This document shows, piece by piece, positions 1 through 64,000 of a stretch of 64,000 bases of DNA. A program made the translations under genes and the position numbers. The notes below the pieces were generated by a model that was not told the origin of the DNA, did not search any database, and saw nothing but the letters and a program-made list of their open reading frames with translations. Each line of letters opens with the position of its first letter. Position 1 is the first letter of the stretch. Source of the DNA: Salinisphaera sp. LB1. GTDB taxonomy: Bacteria > Pseudomonadota > Gammaproteobacteria > Nevskiales > Salinisphaeraceae. The stretch is from positions 372,001-436,000 of the forward strand of contig NZ_CP029488.1 in assembly GCF_003177035.1 (NCBI RefSeq). Direction: 5' to 3'.

Positions 1-1
1 G

Positions 2-124
2 CACCACTGGCTGATCCTGCACGGGCGGTATGTATGCAAGGCCCGCAAACCGGCCTGCGACGCCTGCGTTATCGTCGACCTGTGCGAATACAAGCACAAG
101 AACCTGCAAGGAGCCACCGAATGA
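2..124 (+). CDS. nth: Endonuclease III, C-terminal end (partial)
   Basis: This is the last 40 residues of a protein whose 5' part lies outside the window. The tail carries four cysteines spaced C-x6-C-x2-C-x5-C (about residues 12 to 28 of the fragment), the [4Fe-4S] signature that closes endonuclease III. The preceding [17 protein letters not shown] is typical of Nth. The enzyme is a base-excision-repair DNA glycosylase/AP lyase for oxidised pyrimidines. Its TGA overlaps the ATG of the next gene (ATGA), so the two are probably translated from one message. Only the tail is visible, but the iron-sulfur motif makes the call firm. Confidence 0.88.
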
Positions 125-780
125 GTTCGTCACACCAGGCCGAAGCCTTCTCGCACCGCGGCACGCCGCGCATCTTCTGTATCGGGCGCAACTATGCCAA
201 GCACATCGAGGAACTGAACAACACGCTGCCCGGCGCCGAATGCGTGATCTTCATGAAGCCGGCTTCCGCTCTGGTCGCGCCCGATGAGGCAGTCCGTCTG
301 CCGGTCGGGCTCGGCGAGATCCACCACGAAGCCGAACTGGTGGTGGAGATCGGCCTGGGCGGCCGCGATATCCGCCCCGAGGCCGCGCGCGAGCATATCC
401 GCGGCGTCGGTCTCGGGCTGGATCTGACGCTGCGCGCCGTGCAGACCGAACTCAAGCACAGCGGCGAGCCCTGGGAACGCGCCAAGGCCTTCGACGCGAG
501 CGCCCCGCTGGGCCCGATGGTACCGCTTGGCGAAAACATGGATCTCGGCGATCTGCATTTCGAGCTGGCGGTGGACGGCGAAGTGCGCCAGTCCGGGCAT
601 ACCGCACACATGCTGGTGGGCGTTGCCGACCTGATTGCGGTGGTCAGCCGGACCTGGGCGTTAATGCCGGGCGATCTCATCTTCACCGGCACGCCGGAGG
701 GCGTCGGGGCAATCGAACCCGGCCAGCATCTCAAGCTGTCGGGGCCAGGGCTGGCCGGCGCGGCATGGACGCTGGCCTGA
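121..780 (+). CDS. Fumarylacetoacetate hydrolase (FAH) family protein, YcgM-like
   Basis: A 219-residue protein with the compact FAH fold. [15 protein letters not shown] near the N terminus, the metal-binding E-x-E segment ([11 protein letters not shown]), and the C-terminal [16 protein letters not shown] are family hallmarks. Members of this size (YcgM/FAHD1 type) are acylpyruvases or oxaloacetate decarboxylases that need Mg2+ or Mn2+; the exact substrate cannot be read from sequence. I start it at the ATG at 121, which overlaps the nth stop, because a longer in-frame extension would run inside nth and has no homology-like content. Pairing with nth suggests a shared transcript. Confidence 0.9.
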
Positions 781-991
781 CGCACAGCCGCCGCGGCCTC
801 ATCGCCCGTACGTTCGCACTTGCCCCGGCGACCGGAAACGCGATACCGCGCCCCAATACGGCCCATGGCCGGCCGCCCGAGCCGCGCGGGCCGCAGACGT
901 CGTCCATGGCCAAAGCCGGCGCATGCCGTGCCGGCCCGAGTCGAGCACCGGTGCATGCCGGCGCCGGGGGCGACCGCGCGGCGCGGATGAA

Positions 992-1723
992 TCAGCCGAT
1001 CGCAGCCGAGGCTGAAGTATCGAGGCTGGCGCCCGCCAGCGCCTTGACGCGGTCCTCATCGGCCGCGAGTTCCGCGGCTGAGCCCTCGTGCACGATTGCA
1101 CCATCGCCCAGCACGTAGGCGCGATCGGCATCGCGCAGCGCCAACCAGGCGTTCTGCTCAACCAGCAATACGGCGATGCCCTCGTCACGCATGGCCACCA
1201 CGGTCTTCATCACCTCCTCCACGATCACTGGCGCGAGGCCCTGCGAGGGCTCGTCGAGGATCAGGAAGCGCGGATTGAGCAGCAGCGCGCGGGCGATCGC
1301 GAGCATTTCCTGTTCGCCGCCGGACAACTGCCCGCCCTTGCTGGTACGGCGCTCGGCCAGGCGCGGAAACAGTTCGTACACCGTATCCAGTGTCCAGCGG
1401 CCGCTCGTAGCCGCCGGGACCCGGAGATTGTCATGCACCGTGAGATGGCCGAATATCTTGCGGCCTTCCGGCACATAGCCCACACCGAGCTTGGCAATCC
1501 GGTGCGGCGGCCAGCCGGTTACATCCTTGCCGAACAACTGGATGCGGCCCTTGCGCGGCGGCGTCAGGCCCATGAGCGAGCGCAGGGTCGTGGTCTTGCC
1601 GGCGCCGTTGCGCCCCAGCAGCGTGACGATCTCGCCCGCCGCCACCCGCAGCGAGACACCATGCAGGATGTGGCTCTTGCCGTAGTAGGTATGCAATTGA
1701 TCGGCATGCAGGATATCGCTCAT
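992..1723 (-). CDS. livF: Branched-chain amino acid ABC transporter, ATP-binding protein LivF
   Basis: A 243-residue ABC ATPase, the usual LivF length. Walker A is GRNGAGKTT (about residues 37-45), the signature is LSGGEQEM, and Walker B is FLILDEPSQGL, where the SQGL ending is typical of LivF rather than LivG. It would energise a HAAT-type importer together with LivG, LivM, LivH and the periplasmic binding protein encoded upstream. It is the last gene of the operon; its ATG overlaps the livG TGA, a sign of translational coupling. The 268 bases between its stop and the FAH gene hold nothing I recognise. Confidence 0.93.
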   Translation of the reverse strand: MSDILHADQLHTYYGKSHILHGVSLRVAAGEIVTLLGRNGAGKTTTLRSLMGLTPPRKGRIQLFGKDVTGWPPHRIAKLGVGYVPEGRKIFGHLTVHDNLRVPAATSGRWTLDTVYELFPRLAERRTSKGGQLSGGEQEMLAIARALLLNPRFLILDEPSQGLAPVIVEEVMKTVVAMRDEGIAVLLVEQNAWLALRDADRAYVLGDGAIVHEGSAAELAADEDRVKALAGASLDTSASAAIG

Positions 1724-2469
1724 TGCGCCGCCCCCAGATAAGCTGCCTGCACGTCGGCATTGGCCGAGATTTCGGCCGGCGTGCCTTCGGCCAGCAGATG
1801 TCCGTTGTCCAGCACCGTGATGCGATCGGCCACGTTGAAGATGATGCTCATATCGTGCTCGATGAACAGCATGGTGATGCCGCGTTCACGATGAAGATGA
1901 CGAATGAGATCGGTCATACGGTCGGTTTCCTCGTCGCCCATACCAGCGGTCGGCTCGTCGAGCAGCAACAGCCGCGGCTCACGCGCCAGCGCGATGGCGA
2001 TTTCCACCACGCGCTGATCGCCGTGCGCCAGCTCGCCGGCCATGCGGTAAGCAAGATCTTCCAGATGCAGCGTTTGCATCAATTCGTCGATATGGGCACG
2101 GACCTGCCGCCGCCGGGCCGGTGACAGCCATGGGCGCAGATTCAGCCCATGCGCGGTTTCCACGGCAATTTCCAGATTCTCGTACACGCTCAGATCCAGA
2201 AAGATCTCGGTGATCTGAAAGGTGCGGGTCATGCCGCGATGCACCAGTTTTTCCGGCGACACCCCCTTGACCGACTGCCCGTCGAACACCACCTCGCCTT
2301 CGCTGGGCGGAAAGAAACCGCTGATCAGGTTGAACAATGTGGTCTTGCCGGCCCCGTTGGGGCCGATCACGGCCCGCAGCTCGCCCTGCGGCACCTCGAT
2401 CGAGATATTCGACAGGGCGGTGAGCGAGCCGAAGCGACGGGTGACGTTCTGTAACGACAGCAGACTCAT
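1720..2469 (-). CDS. livG: Branched-chain amino acid ABC transporter, ATP-binding protein LivG
   Basis: A 249-residue ATPase beginning MSLLSLQNVTRRFG. Walker A is GPNGAGKTT (about 36-44), followed by the LivG-type FFPPSEGEVVFDG and RTFQITEIF segments. The ABC signature is AHGDQR rather than LSGGQ, as in many LivG/UrtD proteins. Walker B is LLLLDEPTAGM, then DEET. The reading frame stays open upstream through livM in another frame, so a much longer start is possible but spurious; the ATG at 2469 matches the family N terminus and overlaps the livM TGA. Cytoplasmic partner of LivF. Confidence 0.92.
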   Translation of the reverse strand: MSLLSLQNVTRRFGSLTALSNISIEVPQGELRAVIGPNGAGKTTLFNLISGFFPPSEGEVVFDGQSVKGVSPEKLVHRGMTRTFQITEIFLDLSVYENLEIAVETAHGLNLRPWLSPARRRQVRAHIDELMQTLHLEDLAYRMAGELAHGDQRVVEIAIALAREPRLLLLDEPTAGMGDEETDRMTDLIRHLHRERGITMLFIEHDMSIIFNVADRITVLDNGHLLAEGTPAEISANADVQAAYLGAAQ

Positions 2470-3476
2470 TTGTTGAAACGCCCCTGGAAGAAACCGAGCA
2501 GTCCCCAAGGGAAGAACAGCACGGAAAGCACGAAGATCGCACCGATGAACGACATCCAGTTCACCGTGATGCTGCTCAGATAATCCTGCACCACCACGTA
2601 GATCACCGAGCCGACCAGCGGTCCCCAGAAGGTCCGCATGCCGCCGAGTACGCAGATGATCACGAAGTCGCCCGACAGGATCCAGTTCATGTCCTCGGGC
2701 GAGGTGAAGTTGTTCAGCAGCGCATACAGCGCGCCCGCCAGCGCCGCGACGAAGCCCGAGATCGCGAACGCGATCCAGATGTATACCCCGATCGGCAGCC
2801 CGAGAAAGCGCAGGCGCCTGGGATTCTCCCGAATCGCCACGAACGTATGCCCCAGCGGCGAACGCAACACCATCCACACCACCAGACAACCGATGGCGAA
2901 GAAGAACAGGGTGAAGTAATAGAAGTTCGTCGGGTCGTGGATATTGAGCACCCAGTTCCCGAAATGGATGTTGGTACGGGAGAAACCGGTCAGGCCGTCC
3001 TCGCCGCCGGTCAGACTGTTCCAGCGCACCGCGATGAAATAGAACATCTGGCCGATGGCGATCGTAATCATCGCGAAATAGATGCCCTTTCGGCGCACCG
3101 TGAGCGGGCCGAACAGCGTGGCCGCCAGCCCCCCGACGAGCACTCCGACCAGAATCGCCAGCGGCGTGCTGGGCGAGACGAACTTCAGCATCAGCCCGGT
3201 GCCATAGGCGCCGAGCCCGAAATAGGCCGCATGCCCGAAGGACAATCCGCCGGTGAAACCGAGCAGCAGATTGAGGCCGAGGGTGACCAGCGCGAAGATC
3301 AGCACGCGCGTGCCGAGCACCGTGTAGCCGCCGACCAGCGGCAACCAGAACGGCACGGTGAGCAGCAGCGCCCAGATGACCAGCGCGGATACGAGCCGCG
3401 GCAGGTCGATCGCTGGCGTGGTAGCGCGCGCTCCGGTCGCCGCCGGCGATTTCCCTGGGATCGTCGTAGCATTCAT
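2466..3476 (-). CDS. livM: Branched-chain amino acid ABC transporter, permease LivM
   Basis: A 336-residue inner-membrane permease. After a polar N terminus (about 25 residues) come hydrophobic helices with the family motif LGLNLLLGFTGGLSFGHAAYFGLGAYG (here split over about residues 65-92) and the loop ending in FRTxWGPLVGS. These are the LivM hallmarks. It forms the heterodimeric channel with LivH. Start and stop codons overlap both neighbours by four bases (ATGA), so livH-livM-livG-livF are translationally coupled. Confidence 0.93.
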   Translation of the reverse strand: MNATTIPGKSPAATGARATTPAIDLPRLVSALVIWALLLTVPFWLPLVGGYTVLGTRVLIFALVTLGLNLLLGFTGGLSFGHAAYFGLGAYGTGLMLKFVSPSTPLAILVGVLVGGLAATLFGPLTVRRKGIYFAMITIAIGQMFYFIAVRWNSLTGGEDGLTGFSRTNIHFGNWVLNIHDPTNFYYFTLFFFAIGCLVVWMVLRSPLGHTFVAIRENPRRLRFLGLPIGVYIWIAFAISGFVAALAGALYALLNNFTSPEDMNWILSGDFVIICVLGGMRTFWGPLVGSVIYVVVQDYLSSITVNWMSFIGAIFVLSVLFFPWGLLGFFQGRFNK

Positions 3477-4339
3477 TCGAGCAGGCCCTCCTGGCCGAGC
3501 AATCCGCGCGGGCGCACGACGAGCACCACACCCATGATTACGTAAATCACCACGTCACTGGCGGCCGGATAATAGGTGGTGACGATGCCGGCCGCCACAC
3601 CAATGATGATGCCGCCAAGCAGGCTGCCGAGCAGGCTGCCCACACCGCCGACGATGATGGCCACGAAACTCGGCATGATCAGCGAGGCCCCCATGGTCGG
3701 GGTCAGGCCGAGACGCCCGGCCGCGAGTACGCCGGCCAGTCCCGCGAACAGGATGCCGACGCCGAAGTTGATCGCGCGCAGCTGATAGATGTTGATGCCC
3801 AGTGCGGAAACGGTTTCCAGATCGGCATTGCCAGCCCGAATGCGCACCCCGATCCGGGTATAGCGCAGCAGCGCGAACAGCGAACCGATCGCCAGCAGCG
3901 CCAGCACCACCAGAAACACGCGATAGCCGGTGACGAAGAAATAAGTCTGGCTCAGTGGGTGGCTCAGCGCAGCCGGCACATTGAACGGCAGGCCGTTCGC
4001 GCCCCAGAAGGTGCGGATCAAGTCCTCCATGATCATCGCCAGACCGAAGGTCAGCAGCAGGCTGAACAACGGATCGCGCGAATACAGCGGCCGGATCAGC
4101 ACGCGTTCGACGACCAGGCCCAGCAACCCCACGATGAACGGCGAGACGATCAACGCACCCCAGAAGCCGATGACGGGCGACAGGCTGTAGGCGATATAGC
4201 CACCCAGCGCCAGGAACCCGCCATGAGAAAAATTGATGATCCCGTTCAGTCCCAGGATCAGGGACAGGCCCAAGGCCATCAGCGCATAGAAAATGCCGAT
4301 GATCAGGCCGTTGAAGATATTGAACAGCAGAAGTTCCAT
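3473..4339 (-). CDS. livH: Branched-chain amino acid ABC transporter, permease LivH
   Basis: A 288-residue membrane protein with about eight hydrophobic segments. The N-terminal motif YALMALGLSLILGLNGIINF followed by SHGGFLALGGY is diagnostic of LivH, and the C-terminal RPRGLLGQEG is equally typical. It sits 79 bases downstream of the binding-protein gene and overlaps livM. It forms the transmembrane pore with LivM. Substrate is not fixed by the permease sequence: HAAT systems also move urea, amides or aromatic acids. Confidence 0.93.
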   Translation of the reverse strand: MELLLFNIFNGLIIGIFYALMALGLSLILGLNGIINFSHGGFLALGGYIAYSLSPVIGFWGALIVSPFIVGLLGLVVERVLIRPLYSRDPLFSLLLTFGLAMIMEDLIRTFWGANGLPFNVPAALSHPLSQTYFFVTGYRVFLVVLALLAIGSLFALLRYTRIGVRIRAGNADLETVSALGINIYQLRAINFGVGILFAGLAGVLAAGRLGLTPTMGASLIMPSFVAIIVGGVGSLLGSLLGGIIIGVAAGIVTTYYPAASDVVIYVIMGVVLVVRPRGLLGQEGLLE

Positions 4340-4381
4340 TCACCCACCTCGCCTAGCGGAAAAGCGCCCCTGGCATGAAGC

Positions 4382-4409
4382 GCGGGCCGGCGCGCTCGCT
4401 CCGGCCCGC
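4382..4409 (-). other. GC-rich intra-operon hairpin between binding-protein gene and livH
   Basis: GCGGGCCGG at 4382-4390 and CCGGCCCGC at 4401-4409 form a perfect nine-pair stem with a ten-base loop. It lies just after the binding-protein stop and before livH, with no T-tract. Hairpins in this position in ABC operons often protect the upstream message and give excess binding protein. The role here is inferred from position. Confidence 0.5.
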
Positions 4410-4418
4410 GCCATTCCA

Positions 4419-5681
4419 CTACGACGGATAAGTCATCTTGCAGCCCTTCTCCGCGACCGAGCGGGCGATCTTGCTGGAATCCACCACGTCGGCGACGTTG
4501 AACAGATCCGGATACTTGCCGTTCGACTTGATCGTGCCCGGATATTCGCTACCGATGAGCTGGTGGTCACCCGCACGATAGACGGCCTTGTTCGGCTGCA
4601 GCGCCACCTCCGGCGGCAGCTCCAGCCCCTCGAGCGCTCGGGCGACCTTGCGTGCATCCAGCGACTTGGCTTTTTCGGCGGCCAATGCCAGGGCGTGCGC
4701 GCTGGCGAAGCCGAACCAGCTGCGCGCGCTGGGCGTGCTGCCGTTGTTGGCCTTGCGATACGAATCCACGAAATCCGCAACATGGGGCACGTTGGGTTGA
4801 TCCCAGTACCACTCCATGTTCCACATGCCGTAGCGCGCAGCATCGGGCAGCGACTGCAGCACCTCAAGCTCCATCATCGGCCCGCCTACGCCCATGCTCT
4901 TGTTCAGACCGAACTGCGTCGCCTGCTTGAGGGTGTTGATCATGTCGTCGCCCGCGCCCAGTACGATGAGCACGTCCGGGTTGGCCGACTTCGCCTTGAT
5001 CAGATACGACGAAAAGTCCGTCGTGCCCAGCGGCGCCAGCGCGTTGCCGGCTTCACTGCCGCCCGCCTGCTTCAGCTGGGTCAGATAATCGGCGTGCAGG
5101 GCGTGGCCGAAGGAATAGTCCGGCGTGATGAAGTACCAGCGCTTGCCGTATTTATCGAAGATGGACTGAAAGTCGCCCGCGGTGAGCAGCCAGGTCGTGG
5201 AACAGGTACGGAACGTGTTCCAGCTGCACTTGTCGCCGGTGACCGAGTCGGCGTGCCCGCCGATATCCATGTAGATGGTGTTCATGTCGCGCGCCGCCTG
5301 CGACACCGCCAGTGCCACCGAGGACGATACCGCGCCCATCAGGAAGTGAACCTTATCGCGGTTGACCAGCTTGCGGGCCTTCTGCACCGACTGGCCGACA
5401 TTGGCCGCACTGTCCTCGACCAACAGCTGTAGCGGCCGGCCCATCACACCCCCCTTGGCATTGATCTGGTCGACGGCCAGTCGCGCGCCGGCGATCTGGT
5501 TGCCGCCGAGTGCGGCATAGGTGCCGGTCTGCGGGTCGATCTGGCCAATCTTGATCGGATTGTCACTCTTGGCAAAAGCGCTCACCGCTGGATAGAACAG
5601 GGTGGACGCGCCGACCGCGGCCCCCGCCTTGAGCAGGGTTCTGCGGTTGATCTTGTAATCGTCGAAGTCGAATACGCTCAT
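4419..5681 (-). CDS. ABC transporter periplasmic substrate-binding protein (branched-chain amino acid type)
   Basis: A 420-residue type I periplasmic binding protein (Peripla_BP_6-like). The N terminus has NRRTLLKAGAAVGAS followed by a hydrophobic stretch ending AVSAFA, which resembles a Tat signal (RR then hydrophobic core, AxA cleavage near residue 37). The mature part begins with KIGQIDPQTGTYAALGG and contains LAVDQINAKGGVMGR, the classic LivJ-type ligand-site entry. It starts the ABC operon. The ligand could be a branched-chain amino acid, amide, urea or aromatic acid; nothing in sequence decides this. The ATG follows an AGGAGAG ribosome site. An attenuator-like hairpin lies about 33 bases upstream on the same strand. 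Confidence 0.9.
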   Translation of the reverse strand: MSVFDFDDYKINRRTLLKAGAAVGASTLFYPAVSAFAKSDNPIKIGQIDPQTGTYAALGGNQIAGARLAVDQINAKGGVMGRPLQLLVEDSAANVGQSVQKARKLVNRDKVHFLMGAVSSSVALAVSQAARDMNTIYMDIGGHADSVTGDKCSWNTFRTCSTTWLLTAGDFQSIFDKYGKRWYFITPDYSFGHALHADYLTQLKQAGGSEAGNALAPLGTTDFSSYLIKAKSANPDVLIVLGAGDDMINTLKQATQFGLNKSMGVGGPMMELEVLQSLPDAARYGMWNMEWYWDQPNVPHVADFVDSYRKANNGSTPSARSWFGFASAHALALAAEKAKSLDARKVARALEGLELPPEVALQPNKAVYRAGDHQLIGSEYPGTIKSNGKYPDLFNVADVVDSSKIARSVAEKGCKMTYPS

Positions 5682-5713
5682 TTTTTCTGGCTCTCCTCGC
5701 TGGTGACGGTGCT

Positions 5714-5747
5714 AAAAAAACCCCGACCGCCGCGGCGATCAGGGTTT
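5714..5747 (-). terminator. Intrinsic terminator in the leader of the ABC operon (candidate attenuator)
   Basis: On the minus strand AAACCCTGATCGC and GCGGTCGGGGTTT pair into a 13-base-pair stem (two G-U wobbles) closed by a CGCG loop and followed directly by a run of T residues. It ends 33 bases before the binding-protein start codon and points in the same direction, so read-through must be possible for the operon to be expressed. A 14-codon ORF ends 43 bases before the stem. Attenuation is inferred; the hairpin itself is plain in the sequence. Confidence 0.7.
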
Positions 5748-5790
5748 GGGCACTTGGGAATACGGATCGAAACGATGGCACATGGGCCGG

Positions 5791-5835
5791 TCATCGGATG
5801 GCTGTTTTGAACATGCGGACGATAAAGCAATACAT
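5791..5835 (-). CDS. Candidate 14-residue leader peptide of the ABC operon
   Basis: An ATG preceded by GGGAG at six-base spacing opens a 15-codon frame reading MYCFIVRMFKTAIR and then TGA. It lies between a consensus -35 box about 190 bases upstream and the terminator hairpin 43 bases downstream. The peptide contains Ile, Val, Ile, two Phe and two Met codons, a modest enrichment in hydrophobic residues. This could be a ribosome-mediated attenuation leader, but the residue bias is weaker than in classic leu or ilv leaders. Nothing proves translation. Confidence 0.4.
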   Translation of the reverse strand: MYCFIVRMFKTAIR

Positions 5836-5999
5836 CACGAGCTCCCGCGCCTGAATCCGGCAACGCGACCGCGCGCCCGCCGAGCACGACGCCGTGCGGC
5901 GCCCGTACATTCGCCATCTGTTCCACACTCCCCCCTTTTCGCCGCGTCGCCATGCCAGGGCGGACCGCAGCCGAACCTCATCTTTCTTCCTAGAACGAT

Positions 6000-6028
6000 G
6001 AGTTACCAAGGCCTTGAAAAACTGTCAA
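6000..6028 (-). promoter_or_regulatory. Possible sigma-70 promoter of the ABC operon
   Basis: On the minus strand a perfect TTGACA (6028-6023) is followed after 17 bases by TAACTC (6005-6000), a weak -10. Transcription from here would give a leader of about 310 bases containing the small ORF and terminator. Confidence 0.35.
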
Positions 6029-6225
6029 GAAACGTGATCACTATCGGCACGCTCACCGCTTCACGGGCACGCGTCCGGCGCTCTTGCAGCTCGCGTTTCG
6101 GCGCCCCGAAGCCGTCAACGCATGGGCACACGCCTCACATCGCATCAGCGCCCTGCGGGCTCGCCCATTAGTCGCATGGCAAGGCGACTGCCCCTGACGC
6201 GGCCTCGATTGCGCACGATTTAGAT

Positions 6226-6244
6226 GATGCATAATGCATGCATC
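6226..6244. promoter_or_regulatory. Operator-like palindrome
   Basis: GATGCAT (6226-6232) and ATGCATC (6238-6244) are a perfect seven-base inverted repeat with a five-base spacer in an AT-richer pocket. The geometry fits a dimeric repressor site. No regulator gene lies next to it. Confidence 0.35.
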
Positions 6245-6486
6245 TCGACAGATTCCACGGCCGCCGGGCAGGCGCGCGGTGGCCGGCCGAGCCGTCCCCA
6301 AGGTTGCCTGATGGGCCGCACGCTTTGCATTGACGGTGCCGGGCGCGACGCCCCGGGCCGCAGCCCTTTCGTCGGAAATCGACCCGCGGCCTCGTCGTCG
6401 CCCGGCCGCGGCCGGCCGTCCCCCGAAACGCAAACCGCCGGCTCAAGGGCCGGCGGTCTGCGCAGGGTGCGAGGCACGATGCTCGA

Positions 6487-7368
6487 CTAGTTTCCGCTAC
6501 CCGCGCTGCTGCCCGAGTCGCCATTCGAGCTGTCGCTCGAACCGGAACTGTCACCCGAATTGCCGTTGCCACTCGAGCCCGCGCCCTTGTTCTTCTGCAC
6601 GCTGATCAGTTTCACGTCGAAGATCAGGGTTTCATTCGGGCCAATCTTCGAACCGGCACCACGCTCGCCGTAGGCCAGATCCGGCGGGATGAACAGCTTG
6701 TATTCACCGCCGGCGTGCATCAGCTGAAGGGCCTCGGTCCAGCCCGGGATCACGGCATTGACCGGGAAGGTCACCGGCTTGCCACGCTTTTTCGAACTGT
6801 CGAAGACGGTGCCGTCGATCAGCTTGCCGGTATAGTCCACGGTCACGCTATCGTTGGCGTCCGGCTGCGGACCGTCACCCTTCTTGATCACCTTGTACTG
6901 CAGACCGTCCTTGAGCGTCTTCACGCCGGGCTTGGTCTTGTTCTGGGCCAGAAACTTCTGGCCGGCCTTGAGATTGGCTACGGCCTTCTGTTGCTGCTGC
7001 TTCTTCTGGGCGGCTTCCATGTCGGATACCACGCCCTGCATCACGGTATGCAGTTGCTTCTGGCTCAGCTTGGTCTTACCGCCACTGACCACATCACGCA
7101 CGCCCTGGGTCAGTTGGTCGAGATCCACATCCATCGGCAGATCCTTGAGCGAATTGCCGATGTCCATACCCAGCGCATAACTGCGTTTTTCCTTCTTGTT
7201 GGCGAACTGCTCGGACGCGCCGGCCTTGGCCTTGGCATTGTCGGCCTGGCTCGTGCTCGATCCGGACTGGCTGTTATCGCCGCCGGACTGAGTATTGTCC
7301 GAGCCCGACTGGTTGCCGCACGCCGTCAGCGCGAAAGCGCAGGCAAACAGTGCAATCGTTCGTTTCAT
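6487..7368 (-). CDS. fkpA: FKBP-type peptidyl-prolyl cis-trans isomerase lipoprotein
   Basis: A 293-residue FkpA/Mip-type isomerase. The start at 7368 (MKRTIALFACAFALTACG) is chosen over an upstream in-frame ATG because it gives a compact lipoprotein signal with lipobox LTAC and sits behind AGGAAAGAGG. A Ser/Gly/Asn/Gln-rich linker follows, then the helical dimerisation domain (SYALGMDIGNSLKD) and a C-terminal FKBP domain with VDYTGKLIDGTVFDSS, IPGWTEALQLM and FIPPDLAYGERGAG. The final 30 residues are a second Ser/Gly/Asn/Asp-rich tail. The lipobox places it in the envelope, where it would assist protein folding. The two low-complexity arms at both ends are unusual in extent. Confidence 0.88.
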   Translation of the reverse strand: MKRTIALFACAFALTACGNQSGSDNTQSGGDNSQSGSSTSQADNAKAKAGASEQFANKKEKRSYALGMDIGNSLKDLPMDVDLDQLTQGVRDVVSGGKTKLSQKQLHTVMQGVVSDMEAAQKKQQQQKAVANLKAGQKFLAQNKTKPGVKTLKDGLQYKVIKKGDGPQPDANDSVTVDYTGKLIDGTVFDSSKKRGKPVTFPVNAVIPGWTEALQLMHAGGEYKLFIPPDLAYGERGAGSKIGPNETLIFDVKLISVQKNKGAGSSGNGNSGDSSGSSDSSNGDSGSSAGSGN

Positions 7369-7432
7369 GGCCTCTTTCCTATCCATTGTGGCAAGGCAAG
7401 CCTACGTGAAAGGCTTGGTCAGCTAAAGCATG

Positions 7433-8644
7433 TCAGCGCTGGCGGTGACCAAGGCGCAACCGCAGCGCATTCAGGCGGATAAAGCCGGCCGCGTCCTTCT
7501 GGTCATAGGCGCCGCGGTCGTCCTCGAAGGTGGCGATGGCCTGGTCGAACAGGCTGTCCGATTCCGACGCCCGGCCGACTACGCTCACCGCACCCTTGTA
7601 CAGCTTCACGCGCACCACGCCGTTGACGTGCGTCTGCGACTGGTCGATCGCGGCCTGCAGCATCTCACGCTCGGGCGAGAACCAGTAGCCGTTGTAGATC
7701 AGCTTGGCATAGCGCGGCATCAACTCGTCCTTGAGATGCGCCGCCTCGCGATCCAGCGTGATCGACTCGATCGCGCGATGCGCCTTGAGCATGACCGTGC
7801 CGCCCGGCGTTTCATAGCAACCACGCGACTTCATGCCGACATAACGGTTCTCGACGATGTCGATCCGGCCGATGCCGTGCGCGCCGGCCCGTTCATTCAA
7901 CTTCGCCAGCACCTGATACGGCGTGAGCGGCTCGCCGTCGATGGCGACGATATCGCCCCGCTCGAAGGTCAGGTCGATCTCCTGCGGGGCATCCGGCGCG
8001 GCTTCCGGCGCCACGCTCCATTCCCACATCGAATCCTCGGCCGGCGTCCACGGGTCTTCCAGCACGCCGCCTTCATAGGAGATGTGCAACGCGTTGGCGT
8101 CGGTGGAATAAGGCGAGCCGCCATCGACCTTCTTGCGGATGTCGATGCCGTGGGCCTCGGCATAGGCCAGCAGCCGCTCGCGCGAATTCAGGTTCCACTC
8201 GCGCCACGGCGCAATGACCTGGATGCCGGGCATCAGCGCATAGGCGGACAGCTCGAACCTCACTTGGTCATTGCCCTTGCCGGTCGCGCCGTGCGCAATG
8301 GCGTCGGCACCGGTCGCCTGCGCGATTTCGACCAGTCGCTTGGAGATCAGCGGGCGCGCGATCGACGTGCCAAGCAGGTACTCGCCTTCGTAGATCGCGT
8401 TGGCGCGGAACATGGGATAAACGAAATCGCGCACGAACTCTTCGCGAAGATCGTCGATGAAGACTTCCTTCACGCCGAGTTTCTCGGCCTTGGGCCGGAC
8501 TTCGTCGAGTTCCTCGCCCTGGCCGATGTCGGCGGTGAACGTCACCACCTCGCAATCGTACTCATCCTGTAACCACTTCAGGATGACCGAGGTATCGAGG
8601 CCGCCGGAGTAAGCCAGCACGACCTTGCGCACGTCACTGCTCAT
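7433..8644 (-). CDS. argG: Argininosuccinate synthase
   Basis: A 403-residue enzyme that joins citrulline and aspartate using ATP, the penultimate step of arginine synthesis. The N-terminal [19 protein letters not shown] is the P-loop-like ATP motif of the family. [25 protein letters not shown] and [19 protein letters not shown] are all present. I start at the ATG at 8644 ([15 protein letters not shown]), not at an upstream in-frame start 21 codons earlier, because family members begin just before the YSGG loop. A weak inverted repeat (CAAGCC/GGCTTG, 7397-7417) lies behind it. It is divergent from rnt. Confidence 0.95.
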
Positions 8645-8745
8645 TGCTGCAATCCGCTGCCGTAGGAGTGTTTGAAGGCCGCTCAGTATACAGAATCGCG
8701 TCGCCACCGGTCCCGCCGAAGCAGCGCAGCTGCTACCATGCGGCC

Positions 8746-9402
8746 ATGATCGATTCCCATGATGAAGCCGCGACCACGCCGCGGATGGCCACTCGTTTTC
8801 GCGGCTTTCTGCCGGTGGTAATCGACGTGGAGACCGGCGGCTTCAATGCCGCGACCGATGCCCTGCTCGAAATCGCTGCCGTCACGGTGGGATTCGAGGA
8901 GGATGGCCAGCTCGCCGTGCGCGAATCGGCGTCCTATCACGTAACCCCGTTCGAGGGTGCCAACATCGAGCCGGCCTCGCTGGAGGTCAACGGCATCGAC
9001 CCGCACCATCCGCTGCGCCCGGCCATCCCCGAGCGCGACGCGCTGGGCCGCATCTTTCGCATGGTGCGCGAAACCATGAAGACCGACGGCTGCAAGCGCG
9101 CCGTGCTGGTCGGCCACAATGCGCATTTCGATCTCGGTTTTCTCAACGCCGCGATCGCGCGCAGCGGCATCAAACGCAGCCCGTTTCATCCGTTTTCCTG
9201 CTTCGATACCGCCACGCTGGCCGGGGTCGCCTTCGGCCAGACAGTGCTGCGCCGCGCCGCTACGGCGGCCGGCATGAGCTGGGACAACGACGCGGCACAC
9301 TCCGCGCGCTACGATACGGAACAGACCGCGCGCCTGTTTTGCACGATCGTGAATCGATTCCAGCCGATCTACGAAGCTGTGCCGCCCGAACCGCAGCGTT
9401 GA
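8746..9402 (+). CDS. rnt: Ribonuclease T
   Basis: A 218-residue DEDD-family 3' exoribonuclease, close to the 215 residues of the E. coli enzyme. Exo I is [11 protein letters not shown], Exo II is [13 protein letters not shown], and Exo III is [16 protein letters not shown], supplying the four acidic metal ligands and the catalytic His. It trims the CCA end of tRNA and matures 5S and 23S rRNA. The start at 8746 ([18 protein letters not shown]) is preferred to the longer frame because the family begins close to [10 protein letters not shown] strong hairpin follows the stop. Confidence 0.94.
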
Positions 9403-9406
9403 CCCC

Positions 9407-9430
9407 GCCGACAACGCCGGCGTTGTCGGC
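9407..9430 (+). terminator. Hairpin after rnt
   Basis: GCCGACAACG-CCGG-CGTTGTCGGC is a perfect ten-pair stem with a four-base loop, starting five bases after the rnt stop. There is no T-tract, so it may protect the 3' end rather than terminate on its own. Confidence 0.55.
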
Positions 9431-9541
9431 CTGCGGCGGCGCTGGCTAAACTGCGTTCGCAATACCGCGCGGGCAACCGGCTATCTATAGCCGTTTGCCG
9501 CGCGACGTCGTACGATTTCGAACCGGCCACGATACGCGCCT

Positions 9542-10342
9542 ATGTCCACGACTTCCTCCTTCGCCACGGATCACCCCCTGCTCGGCCGCATCGGTCTGGG
9601 CTTCAAGGCCGTGCGCTTCGGCGCCACGCTGCTGCTCGGCCTGGTGCTGTTGCCGGCGGTCCCGTTGCTGGGCCGGCGCAGCAAGTATCTGATCAACTGG
9701 TGGTTGGGCCGAATGCTCGGCGCACTGCATGTGCGCCTGGATGTGGATGGCAACGTGCCGGCCGGACCGATGCTGGTGGTGGCCAATCATTGTTCGTGGA
9801 TCGACATCCTGGTGCTCGGCCGCATCTTCAACACGGCATTCGTATCCAAGGCCGAAGTGGGCCGGTGGCCGGTGGTCGGCGCGTTCGCCCGTGCCGGCGG
9901 CACGCTGTTCCTCGACCGCGGCCAGGGCAAGACGGGTGAAACGAGCGCATCGATTCGCGCGATGCTGGCCTCCGGTCGCTCGGTGCTGTTCTTCCCGGAA
10001 GGCACGACCACCCCGGACCCCAACCCGCGGCGGTTTCATGCCCGTCTGTTCGCGGCCGCGATCGAAGGCGGCTACAACGTGCTGCCGGTGAGCCTGCGCT
10101 ACTGCGACGACACCACGCCCCCGGGCATGCATCATGCGCTGGCGCCCTGGGTGGACGGGGCCCCGCTGTGGCCGCATTTCCAGCATCTATTCCGGCTGCG
10201 CGCGATCCGGGCCGAAGTACGGGTCTGCGCGCCGCTTGATCCCCGCGGTTACGACCGTCGCAGTCTCGCCGAGGCGGCCCGGATGGCGGTGGCGCATCGC
10301 CAAGCCGTCGCTGCGGCCCGCAGCCGCCGGGACGGTAAATAA
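9542..10342 (+). CDS. plsC: 1-acyl-sn-glycerol-3-phosphate acyltransferase (PlsC family)
   Basis: A 266-residue membrane-associated acyltransferase. A hydrophobic segment at about residues 28-45 precedes the acyltransferase motifs: NHCSWID (the HX4D catalytic pair, block I), RGQGKTGETSAS region (block II) and FPEGTTTPD (block III), then VLPVSLRY (block IV). It would make phosphatidic acid from lysophosphatidic acid, or acylate a related lipid such as an ornithine lipid. It is monocistronic here, between rnt and the PHA locus on the other strand. Confidence 0.88.
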   Translation: MSTTSSFATDHPLLGRIGLGFKAVRFGATLLLGLVLLPAVPLLGRRSKYLINWWLGRMLGALHVRLDVDGNVPAGPMLVVANHCSWIDILVLGRIFNTAFVSKAEVGRWPVVGAFARAGGTLFLDRGQGKTGETSASIRAMLASGRSVLFFPEGTTTPDPNPRRFHARLFAAAIEGGYNVLPVSLRYCDDTTPPGMHHALAPWVDGAPLWPHFQHLFRLRAIRAEVRVCAPLDPRGYDRRSLAEAARMAVAHRQAVAAARSRRDGK

Positions 10343-10381
10343 TACGGCCTCGCGCGGGCCGCGGCAGGCATGCCCGGCCCG

Positions 10382-11386
10382 TCAGGCCGAGGCCGGCAGG
10401 CGCGGCTTGAGTGCGCCGTCGGCTGCGAGCCCGCGAGCGGCGTAATAGTCTGCGCCGTCGGTTCCGTCGTAGCGGCGTTCGTTGAGAAAGCGACGAATCA
10501 CCCCGGCCGATTCGTTGGCTCGCATCAGCAGAAACAGATGCCCGCCGCCACGGACGACGTGCAGATACGATTTGGGTATCAGCCAATACAGGATGCGGCT
10601 GTTGACCAGCGGCACGATCGGATCGTCGTCGCCGCCCATGATGAGCGTCGGACAGTGCAGGCGATGCAGGCGATGCGCACTGGTCCAGCCCAGCGAGGCA
10701 ATCAACTGGTTGATGTAGCCGCGTGTACTCGGCCCGCTGGCATAGCGACCGCGACGGCTGATCAGTTCCGGCCGCCGGCGCACCAGTCCGCCGTAGAGGC
10801 CCGCCACCGCGACCGGCGGCGTTTCCGCGCGCTCGTAGCGTCGCGCCGCCGCCAGACGCTTGAGCGTACTCGAGCGCGTGGCGAGACTCGGCCAGCCGAT
10901 GGCGCTGGACGCTAGCACGAGCCGATTGACCTCGGCGGGATGATCCAGCGCGAACTGCTGGGCGAGCGAGCCGCCCCAGGACAGGCCAACGACATCCAGC
11001 GGCTCGTCGTAGCCGAGACGCAGTAGAAAGGTCGAGATCAGATCGGCGTACCAGCCCATCCGTCGCGGCACGGCCAGGGCCGGCGAACGCCCCGCCCCCG
11101 GCATCTCGGGCACGATGATCTCGGCGTCATCCAGCGCGTTGACCAGCGGCAACAGCATATCGAGATTCGCGCCCATGGCGTTCAGGACCAGCATGGGCCG
11201 GCCACGGCCGCGACGAATGCCGTAGCGCAGGCGCACGCCGTCCACATCAATCCAGTCAACCTGGATCCGGGTGCGGCGTCGCAATACACTGTGTTCGGGC
11301 GGCAGCCGCCGGATAGCACGCAGCGAGTGAATTTTTTTTCCTGACGGATCGGACATCAGCCTCATGCGACTCGTATCGCCGCCCAT
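10382..11386 (-). CDS. phaZ: Intracellular poly(3-hydroxyalkanoate) depolymerase, PhaZ-like
   Basis: An alpha/beta hydrolase of about 334 residues. The medium-chain PHA depolymerase pattern is visible: VDWIDVDGVRLRYGIRRG, LVLNAMGANLDMLLPLV, the nucleophile elbow GLSWGG (Ser136 from this start), GGDDDPIVPL (acid) and GGGHLFLLM (catalytic His). It would release hydroxyalkanoate from storage granules. The ATG at 11386 is one of three nearby candidates; a TTG at 11449 would extend it. A run of eight A residues (about 11331-11338) lies in the N-terminal coding region. It is the third gene of the phaC cluster. Confidence 0.82.
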   Translation of the reverse strand: MGGDTSRMRLMSDPSGKKIHSLRAIRRLPPEHSVLRRRTRIQVDWIDVDGVRLRYGIRRGRGRPMLVLNAMGANLDMLLPLVNALDDAEIIVPEMPGAGRSPALAVPRRMGWYADLISTFLLRLGYDEPLDVVGLSWGGSLAQQFALDHPAEVNRLVLASSAIGWPSLATRSSTLKRLAAARRYERAETPPVAVAGLYGGLVRRRPELISRRGRYASGPSTRGYINQLIASLGWTSAHRLHRLHCPTLIMGGDDDPIVPLVNSRILYWLIPKSYLHVVRGGGHLFLLMRANESAGVIRRFLNERRYDGTDGADYYAARGLAADGALKPRLPASA

Positions 11387-11466
11387 GTGCTCGACAGTAG
11401 AGCCTGCCGGACGTTGTGACAAGGCACCGTCGGCCCCCGGCTGGCGCAAGCCAAGACATCCGTCGC

Positions 11467-12306
11467 TCAGATCGCTTCACCGCCCGGCTGCGCCGGATGC
11501 GGCGTATCCAGGAATTCCTCGATCCGCCGGGCAGCTTCGTCCGGGCGTTCCAGCACCAGCCAGTGCCCAGCGCCTCGCATGATCGAAAGCCGCGAATCCG
11601 GGATCAGCAGGCCGAGCAGGCGGACATTGGGCAGCGGCACGACCTGATCATCGTCGCCCGCAAGGATGAACGTCGGCATGCGCAACCGATGCAACCAGGG
11701 CAGGCTCGAGAAGCCCGCCATGGCATAGAGCTGGGCCGCGAATGCCCGTCGCGTGGGCGGGCAGGCCCGGCGCACGGCCGCGGCCACCGCCGCGCATTCG
11801 TCGGCACGCCGGCCGCCGAACAGTGTACGCACATCGCGCCCATCGGCCACGGCCCGCCCCGGGCCGCCGGGCCAGGCCAGACGCCACAGGCTGGCCGCTC
11901 GGCCGGGCAGCATGAGCGGACCAATCGAAGTCGCCACCAGCACCAGGCGCCGGACCCGCGCGCCATGATCCCGCGCCAGACGCTGCGCCAGCAGGCCACC
12001 CCAGCCTATGCCGAGCACGTCGACGACATCGTGTTCCAGCACATCGCACAAGCGCGCCGCCCGAGCGGCCAGACCGGCCATGCGCGCCATTCGCGGCGTG
12101 CCCGGCGTGCCGCCGATACCCGGCGCGTCGAAGCAGATGGTGGAGCGCGACAGCGCATCGCAGAATGACTGGACAACGCGATGATCGGCAAGAAAATCGT
12201 TGCAGATCAGAAGCGGCGGCCCGCGCCCGGCGGTACGGGCGACGACCATCGCGTCGCCGCCGATATGAAAAGTATCGATGCGACATGTGTCAGCGTTGGC
12301 GCACAT
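11467..12306 (-). CDS. PhaZ-like alpha/beta hydrolase lacking the nucleophile serine
   Basis: A 279-residue paralogue of the neighbouring PhaZ. It keeps the scaffold: LLICNDFLADHRVVQSF in place of the oxyanion strand, GDDDQVVPLPNVRLLG and GAGHWLVLERP. But the elbow reads GIGWGG, with Gly101 (GGC) where the active-site Ser of GLSWGG should be. A serine hydrolase reaction is therefore not expected unless another residue substitutes. Its ATG lies 17 bases inside the end of phaC, and its stop is 80 bases before the phaZ ATG, so it is embedded in the operon. It may be a regulatory or granule-associated pseudoenzyme, or a decaying duplicate; the frame is intact. Confidence 0.8.
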   Translation of the reverse strand: MCANADTCRIDTFHIGGDAMVVARTAGRGPPLLICNDFLADHRVVQSFCDALSRSTICFDAPGIGGTPGTPRMARMAGLAARAARLCDVLEHDVVDVLGIGWGGLLAQRLARDHGARVRRLVLVATSIGPLMLPGRAASLWRLAWPGGPGRAVADGRDVRTLFGGRRADECAAVAAAVRRACPPTRRAFAAQLYAMAGFSSLPWLHRLRMPTFILAGDDDQVVPLPNVRLLGLLIPDSRLSIMRGAGHWLVLERPDEAARRIEEFLDTPHPAQPGGEAI

Positions 12307-14005
12307 AACGGCCGGGCGCACTCTCGATGGGCTCGAAGTCGTCATTGCCGAAAACCTCCGGAGCGGGCACGGTCGGCCCGCCGTGCGCACGACACCAGTC
12401 GATCCAGTCGGGCCACCAGGACGTCCCGGCGGCGCGCGCGCCGCGGCGCCACTCGGCCGGCCCGAGTTCGTGATTGTCGTTGACCCAGAAGCCCCGAGCC
12501 GCATGCGCTCTTTTCGGGCCCGGCGGCGATACGATGGCCTGGGCATGGCCACCGGCGCCGAGCACGAACCGGCGGCGGCCGCGGAACATCTGCATCGAGC
12601 GGTAGCAGGCCTGCCAGGGGGCGATATGGTCGGCGGCGCCGCCCAGCACGAACACATCCTGCTCGATGGCCGAGAAATCGATCCGCTGATCGCCGAGCCG
12701 CAGCCCGCCGGTGGTGCGCAGCTGATCGTCGCGATAGATGCCGAGCAGATCGGCGTGCAGACGCGCGGGCAGACGCGTGGTGTCGCTGTTCCAGTACAGG
12801 ATGTCGGACGCCGGCGGTGTCTCGCCGAGCACGTAGTTATGGGTGACGAAGCGCCATACCAATGCATCCGGCCGTTGCCAGGCAAAGGCGCGCGCCAGGG
12901 CCGCGCCCTCGACGACGCCGTCGCCGCTCGCACGCGACAACGCGCGCGCCAGGGTCTCGTCTTGGCCCGCGGGCACATCGGCCAGACTGTGCGGCGATTC
13001 GAGCAGGGTCACGAACAGCGACAGGCAGGCGATCCGCTCGCCGTCTCCCGCGGCCGCCAAGCGTGCCGCCGCGGCCGCGGCCGTCAGCCCGCCGGCACAG
13101 GCCCCGGCCAGCTTGACCGGATGCCGGCCGGTTACCCGCCAGACGATTTCAACGGCCTGCTCCGTGGCCTCGACGTAATCGGCCAGCCCCCAGCGGCGCT
13201 GTGCCGCCGTCGGGTTGCGCCACGAGACCGCGAAAACCTGCTGCCCGCTGACCAGCGCGTGGCGTGCCAGGCTGTTCTCCGGGCTCAGATCCAGCACGTA
13301 GTATTTGTTGATCTGTGGCCCGACCAGCAGGATCGCCGATGCGTCGACCTGTTCCGTATGGGGCGTGTACTGGATCAACTCGCAGATCGCGTCACGATAG
13401 ATCACGGCGCCCGGCGTGGCTGCGATGTCGACGCCCAGGGTGAAGGCCTCCGGATCGACCTGGCGCGGCAGCCCGCGGTTGTCGCGCAGATCGCGCAGCA
13501 ACTGATACATCCCGGTCACCGCCGAGCGGCCTCGCGTGGCAAGCAGGTTGTCGTAAAACCCCGGATGGGTCAGAAACAGATTGGCCGGCGACAGGGCGGC
13601 GATCAGGTGCTCGACCGCGAACGACAGCTGCCGGCGGCGGATGTCCGGCAACCCGGCCACGCCCACCACCTCGCGCAAAGCCTGTGCAAGCACCAGATAA
13701 AGACGGGCCACGCGGCCGAATACGGGACTGGCCCGCCAGGCCGGATGAGCAAAGCGCGGGTCATCCGCCGTGGGGCGCGGGCCGCCGCGCCCCAGCAGAG
13801 CAAGGGTCAATCGCATGCCAAACCGCGCTTCGATACGCAGGGCCGCGGCCGGGTGGCGGGCCAGCACGCGCAGCAGTTCGGCCGCCGCAGCGCCGATATC
13901 CGGCCACTGGGCGTCCACCGTTGCCAAAGCGCCCGGCCCTTCGCCGACGCTGGGCCGGCCGTCCACGCGCTCGACCGGATCCGATACCTCGGCTGGGTGG
14001 TTCAC
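12290..14005 (-). CDS. phaC: Class II-like poly(3-hydroxyalkanoate) synthase
   Basis: A 571-residue PHA polymerase. PANLFLTHPGF, then QYTPHTEQV and ILLVGPQINKYYVLDLSP, mark the family. The lipase-like box is GACAGGLT with catalytic Cys303, as in Pseudomonas class II enzymes; Asp459 (GGAADHIAPW) and His487 (AGGHAQAIV) complete the triad. It joins 3-hydroxyacyl-CoA units into storage polyester on granules. The GTG start at 14005 is chosen because a strong AACAGGAGG lies five bases upstream; the frame stays open further back but would overlap the intergenic operator. It leads a three-gene cluster with the two PhaZ-type genes. Chain-length class is inferred from the motif. Confidence 0.92.
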   Translation of the reverse strand: MNHPAEVSDPVERVDGRPSVGEGPGALATVDAQWPDIGAAAAELLRVLARHPAAALRIEARFGMRLTLALLGRGGPRPTADDPRFAHPAWRASPVFGRVARLYLVLAQALREVVGVAGLPDIRRRQLSFAVEHLIAALSPANLFLTHPGFYDNLLATRGRSAVTGMYQLLRDLRDNRGLPRQVDPEAFTLGVDIAATPGAVIYRDAICELIQYTPHTEQVDASAILLVGPQINKYYVLDLSPENSLARHALVSGQQVFAVSWRNPTAAQRRWGLADYVEATEQAVEIVWRVTGRHPVKLAGACAGGLTAAAAAARLAAAGDGERIACLSLFVTLLESPHSLADVPAGQDETLARALSRASGDGVVEGAALARAFAWQRPDALVWRFVTHNYVLGETPPASDILYWNSDTTRLPARLHADLLGIYRDDQLRTTGGLRLGDQRIDFSAIEQDVFVLGGAADHIAPWQACYRSMQMFRGRRRFVLGAGGHAQAIVSPPGPKRAHAARGFWVNDNHELGPAEWRRGARAAGTSWWPDWIDWCRAHGGPTVPAPEVFGNDDFEPIESAPGRYVRQR

Positions 14006-14020
14006 GGCGCCTCCTGTTGT

Positions 14021-14042
14021 ATCGACGTCTGTCGACGTCGAT
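14021..14042. promoter_or_regulatory. Inverted repeat between divergent phaC and yihY
   Basis: ATCGACGTC (14021-14029) and GACGTCGAT (14034-14042) are a perfect nine-base inverted repeat with a TGTC spacer. It lies 16 bases upstream of the phaC GTG and 44 bases from the yihY ATG, where a repressor dimer could control one or both promoters. No phaD-like regulator gene is present in the window. Confidence 0.5.
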
Positions 14043-14085
14043 TGATGGTTACAATGGGCCCACGCGTTTTTCAAGCGAGTCGTAC

Positions 14086-15456
14086 ATGGGATGGGTGGGA
14101 GCCTTGGGCCGCCGGTTCAACGCCATCGTCTGGCAGCCCGAGCTTGAGCGCCTGCATGGGCCGCGCCGCTGGGCGCTCGTCGCCGTACGTATCCTGCTGA
14201 CGCTGATCGAGGATTTCCGTAACGGCGAGATCACCATGCGCGCCATGGGACTCGTCTATACCACGCTGGTCTCGCTGGTCCCGCTACTGGCGCTGGCGTT
14301 CTCCTTGCTCAAGGCCTTTGGTGTCGATAACGCCCTGCGGCCGGTGCTGCAGCGCTTCCTGTCGCCACTCGGCGCCGGCAGCGGCCAGATCATCGACAAG
14401 ATCGTGGACTTCGTGCAGAACGTTCAGGTCGGCGTACTGGGCGCGATCGGCATGGTCACGCTGATCTATTCCGTCGTTTCGCTGATCCAGAAGGTCGAGG
14501 CCGGCTGCAACTATATCTGGCACGTGCGCAAGCCCCGCTCGATCGGCCGCCGGGTGACCGAATACATCAGTGTACTGGTCGCGGGGCCGCTGGTAATCCT
14601 CGCCGCAGCCAGCATGACCGCCACCGTGAGTTCGAACAGTACGGTCGGTTGGCTGACATCGATCGAGCCATTCGGCGCGGCGTTGTATCTGGCCGGGCGC
14701 ATTCTGCCCTATGTGCTCTATGGCATCGGCTTCACGGTATTGTTCAAGTTCATACCGAACACCCGGGTCTGGCTGCTGCCGGCGCTCGGCGGCGGCGCCT
14801 TCGCCGGCGTGCTCTGGCAGACCGCCAGCCTCGGCTTCGCCTGGTTCGCTCACAACGCCGGCAATGTCAATGCGATCTATTCGAGCTTCGCGATCCTGAT
14901 CCTGTTGCTGATCTGGCTCTATGTTTCCTGGATGATCCTGCTGCTCGGCTGCCGGGTGGCGTTCCTGCTCCAGCACACCGAACGGCTCACCCGGGGCGAC
15001 TATCCGCCCCGGCTGGGGGCAGCCGAGCGCGAGCGCCTGGCCTTGCTGATCACGACCCTCGTGGCCGATCGCTTCATGCGGGGCGGCATGCCGTGGACGA
15101 CATCGGCGCTGGCCCGGACGCTGCGCGCCGCGCCCGATCATATCCAGGACATCGCCGACCAGCTCGTCACCGGCGGAATTTTCATCGAAGCGGGCGAGCT
15201 CGGCACGACACTGCTGCCGCGCCGTGATATCGCCGAGGTCCGGTTGGCTCGGGTGGTGGAGATCGTGCGGGCCGGCGATCCCTCGGCGCGCGCCCAGCCG
15301 CGCGACACCAACGCAGCCCGCGCCATCGACACGCTCATCGGAAAGATCGAACAGGCCGGGCAATCCGTCTACCGCGACCGTTCGCTACGCGACATGGCAT
15401 TGCAGCTCCACGCCGAAAGCGAAAGCGTAGATGGCAAACTGGCGGACTCAGCCTGA
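14086..15456 (+). CDS. YihY family inner-membrane protein
   Basis: A 456-residue protein. The first 300 residues are the YihY/UPF0761 domain (formerly called ribonuclease BN): MRAMGLVYTTLVSLVPLLAL, about six hydrophobic helices, FKFIPNTRV and the aromatic IWLYVSWMILLLGC. The remaining 150 residues are soluble, include a winged-helix-like stretch (LLITTLVADRFMRGG to QLVTGGIFIEAG) and exceed the roughly 290-residue E. coli YihY. Its function is not established for the family; older RNase BN claims were reassigned. The start at 14086 is taken after the operator; upstream frame extension runs antisense through phaC. Confidence 0.85.
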   Translation: MGWVGALGRRFNAIVWQPELERLHGPRRWALVAVRILLTLIEDFRNGEITMRAMGLVYTTLVSLVPLLALAFSLLKAFGVDNALRPVLQRFLSPLGAGSGQIIDKIVDFVQNVQVGVLGAIGMVTLIYSVVSLIQKVEAGCNYIWHVRKPRSIGRRVTEYISVLVAGPLVILAAASMTATVSSNSTVGWLTSIEPFGAALYLAGRILPYVLYGIGFTVLFKFIPNTRVWLLPALGGGAFAGVLWQTASLGFAWFAHNAGNVNAIYSSFAILILLLIWLYVSWMILLLGCRVAFLLQHTERLTRGDYPPRLGAAERERLALLITTLVADRFMRGGMPWTTSALARTLRAAPDHIQDIADQLVTGGIFIEAGELGTTLLPRRDIAEVRLARVVEIVRAGDPSARAQPRDTNAARAIDTLIGKIEQAGQSVYRDRSLRDMALQLHAESESVDGKLADSA

Positions 15457-15537
15457 GCCGCGCCACCATGCGACGGCGCGATGCCAGATATGACAAGATC
15501 AATCGTTGCCGGTACGCGTCCACGACAACGGTTGTTC

Positions 15538-15832
15538 AGGGCCTGTTGCCGTTTCGTACACGTGCCGCTTTGGAGACCGCAAATCCGTCGAGACAAGGCG
15601 CGCGTGGCCGGTCGTTGCGTGCCACGATCGAGACACGCAACGCCGTTGCGGCGCCATGATTGATTTTATAGGCGGCCCAACCCGAAGGGACAAGCGCCCG
15701 ACGATTGACGACACGACGGCAATCCAGCGTTGGTGCGCTCTCACGTAGAATGAACTACGCCACGTTCGCTACGCCTCGTCTTGCCGCAAAACAGCACTTG
15801 GCACGGACGCGGATGAAATGGCAACAGGCCCT
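15538..15832. repeat. MITE-like element with terminal inverted repeats
   Basis: AGGGCCTGTTGCC at 15538-15550 and its exact complement at 15820-15832 bound a 295-base non-coding stretch. With a few mismatches the terminal repeats extend to about 28 bases (GTTTCGT.C.CGT versus ATTTCAT.C.CGT). Inside is a hairpin CGTTGCGTG/CACGCAACG (15613-15642). No transposase fits inside. A 16-base copy of one end occurs at 53410-53425. The fadD ribosome site begins directly after the right end. No clear target-site duplication is visible. Confidence 0.5.
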
Positions 15833-15844
15833 AGAGGAGAGACC

Positions 15845-17506
15845 GTGAACAAGACCTGGCTAGAGCAATACCCGGACGGAGTGCCCGCCGAAATTCAGCT
15901 CGACGTTAAACGCACGCTCGTCAATGTCATTGAGGACAGTTGTCGCGAATTCGGCGACGCGCCTGCGTTCTCGAACATGGACGTCGAGATGAGCTATCGC
16001 GAGATCGAGGCTCAATCCCGCCATTTCGCGGCCTATCTCCAGCACGATCTCGGGTTCTCGAAGGGCGACCGCGTCGCCATCATGATGCCGAACCTGCTGC
16101 AGTACCCGATCGTGCTGTTCGGTATTCTTCGGGCCGGCATGGTCGCGGTCAACGTCAACCCGCTGTACACGGCGCGCGAGCTCGAGCACCAGCTGTCCGA
16201 CGCCGGCGTCCGGGCCATCGTGATCGTGGAGAATTTCGCGGCCACACTCGAAAAGGTGGTCGACAAGGTGCCACTGGAAACGGTCATCACCACCCAGGTC
16301 GGCGACTGCCTGCCGACGATCAAGCGCACGCTGGTCAATTTCGTCGTCAAACACGTCAAGCGCATGGTGCCGGCGTTCAAGCTGCCGGGCGCGATCACGC
16401 TCAACACGGCGTTGTCGGGCGGCGCCAAGCAATCGATGAAGCCGGTCGCGGTCGAGCCCAACGACATCGCTTTTCTGCAATACACCGGCGGGACTACCGG
16501 GCTGGCCAAGGGTGCGATCCTGACGCATCGCAACATGGTGGCCAATATCGAGCAGGCCCAGGCCTGGCTCGACCCCTGGACCGAAAAGGGCCGCGAGCTC
16601 ATCATCACGCCGCTGCCGCTCTACCATGTATTTGCGTTGACGGCGAACTGCCTGGTCTTTCTTCAGCAGGGCGGCAAGAATGTGTTGATCACCAACCCGC
16701 GCGACATTCCGGCGCTGGTCAAGGAGTTCGACAAGCACAGGCCGACCGCATTCACCGGCGTGAACACCCTGTTCAACGCGCTGGTGAACAACGCCGACTT
16801 CGCCAAGCTCGATTTTTCGGCTCTGAAGATCACGCTCGGCGGCGGCGCGGCGGTGCAGAAGGCAGTGGCCGAGAAATGGCAGAAAATCACGGGCGTACCG
16901 CTGATCGAAGCTTACGGTCTGACCGAAGCCTCGCCCGCGGTGTCGATCAACCCGCTGAACCTGGAAAGCTACAATGGCTCGATCGGCCTGCCGATCTCCT
17001 CGACCGACATCTCCATCCGCAATGAAAACGGCGACGAAGTCGAGCCCGGCCAGCCCGGCGAACTCTGCGTCTACGGGCCCCAGGTGATGGCGGGCTACTG
17101 GAACAAGCCCGAGGAGAACGACAAGACCTTCTTTGCCGACGGCTACCTGCGTACGGGTGACATCGCCCAGTTCGACGACAAGGGATTCCTCTATATCGTC
17201 GATCGCAAGAAGGACATGATTCTCGTGTCCGGCTTCAACGTCTATCCCAACGAGATCGAGGATGTCGTCGCCTCGCACCCGAAAGTGATGGAGGCCGCCT
17301 GCGTGGGCGTCGAGGACGAAAAATCCGGCGAAGTGGTCAAGGTGTTCGTGGTCAAGCGTGACGACAGCCTCACCGAGGACGAACTCATCGAATTCTGCCG
17401 CCAGGAGTTGACCGGCTACAAGGTGCCCAAGCAGGTCGTGTTCCTCGACGAACTACCGAAATCCAATGTCGGCAAGATCCTGCGCAAGGAACTGCGGGGC
17501 TCATAA
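15845..17506 (+). CDS. fadD: Long-chain-fatty-acid--CoA ligase
   Basis: A 553-residue acyl-CoA synthetase of the AMP-forming family (E. coli FadD is 561). The P-loop-like motif [12 protein letters not shown] (about residue 213), the FadD-typical [19 protein letters not shown] and the hinge [22 protein letters not shown] are in order; the C-terminal lysine motif [13 protein letters not shown] closes it. It activates fatty acids for beta-oxidation at the inner membrane. The GTG at 15845 follows AGAGGAGAG and is chosen over an ATG nine codons upstream that lies inside the repeat element. Confidence 0.95.
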
Positions 17507-17941
17507 CCCTGACCCGACACGCGCCTCGATTCCGGCTTTTCGGGCAACTCGACCTTTAGGACCTGGCGTCGTCAGCCGTTGAATCGATCCACAGATGACA
17601 CAGATTTGCGGCCGGCCTTTCATGACGTAGCGAGAACGTGGCGCCAATGGCTTTTCGAGTCGCCGCGTTCTTTGAAACCATCCGCAGATACACGCAGATC
17701 GACGCAGATGCGGTTGGGCTTTCCCGATCTAGCGGAATCGAGGCGCCCATGGCCGGGTGAGGCGCACCCGGATTTTTTTGGCGTCATCCGTGTTCAGCGA
17801 CCACGAACGAAGCGCGCGCGTTTCTTCGCCGCACGGTATTCATCAGGCACAACAGCACAACCGCCATCTGTGTGATCTTGAGAAATCTGTGGATGAACGT
17901 CTTAAAGAACGAAGCCACTGGATCAGCCGGCGCCATCGCGC
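17507..17941. repeat. Intergenic region with degenerate CCACAGAT/CGCAGAT repeats
   Basis: No gene is supported. TCCACAGATGACACAGATTT (17588-17607), a cluster of CGCAGAT units (17682-17710) and the inverse copy around CATCTGTGTGATC and AAATCTGTGGATGA (17864-17896) make an inverted pair spanning about 310 bases. The pattern is of a known kind: short imperfect intergenic repeats of unknown role. A related pair lies at 44025-44156. Confidence 0.5.
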
Positions 17942-18871
17942 TTACGACCGAATGAGATACAGGCAGATCGAGAGCGTGGCCAGCGAGCCCAGCGTCGAAT
18001 AGAGAATGGTGCCGGAAACCACCGACGCCTCCCGCTGATAGAACTCGGCCAGCATGTACGGGCCGGTCCCGGTCGGCAACGCCGCCAGCAACAGCGCCGC
18101 ATCCGCCCAAAGCGGCGGCAGATGAAAGACCCACACCGCCAGAACCCAGGTAATCACTGGATGTACGATCAGCTTGAGCGCGCTGAGGGTGAACGCACCC
18201 TGGCCGCTGCCTGACGGCCGGGCCGCCAGGAAGGCTCCGAGTGAGACCAGCGCGCACGGCGTGGTGGCCGCCCCCAGCAGATGCAGGAACTTGTCGGCCG
18301 GCTGCGGCAGTGCCAGGCCGCTGACGGCCCAGAGGCCGCCGATCACGGGCGAGACCACCAGCGGGTTCCTGGCCAGGGCGAGAACAACCTTGGCGACCGC
18401 ATGATGCAGCGTCTTCTCCGCCTGCAGGCCGACCTCGACGCATACCACCGCGATTGCGAACAACACACAGACCACAATAAGTGTGGCGATGAGCGCCGGC
18501 ACCAGTCCGTGCTTGCCGAGTACCAGCACGCACAGGGGAATGCCGATATAGCCGGTGTTGGCATAGGCGGCGCTCAGACCATCGATACTGGCATCCACGA
18601 GATGCCGCGGCGAACGCCAGCGCCAGGCCAGCGTCGCCACGAACACGCCCAGCGTGGCGAGCGTACAGACCGCGACAAAACGCGGATGCCAGATCTCGGC
18701 CCAGTCGGTGGTGGCGGTGGCCTGGAACAGCAGCGCAGGCAGACACAGCCAAACCACAAACTTGTTGAGCTCGGCGGCGGCCGTGGCACCCAAACGCGAT
18801 GTGCGCCGACAGACATAGCCCGCCAGAATCAAGCCAAAGATCGGCAGAAGCACGTGAGTGACCGACGACAC
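17942..18871 (-). CDS. AEC family transporter
   Basis: A 309-residue membrane protein with about ten hydrophobic segments, the auxin-efflux-carrier fold. GLSAAYANTGYIGIPL carries the conserved N-TGY-GIP element before a helix break, and PTGTGPYMLAEFY is the matching second-repeat element. Bacterial AEC members export organic acids such as malate, or amino acids; the substrate here is unknown. A GTG start at 18871 is used. The gene is divergent from a LysR regulator 104 bases away, which probably controls it. Confidence 0.88.
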   Translation of the reverse strand: MSSVTHVLLPIFGLILAGYVCRRTSRLGATAAAELNKFVVWLCLPALLFQATATTDWAEIWHPRFVAVCTLATLGVFVATLAWRWRSPRHLVDASIDGLSAAYANTGYIGIPLCVLVLGKHGLVPALIATLIVVCVLFAIAVVCVEVGLQAEKTLHHAVAKVVLALARNPLVVSPVIGGLWAVSGLALPQPADKFLHLLGAATTPCALVSLGAFLAARPSGSGQGAFTLSALKLIVHPVITWVLAVWVFHLPPLWADAALLLAALPTGTGPYMLAEFYQREASVVSGTILYSTLGSLATLSICLYLIRS

Positions 18872-18975
18872 GAGCGCATCTCGTCTACGGGAATCAGGGC
18901 GGCAAGACTACGGCGACCAATCGATACCGTCTAATATCATTTACCCTTTGAATCCATGCCAAATGGGTATCGATC

Positions 18976-19863
18976 ATGGACTTCCGTCAACTGCGTTACT
19001 TCGTCGTGCTCGCCGAGACGTTGCATTTTGGCCGGGCCGCCGAACGCCTGCATATTACGCAGCCGCCGCTGTCCCGGCAGATCGCGGCCCTGGAAGCGAA
19101 GCTGTCGGTACCGCTTTTCACACGCCATTCGCGCCATGTCGAACTCACCCCGGCCGGGGCCGATTACTACCGGCATGCCGTGCGCCTGCTCGCCGATGCC
19201 GAACGCGCGGGCGAGTCCGCACGCGCCACGGCGGCCGGAGCCATGGGCACCCTGAGACTGGGCTTTGCCATGTATGCTGCCTTCAGTCTGTTGCCGCGCC
19301 TGGTTCGGCGTTTCAGCGATGCCCATCCGCGCATCACGCTCAGTCTGGAAGAGATGCTTCCCCGTGACACCGAGCAGGCCCTGCTGGAACAGCGCATCGA
19401 TGTGGGGCTCGGCATGCCGATGGGCCGCCCCGGCCCCCTCGATTACCGGCCGCTGCTCCACGAACCCTTATGCGCCGTGCTCCCGGCCGACCATGCGCTG
19501 GCCGGCGGGGCCACGGTCGACGTGCGTCGGCTGGCCGGCGAACCCTTCGTGACCCTGCCCCGCACGACCGCGCCCAGCCTGCACGAAGCCGTGCTGGCGT
19601 GCTGTTCGGCGCATGGTTTCGCCCCGAGCATCCGCCTGGAGACGCACCTGCAGCAGACCATCGTCAGCCTGGTCGCGGAGGGGCTCGGCGTCGCGCTGGT
19701 GCCCGCATCGCTCGCACGGCTGCGTCTGGACGATGTGGTGTTCGCCGCGATCGAGCACTCGCCGTCGATCGAGCAGGGGTTGTACTGGCGGCGCGATGAC
19801 GACAACCCGGGCCTGGCGGCATTCATCGAAAGCGCGGTGGCGCTGGCCGCCCGGCCGGCCTGA
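18976..19863 (+). CDS. LysR family transcriptional regulator
   Basis: A 295-residue LysR protein. The helix-turn-helix is MDFRQLRYFVVLAETLHFGR to PPLSRQIAALE (residues 1-38). A co-inducer domain starts near LRLGFAMYAAFSLLPRLV and belongs to the CbnR/BenM-like group by its length and RQIAALE ending. It is transcribed away from the AEC transporter, the classical LysR arrangement. The stop TGA (19861-19863) directly abuts the stop of the GMC oxidoreductase on the other strand, leaving no spacer. Confidence 0.92.
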   Translation: MDFRQLRYFVVLAETLHFGRAAERLHITQPPLSRQIAALEAKLSVPLFTRHSRHVELTPAGADYYRHAVRLLADAERAGESARATAAGAMGTLRLGFAMYAAFSLLPRLVRRFSDAHPRITLSLEEMLPRDTEQALLEQRIDVGLGMPMGRPGPLDYRPLLHEPLCAVLPADHALAGGATVDVRRLAGEPFVTLPRTTAPSLHEAVLACCSAHGFAPSIRLETHLQQTIVSLVAEGLGVALVPASLARLRLDDVVFAAIEHSPSIEQGLYWRRDDDNPGLAAFIESAVALAARPA

Positions 19864-21501
19864 TCACCCGGGCGACGCATCGCGATCGGCGATGATCATG
19901 TCGGCCGCTTTTTCCGCGATCGCCGTGGTCGGGGCATTGGTATTACCGCCGACGATGGTCGGCATGATCGAGGCATCGACTACGCGCAGGGCGTCCAGCC
20001 CGTGCACGCGCAGGCGGGCATCGACCACGGCGTCCTCGCCGGTGCCCATCTTGCAGGTGCCGACCGGGTGGTAGATGGTCTCGGCACGACGCCGGATATA
20101 GTCTTCGATGGCCGCATCGTCCTGGATCTGCTCGCCGGGTTCGAGCTCGGTATCCCGGTGCTCGGCCAACGGCGGGCTGCGCATGATGCGCCGCCCGATC
20201 TTCACCGCTTTGACCAGCTGCGCCAGGTCGTGCGGATCGTCGAGATAATTCGGATCGATGTAGGGATCGGCGCCGGGGTCGGCGCTGGCCAGCCCGACAT
20301 GCCCGCGTGACCCGGGCCGCAGGTCGCAGATGCGCAGCGTGTAGCCATGATAGCGGATCGTATTCCGCATCCGATGACCGTGATCCTGCTCGATGGTCGG
20401 GATGAAATGCAGTTGCAGATCGCCCAGCGTCGGGTCGTCGCTGCTGCTGATGAAACCGCCGGACTCGGCCACGTTGCTGGCCAGCCAGCCACGCCCATGA
20501 CGCAGATAATCCCACAGTGCCACCGGCGCCTCGACGAAGACGAACTTTGCGTCAAGCCGCAGGCTGAGCTTGGTCTTCTCGCGGTCTATCACGCTGATGT
20601 CCAGATGATCCTGCAGATTGCGCCCGACACCCGGCAGTTCATGGTGCAATTTGATGCCGTGCGGTTCGATCTGGTCGCGCGGGCCAACGCCCGACAGCAG
20701 TAGCAATTGCGGCGAGTTGATCGCGCCGCCGCACAGCAGCACCTCCCGCCGCGCACGGATCGTGCGCGGCCCGCCGAACCACCCCCTGCGATAGACCACG
20801 CCGGTGGCACGCCGGCCTTCGAAGATCACGCGCGTCGCCCGTGCCCGGGTGATCACGGTCAGATTCTTGCGATGCGCGACCGGATGCAGGAAGGCATCGG
20901 CATTGGAACAGCGGCGACCGTTGTCCTGGGCCACGTTGTACCGCCCCACGCCGACATCCGTGGCGCCGCCGAAGTCGTCATTGCGCGGATAACCGCAGGC
21001 CTGGGCTGCGGCGATGAATTTTTCGTTGAGGGGATTGTTGTGCCGCCCGCGGCTGACGCGGTAACCGCCGGCATCGCCGTGGTATTCGTTCGCGCCGCCC
21101 TCGAATCCCTCCGACTTGCGGAAGTAGGCCAGCATGTCGCGATAACCCCAGCCCTCGTTGCCGTCCGCGGCCCAGTGATCGTAGTCAGCGGCGTTGCCGC
21201 GCGTATAGCACATGGCATTGACCGCGCTCGAACCGCCAAGCGTCTTGCCGCGCGGCCAGAACAGGCGCCGATTGGCCAGGCGCGTCTGCGGCGCGGTGTA
21301 GTAGGCCCAGTTGAACATCTTCGACCACATCAGGCCGATAATGCCGATCGGGATATGGATGAGCGGGTTCCAGTCGCGCGGGCCGGCTTCCAGCATGACA
21401 ACCGATATGCCCTCGTCGGCCGAGAGCCGATTGGCGAGCACGCAGCCCGCGGAGCCGCCACCGACGATCACATAGTCGAAGACTTGCTCTCGATCGGTCA
21501 T
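19864..21501 (-). CDS. GMC family FAD-dependent oxidoreductase (choline/alcohol dehydrogenase type)
   Basis: A 545-residue flavoprotein. The dinucleotide site is YVIVGGGSAGCVLANRLS (about residues 10-27). GMC signature 1 appears as KTLGGSSAVNAMCYTRG and signature 2 as GGAINSPQLLLLSGVG; the C-terminal catalytic pair lies in YHPVGTCKMG and GGNTNAPTTAIAEK. It oxidises an alcohol to an aldehyde; AlkJ-like aliphatic alcohol or choline are both possible. Most of the protein looks cytoplasmic or peripheral. Ribosome site AAGGAG precedes the ATG. Confidence 0.92.
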   Translation of the reverse strand: MTDREQVFDYVIVGGGSAGCVLANRLSADEGISVVMLEAGPRDWNPLIHIPIGIIGLMWSKMFNWAYYTAPQTRLANRRLFWPRGKTLGGSSAVNAMCYTRGNAADYDHWAADGNEGWGYRDMLAYFRKSEGFEGGANEYHGDAGGYRVSRGRHNNPLNEKFIAAAQACGYPRNDDFGGATDVGVGRYNVAQDNGRRCSNADAFLHPVAHRKNLTVITRARATRVIFEGRRATGVVYRRGWFGGPRTIRARREVLLCGGAINSPQLLLLSGVGPRDQIEPHGIKLHHELPGVGRNLQDHLDISVIDREKTKLSLRLDAKFVFVEAPVALWDYLRHGRGWLASNVAESGGFISSSDDPTLGDLQLHFIPTIEQDHGHRMRNTIRYHGYTLRICDLRPGSRGHVGLASADPGADPYIDPNYLDDPHDLAQLVKAVKIGRRIMRSPPLAEHRDTELEPGEQIQDDAAIEDYIRRRAETIYHPVGTCKMGTGEDAVVDARLRVHGLDALRVVDASIMPTIVGGNTNAPTTAIAEKAADMIIADRDASPG

Positions 21502-21563
21502 GGCGGCTCCTTGGGTTCAGATCATTGTTGACTTGCCATATGTATCTGCAATTGTGCCATCGA

Positions 21564-21827
21564 TCAATGTTTAGCTTCGGGCAGCGTGATGTTGAGTTCG
21601 AGCACTTCGAGGTCGCCCTCGCGCTCGATCTCCATCTGGACCGCGTCCTCGCCTACCTCGACGTACTTGCGCAGCACGGCCAGCAGATCCTGCTGCAGCT
21701 GCGGGAAATAGGCCGGCTGATCCCCGCGCCCGGTCCGCCGATGCGCGACCACGACTTGCAGGCGCTCCTTGGCCATCTTGGCCGAGCCCTTCTTCTCGTT
21801 AGAACGGAAAACGTCTAGCCAACCCAT
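21564..21827 (-). CDS. minE: Cell division topological specificity factor MinE
   Basis: An 87-residue protein beginning MGWLDVFRS, the membrane-targeting helix, followed by the anti-MinCD segment AKERLQVVVAHRR and the topological domain (LLAVLRKYVEV ending LELNITLP). Normal length for MinE. It dislodges MinCD from the membrane and drives pole-to-pole oscillation. It is last in minC-minD-minE, three bases after minD. Confidence 0.96.
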   Translation of the reverse strand: MGWLDVFRSNEKKGSAKMAKERLQVVVAHRRTGRGDQPAYFPQLQQDLLAVLRKYVEVGEDAVQMEIEREGDLEVLELNITLPEAKH

Positions 21828-21830
21828 GGT

Positions 21831-22637
21831 TTATCTCCCCATCAGGCGGTCGAAGAAGCCTTTCTTGGCCTGGGTGAAACGCAGCGGCCGATCCTCACCG
21901 AGGAAACGCGCCACCATGTCCATGTACGCACCGCCGGCGTCGGCGTTTTCCTCCAGCACCACCGGCATACCCGAGTTGGAGGCATTGAGCACGGTCTCGG
22001 ATTCCGGCACCACGCCCAGCAACGGTATGGCCAGGATATCGCCGATATCGTCCAGCGAGAGCATTTCGCCCTTGCCGACGCGGCCCGGCGCATAACGCGT
22101 CACCACCAGATGTTCGCGCACTGGCTCGCGGCCGTCTATCGAGCGCTTGGTCTTGGACGACAGCATGCCGAGCACCCGATCGGAATCGCGCACCGACGAC
22201 ACTTCCGGATTGGTCACCACCAGCGCTTCATCGGCGAAGTGCATCGCCATCAGAGCGCCCTTCTCGATGCCGGCCGGCGAATCGCAGACGATGTACTCGA
22301 ATTCCTCGGACAGCTTGTTCAGCGTGCGCTCGACGCCTTCCTCGTTGAGCGCGTCCTTGTCGCGGGTCTGGGACGCCGCCAGGATGCAAAGGTTGTCGAT
22401 CCGCTTGTCACGGATCAGCGCCTGCTTGAGGTTGGCTTCGCCATTGATGACGTTGACGAAGTCGAACACCACGCGCCGCTCGCATCCCATGATGAGGTCG
22501 AGGTTGCGCAGGCCGACGTCGAAATCGATCACGACCGTCTTGTGCCCCCGCATGGCAAGGCCGGCGGCAAACGAGGCCGAGGTCGTGGTCTTGCCGACCC
22601 CGCCCTTGCCCGACGTGACTACGATGATCTTGGCCAC
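21831..22637 (-). CDS. minD: Septum site-determining ATPase MinD
   Basis: A 268-residue ParA/MinD ATPase. The deviant Walker A is SGKGGVGKTTTSA (about 9-20), followed by IDFDVGLRNLDLIMG and VCDSPAGIE. The C-terminal KKGFFDRLMGR is the amphipathic membrane helix. GTG start at 22637. It recruits MinC to the membrane and is released by MinE. Confidence 0.97.
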   Translation of the reverse strand: MAKIIVVTSGKGGVGKTTTSASFAAGLAMRGHKTVVIDFDVGLRNLDLIMGCERRVVFDFVNVINGEANLKQALIRDKRIDNLCILAASQTRDKDALNEEGVERTLNKLSEEFEYIVCDSPAGIEKGALMAMHFADEALVVTNPEVSSVRDSDRVLGMLSSKTKRSIDGREPVREHLVVTRYAPGRVGKGEMLSLDDIGDILAIPLLGVVPESETVLNASNSGMPVVLEENADAGGAYMDMVARFLGEDRPLRFTQAKKGFFDRLMGR

Positions 22638-22640
22638 TGA

Positions 22641-23396
22641 TTACTCCTGAAGTTCGATCAGCAAATTGTCGTTGTCCAACCGGACCTGGACCGGTTTGGA
22701 GCGCACCCCCTCGTCGATCGCGTCGGCGACCTTGTAGCAGCCGGCGATCGCGACCAGATCCGGTTCGAAGCGCTTGCAGTAGATGCGCGCCTCGGTGTCG
22801 CCCGATGCGCCGGCCAGCGCCCGGCCACGCAGCGCACCGTAGACATGAATATGGCCGTCGGCCAGCACTTCCGCGCCCTCGGAGACTGACGTGGCAATCA
22901 CCAGGTCGCCGCCGCGGGCATAGATCTGCTGCCCCGAGCGGATCGGCTTGGTGATCAGGCGCGTCGGGGTGCGCGGCGGCGCCTCGGATTCGGGCGTCGC
23001 GGCCGCGTTGGATCCGGATTGACGCGGCTCGGCCGGCACCTCGGACGCCTGGTTCTGACGCTCGGGCACGCTGGCCGAGCGTGCCGGCGACGTGATCACG
23101 CCCAAACCGGCCGCGCGGGCCGCTTCGGCCGCGGCCTGCGACGGATCGAGAACACCGACCAGTACCAGATCCGCCGCGGTCATGATCTCGGCCACGCGCT
23201 TGAGATCCGGCACCGCCTCGGGCAACGACAACAGCACCGGCAGGCGCGTAAAAAAACCCGGCGCGCGGGCCAGCTGCTCGTCCACCAGAGCGGCGATGCG
23301 ATCGCAGTCGGCCTCCCGGATCTCGAGGACGGAGAGCGTCATCATCCGTCCCTTGAAGACAACCCTGGAACCCGCGGTGGTCTTGGTTTGCGACAT
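22641..23396 (-). CDS. minC: Septum site-determining protein MinC
   Basis: A 251-residue FtsZ-assembly inhibitor. The N-terminal domain (GRMMTLSVLEI) is joined by a 35-residue Ala/Pro/Glu-rich linker to the C-terminal beta-helix domain beginning IRSGQQIYARGGDLVI, with HIHVYGALRGRALAG binding MinD. First gene of min; a TAGACT at about 40 bases upstream may be its -10 box, but I see no convincing -35. Confidence 0.96.
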   Translation of the reverse strand: MSQTKTTAGSRVVFKGRMMTLSVLEIREADCDRIAALVDEQLARAPGFFTRLPVLLSLPEAVPDLKRVAEIMTAADLVLVGVLDPSQAAAEAARAAGLGVITSPARSASVPERQNQASEVPAEPRQSGSNAAATPESEAPPRTPTRLITKPIRSGQQIYARGGDLVIATSVSEGAEVLADGHIHVYGALRGRALAGASGDTEARIYCKRFEPDLVAIAGCYKVADAIDEGVRSKPVQVRLDNDNLLIELQE

Positions 23397-23829
23397 GCCC
23401 GATTGGTATTGGGTAAAACAACGAGTCTAGCACGCTGTTCGACCCTTACATCCTGCATTTTATGCCGCGATCACGTAGACATAGCGCGTCTTTCCCGCGC
23501 ATGAACCGCCCTGTCCGATAGCGCCCGGCCCGGCTGTCGATGCCGGGTTCCGGCACCGGCAGTTTGCCGCGGCACCATCGGTTCGGCTACGTACGGAACG
23601 ATTGACACGTCCGGGCCCTAACGGTCCCGATCACGAGGCACTGCTGCCTTTCGCTACGGCGCTTCGCATTCGTGGGAGGATGGGGCCAAATCCCGGACCT
23701 GCCCTTTTGCCCATGCCCCACAACCGATTGTTGAATAGCGAACCGCGCCGTCTGCCTGGCGGCGCTCGAAATCCTGCCGACCAGGACGCAAGGCGGCGCC
23801 AGCCACCGATCACGCGCCGCTGACGGCCG
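23397..23829. other. Intergenic region upstream of minC and the hydrolase gene
   Basis: About 430 bases between divergent genes. It must hold both promoters, but no consensus -35/-10 pair stands out. The open frames inside have no ribosome sites or recognisable domains. I see no repeat or RNA gene here. Confidence 0.4.
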
Positions 23830-24777
23830 ATGCGCCCCACCGACATGCCCGATTCCGAGCCGCCCGCACTGGCTGCCCACGGCGAATTTCTAGCCGCACT
23901 GGCACAACAAACCCTGGCTGGCAGGCGCCAGGCCTATCGGCGCATCGGGCCACAACGCGGTCCGGCGCTGGTGCTGCTGCACGGGCTGATGGACAACTCG
24001 GCCGGCTTCGCACCGTTGCTGGCCGCACTCGAAGCAGAGCATGCGCTCGATCGCGACATCATCGCGCCCGACTGGCGTGGCCACGGCGAGAGCGAGGCCA
24101 CGCCCGGGGCCTACTGGTTCCCGCATTACCTGGCCGATCTCGAGACGCTGCTGGATACCCTTGGCGTGGCCGAGCCCGTGGTGCTGATCGGTCACAGCAT
24201 GGGCGGCCAGGTCGCCAGCCTGTATGCCGGCGCCCGGCCCGAACGTGTGGCCGGTCTGGTCGCGCTGGACAGTCTCAACGTCCCCGACAGCGATCCGAAC
24301 GACAGCCCGGCGCGCTATCGCGACTGGCTGGACACGGTCACCGGTCGGGCATCACAGGACCCGCGCGTCTACGCCAGCGTGGCGGACTTCGCGGCCCGGC
24401 TCGCGCGCCGCTACCCCGAGCTCGACAACGCGGCGCTGTTCTATCTTGCCCGCGCCTGGCTGCGCCCGACCGGCGACGGACGTCAGTGCCTGGGTATCGA
24501 TCCCGCGCATCACCGCCGCATGCCCTATGGTTTTCGCGCCGCTGAAGCCTGCGCGCTGTGGCGCGATGTGCAATGCCCGGTGCTCTGTCTCGACGGCGGG
24601 CGCTCTCAGGCCACGCTGTTCATCGACGCCGAAACACGCGCCGCCCGACGGGCCTGTTTTGCCGATATCGAACACCGCACGCTCGCCCACTGCGGGCATA
24701 TGCTGCACGTGCAGGATGCCCCGGCCGTTGCCGAACGGCTGCATGCCTTCCTGCGGCGGATCGATGCCCGAACCTGA
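23830..24777 (+). CDS. Alpha/beta hydrolase
   Basis: A 315-residue alpha/beta hydrolase. The oxyanion segment LVLLHGLMDNSAGF, the DWRGHGES strand, the nucleophile elbow GHSMGG and a late CGHMLHVQ (catalytic His) are in order. The substrate is unknown; the pattern fits esterases or haloperoxidase-like hydrolases. A second ATG five codons in is also possible. It lies 79 bases upstream of fadE in the same direction and may be cotranscribed. Confidence 0.85.
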   Translation: MRPTDMPDSEPPALAAHGEFLAALAQQTLAGRRQAYRRIGPQRGPALVLLHGLMDNSAGFAPLLAALEAEHALDRDIIAPDWRGHGESEATPGAYWFPHYLADLETLLDTLGVAEPVVLIGHSMGGQVASLYAGARPERVAGLVALDSLNVPDSDPNDSPARYRDWLDTVTGRASQDPRVYASVADFAARLARRYPELDNAALFYLARAWLRPTGDGRQCLGIDPAHHRRMPYGFRAAEACALWRDVQCPVLCLDGGRSQATLFIDAETRAARRACFADIEHRTLAHCGHMLHVQDAPAVAERLHAFLRRIDART

Positions 24778-24856
24778 GTTGCACCACCGTCGGGGCCGTG
24801 CCTATGCTCGAAAATAACGCTTTTCGGGCGCCGGCCGCCGGCGCAGGGACTCGGGC

Positions 24857-27331
24857 ATGATCGCGTTGCTCTGGCTCATCATCTTTCTCGCCGGCCTCCT
24901 CGCCCTCGCCTACACCGGCACGGGGCGGGCCACCGCGACCGCCGCCCTCGGCATACTGCTGGCCGCCTGCACGCTCACCAGCACCGGTGCGCTGGCGGCG
25001 ATCGTATTGTGGGCATTGTTCATCGTCGTGTTCGGGGCATTGCACATCAGTGCCATCCGCAAGCCATATCTGACCCGGCCCGCGCTGCAGCTTTTCCGAC
25101 GCGTGTTGCCGACCTTGTCCGCAACCGAACGCACGGCACTCGACGCCGGCACGGTCTGGTGGGAAGGCGAGCTGTTTTCCGGCATGCCGAACTGGCGCCG
25201 GCTTGAGGAGTTGCCGCCGGCGCGCTTGTCGGCAGAAGAGCAGGCGTTTCTGGACGGTCCGGTGCAGACCCTGCTGGATATGTGTGATGAGTGGAAGATC
25301 ACCCACGAGGATGCCGACCTGCCGCCCGAGGCCTGGCAATACATCAAGGACAACAAATTCTGGGGCATGATCATCCCCAGGCGCTATGGCGGCCTGGAAT
25401 TTTCCGCCTACGCGCACTCCTGCGTTCTGGCCAAGGTCGGTTCCGGCCCCGCCGGCGGCACGGTGGGGCCTGTCGTGGCCGTGCCCAACTCGCTCGGCCC
25501 GGCCGAACTACTCATGCACTACGGCACCGATGCACAGCGCGACTACTATCTGCCGCGCTTGGCGGTCGGCGAGGAAATCCCCTGCTTCGGCCTGACCAGC
25601 CCGTTCGCCGGCTCCGATGCCGGCGCGATCCCCGATCGCGGTGTCATCTGCCGGGGTCAGTGGAACGGCGAAGAGGTGCTCGGCATGAAGCTCACATGGG
25701 ACAAGCGCTATATCACGCTCGCCCCGGTGGCCACCGTGCTCGGGCTGGCCTTCAAGGTGTACGACCCGGACGGCCTGTTGGGCGACGACACCGAACTGGG
25801 CGTGACCTGTGCGCTGATCCCGACCGATACGCCGGGCTGCCATACCGGGCGCCGGCACTTCCCGGCCAGCGCGCCGTTCCAGAATGGACCGACCTGGGGC
25901 ACTGACGTCTTCGTGCCGCTCGACACCATCATCGGCGGGCGCGAAATGATCGGCCAAGGCTGGCGCATGCTGATGGAATGCCTGTCGGCGGGCCGTGCGA
26001 TTTCGTTGCCGTCGGGCTCGGCCGGCGATGCGATCGCCAACACGCGGCTAACCAGCGCCTATGCCGTCACCCGCCGCCAGTTCAATATCTCCATCGGCGA
26101 ATTCGAAGGCGTGCAGGAAGCGCTGGCGCGCATCGGCGGCAAGACCTATGCCTGTGAATCGGTGCGCCGCTTCACCGCCAACGCGGTCGATCTCGGCGAG
26201 AAGCCGTCGGTGGCTTCCGCGATCGCGAAATATCACGTCACCACCCTGGCGCAGGAAGTCGCCAAGGATGCGATGGACGTGCATGCCGGCAAGGCCGTCA
26301 TGCTGGGTCCGTCGAATCCGGTCGCGCGCAGTTTCCAGGCCGCGCCAGTAAACATCACGGTCGAGGGCGCCAACATCCTCACCCGGTCGATGATGATCTA
26401 CGGCCAGGGCGCGATTCGTTGTCATCCCTACGTGCTCGACGAAATCGCGGCCGCCAACAACCGCGATCAGGAGGCCGCGCTCGATGCGTTCGACGATCTG
26501 CTCTATCGCCATATCGGCCACGACCTGGCCGCGGCCGCGCGTTCGCTGGTGATGGGGTTCACCGGCGGTATCGGCTCGGCGGCCGGACGTGCCACCGAAC
26601 TGGCACCCTATTACCGCGCCATGAACCGTTATTGCGCGAATCTGGCGCTCCTGTCCGATGTGGCCATGGGCACGCTCGGCGGCACACTTAAATTCCGCGA
26701 GTCGCTCTCGGGGCGGCTCGGCGATGTGTTGTCGAACCTGTACATCGCCAGCGCCACGCTCAAGCGTTTTGTCGAGGACGGCGAACATGCCGAGGATCGG
26801 CCGCTCGTGGCCTGGGTTTGCGAGCAGGCCTTCGCCGATATCGAAGCCGCCCTGGCCGGCGTGCTCCGACACCTGCCGAACCGCCCCGCAGCCTGGCTTG
26901 CCGGTGTCCTCATCTTTCCGCTCGGCCGCACGGCCCGCCTGCCAAGCGACGGACTCGGGCGCCGCATCGCCCGTCTTGTGCAGACCCCCGGCGCCGCGCG
27001 CGACCGGCTCACACCCGGCTGCTATATCTCGCAAACCCGGACCGACACGGCGCTCGCCCTGTTCGAGCGCGCCATGCAGGCCACGCTCGATACCGCCGAA
27101 TGGCACAAGGCCGTGGTCAAGGCCCGCAAGGCCGGCACCATCGACGCCGATCATCCGCGTGACCAGATCGATCAGGCCGAGCAGGCGGATGTATTGAATA
27201 CCGACGAGGCCCGGCGACTGCGGGCGGCCTTCGATCTGCAGATGGCCGTCATTCGTGTCGACGATTTTGACCCCGAGGAAATGCGCTCACGGGTCAGGAA
27301 AACGCCACACGATCGCGTCGACGTGGCCTGA
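24857..27331 (+). CDS. fadE: Acyl-CoA dehydrogenase FadE
   Basis: An 824-residue gammaproteobacterial FadE (E. coli about 814), much longer than ordinary 380-residue acyl-CoA dehydrogenases. Two N-terminal hydrophobic segments (about residues 1-70) are followed by PYLTRPALQLFRRVLPTLS, the dehydrogenase core with GLTSPFAGSDAGAIPD (FAD/substrate loop), and the FadE-specific C-terminal extension. It performs the first dehydrogenation of beta-oxidation and pairs functionally with FadD encoded at 15.8 kb. I found no FadR consensus upstream. Confidence 0.96.
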   Translation: MIALLWLIIFLAGLLALAYTGTGRATATAALGILLAACTLTSTGALAAIVLWALFIVVFGALHISAIRKPYLTRPALQLFRRVLPTLSATERTALDAGTVWWEGELFSGMPNWRRLEELPPARLSAEEQAFLDGPVQTLLDMCDEWKITHEDADLPPEAWQYIKDNKFWGMIIPRRYGGLEFSAYAHSCVLAKVGSGPAGGTVGPVVAVPNSLGPAELLMHYGTDAQRDYYLPRLAVGEEIPCFGLTSPFAGSDAGAIPDRGVICRGQWNGEEVLGMKLTWDKRYITLAPVATVLGLAFKVYDPDGLLGDDTELGVTCALIPTDTPGCHTGRRHFPASAPFQNGPTWGTDVFVPLDTIIGGREMIGQGWRMLMECLSAGRAISLPSGSAGDAIANTRLTSAYAVTRRQFNISIGEFEGVQEALARIGGKTYACESVRRFTANAVDLGEKPSVASAIAKYHVTTLAQEVAKDAMDVHAGKAVMLGPSNPVARSFQAAPVNITVEGANILTRSMMIYGQGAIRCHPYVLDEIAAANNRDQEAALDAFDDLLYRHIGHDLAAAARSLVMGFTGGIGSAAGRATELAPYYRAMNRYCANLALLSDVAMGTLGGTLKFRESLSGRLGDVLSNLYIASATLKRFVEDGEHAEDRPLVAWVCEQAFADIEAALAGVLRHLPNRPAAWLAGVLIFPLGRTARLPSDGLGRRIARLVQTPGAARDRLTPGCYISQTRTDTALALFERAMQATLDTAEWHKAVVKARKAGTIDADHPRDQIDQAEQADVLNTDEARRLRAAFDLQMAVIRVDDFDPEEMRSRVRKTPHDRVDVA

Positions 27332-28265
27332 ATTGCACCGTATGTCGGCCCGTCGGCGCCGTTCAGGCCAACCCGCTCCTAACAGGCCGCCGGCAAAGAC
27401 AAAATTGGAAATCAAAGTTACCGAAAAATCAGGGCTGTGCGCGATTTCACGGCGTTCCAGGCCGCGAAACCCGGGATAATACCAAGGTATAAATCGTCGC
27501 CCTGCGAACCTTTTCGCACGTTGCAAATTATCGGGGCGAACGGCCAAACGCCTGCGACAAAAGCACTTTATCGGCCACGCCGCACCAGCCTTGCATGCCA
27601 TAACGCGGCCACTGCCCGCACGGATAGTTGCAGCCGTAGCGCGATCCGGTTCGGTTCGCTAGTCTCGGTCACGCGTTATTCTAAAAATTTAACGTGTCGC
27701 ATTCCAGCGAACACCGACTGCTTCAAGGGAGAACATCGTGCATAAGAAGCGCCTTCGCGGGGCGCCGGTGGCTACACATACAAACGTATGCCGGTGATCG
27801 ACAATCCATGAGTTCGAGCGAAGTAGCCTGCTTGAAAGGCTGGCTGATGCGACGGCTGACCCGCCGACCATGCAACGCCGGCACCGGATCAATTTTCACG
27901 GGTCTGATCAACGCAGCGCAGGCGCTGCTGCAATCCAACAATCGGCAGTCCCCGACCCCGGCGGAGGAGTCGCGCCAACACTCAGACGCTGACGGCGTTC
28001 GGCTGGCAAGAAAACCTACCCAACGCGAGTAATAGCGCTATGCTCAACCCAGGTCACAACGGGATAATTTATATTATCGCTCAATTAACCCGAAAGTCTA
28101 CCAGCATAGTGCCAATGACTTTCTTATACTCATAAAACAGAGGCTAAACTTAAATTTAGATATCTCATATTTTTTATCAACTTATTGAATTAATCAATGA
28201 TACATGAGTGCGCGAAAAGTCTTGGGACTGGCCACCACTCATTACCCCAACAAGGGAGGGGCACC
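27332..28265. other. Long AT-richer intergenic region before ompW
   Basis: About 930 bases with no supported gene. A GTG at 27738 behind AAGGGAG starts a 19-codon frame (MHKKRLRGAPVATHTNVCR), perhaps a remnant of a lost gene. The last 240 bases are strongly AT-rich compared with the surroundings, with GATAAT-TTAT-ATTATC (28063-28078) and a wider imperfect inverted repeat GCGCTATGCT/AGCATAGTGC (28035-28112). These probably belong to ompW control. ATACC-AAG-GTAT also occurs near 27480. Confidence 0.45.
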
Positions 28266-29063
28266 ATGAATAATAAGGTAAATTTCGGTAAAACTTTAAA
28301 ATACGCACTCTTCTTGAGCACTTTGGTTGCCGGAGCGGTCGTAGCCAGCCAGGCGACAGCAGCAACGACCGATAGCGATACGGCCAGCAGCGGCCCGATC
28401 GGCTCGGCCATGCATTATATTGCGCACAACAGCTTCGTCTCGGTGGGCGGGCTGCATCTGCAGTATCTCGGCGACAGTACCGCGCTGACCCAAAACGTTC
28501 CGGCATTCGGCTTGAGCCAAACCTTGCCCAGCTCGGGTTCGAGCCAGAGCAGCACTACCACCGCCGAAATTACCTACGGTTTATATCTCCCGCGCACGAA
28601 CCATCATCTGGCCATGCAGTTTCAGTTGACGCCGCCGCTCGACTTCAACTTCGAAGCTAAAGTACCAGGCACTGGCTACCAGAAAATCGGAACGTTCCGC
28701 GCCTTTCCGCCCAACTTCACGGTGGTCTACCGGCCATGGGTCAGCACCCGCATCCAACCCTACATCGGTGTCGGCGCGACTTGGTTGAATACCTACGATA
28801 CGCAAGTAACCGACCCCGCCTTCAAGGGCGCCCATCTGTCGCTGAGCGAACCCGTGGCCTTTATCGGCGACGTCGGCGCCGATATCAATCTCACGAGCCG
28901 GCTGTATCTCAATCTCGACTTCCGATATATCGGCCTTGCTGACGTGAAATCGAAACTGTCGATTCCGGCCAACCCCGCCGCCGAAGTCCCGGCAACCACC
29001 ATCAGTTCCACTAACCACTGGAAAGCGGCCGTGTATACGCTCGGCATCGGCTACCGGTTCTAA
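28266..29063 (+). CDS. ompW: OmpW family outer-membrane protein
   Basis: A 265-residue protein with a signal peptide (MNNKVNFGKTLKYALFLS then a hydrophobic core, cleavage after ATA near residue 32). The mature part resembles OmpW: alternating strands, FPPNFTVVYRPW, IQPYIGVGATWLNTYD and a C-terminal strand ending YTLGIGYRF with terminal Phe for BAM recognition. OmpW forms an eight-stranded barrel for small hydrophobic molecules. The ATG at 28266 sits behind AAGGGAGGGG. The AT-rich upstream region suggests strong or silenced control. Confidence 0.88.
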   Translation: MNNKVNFGKTLKYALFLSTLVAGAVVASQATAATTDSDTASSGPIGSAMHYIAHNSFVSVGGLHLQYLGDSTALTQNVPAFGLSQTLPSSGSSQSSTTTAEITYGLYLPRTNHHLAMQFQLTPPLDFNFEAKVPGTGYQKIGTFRAFPPNFTVVYRPWVSTRIQPYIGVGATWLNTYDTQVTDPAFKGAHLSLSEPVAFIGDVGADINLTSRLYLNLDFRYIGLADVKSKLSIPANPAAEVPATTISSTNHWKAAVYTLGIGYRF

Positions 29064-29088
29064 CGGCGGTCATGGTCGCGCGCGCGAG

Positions 29089-29646
29089 TCAGCCCGCGCG
29101 CGCGACGATCTGCATGGCCAACTCCCGTACGGCGGTCGACATGGCACGCCCGATGGTGTCGGCGTTGCGGCCTGTCTTGGGCAACGGCTCCTTGATCAGG
29201 CTGTCGTGGCGAACCACGGTCTGGCCGTTGGCGTTGGTCACGCGCCAGTCGGCGGACAGTACGACCTGACCCGAGGGCTGCGGCTCGAAGGTGTCGATTT
29301 TCACGTGCACCTGGTAGTGCTTGTCGCGCTTGGTCTGTAGCTTTTCATCGATGGTCTGCTGTAGCAGCCGGGTCACGGCCACCGGCAGGCGCTCGGCCCA
29401 TTTGGCATTGGGCAGGCGCGTCAGCACGTAATCGTTGGTACGCAGCTGGATATCGTAGTTGTCCAGATATTCCGGCATCTGCACGCGCTGGACTTTCCAG
29501 TCGCTGGGTCGTGCCGCCAGACGCTGGGTCTGCGGCGGGCTCAGCATCACATGCTTGAGCGGCGGCAGCGAACTGCAGCCGGCGAGCAACACGGTGGCCG
29601 TAACCACGGCCGTCAGGAACGTTCGGGAAACAGAACCAACTTTCAC
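29089..29646 (-). CDS. ABC-type transport auxiliary lipoprotein (PqiC/YmbA family)
   Basis: A 185-residue lipoprotein with lipobox LLAGC at about residue 23. The body carries VQRVQMPEYLDNYDIQLR and a middle LADWRVTNANGQ-like segment typical of the PqiC (DUF330) family. Such proteins bridge MCE assemblies to the outer membrane. GTG start behind GAGG. It is last in the MCE operon, 157 bases after the MCE gene, which is a rather long gap. Confidence 0.82.
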   Translation of the reverse strand: MKVGSVSRTFLTAVVTATVLLAGCSSLPPLKHVMLSPPQTQRLAARPSDWKVQRVQMPEYLDNYDIQLRTNDYVLTRLPNAKWAERLPVAVTRLLQQTIDEKLQTKRDKHYQVHVKIDTFEPQPSGQVVLSADWRVTNANGQTVVRHDSLIKEPLPKTGRNADTIGRAMSTAVRELAMQIVARAG

Positions 29647-29803
29647 AGGTGCCTCTTCAATGGATTGGCCGCCGTCCAGGCCGCCGGATCGCTCTGCACG
29701 AGCCGATCGATCCGGTCACCGGCGTATCGTGACATGCCGATACCCTTGCCAACGATAGCAACATCGCCGGTCGGCCGTGCGACGCCGAAGCTCGGGGACA
29801 TGA

Positions 29804-30781
29804 CTAGCGCGAGCCACCATAAAGCAGTGTATGCGGATCGCGTTCGATCTTTTCCGAGAACCGTCGCAGCGACGAGGCGGCCGCGGAGAGATCGCGCAGG
29901 GTGCTCTGCATATCCTGGCCCGTACCGGATTTCGGGTTGGTCAATTGCTCGAGGTTCTTCGACAGCTTGCCGAGGTTTTCGCTGGTTTTCCGGGCGCTCG
30001 CGAGTAGCTTGTCGATCTGTTGATCGTGCTTGGAAATCGCGTTGTTGGCGGTGTCGCTCAGCTTTTTAACGCTGGCCAGCGTGGCCTGCAGCTGCTTGTT
30101 GTTGGCGGCCACCGCCTTCTGGACCGTCTTCAGCGTCTGCTGCGTGCTCTGCGTGGTCTTGTTCAGATTCGGCCCGACCTCGTTCACGGTCTTGTCCAGA
30201 TCCTGGGCGAGCTGGACCATCGTGCTCATGGTCTGGTTCACTCGGTTCAATGTCTTCTGCCACGGAATCTTGGCAACCGTATCCTTGAGCTGGGATATCT
30301 CGGACGGCACGGCCGGAATTTCCGGCAGTTCGAGCTGGCCCTGCGGCACGACGAAATGGGGTTTGCTGTTCGGGTGGAAATCCAGGTTCACAGCCAGTTG
30401 CGACGTCACGTAGCTGTAAACGACCAGTTGCGCCCGCAAACCGCGTTGCACCAGTTGCTGAATGGTCAAATGGCTGGGTAACTGCTCACCGTTCTGCGTG
30501 ACCACGTCATTGCCCGACATCTCGATCGTCACCGCGATCCGGGCCCCGCCCTTCGGATTCAGGCGCAGCTGCACATGACGCACGGTGCCGACCTGCACGC
30601 CACGAAACAGCACGCGCGAGCCATTGGTCAGGCCGAGAACGGACTGGTTGAAGAAGATCACCGCCTGGCGTTGCTGCTTGAACAGCCCCGTGTTGCCAAA
30701 CGTCAGGATGCCGACCGCCGTCAGGGCGATCGCCCCGAGCAGGAAGGCGCCGATGATGGTGTAGCTGCGGTTACTCGCCAT
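29804..30781 (-). CDS. MCE (MlaD-type) lipid-transport protein
   Basis: A 325-residue protein with one N-terminal membrane helix (about 9-30) and a single MCE domain (about 38-118, with SVLGLTNGSRVLFRGVQVGTV). After a bridge it continues as a long Gln/Asn/Lys-rich helical region (residues 160-300) likely to be coiled coil. It would hold lipid in the periplasm in complex with the permease and ATPase upstream. MlaD of E. coli is about 180 residues, so the helical tail makes this more like LetB/PqiB or the longer Ttg2C types in architecture. Confidence 0.87.
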   Translation of the reverse strand: MASNRSYTIIGAFLLGAIALTAVGILTFGNTGLFKQQRQAVIFFNQSVLGLTNGSRVLFRGVQVGTVRHVQLRLNPKGGARIAVTIEMSGNDVVTQNGEQLPSHLTIQQLVQRGLRAQLVVYSYVTSQLAVNLDFHPNSKPHFVVPQGQLELPEIPAVPSEISQLKDTVAKIPWQKTLNRVNQTMSTMVQLAQDLDKTVNEVGPNLNKTTQSTQQTLKTVQKAVAANNKQLQATLASVKKLSDTANNAISKHDQQIDKLLASARKTSENLGKLSKNLEQLTNPKSGTGQDMQSTLRDLSAAASSLRRFSEKIERDPHTLLYGGSR

Positions 30782-30817
30782 GGCTTGTGCTCACTGGTCG
30801 GTTCTCTTCCGGCCCGA

Positions 30818-31618
30818 CTATACGGGGCCCCGCGTCGGCTCCTCGATCGGCTCGCGCTTGAGGAAGGCGCGCACACGCGCGTCGCTGGCCTGTTCGGCCA
30901 GATCACGCGGGTTGCCGTGGGCGATCGCGGTCTTCGATTGGTTGTCCAGATAGATACTGTCGTCGGCGATGGTGAAAATGCTCGGCAGCTCATGGCTGAC
31001 CGCGATCACCGACAGCCCCAACGCATCGCGCAGCCGCATGATCAGGGCGTCCAGGCGCTGCGAGGTGATCGGATCGAGCCCGGCGCTCGGCTCGTCCAGG
31101 AACAGGTAATCCGGATCGAGCGCAATCGCGCGTGCGAGCCCGGCGCGCTTCTGCATGCCGCCGGACAGTTCGCTCGGCATGCGCGACTCCTGTCCGGCAA
31201 GCCCCACCAGCGCGAGCTTGAACGCGACCTGATCGCGGATCTCGGGCGGGCGCAGGCGGGTGTGCAGCTGCATCGGCAACGCCACATTCTCACCAACCGT
31301 CATCGAGCTCCACAACGCGGTCGACTGGAACAGCACGCCGATCCGTCGCTGCAACGCGGCCCGCTCGTGCGGGTCGTCGCCGATCAACCGCTGTCCATCG
31401 AAACAGATATCACCGACCTCGGAACGCTGCAGATCGATGATATGGCGCAGCAGCGTACTCTTGCCGCAGCCCGATACGCCCATGATGACGAAGATATTCG
31501 CCGGCGCGACGTGAAAAAAGATGTCGTGCTGAACGACCGTGTCGCCGAAGGCCAGCCGCAGGTTGCGTACAGTCAGGCCACGTTCGGGGATCGCAGCATT
31601 CGGATTCAACTCGGCCAT
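30818..31618 (-). CDS. ABC transporter ATP-binding protein (MlaF-like, MCE operon)
   Basis: A 266-residue ATPase. Walker A is GVSGCGKSTLL (about 51-61), the signature is LSGGMQKRAGLARAIAL, and Walker B is YLFLDEPSAGLDP; this LSGGMxxR form is the MCE-associated (MlaF/MKL) subtype. The ATG at 31618 (MAELNPNAAIPERG) is chosen because 52 codons of low-quality sequence precede it and overlap the permease gene. It powers lipid movement with the MlaE-type permease encoded just before it. Confidence 0.9.
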   Translation of the reverse strand: MAELNPNAAIPERGLTVRNLRLAFGDTVVQHDIFFHVAPANIFVIMGVSGCGKSTLLRHIIDLQRSEVGDICFDGQRLIGDDPHERAALQRRIGVLFQSTALWSSMTVGENVALPMQLHTRLRPPEIRDQVAFKLALVGLAGQESRMPSELSGGMQKRAGLARAIALDPDYLFLDEPSAGLDPITSQRLDALIMRLRDALGLSVIAVSHELPSIFTIADDSIYLDNQSKTAIAHGNPRDLAEQASDARVRAFLKREPIEEPTRGPV

Positions 31619-31664
31619 CGGCGACGCCTTGTCGTGGTACCCGGACGAGCGCCGCCGAAGGCCA

Positions 31665-32783
31665 TCAGATTCCCAGCGCGTTCGTGCACAGCGCGGCCAC
31701 CGCATCGATGGAAATAACGCCGATGATACAGACGACCACCGTGCGGGTCGCGGCCCGCCCCACTTCGGCGGCATTGCGCCCGGCGTGCAGCCCGATGTAG
31801 CAACTGGTCAGCGCGATCAGTACACCGAAAGCGACCGACTTGATCAAGCCGATGACGAATTGCCGAGCCGCCACAGCATCCTGCAAGCGCTCGATGAATG
31901 CCATCGGCGGTGTGCCGAGCACGATATGCGCCACCACCATGCCCCCGACGATCGACAGTGCCGTGCCGTACAGATAAAGCAACGGCATCATCAAGGTCAG
32001 CGCCGCCAATCTCGGCAGCGCCAGAAACTCGAACGGCGAGACGCCGATCATTCGCAGGGCATCGACCTCCTCGTTGGACTCCATGGTCGCCAGATGCGCG
32101 GCGAAGGTCGCACCGATCCGCCCGGCCATGATGAACGCCGTCATGATGGCCGCCATCTCGCGCGCCGACGCGATGCCGACCAGATCGGCCAGATACATGC
32201 CGGCACCGAAGGTGGCCAGCTGCACGGCCCCGATGAAGCCGAGCACGGCGCCGATGAGCAGGTTGACCACGGTCACCACGGGCAGCGACGCGGCACCGGT
32301 CTCCTGCACGAGCTCAATGAAATCGCGCCAACGCGTCTGCGCCCGCCCGGTTGCGAGTGCCGGTGTACGTGCCAACGCCTGGCCCACCAACGCGGCCGTA
32401 TCCCGGCCGATCTCGAGACGACGCTGGAAGCGCGCGCCGAGTCGCGCCAGCGGATGCGGCCGCCCGTGGCCACCCGGCGTTTTCGGGGGCGGCTCACTGG
32501 CAAGCGCCATGAGGGCTTCGACATCCCGGGGCAGCGCGCGCGCCGTCACCGCCACATCGGCTTCGACCAGCGCCTGTTTCAAGGCATGCACAAAGGCCGC
32601 CACCCGCGGGTGGCCACTGGCCAGCCGGCTGCCGTCGATCACTACGCGGTCGGGATGGCCGATATCGCGTTGCACCTCGGCAGCAGCCGGCAGACGCGCC
32701 GCCTCGCCCCAGTCACCCGCGAGCCGGAGCACGGATTCACCGGATCCGCTGTCGAGGCTGTACAGCGCAGTCGAGCCACTCAT
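31665..32783 (-). CDS. MlaE family permease with N-terminal STAS domain
   Basis: A 372-residue protein. Residues 1-95 look like a STAS fold (VVIDGSRLASGHPRV), a domain which in other species is often a separate MlaB protein. The rest is the MlaE permease: LVGIASAREMAAIMTAFIMAGRIGA, the EVDALRMIGVSP motif and PLLYLYGTALSIVGG. It is the first gene of a four-gene operon (permease, ATPase, MCE, lipoprotein). This is an additional MCE system, not the canonical mla locus, since MlaC and MlaA are absent. Confidence 0.9.
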   Translation of the reverse strand: MSGSTALYSLDSGSGESVLRLAGDWGEAARLPAAAEVQRDIGHPDRVVIDGSRLASGHPRVAAFVHALKQALVEADVAVTARALPRDVEALMALASEPPPKTPGGHGRPHPLARLGARFQRRLEIGRDTAALVGQALARTPALATGRAQTRWRDFIELVQETGAASLPVVTVVNLLIGAVLGFIGAVQLATFGAGMYLADLVGIASAREMAAIMTAFIMAGRIGATFAAHLATMESNEEVDALRMIGVSPFEFLALPRLAALTLMMPLLYLYGTALSIVGGMVVAHIVLGTPPMAFIERLQDAVAARQFVIGLIKSVAFGVLIALTSCYIGLHAGRNAAEVGRAATRTVVVCIIGVISIDAVAALCTNALGI

Positions 32784-32861
32784 GTACGGCTCGCCTGGGC
32801 GCGCAGTCGTCTAAACCAGAGCATGCGGCATTCTACCCTGTCGAAGCCGGCCTTCGGGATC

Positions 32862-32880
32862 CCGGGATGCCGCATCCCGG
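32862..32880 (-). terminator. Hairpin between RND operon end and MCE operon
   Basis: CCGGGATGC and GCATCCCGG form a nine-pair stem with a one-base centre, so the real loop is slightly larger. It lies 20 bases beyond the outer-membrane-factor stop. No T-tract follows, so termination strength is uncertain. Confidence 0.4.
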
Positions 32881-32899
32881 TATTCGGCTCGCCATCGCT

Positions 32900-34435
32900 T
32901 CAGGGATTTTGGCTCGCCGCCGCATCTGCGCCATCCTTGCCGCCCTTGCCCGGTGCATAGTGATTGGCAACCTGCTGCATCGCGGGCGTCAGCGAATCGC
33001 TGTCGTCGGTCCAGCCGCCGCCCAGCGCCTTGTACAGATCGGCAGTAGCCGTAAACCGACTCGCGATCGCCTGGGCCAGATTCAACTGGCTTGACAACAG
33101 ATTGCGCTGTGCATTGAGTACATCGAAATAGTTGGTACGCCCGACGTGGTACCGCAGCTTCGCCAGTTTGAGTGTCTGGCGGTACGAATCGACCTCCTGC
33201 CGAACCTGCTTGAGCCGCTCGCGCGTGTACTTGACTTCGTCCAGCGCATTGCGCACGTCCTGGAACGCCTGGCGCACGGTCTGGCGATACTGGATTTCCG
33301 CTTCCGCCTTCTGTGCCTTGGCGCTACGGTACTGCGCGTTGATGCGGCCGAAATCGAGAATCGGGGCGGTGATCGATCCGCCGGCCTGCTCGACCTTGGT
33401 GTAGGGCTCGAACAAGTTGTCCACCTTGAACGCCTGGGTCCCGATCATCGCCGACAGATTGAAGGTCGGGAAGAACCGGGCCTTGGCCACGCCGACGTTG
33501 GCGTTGGCGGCAATCAGGCTGGCTTCAGCCGCCCGCACGTCGGGCCGACGGTTGACCAGCGTGGAGGGCAACACGGCCGGCAGCCCCTTGGGCAGGGTGA
33601 TATCCGAGAAATTGCCTTTGGGCAGCTTGGTCGCGGCCATGATCTGGCGCGGCGTCTTGCCGGTCAGAATCGCCAGCGATGTCCGCAGCTTCGCCTCCTG
33701 CTGCTCGAGCGGTGGCAATTGAGCGCGGGCCGATTGCAGCGACGACCGGGTCTGCAGCAGCGTAAGCTTGTCGATCGCACCGTACTGGTAGCGTTTCTTA
33801 TCCAGCGACAGCGCTTGCTCCCGGGTTTTGATGGTTTTCCTCGTTACCCGGATCTGGCGTTGATAAGAGCGCAGCGACATGTAGTTCGTCACCACATCCG
33901 CAACCGTCTGCAGACGAATCGAATCCTGGGTATAGGCCGAGGACAACAGCTGCGCGCGCGCTTGTTGGTCGGAACGGCGCAACGCGCCCCACAGATCCAG
34001 TTCGTAGCTCAGGCTGCCGGCTACGGAAAAATAGTTGAAGCCATGCGAGCCGCCCCCCGATGAGCTGCTCGTGGACCCGGCCCCGCTACTGCTGGCCGCG
34101 CTATCGCCAACGCGCTCGCGCATGCCCTTCGCCTGGCCTGAAATCGACGGATAGAGCTGCGCATTCTGATAGCCGAGCGCTGCACGCGCCTGGCGCACTT
34201 TCTGCGCCTGGAGTGCGATGTTGAGATTCGAGTCCAGGGCCTGGTCGATCAGCTTGTTAAGCGTCGGGTTCTTGTACCGGGTCCACCAGTAAGCCAGCGA
34301 CTTCTGCTGGTGCTTGGACAACAGCGTCGAGTCGAGGGCCGACTTCGGCAGGTCGAGGTTCGGCCGGTGGTAGTCGGGGCCGACCGTACACCCGGCCAAC
34401 AATATGACGACAATCAGGACGAGTGCGTTACGCAT
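32900..34435 (-). CDS. RND efflux outer-membrane channel (NodT/OprM family)
   Basis: A 511-residue TolC-like lipoprotein with lipobox LLAGC at residues 12-16 followed by TVGPDYHRP, the classic OprM start. Two repeats of OEP helices are present, with VNRRPDVRAAEASLIAANANVG and DYF-type endings. It has a Ser/Gly-rich insert near residues 112-130 that is longer than usual. It forms the exit duct of the adjacent pump; its ATG overlaps the end of the pump gene by eight bases. Last gene of the efflux operon. Confidence 0.94.
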   Translation of the reverse strand: MRNALVLIVVILLAGCTVGPDYHRPNLDLPKSALDSTLLSKHQQKSLAYWWTRYKNPTLNKLIDQALDSNLNIALQAQKVRQARAALGYQNAQLYPSISGQAKGMRERVGDSAASSSGAGSTSSSSGGGSHGFNYFSVAGSLSYELDLWGALRRSDQQARAQLLSSAYTQDSIRLQTVADVVTNYMSLRSYQRQIRVTRKTIKTREQALSLDKKRYQYGAIDKLTLLQTRSSLQSARAQLPPLEQQEAKLRTSLAILTGKTPRQIMAATKLPKGNFSDITLPKGLPAVLPSTLVNRRPDVRAAEASLIAANANVGVAKARFFPTFNLSAMIGTQAFKVDNLFEPYTKVEQAGGSITAPILDFGRINAQYRSAKAQKAEAEIQYRQTVRQAFQDVRNALDEVKYTRERLKQVRQEVDSYRQTLKLAKLRYHVGRTNYFDVLNAQRNLLSSQLNLAQAIASRFTATADLYKALGGGWTDDSDSLTPAMQQVANHYAPGKGGKDGADAAASQNP

Positions 34436-37400
34436 TAGTGTTGTCTCCGTCGTCCCGCTGATCCGTCAGCTGATGCGCACGGTCATCCTCGGTCAACTGC
34501 TTTTCCTGATCCGCGGGCGTTCGTGTCTCGGAGGTCGGCCGTCCGGACTTTCGCGAAAAACGATCGCTACCGCGCTGAAACAGGTCGTAGGCCAGCGGCA
34601 CGAACAGAATGGCAAACGCCGTGGCCGATAGCATGCCGCCGATAACACAGGTTCCCAGCGCGATCCGGCTGTTGGAGGACGCGCCGCTGGCGGTAATCAA
34701 CGGCACACTCGCCAGAATGAAGGTCAATGACGTCATGATGATCGGCCGGAAGCGAAGTCGCGCCGCTGCACGCGCCGCATCGGCCGGCGTTCGTCCGCCG
34801 TTATGCTCGATAACCGCGAACTCGACGATGAGAATCGCGTTTTTCGCGGCCAACCCAATCAACACCAGCATGCCGACCGTGAAATAAATATTGTTGTTGA
34901 TTCCCTGCAGCCATACGGCGACGAAAGCGCCCAGCGCGGCAAACGGAACCGCCGTGAGCACCGCGAGCGGCAGCGTCCACTGCTCATACAGTGCTGCCAG
35001 AATCAAAAAGACCATGACGACACCGAAACCGAGCGCAAGAAGCGACGAACTGCCGACTTTCTCGGCTTGGTAAGCCGTGCCCGTAAACTGGAACCGATAA
35101 TTCTGGCCCAGCACCTTGTTGGCCACCTGCTTCATTGCCGCGTTTGCCTGGCCCGAACTATAGCCCGGGGCAGGGTTGCCACGAATCTTGGCGGCGGGGA
35201 AGACGTTATAACGCTCCACGATATCCGCCGAGGTCGTACGGTGAAAACTGACCAGAGAACTGATCGGGATCATCTTTTGCGTGGTGGTCGACTGCACGTA
35301 CACACCGGCCAGATCTCCAGGCTTCATGCGGTACTGGGCGTCGGACTGAATGTTGACCTGGAAGTTACGGCCGAGTTTGCTGAAATAATTGACAAACAAC
35401 TGCCCGAAAGTGGCCTGCAACGTATCAAAAACATTGCTGATCGGCACGCCAAGGGACTTGGCTTTCGCGCGGTCCAGTTTGACATCATAACGTGGCACAT
35501 CGGTTGTCAGCGTCGTGGCCACGCCGTTGAGGGCGGGATTCTTGTTGGCGGCTGCGACCAGTTTATCGGCCTCTTTCTTGATGTCCTTGTAACTGCCCCC
35601 GGCGACGTTCTGCAGATAGCCGGTAAAGCCGCCCGTGGTCGACAGCCCGAGGATCGGCGGCGGATTGAAGGCCAGCACCTTGGCCGACGTCACCCCGGCA
35701 CCGATACCAAACACCTTCTTGACATCCTGGAACGAGGAGGCGTTGCGATCGCCCCAATCCTTGAGCGTCAGAAACTCGACACCCGCGAAAGTCCGCGTTG
35801 CACCGGCCAGGAAATCAAAGCCCGGCACGTCGACGACGTTGGCAACGCCCGGCATCTGCTTGAGCTGCTTTGCAGTCAACTCATGGCCGACCTTGGCCGT
35901 ACGTTGCAGGGACGACGCCGGCGGCAAGGTATACAAGGCGAAAATATAGCCTTGGTCCTCTTGCGGTATCAGCCCGGATGGCACCTGCTGCGAAAGCACC
36001 CAGGTCGCGCCGATCACGCTGCAGAACAGCAACACGCCGACAAGCGCATAGCGGAGCAGAAAATTCACGCCCCAGAGATACGCGTCGGTCAGTACCGCAA
36101 AGCCCCGGTTGAACAAGCGAAACGGCAATAGCGGCTTGCTCTGGCGTGGTTTCAGGAACGTCGCGCACAGCGCCGGCGTCAGCGTCAGCGCGACGAAGCC
36201 GGAAATCGTAATCGAGATCGCGATCGTGATCGCGAACTGCGTATACATGCGCCCGGCGAGGCCCCCTAGAAAGCCCACGGGCACGAAAACAGCGTCCAAC
36301 GCTAAGACCACCGCAATCACCGGCCCGGTGACCTCTTTCATGGCCTGAATTGCGGCATCCCGGGCTGGCAGCCCCTCCTCGCTCATGTGTCGTTCGCAGT
36401 TCTCGATCACCACGATCGCATCATCGACCACCATGCCGATGGCCAGAATCATGCCGAACAGCGTCAACAGATTGATCGAGAATCCCAGGATATAAATGCC
36501 GCCGACCGTGCCCAGCAAGGCGACCGGCACGGCTGCCATGGGGATGAGCGTCGCCCGCACGTTCTGCAGGAAGATGAAGATCACCGCCATCACCAGCATC
36601 ATCGAGATCAGCAAGGTGAAAAAGACTTCGTGGATCGACGCCTGGACGAACTTCGTGGTGTTGAACGGAATCTTGTAGGTCAGACCCTCGGGCATATTCG
36701 ACCCGAGCTGGGCCATCCGGGCGCGAACGCGCTGCGCGGTGGCCAGCGCGTTTGCGCCGGGCTCAAGATAGATCGCCATCGGCACCGCCGGCTTGTTGTT
36801 CAAGCTATGGCTGGTGGCATAACTCTCGGCACCCAGTTGCACGCGCGCCACATCCTTCAGGCGCAGCACCTTGCCCCCGGACTGCGCGCGCAGAATGATG
36901 TTCTTGAACTGCTTGACGGTCTTGAATCGCCCTTGTGCCGACGCCTTGAATGTGAACGCGATATCGGCGCCGCCGTAAGGCCGAGCGCCAAACTTGCCCG
37001 CTGCGAACTGCGAATTCTGATCGCGGATCGCATTCTTGATATCGGTTGTGGTGAGGTTATAGCGCGCCATCTTGGCCGGATCGAGCCAGATGCGCATCGA
37101 GTAATTCTGCTGCGAAAACAGCTGCACCTGCCCGACGCCGTTCACACGTTTGAGCGCGCTGATGACATTCACCAGCCCGTAGTTGGCGATATAGGTTGGA
37201 TCAAACGTCTGATGCGGCGAGTACAGCACCACGACCTGCAGAATGCTGCTGGACTTCTTGCGTACCTTGAGCCCGGTCGCAGTAACGGTTGACGGCAGCT
37301 GCGATGTCGCGGTCTGAACGCGATTGTTGACGTTAATCGTGTCCTGATCCGGGTCGCTGCCGATCGCAAACGTGACCGTGATATTCGCCTGTCCCGAGTC

Positions 37401-37652
37401 CGAAGAGGTCGACGACAGGTAGATCATGTCGGGCGTGCCGTTAATCGCCTGTTCCAGCGGTGCCGCTACCGTATTGGCAATCGTCTCGGCGCTGGCGCCG
37501 GGATAACTCGCCTGTACCGAGACTTGCGGCGGCACCACCGCCGGATACTGCGAGATTGGCAGCACCCGGATACTGATAATGCCCGCGAGCGCAATGATGA
37601 TCGATATGACGGTGGCAAATATCGGCCGATCGATGAAAAAACGGGAAATCAT
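34428..37652 (-). CDS. RND multidrug/solvent efflux pump, AcrB/MexB type
   Basis: A 1074-residue inner-membrane proton antiporter of the HAE-1 group. FFIDRPIFATVISIIIALAG begins it. The proton-relay aspartates lie in GMVVDDAIVVIEN (near residue 405) and the lysine in GLAAKNAILIVEFA (near 935). The porter segments PVAQYP-like SQYPAVVPPQ and GYSSGQANAAMKQ are present. The C terminus has an extra charged tail of about 35 residues. It exports lipophilic compounds through the channel encoded downstream. Confidence 0.96.
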   Translation of the reverse strand: MISRFFIDRPIFATVISIIIALAGIISIRVLPISQYPAVVPPQVSVQASYPGASAETIANTVAAPLEQAINGTPDMIYLSSTSSDSGQANITVTFAIGSDPDQDTINVNNRVQTATSQLPSTVTATGLKVRKKSSSILQVVVLYSPHQTFDPTYIANYGLVNVISALKRVNGVGQVQLFSQQNYSMRIWLDPAKMARYNLTTTDIKNAIRDQNSQFAAGKFGARPYGGADIAFTFKASAQGRFKTVKQFKNIILRAQSGGKVLRLKDVARVQLGAESYATSHSLNNKPAVPMAIYLEPGANALATAQRVRARMAQLGSNMPEGLTYKIPFNTTKFVQASIHEVFFTLLISMMLVMAVIFIFLQNVRATLIPMAAVPVALLGTVGGIYILGFSINLLTLFGMILAIGMVVDDAIVVIENCERHMSEEGLPARDAAIQAMKEVTGPVIAVVLALDAVFVPVGFLGGLAGRMYTQFAITIAISITISGFVALTLTPALCATFLKPRQSKPLLPFRLFNRGFAVLTDAYLWGVNFLLRYALVGVLLFCSVIGATWVLSQQVPSGLIPQEDQGYIFALYTLPPASSLQRTAKVGHELTAKQLKQMPGVANVVDVPGFDFLAGATRTFAGVEFLTLKDWGDRNASSFQDVKKVFGIGAGVTSAKVLAFNPPPILGLSTTGGFTGYLQNVAGGSYKDIKKEADKLVAAANKNPALNGVATTLTTDVPRYDVKLDRAKAKSLGVPISNVFDTLQATFGQLFVNYFSKLGRNFQVNIQSDAQYRMKPGDLAGVYVQSTTTQKMIPISSLVSFHRTTSADIVERYNVFPAAKIRGNPAPGYSSGQANAAMKQVANKVLGQNYRFQFTGTAYQAEKVGSSSLLALGFGVVMVFLILAALYEQWTLPLAVLTAVPFAALGAFVAVWLQGINNNIYFTVGMLVLIGLAAKNAILIVEFAVIEHNGGRTPADAARAAARLRFRPIIMTSLTFILASVPLITASGASSNSRIALGTCVIGGMLSATAFAILFVPLAYDLFQRGSDRFSRKSGRPTSETRTPADQEKQLTEDDRAHQLTDQRDDGDNTNA

Positions 37653-37655
37653 GGG

Positions 37656-38882
37656 CTAGCTCGCCTCGCGCATGTCAGTCTGACCCGGGTTAGCGCTCGC
37701 TTGCTCCTTACCGCTTTTGTCGTTCGACTTTGTTTTGACCTTGACCGGCGCGCCCGGCTTGATTGCACCGAGGCCAGAGACGATCACTTGATCGCCGCCG
37801 GACAGACCTTTGCTGATTACCCTCCCATCGGCAACGCTTGGCCCGAGCTTCACGAATCGTTTTTTGGCCTTGCCGTTATCGACCACATACACATAGGTGC
37901 GCGACTGCCCGGTGAAGACAGCTTTTTCTGGTACCACGATGCCCTTCGAAAGCGTTGCGATTCGCACCCGAACCCTGACGTACAGACCGGGCATCAGTCG
38001 GTTGTCCGGATTTTTCACCGTCGCACGCATACTCACCGTGCCCGTCTGCGGATCAATCGTGCTCTGGGTAAAGTCAACCTCACCCTTGTGTGAATAGTCC
38101 TTGCCGTTACCCAGAATGATCGTCGCCTGCCGCATCGACGCGCTGTTGCTGTCCTTGCCTCTCGCGTGCAGTGCTTTCTGGCGGGCAAAGGCGTCATTTT
38201 CCGGTAGCGCGAACAAAACATAGACCGGATTGATCTGGGTGATGGTGGTCAACTGGGTCTGGTTCGCGGTCACCAGCGACCCCAGATCAACATCGCGCAG
38301 GCTGGTCACGCCGCTGATGGGCGCCTCGACATGGGTGTAATCGAGATTGATTCGGGCCGACTGCAGATTGGCCTTGGCCTGCTGGACTGCAGCCTTGTCC
38401 GACTGGTAGGTCGACAGATCCTGGTCGCGCGTCGCCTGACTCACCGCGTTCTCTTTATACAGCTTGCGGGTGCGGTGCCATACGCGGGTGGCGTTGGCCA
38501 GCGCGGCCTTGGCACTGGCCAGCTGGGCCTTTCGCTGGTTCACAGTCGCTTGGTACGGCTTGGGATCAATCGTGAACAAGGGGTCGCCTTTTTGCACGAC
38601 CGCCCCTTCGCGATAGTGCTTGGCCTGCAACACGCCGGTCACCTGGCCGATGACCTTGGCCGTTTGTTTGCCCTGCACCCGCCCTGGATATTCACCATAG
38701 ACGTCCACCGCATGCGGCTTGACGGTCAATGCCTGCACCGGCGTGGGTGGCGGCTGCTGCCCCTGGGCCTGACTTTCACCGCTGCTGCTGCCGCATGCGG
38801 TGACCGCAAGCGTGCTTACCAGAATGATCAGCGCCCGCAGCGCCCACGCGCCTTTGGGCGCGTCGTAGTCATTATTACGCAT
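37656..38882 (-). CDS. RND efflux periplasmic adaptor, AcrA/MexA type
   Basis: A 408-residue membrane-fusion lipoprotein. MRNNDYDAPKGAWALRAL and a hydrophobic core lead to lipobox LAVTAC, then a Gln/Pro linker. The biotinyl-lipoyl halves (YPGRVQGKQTAKVIGQVTG and LDYTHVEAPISGVTSL), the alpha-hairpin (QRKAQLASAKAALANATRV) and the barrel domain with MPGLYVRVRVR follow. The ATG at 38882 is chosen; a 134-codon longer frame would run through the operator and into the repressor gene. First gene of the pump operon. Confidence 0.95.
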   Translation of the reverse strand: MRNNDYDAPKGAWALRALIILVSTLAVTACGSSSGESQAQGQQPPPTPVQALTVKPHAVDVYGEYPGRVQGKQTAKVIGQVTGVLQAKHYREGAVVQKGDPLFTIDPKPYQATVNQRKAQLASAKAALANATRVWHRTRKLYKENAVSQATRDQDLSTYQSDKAAVQQAKANLQSARINLDYTHVEAPISGVTSLRDVDLGSLVTANQTQLTTITQINPVYVLFALPENDAFARQKALHARGKDSNSASMRQATIILGNGKDYSHKGEVDFTQSTIDPQTGTVSMRATVKNPDNRLMPGLYVRVRVRIATLSKGIVVPEKAVFTGQSRTYVYVVDNGKAKKRFVKLGPSVADGRVISKGLSGGDQVIVSGLGAIKPGAPVKVKTKSNDKSGKEQASANPGQTDMREAS

Positions 38883-38924
38883 ACCGCCGGATCCTGAGCT
38901 GGGGTTCCCTGATTGTTCGCATGA

Positions 38925-38948
38925 TACATACATCCGTGTATGTATGTA
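38925..38948. promoter_or_regulatory. AcrR-type operator
   Basis: TACATACAT (38925-38933), a six-base spacer and ATGTATGTA (38940-38948) form a perfect 24-base inverted repeat. The half-sites and spacing match the E. coli acrAB operator bound by AcrR, as I recall it. It lies between the adaptor gene and the TetR-family gene, 43 and 48 bases from their start codons. Confidence 0.85.
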
Positions 38949-38996
38949 AGATGAAGGGTGTCGCATTCCAAAAACGCGGCATGGATGGACTGGCAC

Positions 38997-39644
38997 ATGG
39001 CACGCAAGACAAAAACGGAATCCGCCCAAACGCGCGCACGCATTCTGGATGCGGCTGAAACCGAGATGCTCGAACGTGGCGTCACGCAGACGTCGCTCGA
39101 GCGCATCGCTCGCCGGGCCGATGTCACGCGTGGTGCCATTTATTGGCATTTCGCGGACAAGACGGCGCTGCTCGAAGCCATGGTTCAACGCACCGCGATG
39201 CCGTTGCGCGATCTGCGCCAGTGCCTCGGACAACACATCCCGGGCAACGAACCCATGCGGCTGATGCGCGAAATGCTGCTCCATGGGATATCACGTCTAG
39301 CCAATGATGAACAGCACCGGCGGGTCTGTCATATCGTATTTCATCGTTGCGAGATGACAGAACGAGGACATGCCACCGGCCATCTGCTGAGCGTCATGTT
39401 CGAGGACAGCCGCGAGGTACTGGTGTCGCTGTGCGGCGAGATCGCCACGGTCTGCGCCCTGCGTGAGCCGCTCACTGCCGAGGATGCCGCCGACGTTCTC
39501 ATCGCCTTCATGGTCGGCCTGTATGAATGCAGCCTGCGCCACCCCGGGCTTTATTCCATCGAACACAGCATGGAAGCCAAGGTCGATGCCGTGCTCGACG
39601 GCCTGTTCGTGACGACCCGGAGCCGGCCTGAACCCTCCAGCTGA
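38997..39644 (+). CDS. acrR: TetR family repressor of the RND operon, AcrR-like
   Basis: A 215-residue regulator. MARKTKTESAQTRARILDAAE is close to the AcrR N terminus, and the helix-turn-helix is SLERIARRADVTRGAIYWHFADKTALLEAM (about 28-57). The C-terminal ligand domain is typical of the TetR_C_2/AcrR group. The ATG at 38997 is chosen over one 13 codons upstream to match AcrR. It is divergent from the pump and flanked by a matching operator, so autoregulation and pump repression are expected. Confidence 0.9.
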   Translation: MARKTKTESAQTRARILDAAETEMLERGVTQTSLERIARRADVTRGAIYWHFADKTALLEAMVQRTAMPLRDLRQCLGQHIPGNEPMRLMREMLLHGISRLANDEQHRRVCHIVFHRCEMTERGHATGHLLSVMFEDSREVLVSLCGEIATVCALREPLTAEDAADVLIAFMVGLYECSLRHPGLYSIEHSMEAKVDAVLDGLFVTTRSRPEPSS

Positions 39645-39652
39645 CGGCAAGC

Positions 39653-40408
39653 TCATCGGGCAGCGCGTGCGATATAGCCCCCTGCCGAGGACGGGCCGAG
39701 ATCGATTGGCCGCGCGGGCCCGAGGAAGCGCGGCCGCGTATGCAGTACGTACAGATCGAGCACGGCCTTGATCCGAGCGAAATACTCGCGCGCCTCGGTG
39801 CGCAACGGCTGCCGCCGGTCCTCCGCGGGCCAGGTATAGCCGACCGCCTCGATCCCCTCGTGCTGGGCCAGAAACAGCGCCCGATACTCGTGATATCGCT
39901 GCGACACGATCACGAAGGCGCGCAAACCGAATATTTGCCGGGCCCGCACGATCGAGTCCAGGGTGCGAAACCCGGCATAGTCCAGGGTGATCGTCGAATC
40001 GGGCACGCCGCGGCGGCGCAGGGACTGATACATCTTGCGTGGTTCGTTGTAGGCCCGGCTTGGATTGGCGCCGGAAACCAGCAGATGCCGAACATGCCCG
40101 TCGTGATACAACCGAGCCGCCGCTTTCATGCGGTTGCTGAACAGGGCGTTGGGATTACCCGTATGGGTGTAAGGGCTAGTGCCCAGCACCACGGCGAAAT
40201 CGTAGACTGGCAGGCGTGCCGCATCGTCGTAGATGCGATCCCGCGTACTCCCCAATACCCAGGCATTGGCCGCAACGCCCAGCAGCAACAGGCTGCCGAC
40301 GGCCATCGCCGTCCAGCGCAGAACCGACCCAAGCCGACGCCACAGGGCGCCGCCGGCCAAAGCGGGTATCCGATCTGCCGCTGACCGAAGCCCGTTGCGT
40401 GTCTTCAC
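39653..40408 (-). CDS. sanA: SanA-like envelope protein (YdcF/DUF218 family)
   Basis: A 251-residue protein with one hydrophobic segment (about 31-52) and a DUF218 domain. Strong SanA signatures: VVLGTSPYTHTGNPN, SYNEP-like AYNEPRKMYQSLRRRGV, and LDYAGFRTLDSIVRAR. The C-terminal VLHTRPRFLGP also matches SanA. In E. coli SanA affects vancomycin sensitivity and the permeability barrier. The start codon is GTG at 40408, overlapping the stop of a small upstream frame (GTGA). Confidence 0.88.
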   Translation of the reverse strand: MKTRNGLRSAADRIPALAGGALWRRLGSVLRWTAMAVGSLLLLGVAANAWVLGSTRDRIYDDAARLPVYDFAVVLGTSPYTHTGNPNALFSNRMKAAARLYHDGHVRHLLVSGANPSRAYNEPRKMYQSLRRRGVPDSTITLDYAGFRTLDSIVRARQIFGLRAFVIVSQRYHEYRALFLAQHEGIEAVGYTWPAEDRRQPLRTEAREYFARIKAVLDLYVLHTRPRFLGPARPIDLGPSSAGGYIARAAR

Positions 40409-40563
40409 GGCAACGGCTCATCTCGAAGCGACAGGGCGACGGCAGCCGCGCCGACGGGGCTGTCACGCCCGCCGCGATGCGTGATCGCGAGCGGCTCGCC
40501 CGGCGTGTACGCGCCGGGCATTGCCCGCCCGGCCGGGGCCCACAACACCCGACCCTGCGCCAT
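40405..40563 (-). CDS. Possible small ORF coupled to sanA
   Basis: A 52-residue frame (MAQGRVLWAPAGRAMPGAY onward, ending SLRDEPLP) whose TGA overlaps the sanA GTG. The overlap suggests coupling, and the frame is open much further upstream. There is no clear ribosome site and I recognise no domain. It may be chance in high-GC DNA. Confidence 0.25.
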   Translation of the reverse strand: MAQGRVLWAPAGRAMPGAYTPGEPLAITHRGGRDSPVGAAAVALSLRDEPLP

Positions 40564-40649
40564 CGTCCGGCTCGTTTCTCGGCTTACGGACACGCCATGC
40601 TCCACAGCCAACGAATCTGTCGCGAGAATCGGGCAAGCGCGAGAGGCTG

Positions 40650-41834
40650 TCAACGCGCGCGCGACAACGCCGCCACGGCTTCGTCCAGCCCGTTCGGCGT
40701 CAGCTCGTACATCCGCCCGGCCATCAATTCCCGCGTCATCTGTATGGACGGTGTGTGATCCCAGCGCCGGCGCGGCTCGGGATTGAGCCACACCGCCTGT
40801 GGAAACGCCTCGAGCAATCGCTGCAGCCACACTTCACCGGGTTCGTCATTCCAGTGCTCGACGGAACCGCCCGGATAGGCGATTTCATACGGGCTCATGG
40901 TCGCATCGCCGACGAATATCGCCTTGTACTCGGCATCGAAGGTCCGACAGATGTCACGGGTGTCGAAACGTTCACTACGGCGACGGGCGTTGTCGCGCCA
41001 CAAGCTTTCGTAGGGAAAATTATGGAAGTAGAAATACTCAAGATGCTGGAACTCGGCGCGCACCGCCGAGAACAGGTTTTCACACACGGCGACATGATCA
41101 TCCATCGAGCCGCCGACATCGAAGAACACCAGCAGCTTGACGGCATTGCGCCGCTCGGGCCGCATCACCAGATCGAGATGCCCGGCATTGTTCGCCGTAC
41201 CCCGGATGGTAGCGTCCAGATCCAGCTCATCGGCCGCCCCTTCGCGCGCAAAGCGCCGTAACCGGCGCAGCGCCATCTTGATGTTGCGGGTGCCGATCTC
41301 GCGATCGCCGTCCAGATCGGCGAACGCGCGCCGGTCCCAGACCTTGACCGCGCGACGGTGCCGGGAACGATCCTGACCGATGCGCACACCCTCCGGGTTG
41401 TAGCCGAAGGCGCCGAATGGCGAGCGCCCGGCCGTGCCAATCCACTTGTTGCCGCCCTGGTGGCGCTCGCCCTGCTCTTCCAGACGCTGCTTGAGCGTCT
41501 CCATGAGCGTGTCCCAGCCGCCCAGCGCTTCGATCTCGGCTTTTTGTTCCTCGCTGAGTTCCAGTTCGCCACGCTTGTCCAGCCATTCCTGGGGAATAGC
41601 CGTTTCCGGGTCGAGCGGCAACGCCGCGATGCCTTCGAAATAATGCGCGAAGGCCTGATCGAAACGATCGAACAGGGTCTCGTCCTTGATCAGCGACGCC
41701 CGCGCCAGATAGTAGAACTGGGTGACGCTCAGGCCGGCAACATGCGCATCGAGCGCCTCGAGCAACGTGAGGAACTCGGTCACCGAGGGATTCAGCCCGG
41801 CTTCGCGCAACTCATAGAAGAATTCGACCAGCAT
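40650..41834 (-). CDS. VWA domain protein, CoxE-like, partner of MoxR ATPase
   Basis: A 394-residue protein with the CoxE-type von Willebrand A domain in its C-terminal half (LLVFFDVGGSMDDHVAVCENLF near residue 235). The MIDAS motif reads D-x-G-x-S instead of D-x-S-x-S, so metal binding may be altered, though I believe this variant recurs in the subfamily. The N-terminal half (FFYELREAGLNPSVTEFLTLL) is helical. These proteins pair with MoxR ATPases in metal-cofactor or complex assembly. The gene follows moxR by 20 bases. Confidence 0.87.
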   Translation of the reverse strand: MLVEFFYELREAGLNPSVTEFLTLLEALDAHVAGLSVTQFYYLARASLIKDETLFDRFDQAFAHYFEGIAALPLDPETAIPQEWLDKRGELELSEEQKAEIEALGGWDTLMETLKQRLEEQGERHQGGNKWIGTAGRSPFGAFGYNPEGVRIGQDRSRHRRAVKVWDRRAFADLDGDREIGTRNIKMALRRLRRFAREGAADELDLDATIRGTANNAGHLDLVMRPERRNAVKLLVFFDVGGSMDDHVAVCENLFSAVRAEFQHLEYFYFHNFPYESLWRDNARRRSERFDTRDICRTFDAEYKAIFVGDATMSPYEIAYPGGSVEHWNDEPGEVWLQRLLEAFPQAVWLNPEPRRRWDHTPSIQMTRELMAGRMYELTPNGLDEAVAALSRAR

Positions 41835-41854
41835 GAGGTCGGCTCAGGCCCTGC

Positions 41855-42703
41855 CTAGCGCCGGGCCCGCCGGCTCATGAAGGCAAGCCGCTCGAACAGG
41901 TGCACATCCTGTTCGTTCTTGAGCAGCGCGCCGTGCATGGGCGGTAGCGCCTCGGCCGCGTCGCCATGCAATGCTTCAGCGGGAATGTCCTCGGCCAGCA
42001 GCAACTTCAGCCAGTCCAGCAGCTCCGAGGTCGACGGTTTCTTCTTGATCCCGGGCACGTCGCGGATATCGAAGAACAGATCCAGCGCATCCGACAGCAG
42101 CCGCGCCTTGATGCCCGGGAAATGCACGTCGACGATGGCCTTCATCGTGTCCTTGTCCGGGAACGAAATGAAGTGGAAAAAGCAACGGCGCAGGAAAGCG
42201 TCCGGCAGTTCCTTTTCGTTGTTGGAGGTGATGATGATGACCGGCCGGTGCCTTGCTTCGATGGTCTGACGCGTCTCGTAAACGTCGAAGGCCATGCGAT
42301 CCAGCTCACGCAGCAGATCGTTCGGGAACTCGATATCGGCCTTGTCGATCTCGTCGATCAGCAGTACCGGCTGCTCGTCGGCGGTGAAGCAATCCCACAA
42401 CGGGCCGGGCACGATGTAGTTCGAAATATCGTGCACTTTTGCGTCGCCGAGCTGCGAATCGCGCAAGCGCGAGACCGCGTCGTATTCGTACAGCCCCTGC
42501 GCTGCCTTGGTGGTGGACTTGATATGCCACTGATACAGCGGTTTGCCCAGCCCGGCGGCGACCTCTTCGGCGAGCATGGTCTTGCCGGTGCCGGGTTCGC
42601 CCTTGATGAGCAGCGGCCGCGTCAACGTCACGGCCGCGTTCACGGCCAGCTTGAGATCGTCGGTCGCGACGTAGCGTTCGGTGCCCTCGAACTGGTGGCT
42701 CAT
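41855..42703 (-). CDS. MoxR family AAA ATPase
   Basis: A 282-residue AAA+ protein. Walker A is GEPGTGKTMLAEEVA (about 36-50), Walker B is LLIDEIDKADIEFPNDLL, and sensor 1 is IITSNNEKELPDAFLRRC. CoxD-like MoxR ATPases act with VWA partners to assemble or activate enzymes. ATG at 42703 used; a GTG one codon upstream is possible. It lies nine bases after pgk, so it is probably on the pgk transcript. Confidence 0.9.
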   Translation of the reverse strand: MSHQFEGTERYVATDDLKLAVNAAVTLTRPLLIKGEPGTGKTMLAEEVAAGLGKPLYQWHIKSTTKAAQGLYEYDAVSRLRDSQLGDAKVHDISNYIVPGPLWDCFTADEQPVLLIDEIDKADIEFPNDLLRELDRMAFDVYETRQTIEARHRPVIIITSNNEKELPDAFLRRCFFHFISFPDKDTMKAIVDVHFPGIKARLLSDALDLFFDIRDVPGIKKKPSTSELLDWLKLLLAEDIPAEALHGDAAEALPPMHGALLKNEQDVHLFERLAFMSRRARR

Positions 42704-42712
42704 CACACTTGC

Positions 42713-43891
42713 CTACTTGCTGCGCGCTTCGAGCGCCGCGATCGCGGGCAGCGTCTTGCCCTCGAGGAATTCCAGGAAGGCGCCGCCGCCGGTCGAAATA
42801 TAGGACACTTTCTCGCCGATGCCATATTTCTCGATGGCGGCCAGGGTATCGCCACCGCCGGCGATCGAGAAGCTGTCGCTTTCGGCGATGGCCTGGGCCA
42901 GCGCCTCGGTACCGCCGCCGAACTGATCGATCTCGAACACGCCGACGGGACCGTTCCAGACGATGGTGCCGGCGTTCTTGAGAATGGCCGCCATCTGCGC
43001 CCGCGCCTTGGGCCCGATGTCGAGAATCATCTCGTTGTCGGCGACATCGGCAATGTCGCGCGTCACCGCCGCGGCAGATTCGGAGAACTCGGTGGCCACG
43101 ACCACGTCCTCGGGCAACGGGATATCGCCGCCGCGCGAACGGATGTCCGCGAGAATCGATTTCGCCGAATCGACCAGATCGGCTTCATAGAGCGAGCCAC
43201 CGACATCGTGCCCGGCCGCCGCCAGGAATGTATTGGCGATGCCGCCGCCGACGATGAGCTGATCCGCCAGGGTGGCCAGCGATTTCAAAAGCTCGAGCTT
43301 GGACGACACCTTGGAGCCGCCGACGATGACCACCAATGGGCGCTTCGGATCGTTCATCGCGGCTCTGAGCGCCTCGACCTCAGCCATGAGCAGCGGCCCG
43401 GCGCAGGCCACCGGCGCGAAGCGCGCCACGCCCTCGGTCGAAGCCTGGGCGCGGTGGGCGGTGCCGAAGGCGTCCATGACGAACACGTCGCACAGGGCGG
43501 CCATTTTCCGTGCCAGCGCTTCGTCGTTGGCTTTCTCGCCGACATTGAAGCGCACGTTCTCGCAGACCACCATTTCGCCATCCGAGACTTCGACATCGCC
43601 GTCCAGCCAGTCGCTGACCAGTGGCACGTCGCGGCCGAGTTCCTCGGACAGCCATTTGGCGACCGGCGCCAGGCTGTCCTCTGCCGACGGCTCGCCTTCG
43701 GTCGGCCGACCGAGATGGGCCATGACCATGACCTTGGCGCCGCCCGCCATGGCCTTTTTCATCGTGGGTAGTGAGGCCCGCAGGCGCGCGGCGGAAGTCA
43801 CCTGGCCGTTTTTCACCGGCACGTTCAGATCCTCGCGGATCAGCACGCGCTTGCCGGCAAGATCGACGTCGTCCATCGAGAGCATGGTCAT
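42713..43891 (-). CDS. pgk: Phosphoglycerate kinase
   Basis: A 392-residue kinase. [41 protein letters not shown]-like segment ([15 protein letters not shown]), and [16 protein letters not shown] with [16 protein letters not shown] are all present. It converts 1,3-bisphosphoglycerate to 3-phosphoglycerate with ATP formation. The ATG follows GAGGACAC. It is downstream of gapA but separated by a terminator and repeats, so it may have its own promoter. Confidence 0.97.
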
Positions 43892-44220
43892 ATAGTGTCC
43901 TCGTTCAGAAATTGGGCGTTGCGCCGTCGGGCAACCTCGTCAGGGTCAGGAATCTAACGGTCACCACGCTCGAATACAAAGCCGCCTTGTTCGACTTCAC
44001 GATCGCGTTCGCAAAAGCACAGCCCGCAAATGAACGCCAATGGACGCAAATGAAGAATTGAACACAGGCCGTGGGCGTTGATACTCAGCGAACACGCTAT
44101 AGTATGTTCAATGCGCTGCGGCATGCTTAGCGACTCTATTTGCGTTTATTTGCGGACCGTTTTGCCAAAAAAAGACCGGACTTGGTCCGGTCTTTTCGAG
44201 TGCTGACGATCGTCTTTCGA
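43892..44220. repeat. gapA-pgk spacer with GCAAATGAACGC-type inverted repeats
   Basis: The spacer holds CGCAAATGAACGCCAATGG (from 44026) with a second CGCAAATG, and an inverse copy TTTGCGTTTATTTGCGG at 44140-44156. The copies face each other across about 80 bases containing CTATAGTATG. Same general kind as the 17.6-kb repeats. A gapA terminator ends the spacer. No gene is supported. Confidence 0.55.
44167..44196 (-). terminator. gapA terminator
   Basis: AAGACCGGA and TCCGGTCTT form a nine-pair stem with a CCAAG loop, followed on the minus strand by seven T residues. It starts 25 bases after the gapA stop. The plus strand also has a short T-run, so it may act in both directions. Confidence 0.88.
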
Positions 44221-45231
44221 TCAGCCGACGTTGGCCATGGCCAGCGCGGTATCCAGCATGCGGTTGGAAAAACCCCATTCGTTGTCGTACCAGGAGCAGA
44301 CCTTGATCAGGCGCGAGCCGGCAACCTTGGTCAGCTTGGAATCGACCGTGGACGACACCGAAGTGTGGTTGTAGTCCTGTGAGACCAGTTCTTCCTCGGT
44401 GTAGGCCAGCACGCCCTTGAGCTCGCCGTTGGCGGCGGTCTTGAGCACGTTGTTGACCTCCTCGACCGTTACATCCCTGGATACGTTGGCCGACAGATCG
44501 ACGAAGGAGACGTTGATGGTCGGCACGCGCACGGCGAAGCCATCCAGCTTGCCGTTGAGATCCGGCAGCACCAGGCCGACCGCGGCGGCCGCGCCGGTCT
44601 TGGTCGGGATCATGTTCTGGGTCGCACTGCGCGCCCGGCGGATGTCCTTGTGATAGACGTCCGACAGCACCTGGTCGTTGGTGTACGAGTGGATGGTGTT
44701 CATCAACCCGAACTCGATGCCGAAGGCTTCGTGCAGGGGCTTGACCAGCGGCGCCAGGCAGTTGGTCGTGCAGGAGGCGTTGGAGACGACCTTGTCATCC
44801 GGGGTCAGCGTCTCGTGGTTGACGCCGTAGACGATGGTCTTGAGGTCGCTACCAGCGGGTGCGGAAATAAGCACTTTCTTGGCGCCGCCCTTCAGGTGCG
44901 CGCTGGCCTTGTCCTTGCTGGCGAACAGACCGGTGCACTCCAGCACCACGTCCACGCCCAGATCGCCCCAGGGCAACTGGGCCGGATCGCGCTCGGACAG
45001 CACCTTGATCCGGTCGCCATTGACGACCAGATCCTCACCCTCGGCCTTGACTTCGCCCGGGAACGTCCCGTGGGCGGTGTCGTACTGGGTCAGGTGCGCG
45101 TTCATCTTGGCGTCGCCGAGGTCGTTGATCGCCACAATCTCGATCTCGCCGGTGCGCTTGCTCTCATACAGGGCACGCAGCACGTTGCGGCCGATGCGAC
45201 CGTAGCCGTTGATACCAATCTTGACTGCCAT
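44221..45231 (-). CDS. gapA: Type I glyceraldehyde-3-phosphate dehydrogenase
   Basis: A 336-residue NAD-dependent enzyme. [17 protein letters not shown] is the Rossmann start, [12 protein letters not shown] holds the catalytic Cys, and [12 protein letters not shown] closes the active site. It makes 1,3-bisphosphoglycerate. The gene lies 45 bases after transketolase in the same direction and ends in a strong terminator. Confidence 0.96.
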
Positions 45232-45276
45232 GTTCGCTCCTCGAACTTGGAATTGAACTTTAGAGTGCGCTCAAAA

Positions 45277-47277
45277 TCAGGCCTTGACCTGATTCCGAAG
45301 CGCTTCGACAACGCCTTCGACGGTCACGCCGAGTTCCTTGTAGACCTCAGGCCCCGGTGCCGAAAGACCGAACTGGTCGACACCCACCACCTGGCCAGTC
45401 GGGCCGACATAGCCGATCCAGCCATCGGAGACGCCGGCTTCGACCGCCACGCGGGCCGTGACCGCAGGATCGAGAACGCTATCACGATATGCCGCCGGCT
45501 GTTCGCGAAACAGATCCACGCAGGGCATGGAGACAACCCGAACCGCGATCTCGCCAGCCAGCTTGTCGGCCGCGGCCACGGCCAGCTCCAGCTCGGAGCC
45601 GGTGGCCATGACGATAGCATCCGGGGCGCCGTCGGTATCGCGCAGCACGTAGCCGCCCCGGGCGATGGCGGCGACCGTATCGGCATCACGATCCTGATGA
45701 TCGACATCCTGGCGCGATAACGCCAGTGCACAGGGGCCAGCCTCGCGCTCGATAGCGATCTTCCAGGCGACGGCCACCTCGACGTCGTCACCGGGGCGCC
45801 AGACGTGCAGATTCGGGATCAGGCGCAACGAGGCCAGATGCTCGACCGGCTGATGCGTCGGGCCGTCCTCGCCCAGACCGATGGAGTCGTGGGTGTAGAC
45901 AAAGACATTGCGCGACTTCATCAGCGCGGCCATGCGCACCGCGTTGCGCGCGTAGTCGGAGAACGTCAGGAAGGTCGCGCCGAACGGCACGAAGCCGCCG
46001 TGCAGACTCAGGCCGTTGGTGATCGCCGACATGCCGAATTCGCGCACACCGTAGTAAACATAATTGCCGTTGTAATCAGCGGCCGTGACGGCCTTGTGAC
46101 CGTCGAAATCGGTGCCGTTGGAGCCGGACAGATCGGCCGAACCGCCGAACAGATCGGGCAACAGATTCCATACCGCGCCCAGCACGGCCTTGGAGGATTT
46201 GCGGGTCGCCGTGCGCTTGCCATCCGACTGCATCGCGTCGATCAACTTGGTGATGCCTGCTTCCCAATCGGCGGGCATTTTGCCGGACAGGCGACGATCC
46301 AGCTCGGCGGCCAATTCCGGGTTCGCCTTCACGTAGGCGTCGTGCACATCCTTCCAGGATTTCTCGGCGGCGGCGCCGGCGTCGCGATGATCCCAGGCGG
46401 CATAGATGTTGTCCGGCACATGGAACGGCGTCTCGTCGGCCCAGCCCAGCGCCTTGCGGGTCGCGGCGACTTCGTCGTCGCCCAGCGGTGCGCCGTGAAC
46501 CTTGGCCGTGCCCTTCATCGTCGGGGCGCCGTAACCGATCACGGTCTTGCAGCAGATCAGCGTGGGCTTGGCAGTTTCCTTCTTGGCGGTCTCGATCGCG
46601 GTGTTGATTTCACCGGCGTCGTGGCCGTCGACGTTGCGCACCACCTGCCAACCATAGGCTTCGAAGCGGGCCGGCGTGTCGTCGGTGAACCAGCCCTTGA
46701 CCTCACCGTCGATGGAAATGCCGTTGTCGTCATAGAATACAATCAACTTGCCGAGGCCCAGCGTACCGGCCAGCGAACAGGCCTCGTGCGAGATGCCCTC
46801 CATCAGGCAGCCGTCACCGGCAAAGCAGTAGGTGCGGTGATCGATCACCCGGTGCTCGGCGGTGTTGAATTGGGACGCCAGCACCGCTTCGCCCAGCGCC
46901 ATGCCGACCGCGTTGGCCAGCCCCTGGCCCAACGGGCCGGTGGTGGTCTCCACACCCGGCGTTTCGGTGTTCTCGGGATGGCCCGGCGTCCGGGAATGCA
47001 GTTGGCGGAAGTTCTTGATGTCGTCGAGCGACATATCGTAGCCGGTCAGATGCAGCGCGGCGTACTGCAGCATCGAGCCGTGGCCGTTGGACAGCAGGAA
47101 ACGGTCGCGATCAGCCCAGTCCGGATTGGTCGGATTGAACTTCAGATGATCGTTGAACAGCACTTCCGCGATGTCGGCCATGCCCATCGGCATACCGGGG
47201 TGTCCGATGTTGGCTTTCTGGACGGCGTCCATGGCCAGAATACGAATCGCGTTGGCGAGATCTCGTCGTGAGGGCAT
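45277..47277 (-). CDS. tkt: Transketolase
   Basis: A 666-residue thiamine-diphosphate enzyme from the start [20 protein letters not shown] at 47277, which matches the family N terminus. An in-frame ATG three codons earlier and a start 13 codons earlier are possible. [13 protein letters not shown] to [10 protein letters not shown] binds ThDP/Mg, and [19 protein letters not shown] is the transketolase motif. It links the pentose phosphate pathway with glycolysis; the adjacent gapA and pgk fit. Confidence 0.96.
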
Positions 47278-48230
47278 TGCAACCATCCCGAGTACGGCTT
47301 GACAAAGGTTGGTCATTGTCCATTAAAGACGACCGAATCGGCAACATTGACAATGGGCGCACAGAGTCGTGGGCAAGGTGCGCGGCCTTATCGAAAGCCC
47401 GCCCGTTCGAAGGCGGCACGATCCCGCCATTCAAGCCGGTCTGCGCAACCAGGTCCTGGGTTGTGTACGACACGCAGCCGGCCGAATAAGCAAAAGCATT
47501 TTGCCCCCATGCGCGCGAATGAGCGCAAAACGAAGGCATATCAAGACACTGCTGCTTCGGGTGCGCAAGCAATCGCGTCGTCAACTCGTTGACTGAGCAC
47601 TGCGCCAGATCAAGGGGCAGCCTATTCGACACGCCCTGGATTTAGTTTTTATTTATAACCAAACGCCGTCAACTGCCCGCCAAACCCTTCCTGTGTGCCA
47701 ATTCAAGGAATTTTTCGGCCATTTCTTTGAGGGTGTAGACAAGCCCCTATTCCGCCTACCGAATTTAAAAACAATGCCTTGACGGTAGGTCGGATTAGCG
47801 CGCAGCGCGTAATCCGACGCTCAATCGGCGAGTTCCGAGGCTCGGCTGTCGGATTACGGTGCAAGCCCTGATCCGACTTACGCAACTGTCTGGTATTGCG
47901 TTTATCACCGGCAGTTAATTTGTCTACACCCTCTTTAGATAAGCATCTTTTTCCGGAATTCGCGTAGTTGCTTGTTGCGTCTGCAGCGTCCCCCACTTTC
48001 CGCAGACAAAAAAGCGTCCGAACGGCCGGGCTTCGATTCGGCCCCTGGATGCCCGCACGCCCGAGCCAACACAGGAAGAAATATCATGGAAAAAAGACAT
48101 GCCGACATCCAGGAACCCGCCGCCCCACTGAAGGCCCCGGTGCCTGCCGTGGCTTTGCGATGCTAACGGTTGGCCCGGACGAACGAGACACACCCTGTTC
48201 GCCGCCCGCGCGATCGGCTATGCTGCAGTT
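47278..48230. other. Long intergenic region between tkt and the ribB riboswitch
   Basis: About 950 bases with no supported gene apart from a possible 26-residue frame at 48086-48166 (ATG behind AGGAAG, MEKRHADIQEPAAPLKAP onward), which may be a chance or remnant ORF. A repeat element occupies 47729-47933. Base composition drops toward AT around 47640-47770. Divergent promoters for tkt and ribB must lie here; I could not place them with confidence. Confidence 0.4.
47729..47933. repeat. 205-base element with 14-base terminal inverted repeats and two REP-like hairpins
   Basis: GAGGGTGTAGACAA at 47729-47742 and its exact complement at 47920-47933 bound the element. Inside, GTCGGATTA/TAATCCGAC (47789-47818) and GTCGGAT/ATCCGAC (47848-47877) make two hairpins of the type known as REP or BOX-C-like repeats. 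No coding capacity is evident. The composite looks like a non-autonomous mobile element, or a REP cluster trapped between inverted ends. Confidence 0.55.
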
Positions 48231-48373
48231 GTCTTCAGGGCGGGGTGCAATTCCCCACCGGTGGTAGGGCTGCACAGGCAGTCGAGCCCACGAGCGCTTC
48301 CGACTCCCGTTGGAAGGTCAGCAGATCTGGTCAGAATCCAGAGCCGACGGTCACAGTCCGGATGAAAGAAGAC
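48231..48373 (+). promoter_or_regulatory. FMN riboswitch (RFN element)
   Basis: The outer stem pairs GTCTTC at the 5' end with GAAGAC at the 3' end. Between them are the RFN hallmarks in order: AGGGCGGGGTGCAATTCCCC, ACCGGTGGTA, AGCCCACGAGCGC, GGTCAGCAGATCTGGT, CCAGAGCCGACGGTCACAGT and CCGGATGAAAGA. It lies 89 bases before the ribB start. It should reduce ribB expression when FMN binds. No T-tract terminator follows, so control of translation start is more likely than attenuation. Confidence 0.95.
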
Positions 48374-48462
48374 GCGTGGCGGCAGTCCGGCGCAATCGGT
48401 GCGTCGGCGTGAGCCTTCTCGCCTAGCCCTGAAACGTTGACTCCATGACAAGAGGACGTTTC

Positions 48463-49119
48463 ATGTCAGCATCCAACGAATTCCACGGCTTCCCGCGGCT
48501 GGCCACCGCCATCGAGGCCTATCGCGCCGGACGCCCTGTTCTTCTGCTCGACGACAGCGATCGCGAGAACGAGGCCGACATCGTGGCCGCGGCCGAGAAT
48601 CTGTCGGTCGACACCATGGTCAAGATGATCCGCGACGGCTCCGGCATCGTCTGCCTGTGTTTTCCCGGCGCCGAAATCGATGCGCTCGGCCTGCCCCAGA
48701 TGGTCAACAACAACCAGTCGAAAAACCGCACCGGCTTTACCGTGAGCATAGAAGCGGCCAGCGGCGTGACGACCGGTGTGTCGGCCGCCGACCGCGTGCG
48801 CACGATCGCCGCCTCGCTGGAAGCACTCGACGGCGATCACGGCGCCATCGTCAGCCCCGGCCACGTCTTTCCACTGCGGGCGGTGGATGAAGGTGTGCTG
48901 GCGCGTCGCGGGCATACCGAGGGGTCGCTGGATCTCGCGATTCTCGCCGGCATGCGTCCCGCCGCCGTGCTCTGCGAGCTGATGAACGATGACGGCACCA
49001 TGGCCGGAAACGCCGAGATCGAACGCTATGCCGGACGCCACGATATGCCGGTCCTGACCATCGACGAGATCGCACGCTACCGCGAGACCCGGCTGGCGCG
49101 GAGCAGCGAATGCGCCTGA
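48463..49119 (+). CDS. ribB: 3,4-dihydroxy-2-butanone-4-phosphate synthase
   Basis: A 218-residue stand-alone RibB (E. coli 217). [18 protein letters not shown] is the acidic active-site loop, SGIVCLC and [11 protein letters not shown] follow, and [16 protein letters not shown] with LMNDDGTMA holds the remaining ligands. It makes the four-carbon unit of riboflavin from ribulose 5-phosphate. There is no fused GTP cyclohydrolase II domain. The ATG at 48463 behind AAGAGG is preferred to one six codons upstream. Confidence 0.95.
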
Positions 49120-49215
49120 TCCTGCCGCCGATCTGAACACCATGTCGCGCATCCGCGGCCGACGACGGCGCGACCGCGGATGACGCGATCCGGGCTGAGG
49201 ACTATCCTTGTCAGG

Positions 49216-50010
49216 ATGAACAGCCCCTCGAGCGCCCCAGACAGCAACAGCCCGAACGAGACACCGCAGGAATTCTCGATCGATGCGCTGGCACGCGAAA
49301 CCGGTTCGACGGTACGCAATATCCGCGCCTACCAGGACCGCGGCCTGCTGCCGCCGCCGGAACGACGTGGCCGCCGCGGCATCTATAACGACGCCCATCT
49401 GTCGCGGCTGCGTATCATCAACCGGCTGCTGGAACGCGGCTACACGCTGTCGAACATCGGCGAACTGATCGAAAGCTGGGAATCGGGTAACGACATCGGT
49501 CATTTGCTGGGCCTGGAAACCGCGGTCGCCAGCCCGTGGACGGACGAACTGCCCGACTATCTGACCATGCCGCAGCTGCTGCGCAAATTCGGCGGCCAGT
49601 TCTCCAAACGGGCGCTGGACAAGGCGGTCGCCCTCGACGTGATCCGTCCGGAGGGGATGCGCTACCGCGTGCCCAGCCCCCGCATGCTGCACGCCGGTGC
49701 GGAACTGGTCGCGGCCGGCATCCCGCTCGAGGACATGCTCGACGTGGTCGCCCAGCTGCGCGAAAACGTCGAGCAGGCCTCAGACGCCATGGTCCGCCTG
49801 GTCGCCCATCATGTCTTCGACCGCTACGGCGAAGGCCAGCTCCCGCCGAGCGACGACATGCCGGAACTCGCCGATCTGATCTGGCGCCTGCGGCCGCTGG
49901 TGGAAATGGCCGTGCTGCCGGAAGTCGCCCGCGCCATGGCGAAAGCCGCAGATCAACATCTGGGCGACCGCCTCGCCCAGGTGCTCGATCACCTGCACGA
50001 CGCCGAATAG
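49216..50010 (+). CDS. MerR family transcriptional regulator
   Basis: A 264-residue protein with an N-terminal MerR DNA-binding domain: FSIDALARETGSTVRNIRAYQDRGLLPPPERRG (about residues 20-52), then a wing and SRLRIINRLLERGYTLSNIGELI. The remaining 160 residues form a long helical effector region without the metal-binding cysteines of classical MerR. The start (49216 or 49180) is uncertain; neither has a strong ribosome site. It precedes a hydrolase gene with an operator-like palindrome and may regulate it. Confidence 0.85.
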   Translation: MNSPSSAPDSNSPNETPQEFSIDALARETGSTVRNIRAYQDRGLLPPPERRGRRGIYNDAHLSRLRIINRLLERGYTLSNIGELIESWESGNDIGHLLGLETAVASPWTDELPDYLTMPQLLRKFGGQFSKRALDKAVALDVIRPEGMRYRVPSPRMLHAGAELVAAGIPLEDMLDVVAQLRENVEQASDAMVRLVAHHVFDRYGEGQLPPSDDMPELADLIWRLRPLVEMAVLPEVARAMAKAADQHLGDRLAQVLDHLHDAE

Positions 50011-50126
50011 CCCATGGGCCGCCGGCACCGGCGGCCCGCATGCGTGACCCGCTGATCATCGGACAGGCGACGCCGCCCGGCGCGCAATGAAGCGTTGCGC
50101 GCGCCTGGCCTTTATGACATCTTCCA

Positions 50127-50141
50127 ATGTAACTATTACAT
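50127..50141. promoter_or_regulatory. Operator-like palindrome upstream of hydrolase cluster
   Basis: ATGTAA-CTA-TTACAT is a perfect six-base inverted repeat, and weaker symmetry continues outward to GACATC and AAGTC on both sides. It sits in an AT-rich pocket just before the likely start at 50153. MerR and TetR genes flank the cluster, so either could bind here. Confidence 0.45.
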
Positions 50142-50152
50142 CAATCGAAGTC

Positions 50153-51079
50153 ATGCTCGGAAAGAGTGCTGAAATCACGCGCCAACACCGCGCCCCGGAC
50201 GCGGTGGTCACCGGCGCGGGCGTGCGCCTGGCCTGCTATAGCGATGGCGATCCGAGCCGGCCGACCCTGATGTTTGTGCATGGCTATCCGGACACGGCCG
50301 GCGTATGGGACCGCCTCATCGCGCAGCTGGCCGATCGCTACCACTGCGTGCGCTACGACGTCCGCGGCGCGGGTCGTTCGGACCGGCCGGGCGCGGTTTC
50401 TGCCTACGAACTGGCCAACCTGGAGCGCGATCTTGCAGCGGTGATCGACTGGGCCTCGCCGGCGACACCGGTGCATCTGATCGGCCACGACTGGGGCTCG
50501 ATTCAGGGTTGGGAGGCAGCTACCGATCCGGCCGTGGCCGATCGGCTGGCCAGCTTCACCTCGATCTCCGGGCCCTGTCTCGATCATGTCGGTCACGACC
50601 TGCGCGTGCAGTGGCGTCGCGATCGCAGCGCCCTGCTGCGCCAGATCAGACGTTCCTGGTACATCGGCCTGTTCCAATGGCCCCTGCTCGCGTCGCTGGC
50701 CTGGCGCCATCTGCTGGCCGAACGCTGGCCGGCCACGCTGGCGCGCCTCGAAGGCGAACCCCTACCCGTCGCGCCCACGTGGCGCGAGGACGGCCGGCAC
50801 GGCATCAAGCTTTATCGCGCCAATATTGGGCCGCGGCTGGTCCGGCCGCGACAACGACCGGCGACCGTGCCGGTACAGGTCATCGTGCCACGTCGAGATC
50901 CCTTCATCGGCCGCGGCCTGGTGGAGAGCATGCCGGCCTGGGTGGACGATCTCATGATCGACGAGATTGATGCCGGTCACTGGGCGATAGCCACCCGTGC
51001 GCCGCAGGTGGCCCGGCTGATCGACGCGTACATCGCCCCGCAGGCGCGCCAGGCCGCGGCGACAGACATCGCAAGCTGA
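50153..51079 (+). CDS. Alpha/beta hydrolase, epoxide hydrolase-like
   Basis: A protein of about 308 residues (330 if started at 50087). LMFVHGYPDTAGVWDRL is the HGxP oxyanion motif of epoxide hydrolases and haloalkane dehalogenases, HDWGSIQGWEAA carries the Asp nucleophile, and GHWAIATRAP the catalytic His. The Asp nucleophile separates it from serine esterases. Substrate unknown. I use the start at 50153 because an apparent operator overlaps the longer version, but no start has a good ribosome site. It is followed 17 bases later by a metal-dependent hydrolase gene. Confidence 0.83.
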   Translation: MLGKSAEITRQHRAPDAVVTGAGVRLACYSDGDPSRPTLMFVHGYPDTAGVWDRLIAQLADRYHCVRYDVRGAGRSDRPGAVSAYELANLERDLAAVIDWASPATPVHLIGHDWGSIQGWEAATDPAVADRLASFTSISGPCLDHVGHDLRVQWRRDRSALLRQIRRSWYIGLFQWPLLASLAWRHLLAERWPATLARLEGEPLPVAPTWREDGRHGIKLYRANIGPRLVRPRQRPATVPVQVIVPRRDPFIGRGLVESMPAWVDDLMIDEIDAGHWAIATRAPQVARLIDAYIAPQARQAAATDIAS

Positions 51080-51096
51080 TTCGCAAGGAGTCCGCC

Positions 51097-51858
51097 ATGA
51101 GTACACCTGCCAACGACTATCGATTCGACCGCGATTCATCCGGGCACCATGGCCCGGTCATGCCACAACGGCGCGACCTGCATTTCCTGCCCCCGGCCGG
51201 TCGCATCGGCGACTGGCATGTCGCGGGCCCGAACGCGACTCAGTTCATGAACGCCCTGTCGCTGTTGTTCCCGGCCGGCGAGCGCATGTTCATCGACGCC
51301 GTGCGCAGCTATCGCGACGATATCCCCGACCCCGACCTGAAAAAGGCGGCCACCGCCTTCATCGGCCAGGAAGCGATGCATTCGCGCGAACACATCGGAT
51401 ATAACCAGTTGATGGAAGAGGCCGGTCTGCCCGCCAACAAACTCGACACGTTCACCTGGGACCCGCTCGACATCATCCAGCACAAAACGCCGAAGTCCAC
51501 GCCGCTGGCAGCAACCATCGCGCGGGAGCACTACACCGCGCTGATGGGCGACATGCTGCTGCGCCATCCCGAGCAGTTGGCCGGCTCTCAGGAAGACTAC
51601 GCTCGCATGTGGCGCTGGCATGCGCTCGAGGAAATCGAGCACAAGGCCGTGGCTTACGACGTGTACGAGCAATGCATCGGCCGTGGCCCGCGCAACTGGC
51701 TGGAACGCAGTGGCGCCATGATCGTCGCCACCGGCCTGTTCTGGCCGATCGTGTTCGCCTTCTACTGGCAGATGAGCCGAGCCGACCCGAAATGCCGCGC
51801 TGCAGGATGGCGCGGGCATCTCAAAATGCTCAACTTCACGTTCGGCCGGCCCGGCTAG
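51097..51858 (+). CDS. Metal-dependent hydrolase family protein (PF10118-like), ended by in-frame amber codon
   Basis: 253 residues before TAG. The protein has the His/Glu-rich pattern of the family: FIGQEAMHSREHIGYN and HALEEIEHKAVAYDVY, which suggest a di-metal site, and a hydrophobic segment near residues 205-225. The stop falls after FTFGRPG, where relatives continue with a short hydrophobic/aromatic C-terminal segment. That missing segment is present in the same frame directly after the TAG (51859-51996). Ribosome site AAGGAG is strong. The protein may be truncated but stable, or the gene may be newly broken. Confidence 0.8.
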   Translation: MSTPANDYRFDRDSSGHHGPVMPQRRDLHFLPPAGRIGDWHVAGPNATQFMNALSLLFPAGERMFIDAVRSYRDDIPDPDLKKAATAFIGQEAMHSREHIGYNQLMEEAGLPANKLDTFTWDPLDIIQHKTPKSTPLAATIAREHYTALMGDMLLRHPEQLAGSQEDYARMWRWHALEEIEHKAVAYDVYEQCIGRGPRNWLERSGAMIVATGLFWPIVFAFYWQMSRADPKCRAAGWRGHLKMLNFTFGRPG

Positions 51859-51996
51859 CTCCGCCGGATGATTCCGGAGTGGCTGTCTTACTTCAAATAC
51901 AGCTTTCATCTCTGGCAGCAGAACAATGCCCACCTGCTGGCCGAACTGGACACACTGGTGAACGACGTCCAGGCAGCCCGCACCACCCATCACTGA
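51859..51996 (+). pseudogene. In-frame C-terminal remainder of the metal-dependent hydrolase
   Basis: Reading on from the TAG at 51856-51858 in the same frame gives LRRMIPEWLSYFKYSFHL and then WQQNNAHLLAELDTLVNDV, ending at TGA 51994-51996. The total with read-through would be 299 residues, a normal family length, and the PEWLSYFKYSFHLWQ stretch matches the expected tail. One base change (for example TTG to TAG) would explain the split. A sequencing error or amber suppression are alternatives. Confidence 0.7.
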
Positions 51997-52031
51997 CGAC
52001 GGCGCGGGCCGCCCCCGCCGCGGCCGCCCCA

Positions 52032-52685
52032 TCAGCCGGCCGGAGCGTTGCCCGCCATCGCCAGATACAGCCGCAGCGCCGACTCGACCACGGTCTCGAA
52101 CGACTCGCGATAGCCGTTCAGGTGCCAGTACATGGCGATATGGATGGTCGAGCCGACCAGCCCCATGGACAGCAGCCGGCTGTCGGCGCCGGCCGTGATC
52201 GCCGCCACGTCGAACAGGCGTGCCGTGAGGTCCTCGGTCAGACGCGCGAAGTTCAGCGTGACCGCGCGATAGGTCCGATCGATATCGGCACTGATGCCGA
52301 AGATCTCGATCAGCACGATGCGCGCAATCCGTGGATCGGCCATATGCCGGAAATAGACGCGCAGGCCGGCGCGCGCGGTCGCCTCAGCCTCGGCCGGCGC
52401 GGCCTCGATCGCGGCGATCATTTCGGCCTCGACGGCGGCGATCAGCGATTTGTAGACTGCCGCAAACAATGCCTCGCTGTTGGCGAACGACTCATAGAAG
52501 TAGCGCTCGGTGAGCCCCGCCTCACGGCAGATCGCCTTGACCGTGGCACCGCGGAATCCATCGCGACCGAACACCTCGACGCCGGCCGCGATCAACGCCG
52601 CCCGGCGGGCCTCGCGACGCTCGGCGGAGCTGCGGCCAGCATAGGCCCGGCCGCGGCCCATCTTGGCAGAGTTGACAGCACTCAT
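52032..52685 (-). CDS. TetR family transcriptional regulator
   Basis: A 217-residue TetR protein. The helix-turn-helix is ARRAALIAAGVEVFGRDGF through VKAICREAGLTERYFYESFANSE (about 27-69). The ligand domain is unassigned; the group often controls fatty-acid or hydrolase genes. It converges with the hydrolase cluster, ending 35 bases past the split gene, and may control that cluster through the palindrome at 50127. Confidence 0.9.
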   Translation of the reverse strand: MSAVNSAKMGRGRAYAGRSSAERREARRAALIAAGVEVFGRDGFRGATVKAICREAGLTERYFYESFANSEALFAAVYKSLIAAVEAEMIAAIEAAPAEAEATARAGLRVYFRHMADPRIARIVLIEIFGISADIDRTYRAVTLNFARLTEDLTARLFDVAAITAGADSRLLSMGLVGSTIHIAMYWHLNGYRESFETVVESALRLYLAMAGNAPAG

Positions 52686-52810
52686 ACGTCTATTCTGGCA
52701 CGGTCGGTTGTCAGCCCCTCAGGCGCTGGGGCAAATGTCGCTGGCCGCGAATGCCGTGGGCAACAATGCGCGGGGCCGCTGGAAACCATGCCGGTCGCCC
52801 ATGGCTGGCC

Positions 52811-53374
52811 TCAGGCCGTCTTCCACTTGATGGAACAGCCCTGGCTCGGCACCTGGGCCTCCTCGGGAATCGGGTCGCCTTCCAGCACCGCGTCCAGCGA
52901 GGCGCGCATGTCGGCGCCGGTCACCGGCTCGGCCGATTTCGGGCGCGAGGCATCGAACTGGCCGCGATAGGCACACTTCCCATCGGCATCGAACAGGAAG
53001 AAGTCAGGCGTGCAGACGGCGTCGTAGGCGCGGGCCACTTCCTGCGTCTCGTCGTAAAGATACGGGAAGATGAAGTTGTATTGGTCGGCGAACTCGCGCA
53101 TGTACGCCGGCCCGTCCTCCGGGCGCTCGTTCACATCGTTGGACGAAATCGCCACGAAACCGATGCTCCTGGGGTCGTATTCGGCGGCCACTGCGGCGAG
53201 CTCGCGCGCGATATGAATCACGTACGGGCAATGATTGCATATGAACATCACCAGCGTGCCGCGCTCGCCGGCCACATCGGCGAACGTCAGCGTCTTGCCC
53301 GAGACGGCATCCGGCAACGCGAAGTCCGGCGCGCGGGTGCCCAGCGGCATCATGTTGGAGTCGGTCAATGCCAT
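52811..53374 (-). CDS. Thioredoxin-fold redoxin (AhpC/TSA-like)
   Basis: A 187-residue cytoplasmic protein of the redoxin family. APDFALPDAVSGKTLTF is the peroxiredoxin-like start; the active site is NHCPYV preceded by Cys (CNHCPYV, a CxxC motif near residue 46), followed by VAISSNDVNERPEDG and the cis-proline region CTPDFFLFDADGK. No signal peptide. Function is probably thiol-disulfide exchange; the exact partner is unknown. Confidence 0.88.
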   Translation of the reverse strand: MALTDSNMMPLGTRAPDFALPDAVSGKTLTFADVAGERGTLVMFICNHCPYVIHIARELAAVAAEYDPRSIGFVAISSNDVNERPEDGPAYMREFADQYNFIFPYLYDETQEVARAYDAVCTPDFFLFDADGKCAYRGQFDASRPKSAEPVTGADMRASLDAVLEGDPIPEEAQVPSQGCSIKWKTA

Positions 53375-53409
53375 GGTCGGCCTTTCAGTCGGGGAATGAA
53401 TGCCGCCAG

Positions 53410-53428
53410 TCTAGGGCCTGTTGCCGTT
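53410..53428. repeat. Partial copy of the 15.5-kb element end
   Basis: TCTAGGGCCTGTTGCCGTT repeats the terminal sequence of the element at 15538-15832: the first 16 bases are the exact complement of 15820-15835. No matching opposite end is found nearby, so this is a solo end or a shared protein-binding motif. A 13-of-15 match (GCAACAGGTTCTAGA) also occurs before hemL near 63321. Confidence 0.4.
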
Positions 53429-53513
53429 CCACGCGACGCCACGCTGCGGCCCGCAACGCTGTACGCCGGGCTACGCCGACAGCATTAGCATCCCGATCAT
53501 AGATGACGTATAG

Positions 53514-53535
53514 TCCATCCGCATATCCGGATGGA
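53514..53535. promoter_or_regulatory. Palindromic operator upstream of metK
   Basis: TCCATCCG and CGGATGGA form a perfect eight-base inverted repeat with a CATATC spacer. TATAGT just upstream (53508-53513) could be the -10 box, placing the palindrome over the transcription start. It resembles repressor sites that control SAM-cycle genes, but I cannot name the regulator with certainty. Confidence 0.5.
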
Positions 53536-53548
53536 GAGATGTAGTCCT

Positions 53549-54718
53549 ATGAGCCGTACCCTGTTTACTTCCGAATCGGTCACCGGCGGCCATCCCGACA
53601 AACTGTCGGATCAGGTCTCCGACGCCATTCTCGACGCCTATCTAGCGCAGGACCCGACCGCCAAGGTCGCCTGCGAAACCGCAACCAAGACCGGCTTCGT
53701 CATGGTCTTTGGCGAGATCAAGACATCCCGGCCGGTCAGCATTCCGGTCGAGAGCATCGTGCGCGACACGATCCGCAAGATCGGCTACACCAGCTCGGAG
53801 ATGGGCTTCGACGCCGACACCTGTGCCGTCATGAATGTGCTCGGCGAGCAGTCGGCCGACATCAATCAGGGCGTGGAGCGGGCCGCTCCGGAAGAACAGG
53901 GCGCGGGCGACCAGGGCCTGATGTTCGGTTATGCCTGCGACGAAACCGACGTCCTCATGCCGGCGCCGATCACCTATGCCCATCGTCTGGTACGCAAGCA
54001 GTCCGAACTGCTGGCCGACGGCACATTGCCCTGGCTGCGTCCCGACGCCAAATCGCAGGTCACCTTCGAATACGAGGATGGCAAGCCGAGCGCGATCAAC
54101 GCCGTGGTGCTGTCGACCCAGCATAATCCGGAGATCTCGCAGGCCGATCTCAAGGAAGCGGTGCACGAGCACATCATCAAGCCGGTGATCGGCAACATGC
54201 TCACCGACAACCCGACCGTGCACATCAACCCGACCGGCAACTTCGTCACCGGCGGTCCGCTGGGCGACGCCGGCCTGACCGGGCGCAAGATCATCGTCGA
54301 CACCTACGGCGGCATGGCCCGTCACGGCGGCGGCGCCTTCTCCGGCAAGGATCCGTCCAAGGTCGACCGTAGCGCCGCCTATGCCGCGCGCTACGTGGCC
54401 AAGAACGTGGTCGCCGCCGGCCTGGCCTCCAAGTGCGAAGTCGCGCTGTCGTATGCCATCGGCGTGGCCGAGCCGACCTCGATCTGGGTCGAGACCTTCG
54501 GCACCGGCAAGGTCGACGACGAGAAGATGACCCAGCTCATTCGCAATCATTTCGACCTGCGCCCCTACGGCATCCTCAAGATGCTGGATCTGCAGCGCCC
54601 GATCTATGCGCCGACGGCCGCCTACGGTCACTTCGGCCGCGCGGATCTGGATCTGCCCTGGGAGCGTACCGACAAGGCGGCTGCACTGGCCGACGATGCC
54701 GGCATTCAGGCGGCCTAG
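53549..54718 (+). CDS. metK: Methionine adenosyltransferase (SAM synthetase)
   Basis: A 389-residue enzyme. [25 protein letters not shown] opens it (catalytic His), then [12 protein letters not shown] and [19 protein letters not shown], both signature motifs. It makes S-adenosylmethionine from methionine and ATP. The ATG at 53549 is used; an ATG six codons upstream lies inside the palindrome. First of metK-ahcY-metF, 99 bases before ahcY. Confidence 0.97.
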
Positions 54719-54817
54719 TATTCCCTCGACTCCAATCCGCGCGAATTTTTCGCGCCCGTCGGCCGGCGGGATTGCCGACCGACGCCACGAACCGATTTCA
54801 ACGACAGGAACGAATCG

Positions 54818-56239
54818 ATGAGTAGCCCTGCCGAACAGCTCAACGAAGATTACAAGATTGCCGATATCAGCCTGGCCCCGTGGGGCCGTCGCGAGATCGA
54901 CATCGCCGAAACCGAAATGCCGGGCCTGGTCGCCCTGCGCGAGGAATACGGCAAGGATCAGCCGCTCAAGGGCGCGCGCATCGCCGGCTCGCTGCACATG
55001 ACCATCCAGACGGCCGTGCTGATCGAAACCCTCGTGGCCCTCGGTGCCGAGGTACGCTGGGCCTCCTGCAACGTGTTCTCGACCCAGGACCATGCCGCGG
55101 CGGCGATCGCCGAATCCGGCGTCCCGGTCTATGCCTACAAGGGCGAGACGGCCGAGGAATACTGGGAATATTGCCATGCCATCATGGACTGGCATGATGG
55201 CGGCCTGCCCAACCTGATCCTGGACGACGGCGGCGATGCCACCACGCTGGCTACCTTCGGCGTGAAGGCCACCGATGACCCGTCCCTGCTCGATAACCCG
55301 AGTTCGGACGAGGAAAAAGCGCTGTTCAAGGTGATGAAGAAGCGCCTGGCCGAACAGCCCGACTTCTACAAGAAGCTCGGCAAGGCCATCACCGGCGTCT
55401 CCGAAGAGACCACCACCGGCGTACACCGGCTGTATCACCTCGCCAAGCAGGGCGGGCTCACCTTCCCGGCGATCAACGTCAACGACTCGGTCACCAAGTC
55501 CAAGTTCGACAACCTCTACGGCTGTCGTGAATCGCTGGTCGACGGCATCAAGCGCGCTACCGACGTCATGGTCGCCGGCAAGGTCGCCATCGTCTGCGGC
55601 TACGGCGATGTCGGCAAGGGCAGCGTGCAGTCGCTGCGCGGGCTGGGCGCGACCGTGTGCGTGACCGAAATCGATCCGATCAACGCGCTGCAGGCAGCCA
55701 TGGAAGGCCTGCGTGTGGTGGACCTGGAAGACCCGGGCGTGGTTGAGCAGGCCGATATCTTCGTGACCGCCACCGGCAACTATCACGTGATCAACCACGA
55801 TCACCTCAAGCGCATGAAGAACGAAGCGATCGTGTGCAACATCGGTCACTTCGACAACGAGATCGACGTCGCCGCGCTGCGTCAGTACGAGTGGGAAGAG
55901 ATCAAGCCGCAGGTGGACCACATCACCTTTCCCGATGGCAAGAAGATCATCCTGCTGGCCGAAGGCCGCCTGGTGAATCTGGGTTGCGCCACGGGCCATC
56001 CGAGCTACGTGATGTCGAACTCGTTCACCAACCAGGTGCTGGCCCAGATCGAGCTCTGGAACCATCGCGATCGCTACAACAACGACGTGTACGTGCTGCC
56101 CAAGCATCTGGACGAGAAGGTCGCGGCGCTGCATCTGGCGCGCGTCAACGCCAAGCTGACCCGGCTCACGAAGGATCAGGCCGACTACCTCGGCGTGCCG
56201 GTCGAGGGCCCGTACAAGCCGGATCACTACCGCTACTAA
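54818..56239 (+). CDS. ahcY: S-adenosyl-L-homocysteine hydrolase
   Basis: A 473-residue NAD-dependent enzyme. [15 protein letters not shown], the NAD site [17 protein letters not shown] and the C-terminal [28 protein letters not shown] are diagnostic. It cleaves S-adenosylhomocysteine to adenosine and homocysteine, clearing the product of SAM-dependent methylation. The 99-base spacer after metK shows no SAH-riboswitch core that I can recognise. A terminator follows the stop. Confidence 0.97.
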
Positions 56240-56274
56240 GCGCGTGATCGAAGGCCGTATCTAGGTCTGGAAGA

Positions 56275-56307
56275 CCCGGCCCGCGGCCCGCGTGGGCCGG
56301 GTTTTTT
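56275..56307 (+). terminator. ahcY terminator
   Basis: CCCGGCCC (56275-56282) pairs with GGGCCGGG (56294-56301), followed by a run of six T residues. It lies 35 bases after ahcY, between ahcY and metF, so metF may depend partly on read-through or its own promoter. Confidence 0.85.
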
Positions 56308-56358
56308 ATGTGCACCATGATCGGCGCCACCGCGCCACAGACAACAGGGGGAGACGCC

Positions 56359-57231
56359 ATGAGCCATGATGTCTCGCACAACGATTTCTCCATCGAGCTG
56401 TTCCCGCCCAAGGGGCCGAAGGGTGAGGCACGACTTGAGCAAGCGCTGGAATCGCTCGCCGAACTGCACCCCGCCTTTTTCTCCGTGACCTTCGGCGCCG
56501 GCGGCACTACCCGCTCCGGCACGCTGGACACGGTCAAGAAGGCCATGCAGATCACCGGCCGGCCGGCCGCCCCGCATCTGTCCTGCATCGAAGGCACGAA
56601 GGCGTCGATCGGCGAACTGCTGGACAACTACAAGGCCGCCGGTGTGAAGCGCATCGTCGCGCTGCGCGGCGATCTGCCTGACGGCATGGACAAACCCGGC
56701 GTGTTTCATCACGCCAACGAACTGGTGGCCTTCATCAAGCAGCGCCACGGCGACGATTTCCATCTCGAGGTCGGCGCCTATCCGGAATATCATCCGGCCG
56801 CGCCCTCGCCGGCCGAGGATGTCGACAACTTCGTGCGCAAGGTCCGGGCCGGCGCCGACTCGGCAATCACGCAGTACTTCTTCAACGCCGACGCCTATTT
56901 CAACTTCTGCGACGAGGTGGCGGCCAAGGGCGTCGATATCCCGATCGTGCCCGGCATCATGCCGATCAACGATTTCGGCCAGATCTCGCGCTTCTCGGCC
57001 ATGTGCGGCGCCGACATCCCACGCTGGGTCCGCCAGAAGATGGAGTCCTACGGCGACGACACCGCGTCGGTCCAGGCCTTCAGCCGCGATCTGATCGGCC
57101 GGCTGTGCGAGCGTCTGCTCGCGGGCGGCGCGCCCGGGCTGCACTTCTACGCGCTCAACAAGGCCGAGCCGACGGTCACACTATGGCACGATCTCAAACT
57201 GCCCGGCCCGGGTGCGCACCACGCCGCCTGA
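56359..57231 (+). CDS. metF: 5,10-methylenetetrahydrofolate reductase
   Basis: A 290-residue flavoprotein. FSIELFPPKGPKGEARL is the conserved start (catalytic Glu), FFSVTFGAGGTTRSGT binds folate, and RGDLPDG, GVAAYPEYHP-like VGAYPEYHP and QYFFNADAYFNF follow. It makes 5-methyl-THF for homocysteine methylation, completing the cycle with MetK and AhcY. The ATG at 56359 behind GGGGGAG is used, not the frame 17 codons longer that overlaps the terminator. Confidence 0.96.
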   Translation: MSHDVSHNDFSIELFPPKGPKGEARLEQALESLAELHPAFFSVTFGAGGTTRSGTLDTVKKAMQITGRPAAPHLSCIEGTKASIGELLDNYKAAGVKRIVALRGDLPDGMDKPGVFHHANELVAFIKQRHGDDFHLEVGAYPEYHPAAPSPAEDVDNFVRKVRAGADSAITQYFFNADAYFNFCDEVAAKGVDIPIVPGIMPINDFGQISRFSAMCGADIPRWVRQKMESYGDDTASVQAFSRDLIGRLCERLLAGGAPGLHFYALNKAEPTVTLWHDLKLPGPGAHHAA

Positions 57232-57253
57232 ACCGCGCCAGCGACGGCACCTG

Positions 57254-57282
57254 AAAAAACCCGGCCGAAGCCGGGTTTTTTT
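57254..57282. terminator. metF terminator, bidirectional
   Basis: AACCCGGC-CGAA-GCCGGGTT with flanking A- and T-runs is a standard tetraloop terminator. It can serve metF on the plus strand; the A-run gives T residues on the other strand as well. The MarR gene ends about 170 bases further on. Confidence 0.9.
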
Positions 57283-57454
57283 CATTCGCGAGAGAGGTGT
57301 TGGCGTCAGCGCCGGTTGCGGTTTCGCGGCGCGCCGGAAGCCGGCGGATTCTCACGGGGCGCGCCTGCCTCAGCAATGGCACGGGCGGGCCCATCCGGCG
57401 CTAGGGGTTTGACCGCCAGATGACGGCGGTCGGTGCGGCGGCCAGGACACGCCC

Positions 57455-57946
57455 CTAGTCTTCCGCGTTGAGCATGTCGCGCAGCTGGTCGTTGTAACGC
57501 GCAGTCAAGCGCGCGAACTCCCGCCGGTCCTCCTCGGACCAGTTCTTGAAGCCCTCTTCCACCCGCTCCAGGCGCCGTCCGCGCACCTCGGCCGCGGCAT
57601 CCCGGCCGGCTTCGGTAATCGTGACGAAGCCGCCCCGGCGATCGTCCGGATTGTCGTGTTTTTCCACCAATCCCGCGTTTTTCATCGCTGCAACCTGACG
57701 CGTCACCGTCGAGGCGTCGAGATTCACCTGATCCGCCAGCGCCCCCACCGACTGGCGGTCGTTGCGCTCGAGCAGGATCAGCAGGAGGTAGTGCGCCCGC
57801 TCCAGGCCGTAGTGGAACCGCCGCCGCAGTGCCTCCATCCGGCGCACGAGAAAGGCCAGTTCATATTCGAGCGCTTCAGCCGACGGGCATGTAGCCGGCA
57901 GATGATTGCCCAACGAAGGGTCTTTCTGTTCGGATCGACGTTTCAT
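57455..57946 (-). CDS. MarR family transcriptional regulator
   Basis: A 163-residue winged-helix regulator. QSVGALADQVNLDASTVTRQVAAMKNAGLVEK is the recognition region (about 64-95) and DDRRGGFVTITEAGRDA is the wing. It is divergent from a 2-hydroxyacid dehydrogenase gene, with direct repeats in between, so it probably controls that gene and itself. The inducer is unknown. Confidence 0.9.
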   Translation of the reverse strand: MKRRSEQKDPSLGNHLPATCPSAEALEYELAFLVRRMEALRRRFHYGLERAHYLLLILLERNDRQSVGALADQVNLDASTVTRQVAAMKNAGLVEKHDNPDDRRGGFVTITEAGRDAAAEVRGRRLERVEEGFKNWSEEDRREFARLTARYNDQLRDMLNAED

Positions 57947-58000
57947 CGACTGATGTTCCTTGTCCCTCGAAATGAATACTATAGAGATGCAAGTATTGAG

Positions 58001-58055
58001 CGTAGCTTAACGTGAGCGACTGTATTGAAAAACTATAGTCGTAGATTATCGTGAG
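58001..58055. promoter_or_regulatory. Direct repeats between MarR gene and dehydrogenase
   Basis: CGTAGCTTAACGTGAG (58001-58016) and CGTAGATTATCGTGAG (58040-58055) match at 14 of 16 positions and are spaced 39 bases start to start, close to four helical turns. CTATAG occurs twice close by. They fit a pair of regulator sites on the same DNA face, probably for the MarR protein. Confidence 0.5.
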
Positions 58056-58109
58056 ATTTTTCCAATCTCGTACCGCTGCCTCGACAGCGGCGCAGCGAGG
58101 GAGATGTAG

Positions 58110-59063
58110 ATGCGCGCCTGTTTTCTCGACGCCGGCTCGGTCGGTGCCCGTCTGGACTGGTCCCGACTCGAAGGGGCCGCCGATGCGTGGCGCTGGCATC
58201 ACGCTACCACGCCAGAGCAGGTCGACGAGCGCATCCGCGATGTCGATGTGATCGTCACGAACAAGGTCGTGATCGACCGCCGGGCAATCGAGGCGGCGCC
58301 CGCGCTCAAGCTGATCTGCCTGACCGCCACCGGCACCAACAATATCGACGTGGCGGCTGCAGCTGAGCGCGGCATTCCGGTGATCAACGTCACCGGCTAT
58401 GCCACCGCCGCCGTGTCGCAGCACGTGCTGGCTCTAATGCTCGCGTTCGCAACCCACTGGCACGACTACGACGCCGCCGTGGCTCGCGGCGCCTGGCAGC
58501 GCGCCGAGTTCTTCGCCATGCACGATTACCCGATCGAAGAACTGGCCGGCGCGACGCTCGGCGTCGTCGGCTACGGCGAACTCGGCGCCGCAGTGGCGCG
58601 ACTGGCCGAGGCGTTCGGCATGCGGGTGCTGATCGCGGAACGCCCGGGCGCGGATCAGGTGCGCGAGCACCGGCTGGCGTTCGAGGATGTGCTGGCCGCC
58701 AGCGACTACCTCACCCTGCACTGCCCACTGACCGAGCGTACCCGGGGCCTGATCGATGCCGCCGCCCTGGCCCGGATGAAGCCCACCGCCGTGGTCATCA
58801 ACACGGCCCGCGGCGGCGTGATCGATTCGCGCGCCCTGATCGATGCCCTCGACAACGGCGTGATCGCCGGGGCGGCGGTCGACGTGCTGGACAACGAGCC
58901 GCCGCGCGACGGCCATCCGCTGATCGAGCACAAGCCGGCGAATCTGATCATCACCCCGCATACGGCCTGGGCCAGCCGCGCGGCGCGCCAGCGCGCGATC
59001 GACGGCGTGGCCGCCAACATCATGGCGTTTCGTGCCGGTGACGATTCCGGGCGGGTGAATTAA
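58110..59063 (+). CDS. D-2-hydroxyacid dehydrogenase (glycerate dehydrogenase-like)
   Basis: A 317-residue NAD(P)-dependent enzyme. ATGTNNIDVAAAAERGIPVINVTGY leads into the Rossmann motif LGVVGYGELGAAVARLAEAFG (about 152-172). NTARGGVIDSRALIDAL holds the Arg, DVLDNEPPRDGHPL the Glu, and TPHTAWASRAAR the catalytic His. Closest by pattern to glycerate/hydroxypyruvate dehydrogenases (HprA). The ATG is behind GAGGGAG. Confidence 0.9.
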   Translation: MRACFLDAGSVGARLDWSRLEGAADAWRWHHATTPEQVDERIRDVDVIVTNKVVIDRRAIEAAPALKLICLTATGTNNIDVAAAAERGIPVINVTGYATAAVSQHVLALMLAFATHWHDYDAAVARGAWQRAEFFAMHDYPIEELAGATLGVVGYGELGAAVARLAEAFGMRVLIAERPGADQVREHRLAFEDVLAASDYLTLHCPLTERTRGLIDAAALARMKPTAVVINTARGGVIDSRALIDALDNGVIAGAAVDVLDNEPPRDGHPLIEHKPANLIITPHTAWASRAARQRAIDGVAANIMAFRAGDDSGRVN

Positions 59064-59127
59064 CCCGGTCAGCAGTACCGGCCCACGGCGGTTCAGTTGT
59101 GCCTGCGCGCCGGGCGTGGAACGCCGC

Positions 59128-59739
59128 TCAACAGGTGTTGGCGCCGTCTTTGCGCCAGATCAACAGGCGGTTGTCGCTGGGCATTTTCAATCGGGCGATC
59201 CGGCGCAGCCCGTGATCGGCGGCCAGGGCATCCAGGGCTTCGCGCCGCCGAATCCCCATGCTGGCATCGCGGGCGCGCAGCGCTCGGTCAAAAGCCAGAT
59301 TGCCCTCGCCGGGGACCTCCTCAGTATCGAAGAACGGCCCGTACAGACACAACAGACCGTCCGCCGTCAATCGGCGGGCCGCCCCGGCGAACAAGGCCGC
59401 CACAGCCTCCTCGCTCATGATGTGGGCGACGTTCGCCGCGTAGATTGCGTCGTACTGCGCCGAGGGCCAGGCCGCGCGCACATCCAGCGCCAGCGGCGGC
59501 GGCAGCCGCTCGTCGTCATGCGCATCGACCAGCGCCGCGGTCAGACGCCGCAGATGCGCCGGCGCTTCGCTGGTCTGCCACCGGACATGCGGCAGACGCT
59601 GGCGGGCATAACGCGCGTGTGTGCCGTCGCCGCCCCCGATCTCCAGCACGGTCCGGGCGCCGGCCAGCCACTCGGCCAGCGCGTCGAAGATCGGCCGCTT
59701 GTTGCGCTCGGCCGCCGACAGATCGCCAATGCCGCTCAT
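59128..59739 (-). CDS. DUF938 family SAM-dependent methyltransferase-like protein
   Basis: A 203-residue protein of the DUF938 type: SAAERNKRPIFDALAEWL, then TVLEIGGGDGTHARYARQRL (SAM motif I) and IYAANVAHIMSEEAVAALFAG. Family function is unassigned. Its ATG overlaps the stop of the O-methyltransferase upstream (ATGA), so the two are cotranslated. No catalytic partner is named in sequence. Confidence 0.87.
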   Translation of the reverse strand: MSGIGDLSAAERNKRPIFDALAEWLAGARTVLEIGGGDGTHARYARQRLPHVRWQTSEAPAHLRRLTAALVDAHDDERLPPPLALDVRAAWPSAQYDAIYAANVAHIMSEEAVAALFAGAARRLTADGLLCLYGPFFDTEEVPGEGNLAFDRALRARDASMGIRRREALDALAADHGLRRIARLKMPSDNRLLIWRKDGANTC

Positions 59740-60404
59740 CGCTTGCGCGCCAGCGTCAGGCCGTCGCCCAGCACGAGCACGGACAGGTCGATGCGCTCGT
59801 CATCCGCCAGATGTCGATTGAACGCACGGATCGCTTCGGTTTCGCGGTCGTCGCAGGCCGGATCGGCCACGCGCGTGTACCACAGCGTATTGTCGGCCAT
59901 GATCAGGCCACCCGAGCGCACCAGCGCCAGACAGCGCTCGTAGTAGTCGATGTAGCGCGATTTGTCCGCATCGATGAAGGCGAAATCGTAGGCCCCGAGC
60001 ATGCCGGCCGCGACCTCGGCGTCGAGCGTCGCCAGGGCATCGCCGAGACGCAGCTCGATACGTTCGGCCACACCGGCCGCCGCCCAGTCGGCGCGCGCTC
60101 GCGCGGTGATGTCGGGATCGCGGTCGCAGGCGAGAATGCGCCCGCCCGGGCCGATCGCCTCGGCCAGCCACAGTGTCGAATAGCCGGCATAGACGCCGAG
60201 TTCGATACCGCGCCGGGCCTCGGCCAACGCCACCAGCAACGCCATGAGCTGGCCCTGGCGCGGGCTGACCTGTAGCTGCGCGGCGCCGGAAGCCGCGGTC
60301 ACGCCCCGGTTGGCCGCCAGATGCGCCGGCTCGCGGTCGCCGATGCCATCGATATAGGCGCGCAGTCGTGCATCGACCGCCGCCGATTCTGCTTCGTCTG
60401 CCAT
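59736..60404 (-). CDS. Class I SAM-dependent O-methyltransferase (family 3)
   Basis: A 222-residue caffeoyl-CoA/catechol O-methyltransferase-like protein. RRGIELGVYAGYSTLWLAEAIG is the SAM motif I region, FAFIDADKSRYIDYYERCL holds the metal-binding Asp, and LIMADNTLWYTRVADP is conserved in the family. It methylates a hydroxyl of an unknown small molecule with Mg2+. It is first of a two-gene operon with the DUF938 gene. Confidence 0.88.
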   Translation of the reverse strand: MADEAESAAVDARLRAYIDGIGDREPAHLAANRGVTAASGAAQLQVSPRQGQLMALLVALAEARRGIELGVYAGYSTLWLAEAIGPGGRILACDRDPDITARARADWAAAGVAERIELRLGDALATLDAEVAAGMLGAYDFAFIDADKSRYIDYYERCLALVRSGGLIMADNTLWYTRVADPACDDRETEAIRAFNRHLADDERIDLSVLVLGDGLTLARKR

Positions 60405-60445
60405 GATGGGCAGGTTACGCCAAACGCCGCCTCGGCGGGAACCGT

Positions 60446-61207
60446 ATGCCCGGCGATATCACGCTGTTGCACCTCACCGACCCCCACCTGCGGGCCCGAG
60501 CCGATGCCAGGCTGCACGGCTGGCACGTGGCTGCGGCCTTCCAACGAAGCCTGGACGCGGCCATGACAGCCTATCCCCTGGCGGATGCGATCATTCTCGG
60601 CGGCGACCTGGTGGACGACGAGAGCTCGGCCGGATACCGTTGGCTCGACGCCCGGCTCGCCGCGCTGCAACGCCCCGTGCTGGCCGTCGCCGGCAACCAC
60701 GACGATCCCGCTGCCATGCGCCGGCATTTGAAATCGGCGGTCGTGCACGACGCCCTCGGCGTCGGCGGCTGGCGCCTGATCGGCCTCGACAGCCACGCAC
60801 CGGGCAGTGACGCGGGCCGGATCGGCCCACGGGCCCTCGCGGGCCTGGATCGCGCGCTCCAGGCCGACCCGGCACCCACGCTGATCTGTGTCCATCACCC
60901 CCCGCTTGATGTCGGCAGTGCCTGGATCGACGCCATCGGGCTGATCGACCGCGATGCCTTGCGTGCCACCCTGGCCCGGCATCCCCAGGTTCGCGGCGTC
61001 GTTTGCGGTCATGTCCATCAGGCCGGCGAATACCGGCTCGACGGCTATCCGGTCTGGACCACGCCCTCGACAATGCGCCAGTTCCGCCCCGGCAGTCCGA
61101 CCTTCGCCGAAGACAGCGCGCGCGCCCCGGGCTATCGCTGCCTGCAGCTCGGCGCGGACGGCAAAATCACCACCACGGTGCACCGCGTGCCCGCGACTCG
61201 GACCTAA
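60446..61207 (+). CDS. cpdA: 3',5'-cyclic-AMP phosphodiesterase CpdA-type
   Basis: A 253-residue metallophosphoesterase. The five metal motifs are visible: LTDPHL (D-x-H), GGDLVDD (GDxxxD), GNHDD (GNHD), CVHHPP and GHVHQAG (GHxH). The order and length match CpdA. It degrades cAMP in the cytoplasm, using two metal ions. It is divergent from the methyltransferase pair 41 bases away. Confidence 0.88.
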   Translation: MPGDITLLHLTDPHLRARADARLHGWHVAAAFQRSLDAAMTAYPLADAIILGGDLVDDESSAGYRWLDARLAALQRPVLAVAGNHDDPAAMRRHLKSAVVHDALGVGGWRLIGLDSHAPGSDAGRIGPRALAGLDRALQADPAPTLICVHHPPLDVGSAWIDAIGLIDRDALRATLARHPQVRGVVCGHVHQAGEYRLDGYPVWTTPSTMRQFRPGSPTFAEDSARAPGYRCLQLGADGKITTTVHRVPATRT

Positions 61208-61848
61208 TCCCAAAGTAGCACCGGCACAAAACCGATGCGCAATAACGACTTGCCGCGCGTCGCCGCGGATTCGGCTGCACTATCAGACCTTTGGACGATG
61301 AACAACGGCTTGACAGCGACCCCGAATGGCGATCCGTACCTCGCCGAGTACCCCCGTTGACGGTCTAAACGCTTGAGTCGGAACGCGAAAGCGTATGCAT
61401 TCACAAAACCTGTGGATAACTCTGTGGAAATACCCGGGCGCGACCGGCTGCGAGGGCGTCAATGCGGCGAATTAGACAAAGCGGCGATTTTGTAACCAGT
61501 GCGACACACGCACGGTAAAACAGTGACTTACAGAGACCTGACCGTCTGGCGGGCCGGCCGGGGAAAAATATACGACCGACGTCGAATGGGCGCTCGAAGA
61601 TTGTGCATAACAAACCATCCGTCGCGTAGTCCAGCGGCCCGGGGCCGGGCCCGCGCCATGTAACTTCGAAATTCCGCGCGGGCATCCGGCCTTGTCGCGG
61701 TTTTTTTCGTGGCATTCAGCGCGACCGCACTCGCTCGGCACGGCCCGTTCTTCAGGAATGCCCGTGCACTTGTCGTACCGGGCGCGCACAGGCGTTCCGA
61801 CATCCGGCAGAATACGGGCGATCCAACGCAAGGCTCTACACTGCGCCC
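61208..61848. other. Intergenic region between cpdA and thiD
   Basis: About 640 bases without a supported gene. CTGTGGATAACTCTGTGG (61410-61427) contains one perfect DnaA-box match (TTATCCACA on the minus strand), with a partial second copy, but no cluster. Several open frames are Arg-rich and unlike proteins. No thiamine riboswitch core (CUGAGA with ACC-rich partner) was found before thiD. Confidence 0.4.
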
Positions 61849-62631
61849 ATGACTCGTCCCAACGTTCTCATTCTCTCCGGCCATGATCCGAGTGGCGGCG
61901 CCGGCCTGCACGCCGACATCGAAGCGGTGGCCGCGCAGGGCGCGCACGGCGCCGCCGTGATCACGGCGCTCACCCGCCAGGACACACGCAACGTCTACGG
62001 CGTCGCGCCGGTGGCCGAAGATTTCTTCGCCGCCTGTATCGATACGCTGCTCGACGACATGCCATTCGCCGCAATCAAGACCGGCGTGCTGGTCACGGCC
62101 AGCCAGGTTCGGATCGTCGCCGAGCTGGCAGCCCGCCTGCCCGGCGTGCCGTTGGTGGTCGATCCGGTTCTGGTCGCGGCCGGCGGCGGCGAACTCGCCG
62201 GTGACCCGGTGGGTCGGGCCATGTGCGATGCGTTGTTCGCGCAGGCGACCCTCATCACGCCGAACGGCGATGAGGCGCGCCGCCTGTGCGCGGGCGAAAC
62301 CGATATCGACCGTTGCGGCGCGATGCTGGTGGCGGCCGGCTGTCATGTGCTGATCACCGGCGGCGATGACGGCGACGAGGCCGAAGTCGTTAACCGCCTG
62401 TACACGCCCGGCGGGGCGATCGAGCGCTATACCTGGCCGCGCCTGGCGGGTCGCTTCCATGGCTCCGGCTGCACGCTGGCCGCGAGTCTGGCGGCGCGGC
62501 TGGCGCTGGGAGAATCACTCGGCGATGCCGTGGCCAATGCCCAGGCCTACACCGAGCGCGCCCTGGCGCGGAGCTTCAGCGCCGGTTCCGGCCAGTCGAT
62601 TCCGGGGCGCTGGCCAGGAGGCGACCGATGA
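61849..62631 (+). CDS. thiD: Hydroxymethylpyrimidine/phosphomethylpyrimidine kinase
   Basis: A 260-residue kinase of the ribokinase-like fold. VLILSGHDPSGGAGLHADIEA opens it, KTGVLVTASQV and VVDPVLVAAGGGEL follow, and FHGSGCTLAASLAARLALG is the anion-hole/catalytic motif. It phosphorylates hydroxymethylpyrimidine twice for thiamine synthesis. Its TGA overlaps the thiE ATG. Confidence 0.95.
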   Translation: MTRPNVLILSGHDPSGGAGLHADIEAVAAQGAHGAAVITALTRQDTRNVYGVAPVAEDFFAACIDTLLDDMPFAAIKTGVLVTASQVRIVAELAARLPGVPLVVDPVLVAAGGGELAGDPVGRAMCDALFAQATLITPNGDEARRLCAGETDIDRCGAMLVAAGCHVLITGGDDGDEAEVVNRLYTPGGAIERYTWPRLAGRFHGSGCTLAASLAARLALGESLGDAVANAQAYTERALARSFSAGSGQSIPGRWPGGDR

Positions 62632-63257
62632 GCGCCACCCGCGGCCTGTATGCCATTTACAATCGCGCCGGGCTCGACGGCGACCGGCTCGACGCCGTGG
62701 ATGCGGTACTCGCGGCGGGCGCGATCTGGCTGCAGTATCGCGACAAGCGCCCGCACGCGCCGGATCGTGGCCTGATGACCGAACTGGCCGCTCTGACCCG
62801 TGCCCACGGGGCGAAGCTGATCATTAACGACGACTGGCGGCTGGCCGTGGAAACCGGCGCGGACGGTGTCCATCTGGGCCAGACCGACGGCAGCGTCAGT
62901 CAGGCGCGGGCCGCGCTCGGGCCACGGGCGATCGTCGGCATCAGCTGCCAGGATCGAATCACGCGCGCCCGGGCGGGCATTGCCGCCGGCGCCAGCTATA
63001 TCAGCTTCGGCCGTTTTTTTGCCTCCACCACCAAACCGGATGCGCCACCGGCTGAAACACGCGTGCTGACCGCCGCCCGCGAACTCGGCGTGCCGGTGGT
63101 CGCCATCGGCGGGATTCACGCCGGCAATGCACCCGCCCTGATCGCGGCCGGCGCCGACCTGATCGCCGTTTCCGCCGGCCTGTTCGAGGCCGCCGATCCG
63201 GGCGCCGCGGCCGCCGAACTGGCGCATCTGTTCGCGCCGCAGCCGCCCAATCGCTGA
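62628..63257 (+). CDS. thiE: Thiamine-phosphate synthase
   Basis: A 209-residue TIM-barrel enzyme. WLQYRDKRPH, LIINDDWRLAVETGADGVHLGQTD, GISCQDRITRARAGIAAGASYISFG and VVAIGGIHAGNAPALIAAGAD carry the diphosphate and thiazole ligands. It joins HMP-PP and thiazole phosphate. ATG overlaps thiD behind AGGAGG. Coupling with thiD is consistent with shared supply of HMP-PP. Confidence 0.95.
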   Translation: MSATRGLYAIYNRAGLDGDRLDAVDAVLAAGAIWLQYRDKRPHAPDRGLMTELAALTRAHGAKLIINDDWRLAVETGADGVHLGQTDGSVSQARAALGPRAIVGISCQDRITRARAGIAAGASYISFGRFFASTTKPDAPPAETRVLTAARELGVPVVAIGGIHAGNAPALIAAGADLIAVSAGLFEAADPGAAAAELAHLFAPQPPNR

Positions 63258-63367
63258 CCCCGGGCATGCGTTGCCCGGCCCGCGCCGCGCGGTCCTGGCG
63301 CCCCGGTCTCGGCGCAAACCGCAACAGGTTCTAGAATGATCGCAGGATCCGTTATTTGGAGTATTCG

Positions 63368-64000
63368 ATGAGCTCTCAGCACGCCCGCCCCGGCCCCCGT
63401 TCGGTCGAACTGTTCGATCGCGCCCGACGTGTCACGCCCGGCGGTGTCAATTCGCCGGCCCGCGCCTTCAACGGCGTCGGCGGCGGCGCGCCGGTGTTCA
63501 TCGATCGCGCGAAGGGCGCCTGGATCACCGATGTCGACGGCAACGACTATGTCGACTACGTCGGCTCGTTCGGTCCGATGATTCTCGGCCATGCCGACCC
63601 GGCCGTGGTCGAGGCCGTGCAGAAGCAGGCCGCCAAGGGCCTGTCCTTCGGCGCGCCGACCGGGCTGGAGGTCGAACTGGCCGAGCTGATCAGCGAGATG
63701 GTGGCCTCGATCGAGTCGGTGCGCATGGTCAATTCGGGCACCGAGGCGGCGATGACCGCCATCCGCCTGGCCCGCGGGTATACCGGACGCAACAAGATCC
63801 TCAAGTTCGCCGGCAACTACCACGGCCATGTCGATGCCCTACTGGTCAACGCCGGGTCCGGGCCGCTGACGCTCGGCATTCCGGGCTCGCCCGGGGTGCC
63901 GGCCTCGGTGGTCGAGGACACGCTCGTGGCCACCTACAACGACCTGGCATCGGTCGAGACGGCGTTCGCCGAACACGGCAGCGAGATCGCCGCGATCATG
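63368..64000 (+). CDS. hemL: Glutamate-1-semialdehyde 2,1-aminomutase (partial)
   Basis: The first 211 residues of a fold-type I PLP enzyme, cut by the window end. [23 protein letters not shown] is the diagnostic HemL start, [18 protein letters not shown] and [16 protein letters not shown] follow, and [20 protein letters not shown] is the PLP-phosphate loop; [13 protein letters not shown] is conserved. It makes 5-aminolevulinate for tetrapyrroles. The PLP lysine lies beyond the window. Ribosome site GGAG at seven-base spacing. Confidence 0.96.

Follow-up and report, generated by a model that had tools for sequence, protein, structure and literature searches.

A serine-less PhaZ paralogue fixed beside the PHA synthase gene of Salinisphaeraceae is probably a non-cutting helper of PHA synthesis

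The gene lying between the PHA synthase gene phaC and the depolymerase homologue Z1 in Salinisphaera sp. LB1 encodes a second PhaZ paralogue, here called Z2, which has glycine in place of the nucleophilic serine and probably assists the synthase without cutting PHA, rather than being a broken copy of a depolymerase. Within the window, the whole 64,000-nucleotide stretch of DNA that was analysed, the Z2 open reading frame occupies positions 11467 to 12306 of the minus strand, exactly as the first-pass annotation had placed it, with its ATG at 12306 and its stop codon ending at 11467. It predicts an alpha/beta-hydrolase of 279 amino acids with a lid. The reading we favor, to which we give somewhat better than even chances, is that Z2 is a long-established pseudoenzyme, a non-hydrolytic partner that would bind the PHA chain and be made together with PhaC.

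The nucleophile elbow of Z2 reads GIGWGG (11995-12012, minus strand) in the context VLGIGWGGLLA, with Gly101 encoded by GGC at 12006-12004, whereas active PhaZ proteins have GxSWGG; the difference from GLSWGG in the neighboring Z1, which had been pointed out earlier, is confirmed by the sequence. The other two residues of the triad are retained, the acid as Asp220 in the motif GDDD (11647-11649, minus strand) and the histidine as His248 in GAGHW (11563-11565, minus strand), and both are invariant in 14/14 orthologues. The first-pass annotation had held that the rest of the fold was kept, which is true of the fold itself, of Asp220 and of His248, but not of the oxyanion-hole loop, where N-D/E-F/Y-x has replaced N-G-I-G. 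In the window this loop is N36-D37-F38-L39 (12190-12201, minus strand). Active PhaZ of the outgroup have N in 20 of 21 sequences, G in 21, I in 18 and G again in 21, whereas among the 14 Z2 orthologues N is found in 10, D or E in 13 and F or Y in 13, and the last Gly is retained in three. The copy in Salinisphaeraceae CPC72, which is more distant than the other Z2 proteins, has the intermediate loop NEIG. A Trp follows the triad His in 13/14 Z2 proteins, in the place of the Leu of most active PhaZ.

Membership of Z2 in the alpha/beta-hydrolase superfamily is supported by its Pfam match (Abhydrolase_1, PF00561, 1.3e-19) and by its fold. Its best NCBIfam match is TIGR02240, poly(3-hydroxyalkanoate) depolymerase (PhaZ, mcl type), but the score of 154 bits falls below the curated cut-off of 250.6 bits, and of the residues that characterize the family Z2 has the Asp and His but neither the nucleophilic Ser nor the N-G-I-G loop. 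In PhaZ of Pseudomonas putida KT2440 the triad is Ser102/Asp221/His248, and deletion of the oxyanion loop, or change of its Asn35, abolishes activity (PMC12504323). Z2 resembles that enzyme in its lidded fold, in the position of its gene next to phaC and in Asp220/His248, which match Asp221/His248, but differs from it in having Gly101 for Ser102, N-D/E-F for F-N-G-I-G, a Trp after the catalytic His and a score under the TIGR02240 cut-off. Judged by these residues, Z2 is very likely non-catalytic.

Conservation of the glycine was examined in a family sample of 17 Salinisphaeraceae genomes, which includes S. hydrothermalis C41B8, S. shabanensis E1L3A, S. japonica YTM-1, S. orenii MK-B5, S. halophila YIM 95161, GH4, Q1T1-3, UBA1666, SP48 and CPC72, and in which 14 genomes (13 Salinisphaera and CPC72) carry phaC. 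One contig, NZ_JAGHQU010000004.1, is labelled Endozoicomonas sp. G2_2 and was placed in Salinisphaera by the genome collection; the label is probably wrong. All 14 phaC-adjacent orthologues, 40-79% identical to the window protein, have Gly at position 101 in an elbow of the form G[IM]GWGG, and a Ser-bearing Z2, which the first-pass annotation had proposed as the mark of a recent mutation or sequencing error, was found in none of these close relatives. The Gly codon varies among GGC, GGG and GGA, and the nearest relative (79% identical) has GGG where the window has GGC; because synonymous codons differ among the orthologues, it is the residue itself, not just the codon, that has been maintained. 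Outside the family the position is Ser in 18/18 comparable PhaZ elbows from a pattern scan of 85 genomes of the order, and in all of about 45 phaC-linked PhaZ from Actinomycetota, Bacteroidota and other Pseudomonadota. A class-wide scan for the elbow pattern indicated that PhaZ of this type is rare, finding it in one other genome, with Ser.

Pairwise dN/dS values (NG86) were 0.10-0.27 for Z2, 0.06-0.23 for phaC and 0.06-0.20 for Z1. Over a Z2 tree length of about 6 substitutions per site, G101, D220 and H248 never vary, and their site rates lie at the 19th, 8th and 4th percentiles, respectively. A catalytic residue has thus been lost throughout the lineage under purifying selection, as defines a pseudoenzyme, and the earlier suggestion of retained selection rather than decay, with Z2 tied to phaC, is strongly supported. 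The notion that Z2 is a decaying or mutated phaZ copy, or a sequencing error, draws on the missing catalytic residue and can for practical purposes be dismissed: error, recent mutation and decay are excluded by the same Gly, with varied codons, in 14 separate genomes, by open frames in all 14, by dN/dS well below 1 and by the conserved overlap of the Z2 start with phaC.

The phaC gene (12290-14074, minus strand) encodes a class II-like PHA synthase with the nucleophile Cys326 in GACAGG; it matches PhaC_N at 2.6e-48 and TIGR01839 at 495 bits, below that model's cut-off of 855. Its 3' end overlaps the start of Z2 by 17 bases (12290-12306, minus strand), the Z2 ATG arising within the phaC codons TAT-GTx (Tyr-Val). 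This overlap, already noted in the first-pass annotation, is of the same length in 13/13 Salinisphaera and is 4 bases long in CPC72. The Tyr codon involved is TAT in 13/13 Salinisphaera versus TAC in 7/7 relatives without the 17-base overlap; given that TAT makes up 42% of the remaining Tyr codons in these genes, the naive probability of this pattern, ignoring relatedness, is 1e-5. From the overlap we infer that translation of Z2 may be coupled to that of phaC.

phaC, Z2 and Z1 stand side by side in 14/17 Salinisphaeraceae genomes, including that of the window (4.14 Mb, a single contig), and the remaining three genomes, one of which is only 85% complete, are without all three genes. CPC72 has three phaC-like genes and a PF06850 PHB depolymerase, as against one phaC in Salinisphaera. 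That Z2 acts outside PHA metabolism, as an unrelated binding protein or receptor riding in the operon, is very unlikely, since its presence and absence match those of phaC in 17/17 genomes, it sits beside phaC as the ordinary phaZ does elsewhere in the order, and its start codon lies within phaC. Such a role would be in keeping with the lineage-specific conserved residues of Z2, and Ser-less alpha/beta-hydrolases are non-enzymatic elsewhere, as in the NDRG family (PMC7022630). NDRG2 and NDRG3 are like Z2 in being natural non-enzymatic alpha/beta-hydrolases kept for another role, but in NDRG3 all three triad residues are replaced and the pocket is blocked (PMC7022630), whereas in Z2 the replacements are confined to the nucleophile and a portion of the oxyanion loop. 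The residues invariant in Z2 alone (14/14) are R75, M76, L105, R136, H206, R207, R254, E257 and R260, a set compatible with a putative binding surface.

An AF2 model of Z2 (pLDDT 79.5, pTM 0.84) had its best structural matches among esterases and related hydrolases, with VIA-align Z scores of about 27-30 over about 250 residues. Among these matches, at Z 27.1, was the S102G mutant of the AHL lactonase AidH (PDB 4g8b), which has 0% activity and, in a 1.33 Å structure, substrate bound in its pocket (PMC3532132). The two proteins have Ser replaced by Gly at the same elbow, at nearly the same numbering, with His and acid kept; they differ in that the AidH substitution was engineered and concerns another substrate, whereas that of Z2 is natural and fixed. 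Retention of Asp220 and His248 would be unusual for a purely structural pseudoenzyme and would also be expected of an altered catalyst. Z2 might accordingly be imagined as an enzyme of changed chemistry, in which the His248-Asp220 pair activates water or a CoA thiol against the polymer ester (as a general base, with no acyl-enzyme) or in which Asp/Glu37 takes part. The two triad residues are among the slowest Z2 sites despite the lost Ser, the fold is retained including the lid region, and loop position 37, always Gly in active PhaZ outside the family, is acidic in 13/14 orthologues. We nevertheless consider this quite unlikely, because AidH S102G is inactive though its His-acid pair is intact (PMC3532132), because position 37 carries Asn in one orthologue and its site rate is unremarkable (45th percentile), and because no Ser or Cys is both specific to Z2 and invariant across the 14 orthologues, the lid residue C171 being present in 13/14.

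The second homologue, Z1 (10382-11386, minus strand, with a start at ATG 11386 or TTG 11449), is 38% identical to Z2 over 239 amino acids in the window. Its best family is also TIGR02240, at 204 bits, below the cut-off of 250.6. A C-terminal motif, NERRYDGTDxxDY (10445-10483, minus strand), is found in 14/14 Z1 proteins, Ser-less copies included; it reads NERRHDGTD in CPC72 and is absent from every other locus examined. A structure model of Z1 was too weak (pLDDT 65) and was set aside. Nine species have Ser as the Z1 nucleophile; GH4 and Q1T1-3 have Ala there, and UBA1666, SP48 and S. japonica have Gly. On the phaC and Z1 trees this distribution takes two state changes: either Ser was lost twice, or it was lost once and then regained. 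The nucleophile site lies at the 55th percentile of site rate in Z1, whose Asp and His are among its slowest sites, and the Ser-less copies of SP48 and S. japonica differ with a dN/dS of 0.085, indicating purifying selection. Other families of the order have a single phaZ linked to phaC, and in the tree Z2 clusters with these genes, whereas Z1 falls among PhaZ from other groups. On this placement Z2 would descend from the original phaZ and Z1 would be an added copy, although a common origin of the two was not rejected by an AU test (p 0.24).

The arrangement of the paralogues bears on whether Z2 could be a regulatory subunit of Z1, restraining the active depolymerase or supplying it with substrate, an arrangement seen in many pairs of enzyme and pseudoenzyme. 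The two genes are tandem, co-directional and always together, and Z1 looks active in nine species. In the other five, however, Z1 is itself Ser-less (Ala in two, Gly in three) and both paralogues are still under purifying selection; the maintenance of Z2 in these species indicates that its role is not merely the restraint of an active Z1. The conserved overlap, moreover, is with phaC, the gap to Z1 being 10-235 bases, save in four species (Q1T1-3, UBA1666, SP48 and S. japonica) with a 4-base Z1/Z2 overlap. We therefore regard a regulator of Z1 as an unlikely explanation, though one worth keeping in mind. All four overlapping species have a Ser-less Z1, and the fifth Ser-less species, GH4, has no overlap, a pattern that looks as if loss of Z1 catalysis accompanied tighter co-translation.

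The five species with Ser-less Z1 appear to be without any Ser-bearing PhaZ of this family. Searches of their genomes found no other strong match to TIGR02240, apart from a weak partial one in UBA1666 and another in SP48; for PF06850 depolymerases nothing exceeded the cut-off, the one match, in Q1T1-3, being sub-threshold. PF10503 gave two borderline matches in GH4, one sub-threshold match in UBA1666 and none in Q1T1-3, SP48 or S. japonica, and a search with NF050089 returned only generic hydrolases below the cut-off. Replacement by another depolymerase was rejected for these species on these searches; absences from UBA1666 (87% complete) and SP48 (81% complete) are weaker evidence. Phasins were also sought. 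The PhaF/PhaI type (PF05597) was not found in Salinisphaeraceae, but Phasin_2 is above its cut-off in all phaC-bearing genomes of the family, and Z2 is thus not obviously a stand-in for a missing phasin.

Returning to Z2 as a non-hydrolytic, chain-binding partner of PhaC, we propose that it descends from a PhaZ-type intracellular mcl-PHA depolymerase. Ser would have given way to Gly101 no later than the common ancestor of those Salinisphaeraceae that carry phaC, and the Gly-rich oxyanion loop was remodelled too. Z2 would have been kept since then and produced with PhaC through translational coupling. Its lidded pocket, with the His-Asp pair, may still accommodate the end of a PHA chain or an oligomer of hydroxyacyl units, and, unable to form an acyl-enzyme, the protein would bind polymer at the nascent granule as a subunit that does not hydrolyse it, supporting PhaC by chain handling, by granule attachment or by shielding chain ends from hydrolysis. 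A non-cutting, chain-binding subunit is proposed because AidH S102G binds its substrate without activity. The granule binder or regulator put forward in the first-pass annotation is likewise plausible; both the binding of Z2 to PHA and its physical partnership with PhaC are read from sequence and gene arrangement, and should be taken as putative.

Class III PhaC-PhaE and class IV PhaC-PhaR synthases have a non-catalytic protein encoded beside phaC and made with it, but PhaE and PhaR, unlike Z2, are not alpha/beta-hydrolases. We know of no established partner requirement for class II PhaC, the class that the Salinisphaera synthase resembles. More tentatively, and at less than even odds, the class II-like synthase of Salinisphaeraceae may work with non-catalytic partners derived from depolymerases, Z2 always and a Ser-less Z1 in some species, which would then make PHA without an active PhaZ of this family; such partners would be a third kind beside PhaE and PhaR, recycled from a degrading enzyme. 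Pseudoenzymes and PhaC partner proteins are already known. The open-access PMC papers searched gave no described precedent for a Ser-less PhaZ adjoining phaC, nor for a fixed one with its start inside the synthase gene, and nothing relevant on PHA or biochemistry in Salinisphaera. A mirror image of Z2 was seen in Pseudonocardia, where a phaC-like gene lies upstream of an intact phaZ at three loci (L109:2837-4885, L110:2431-4809 and L111:2948-4603) and the phaC-like proteins have LLG[LV]RTGG for G-x-C-x-G-G, Arg standing where the catalytic Cys would be; the phaC-like frame of L111 appears broken downstream.

The label "PHA depolymerase" probably misdescribes every Z2 of the family and, in five species, Z1 as well. 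Those five species, without a Ser-bearing PhaZ of this family, pose the question of how, or whether, PHA is mobilized in them. Avoidance of futile cycling is a recognized question in PHA turnover (PMC3918157), and if our reading of Z2 is true, these bacteria would have a new way of separating PHA synthesis from breakdown. Should Z2 be produced in step with PhaC and hold PHA without cleaving it, the protein would provide a natural means of gripping the PHA chain without degrading it.
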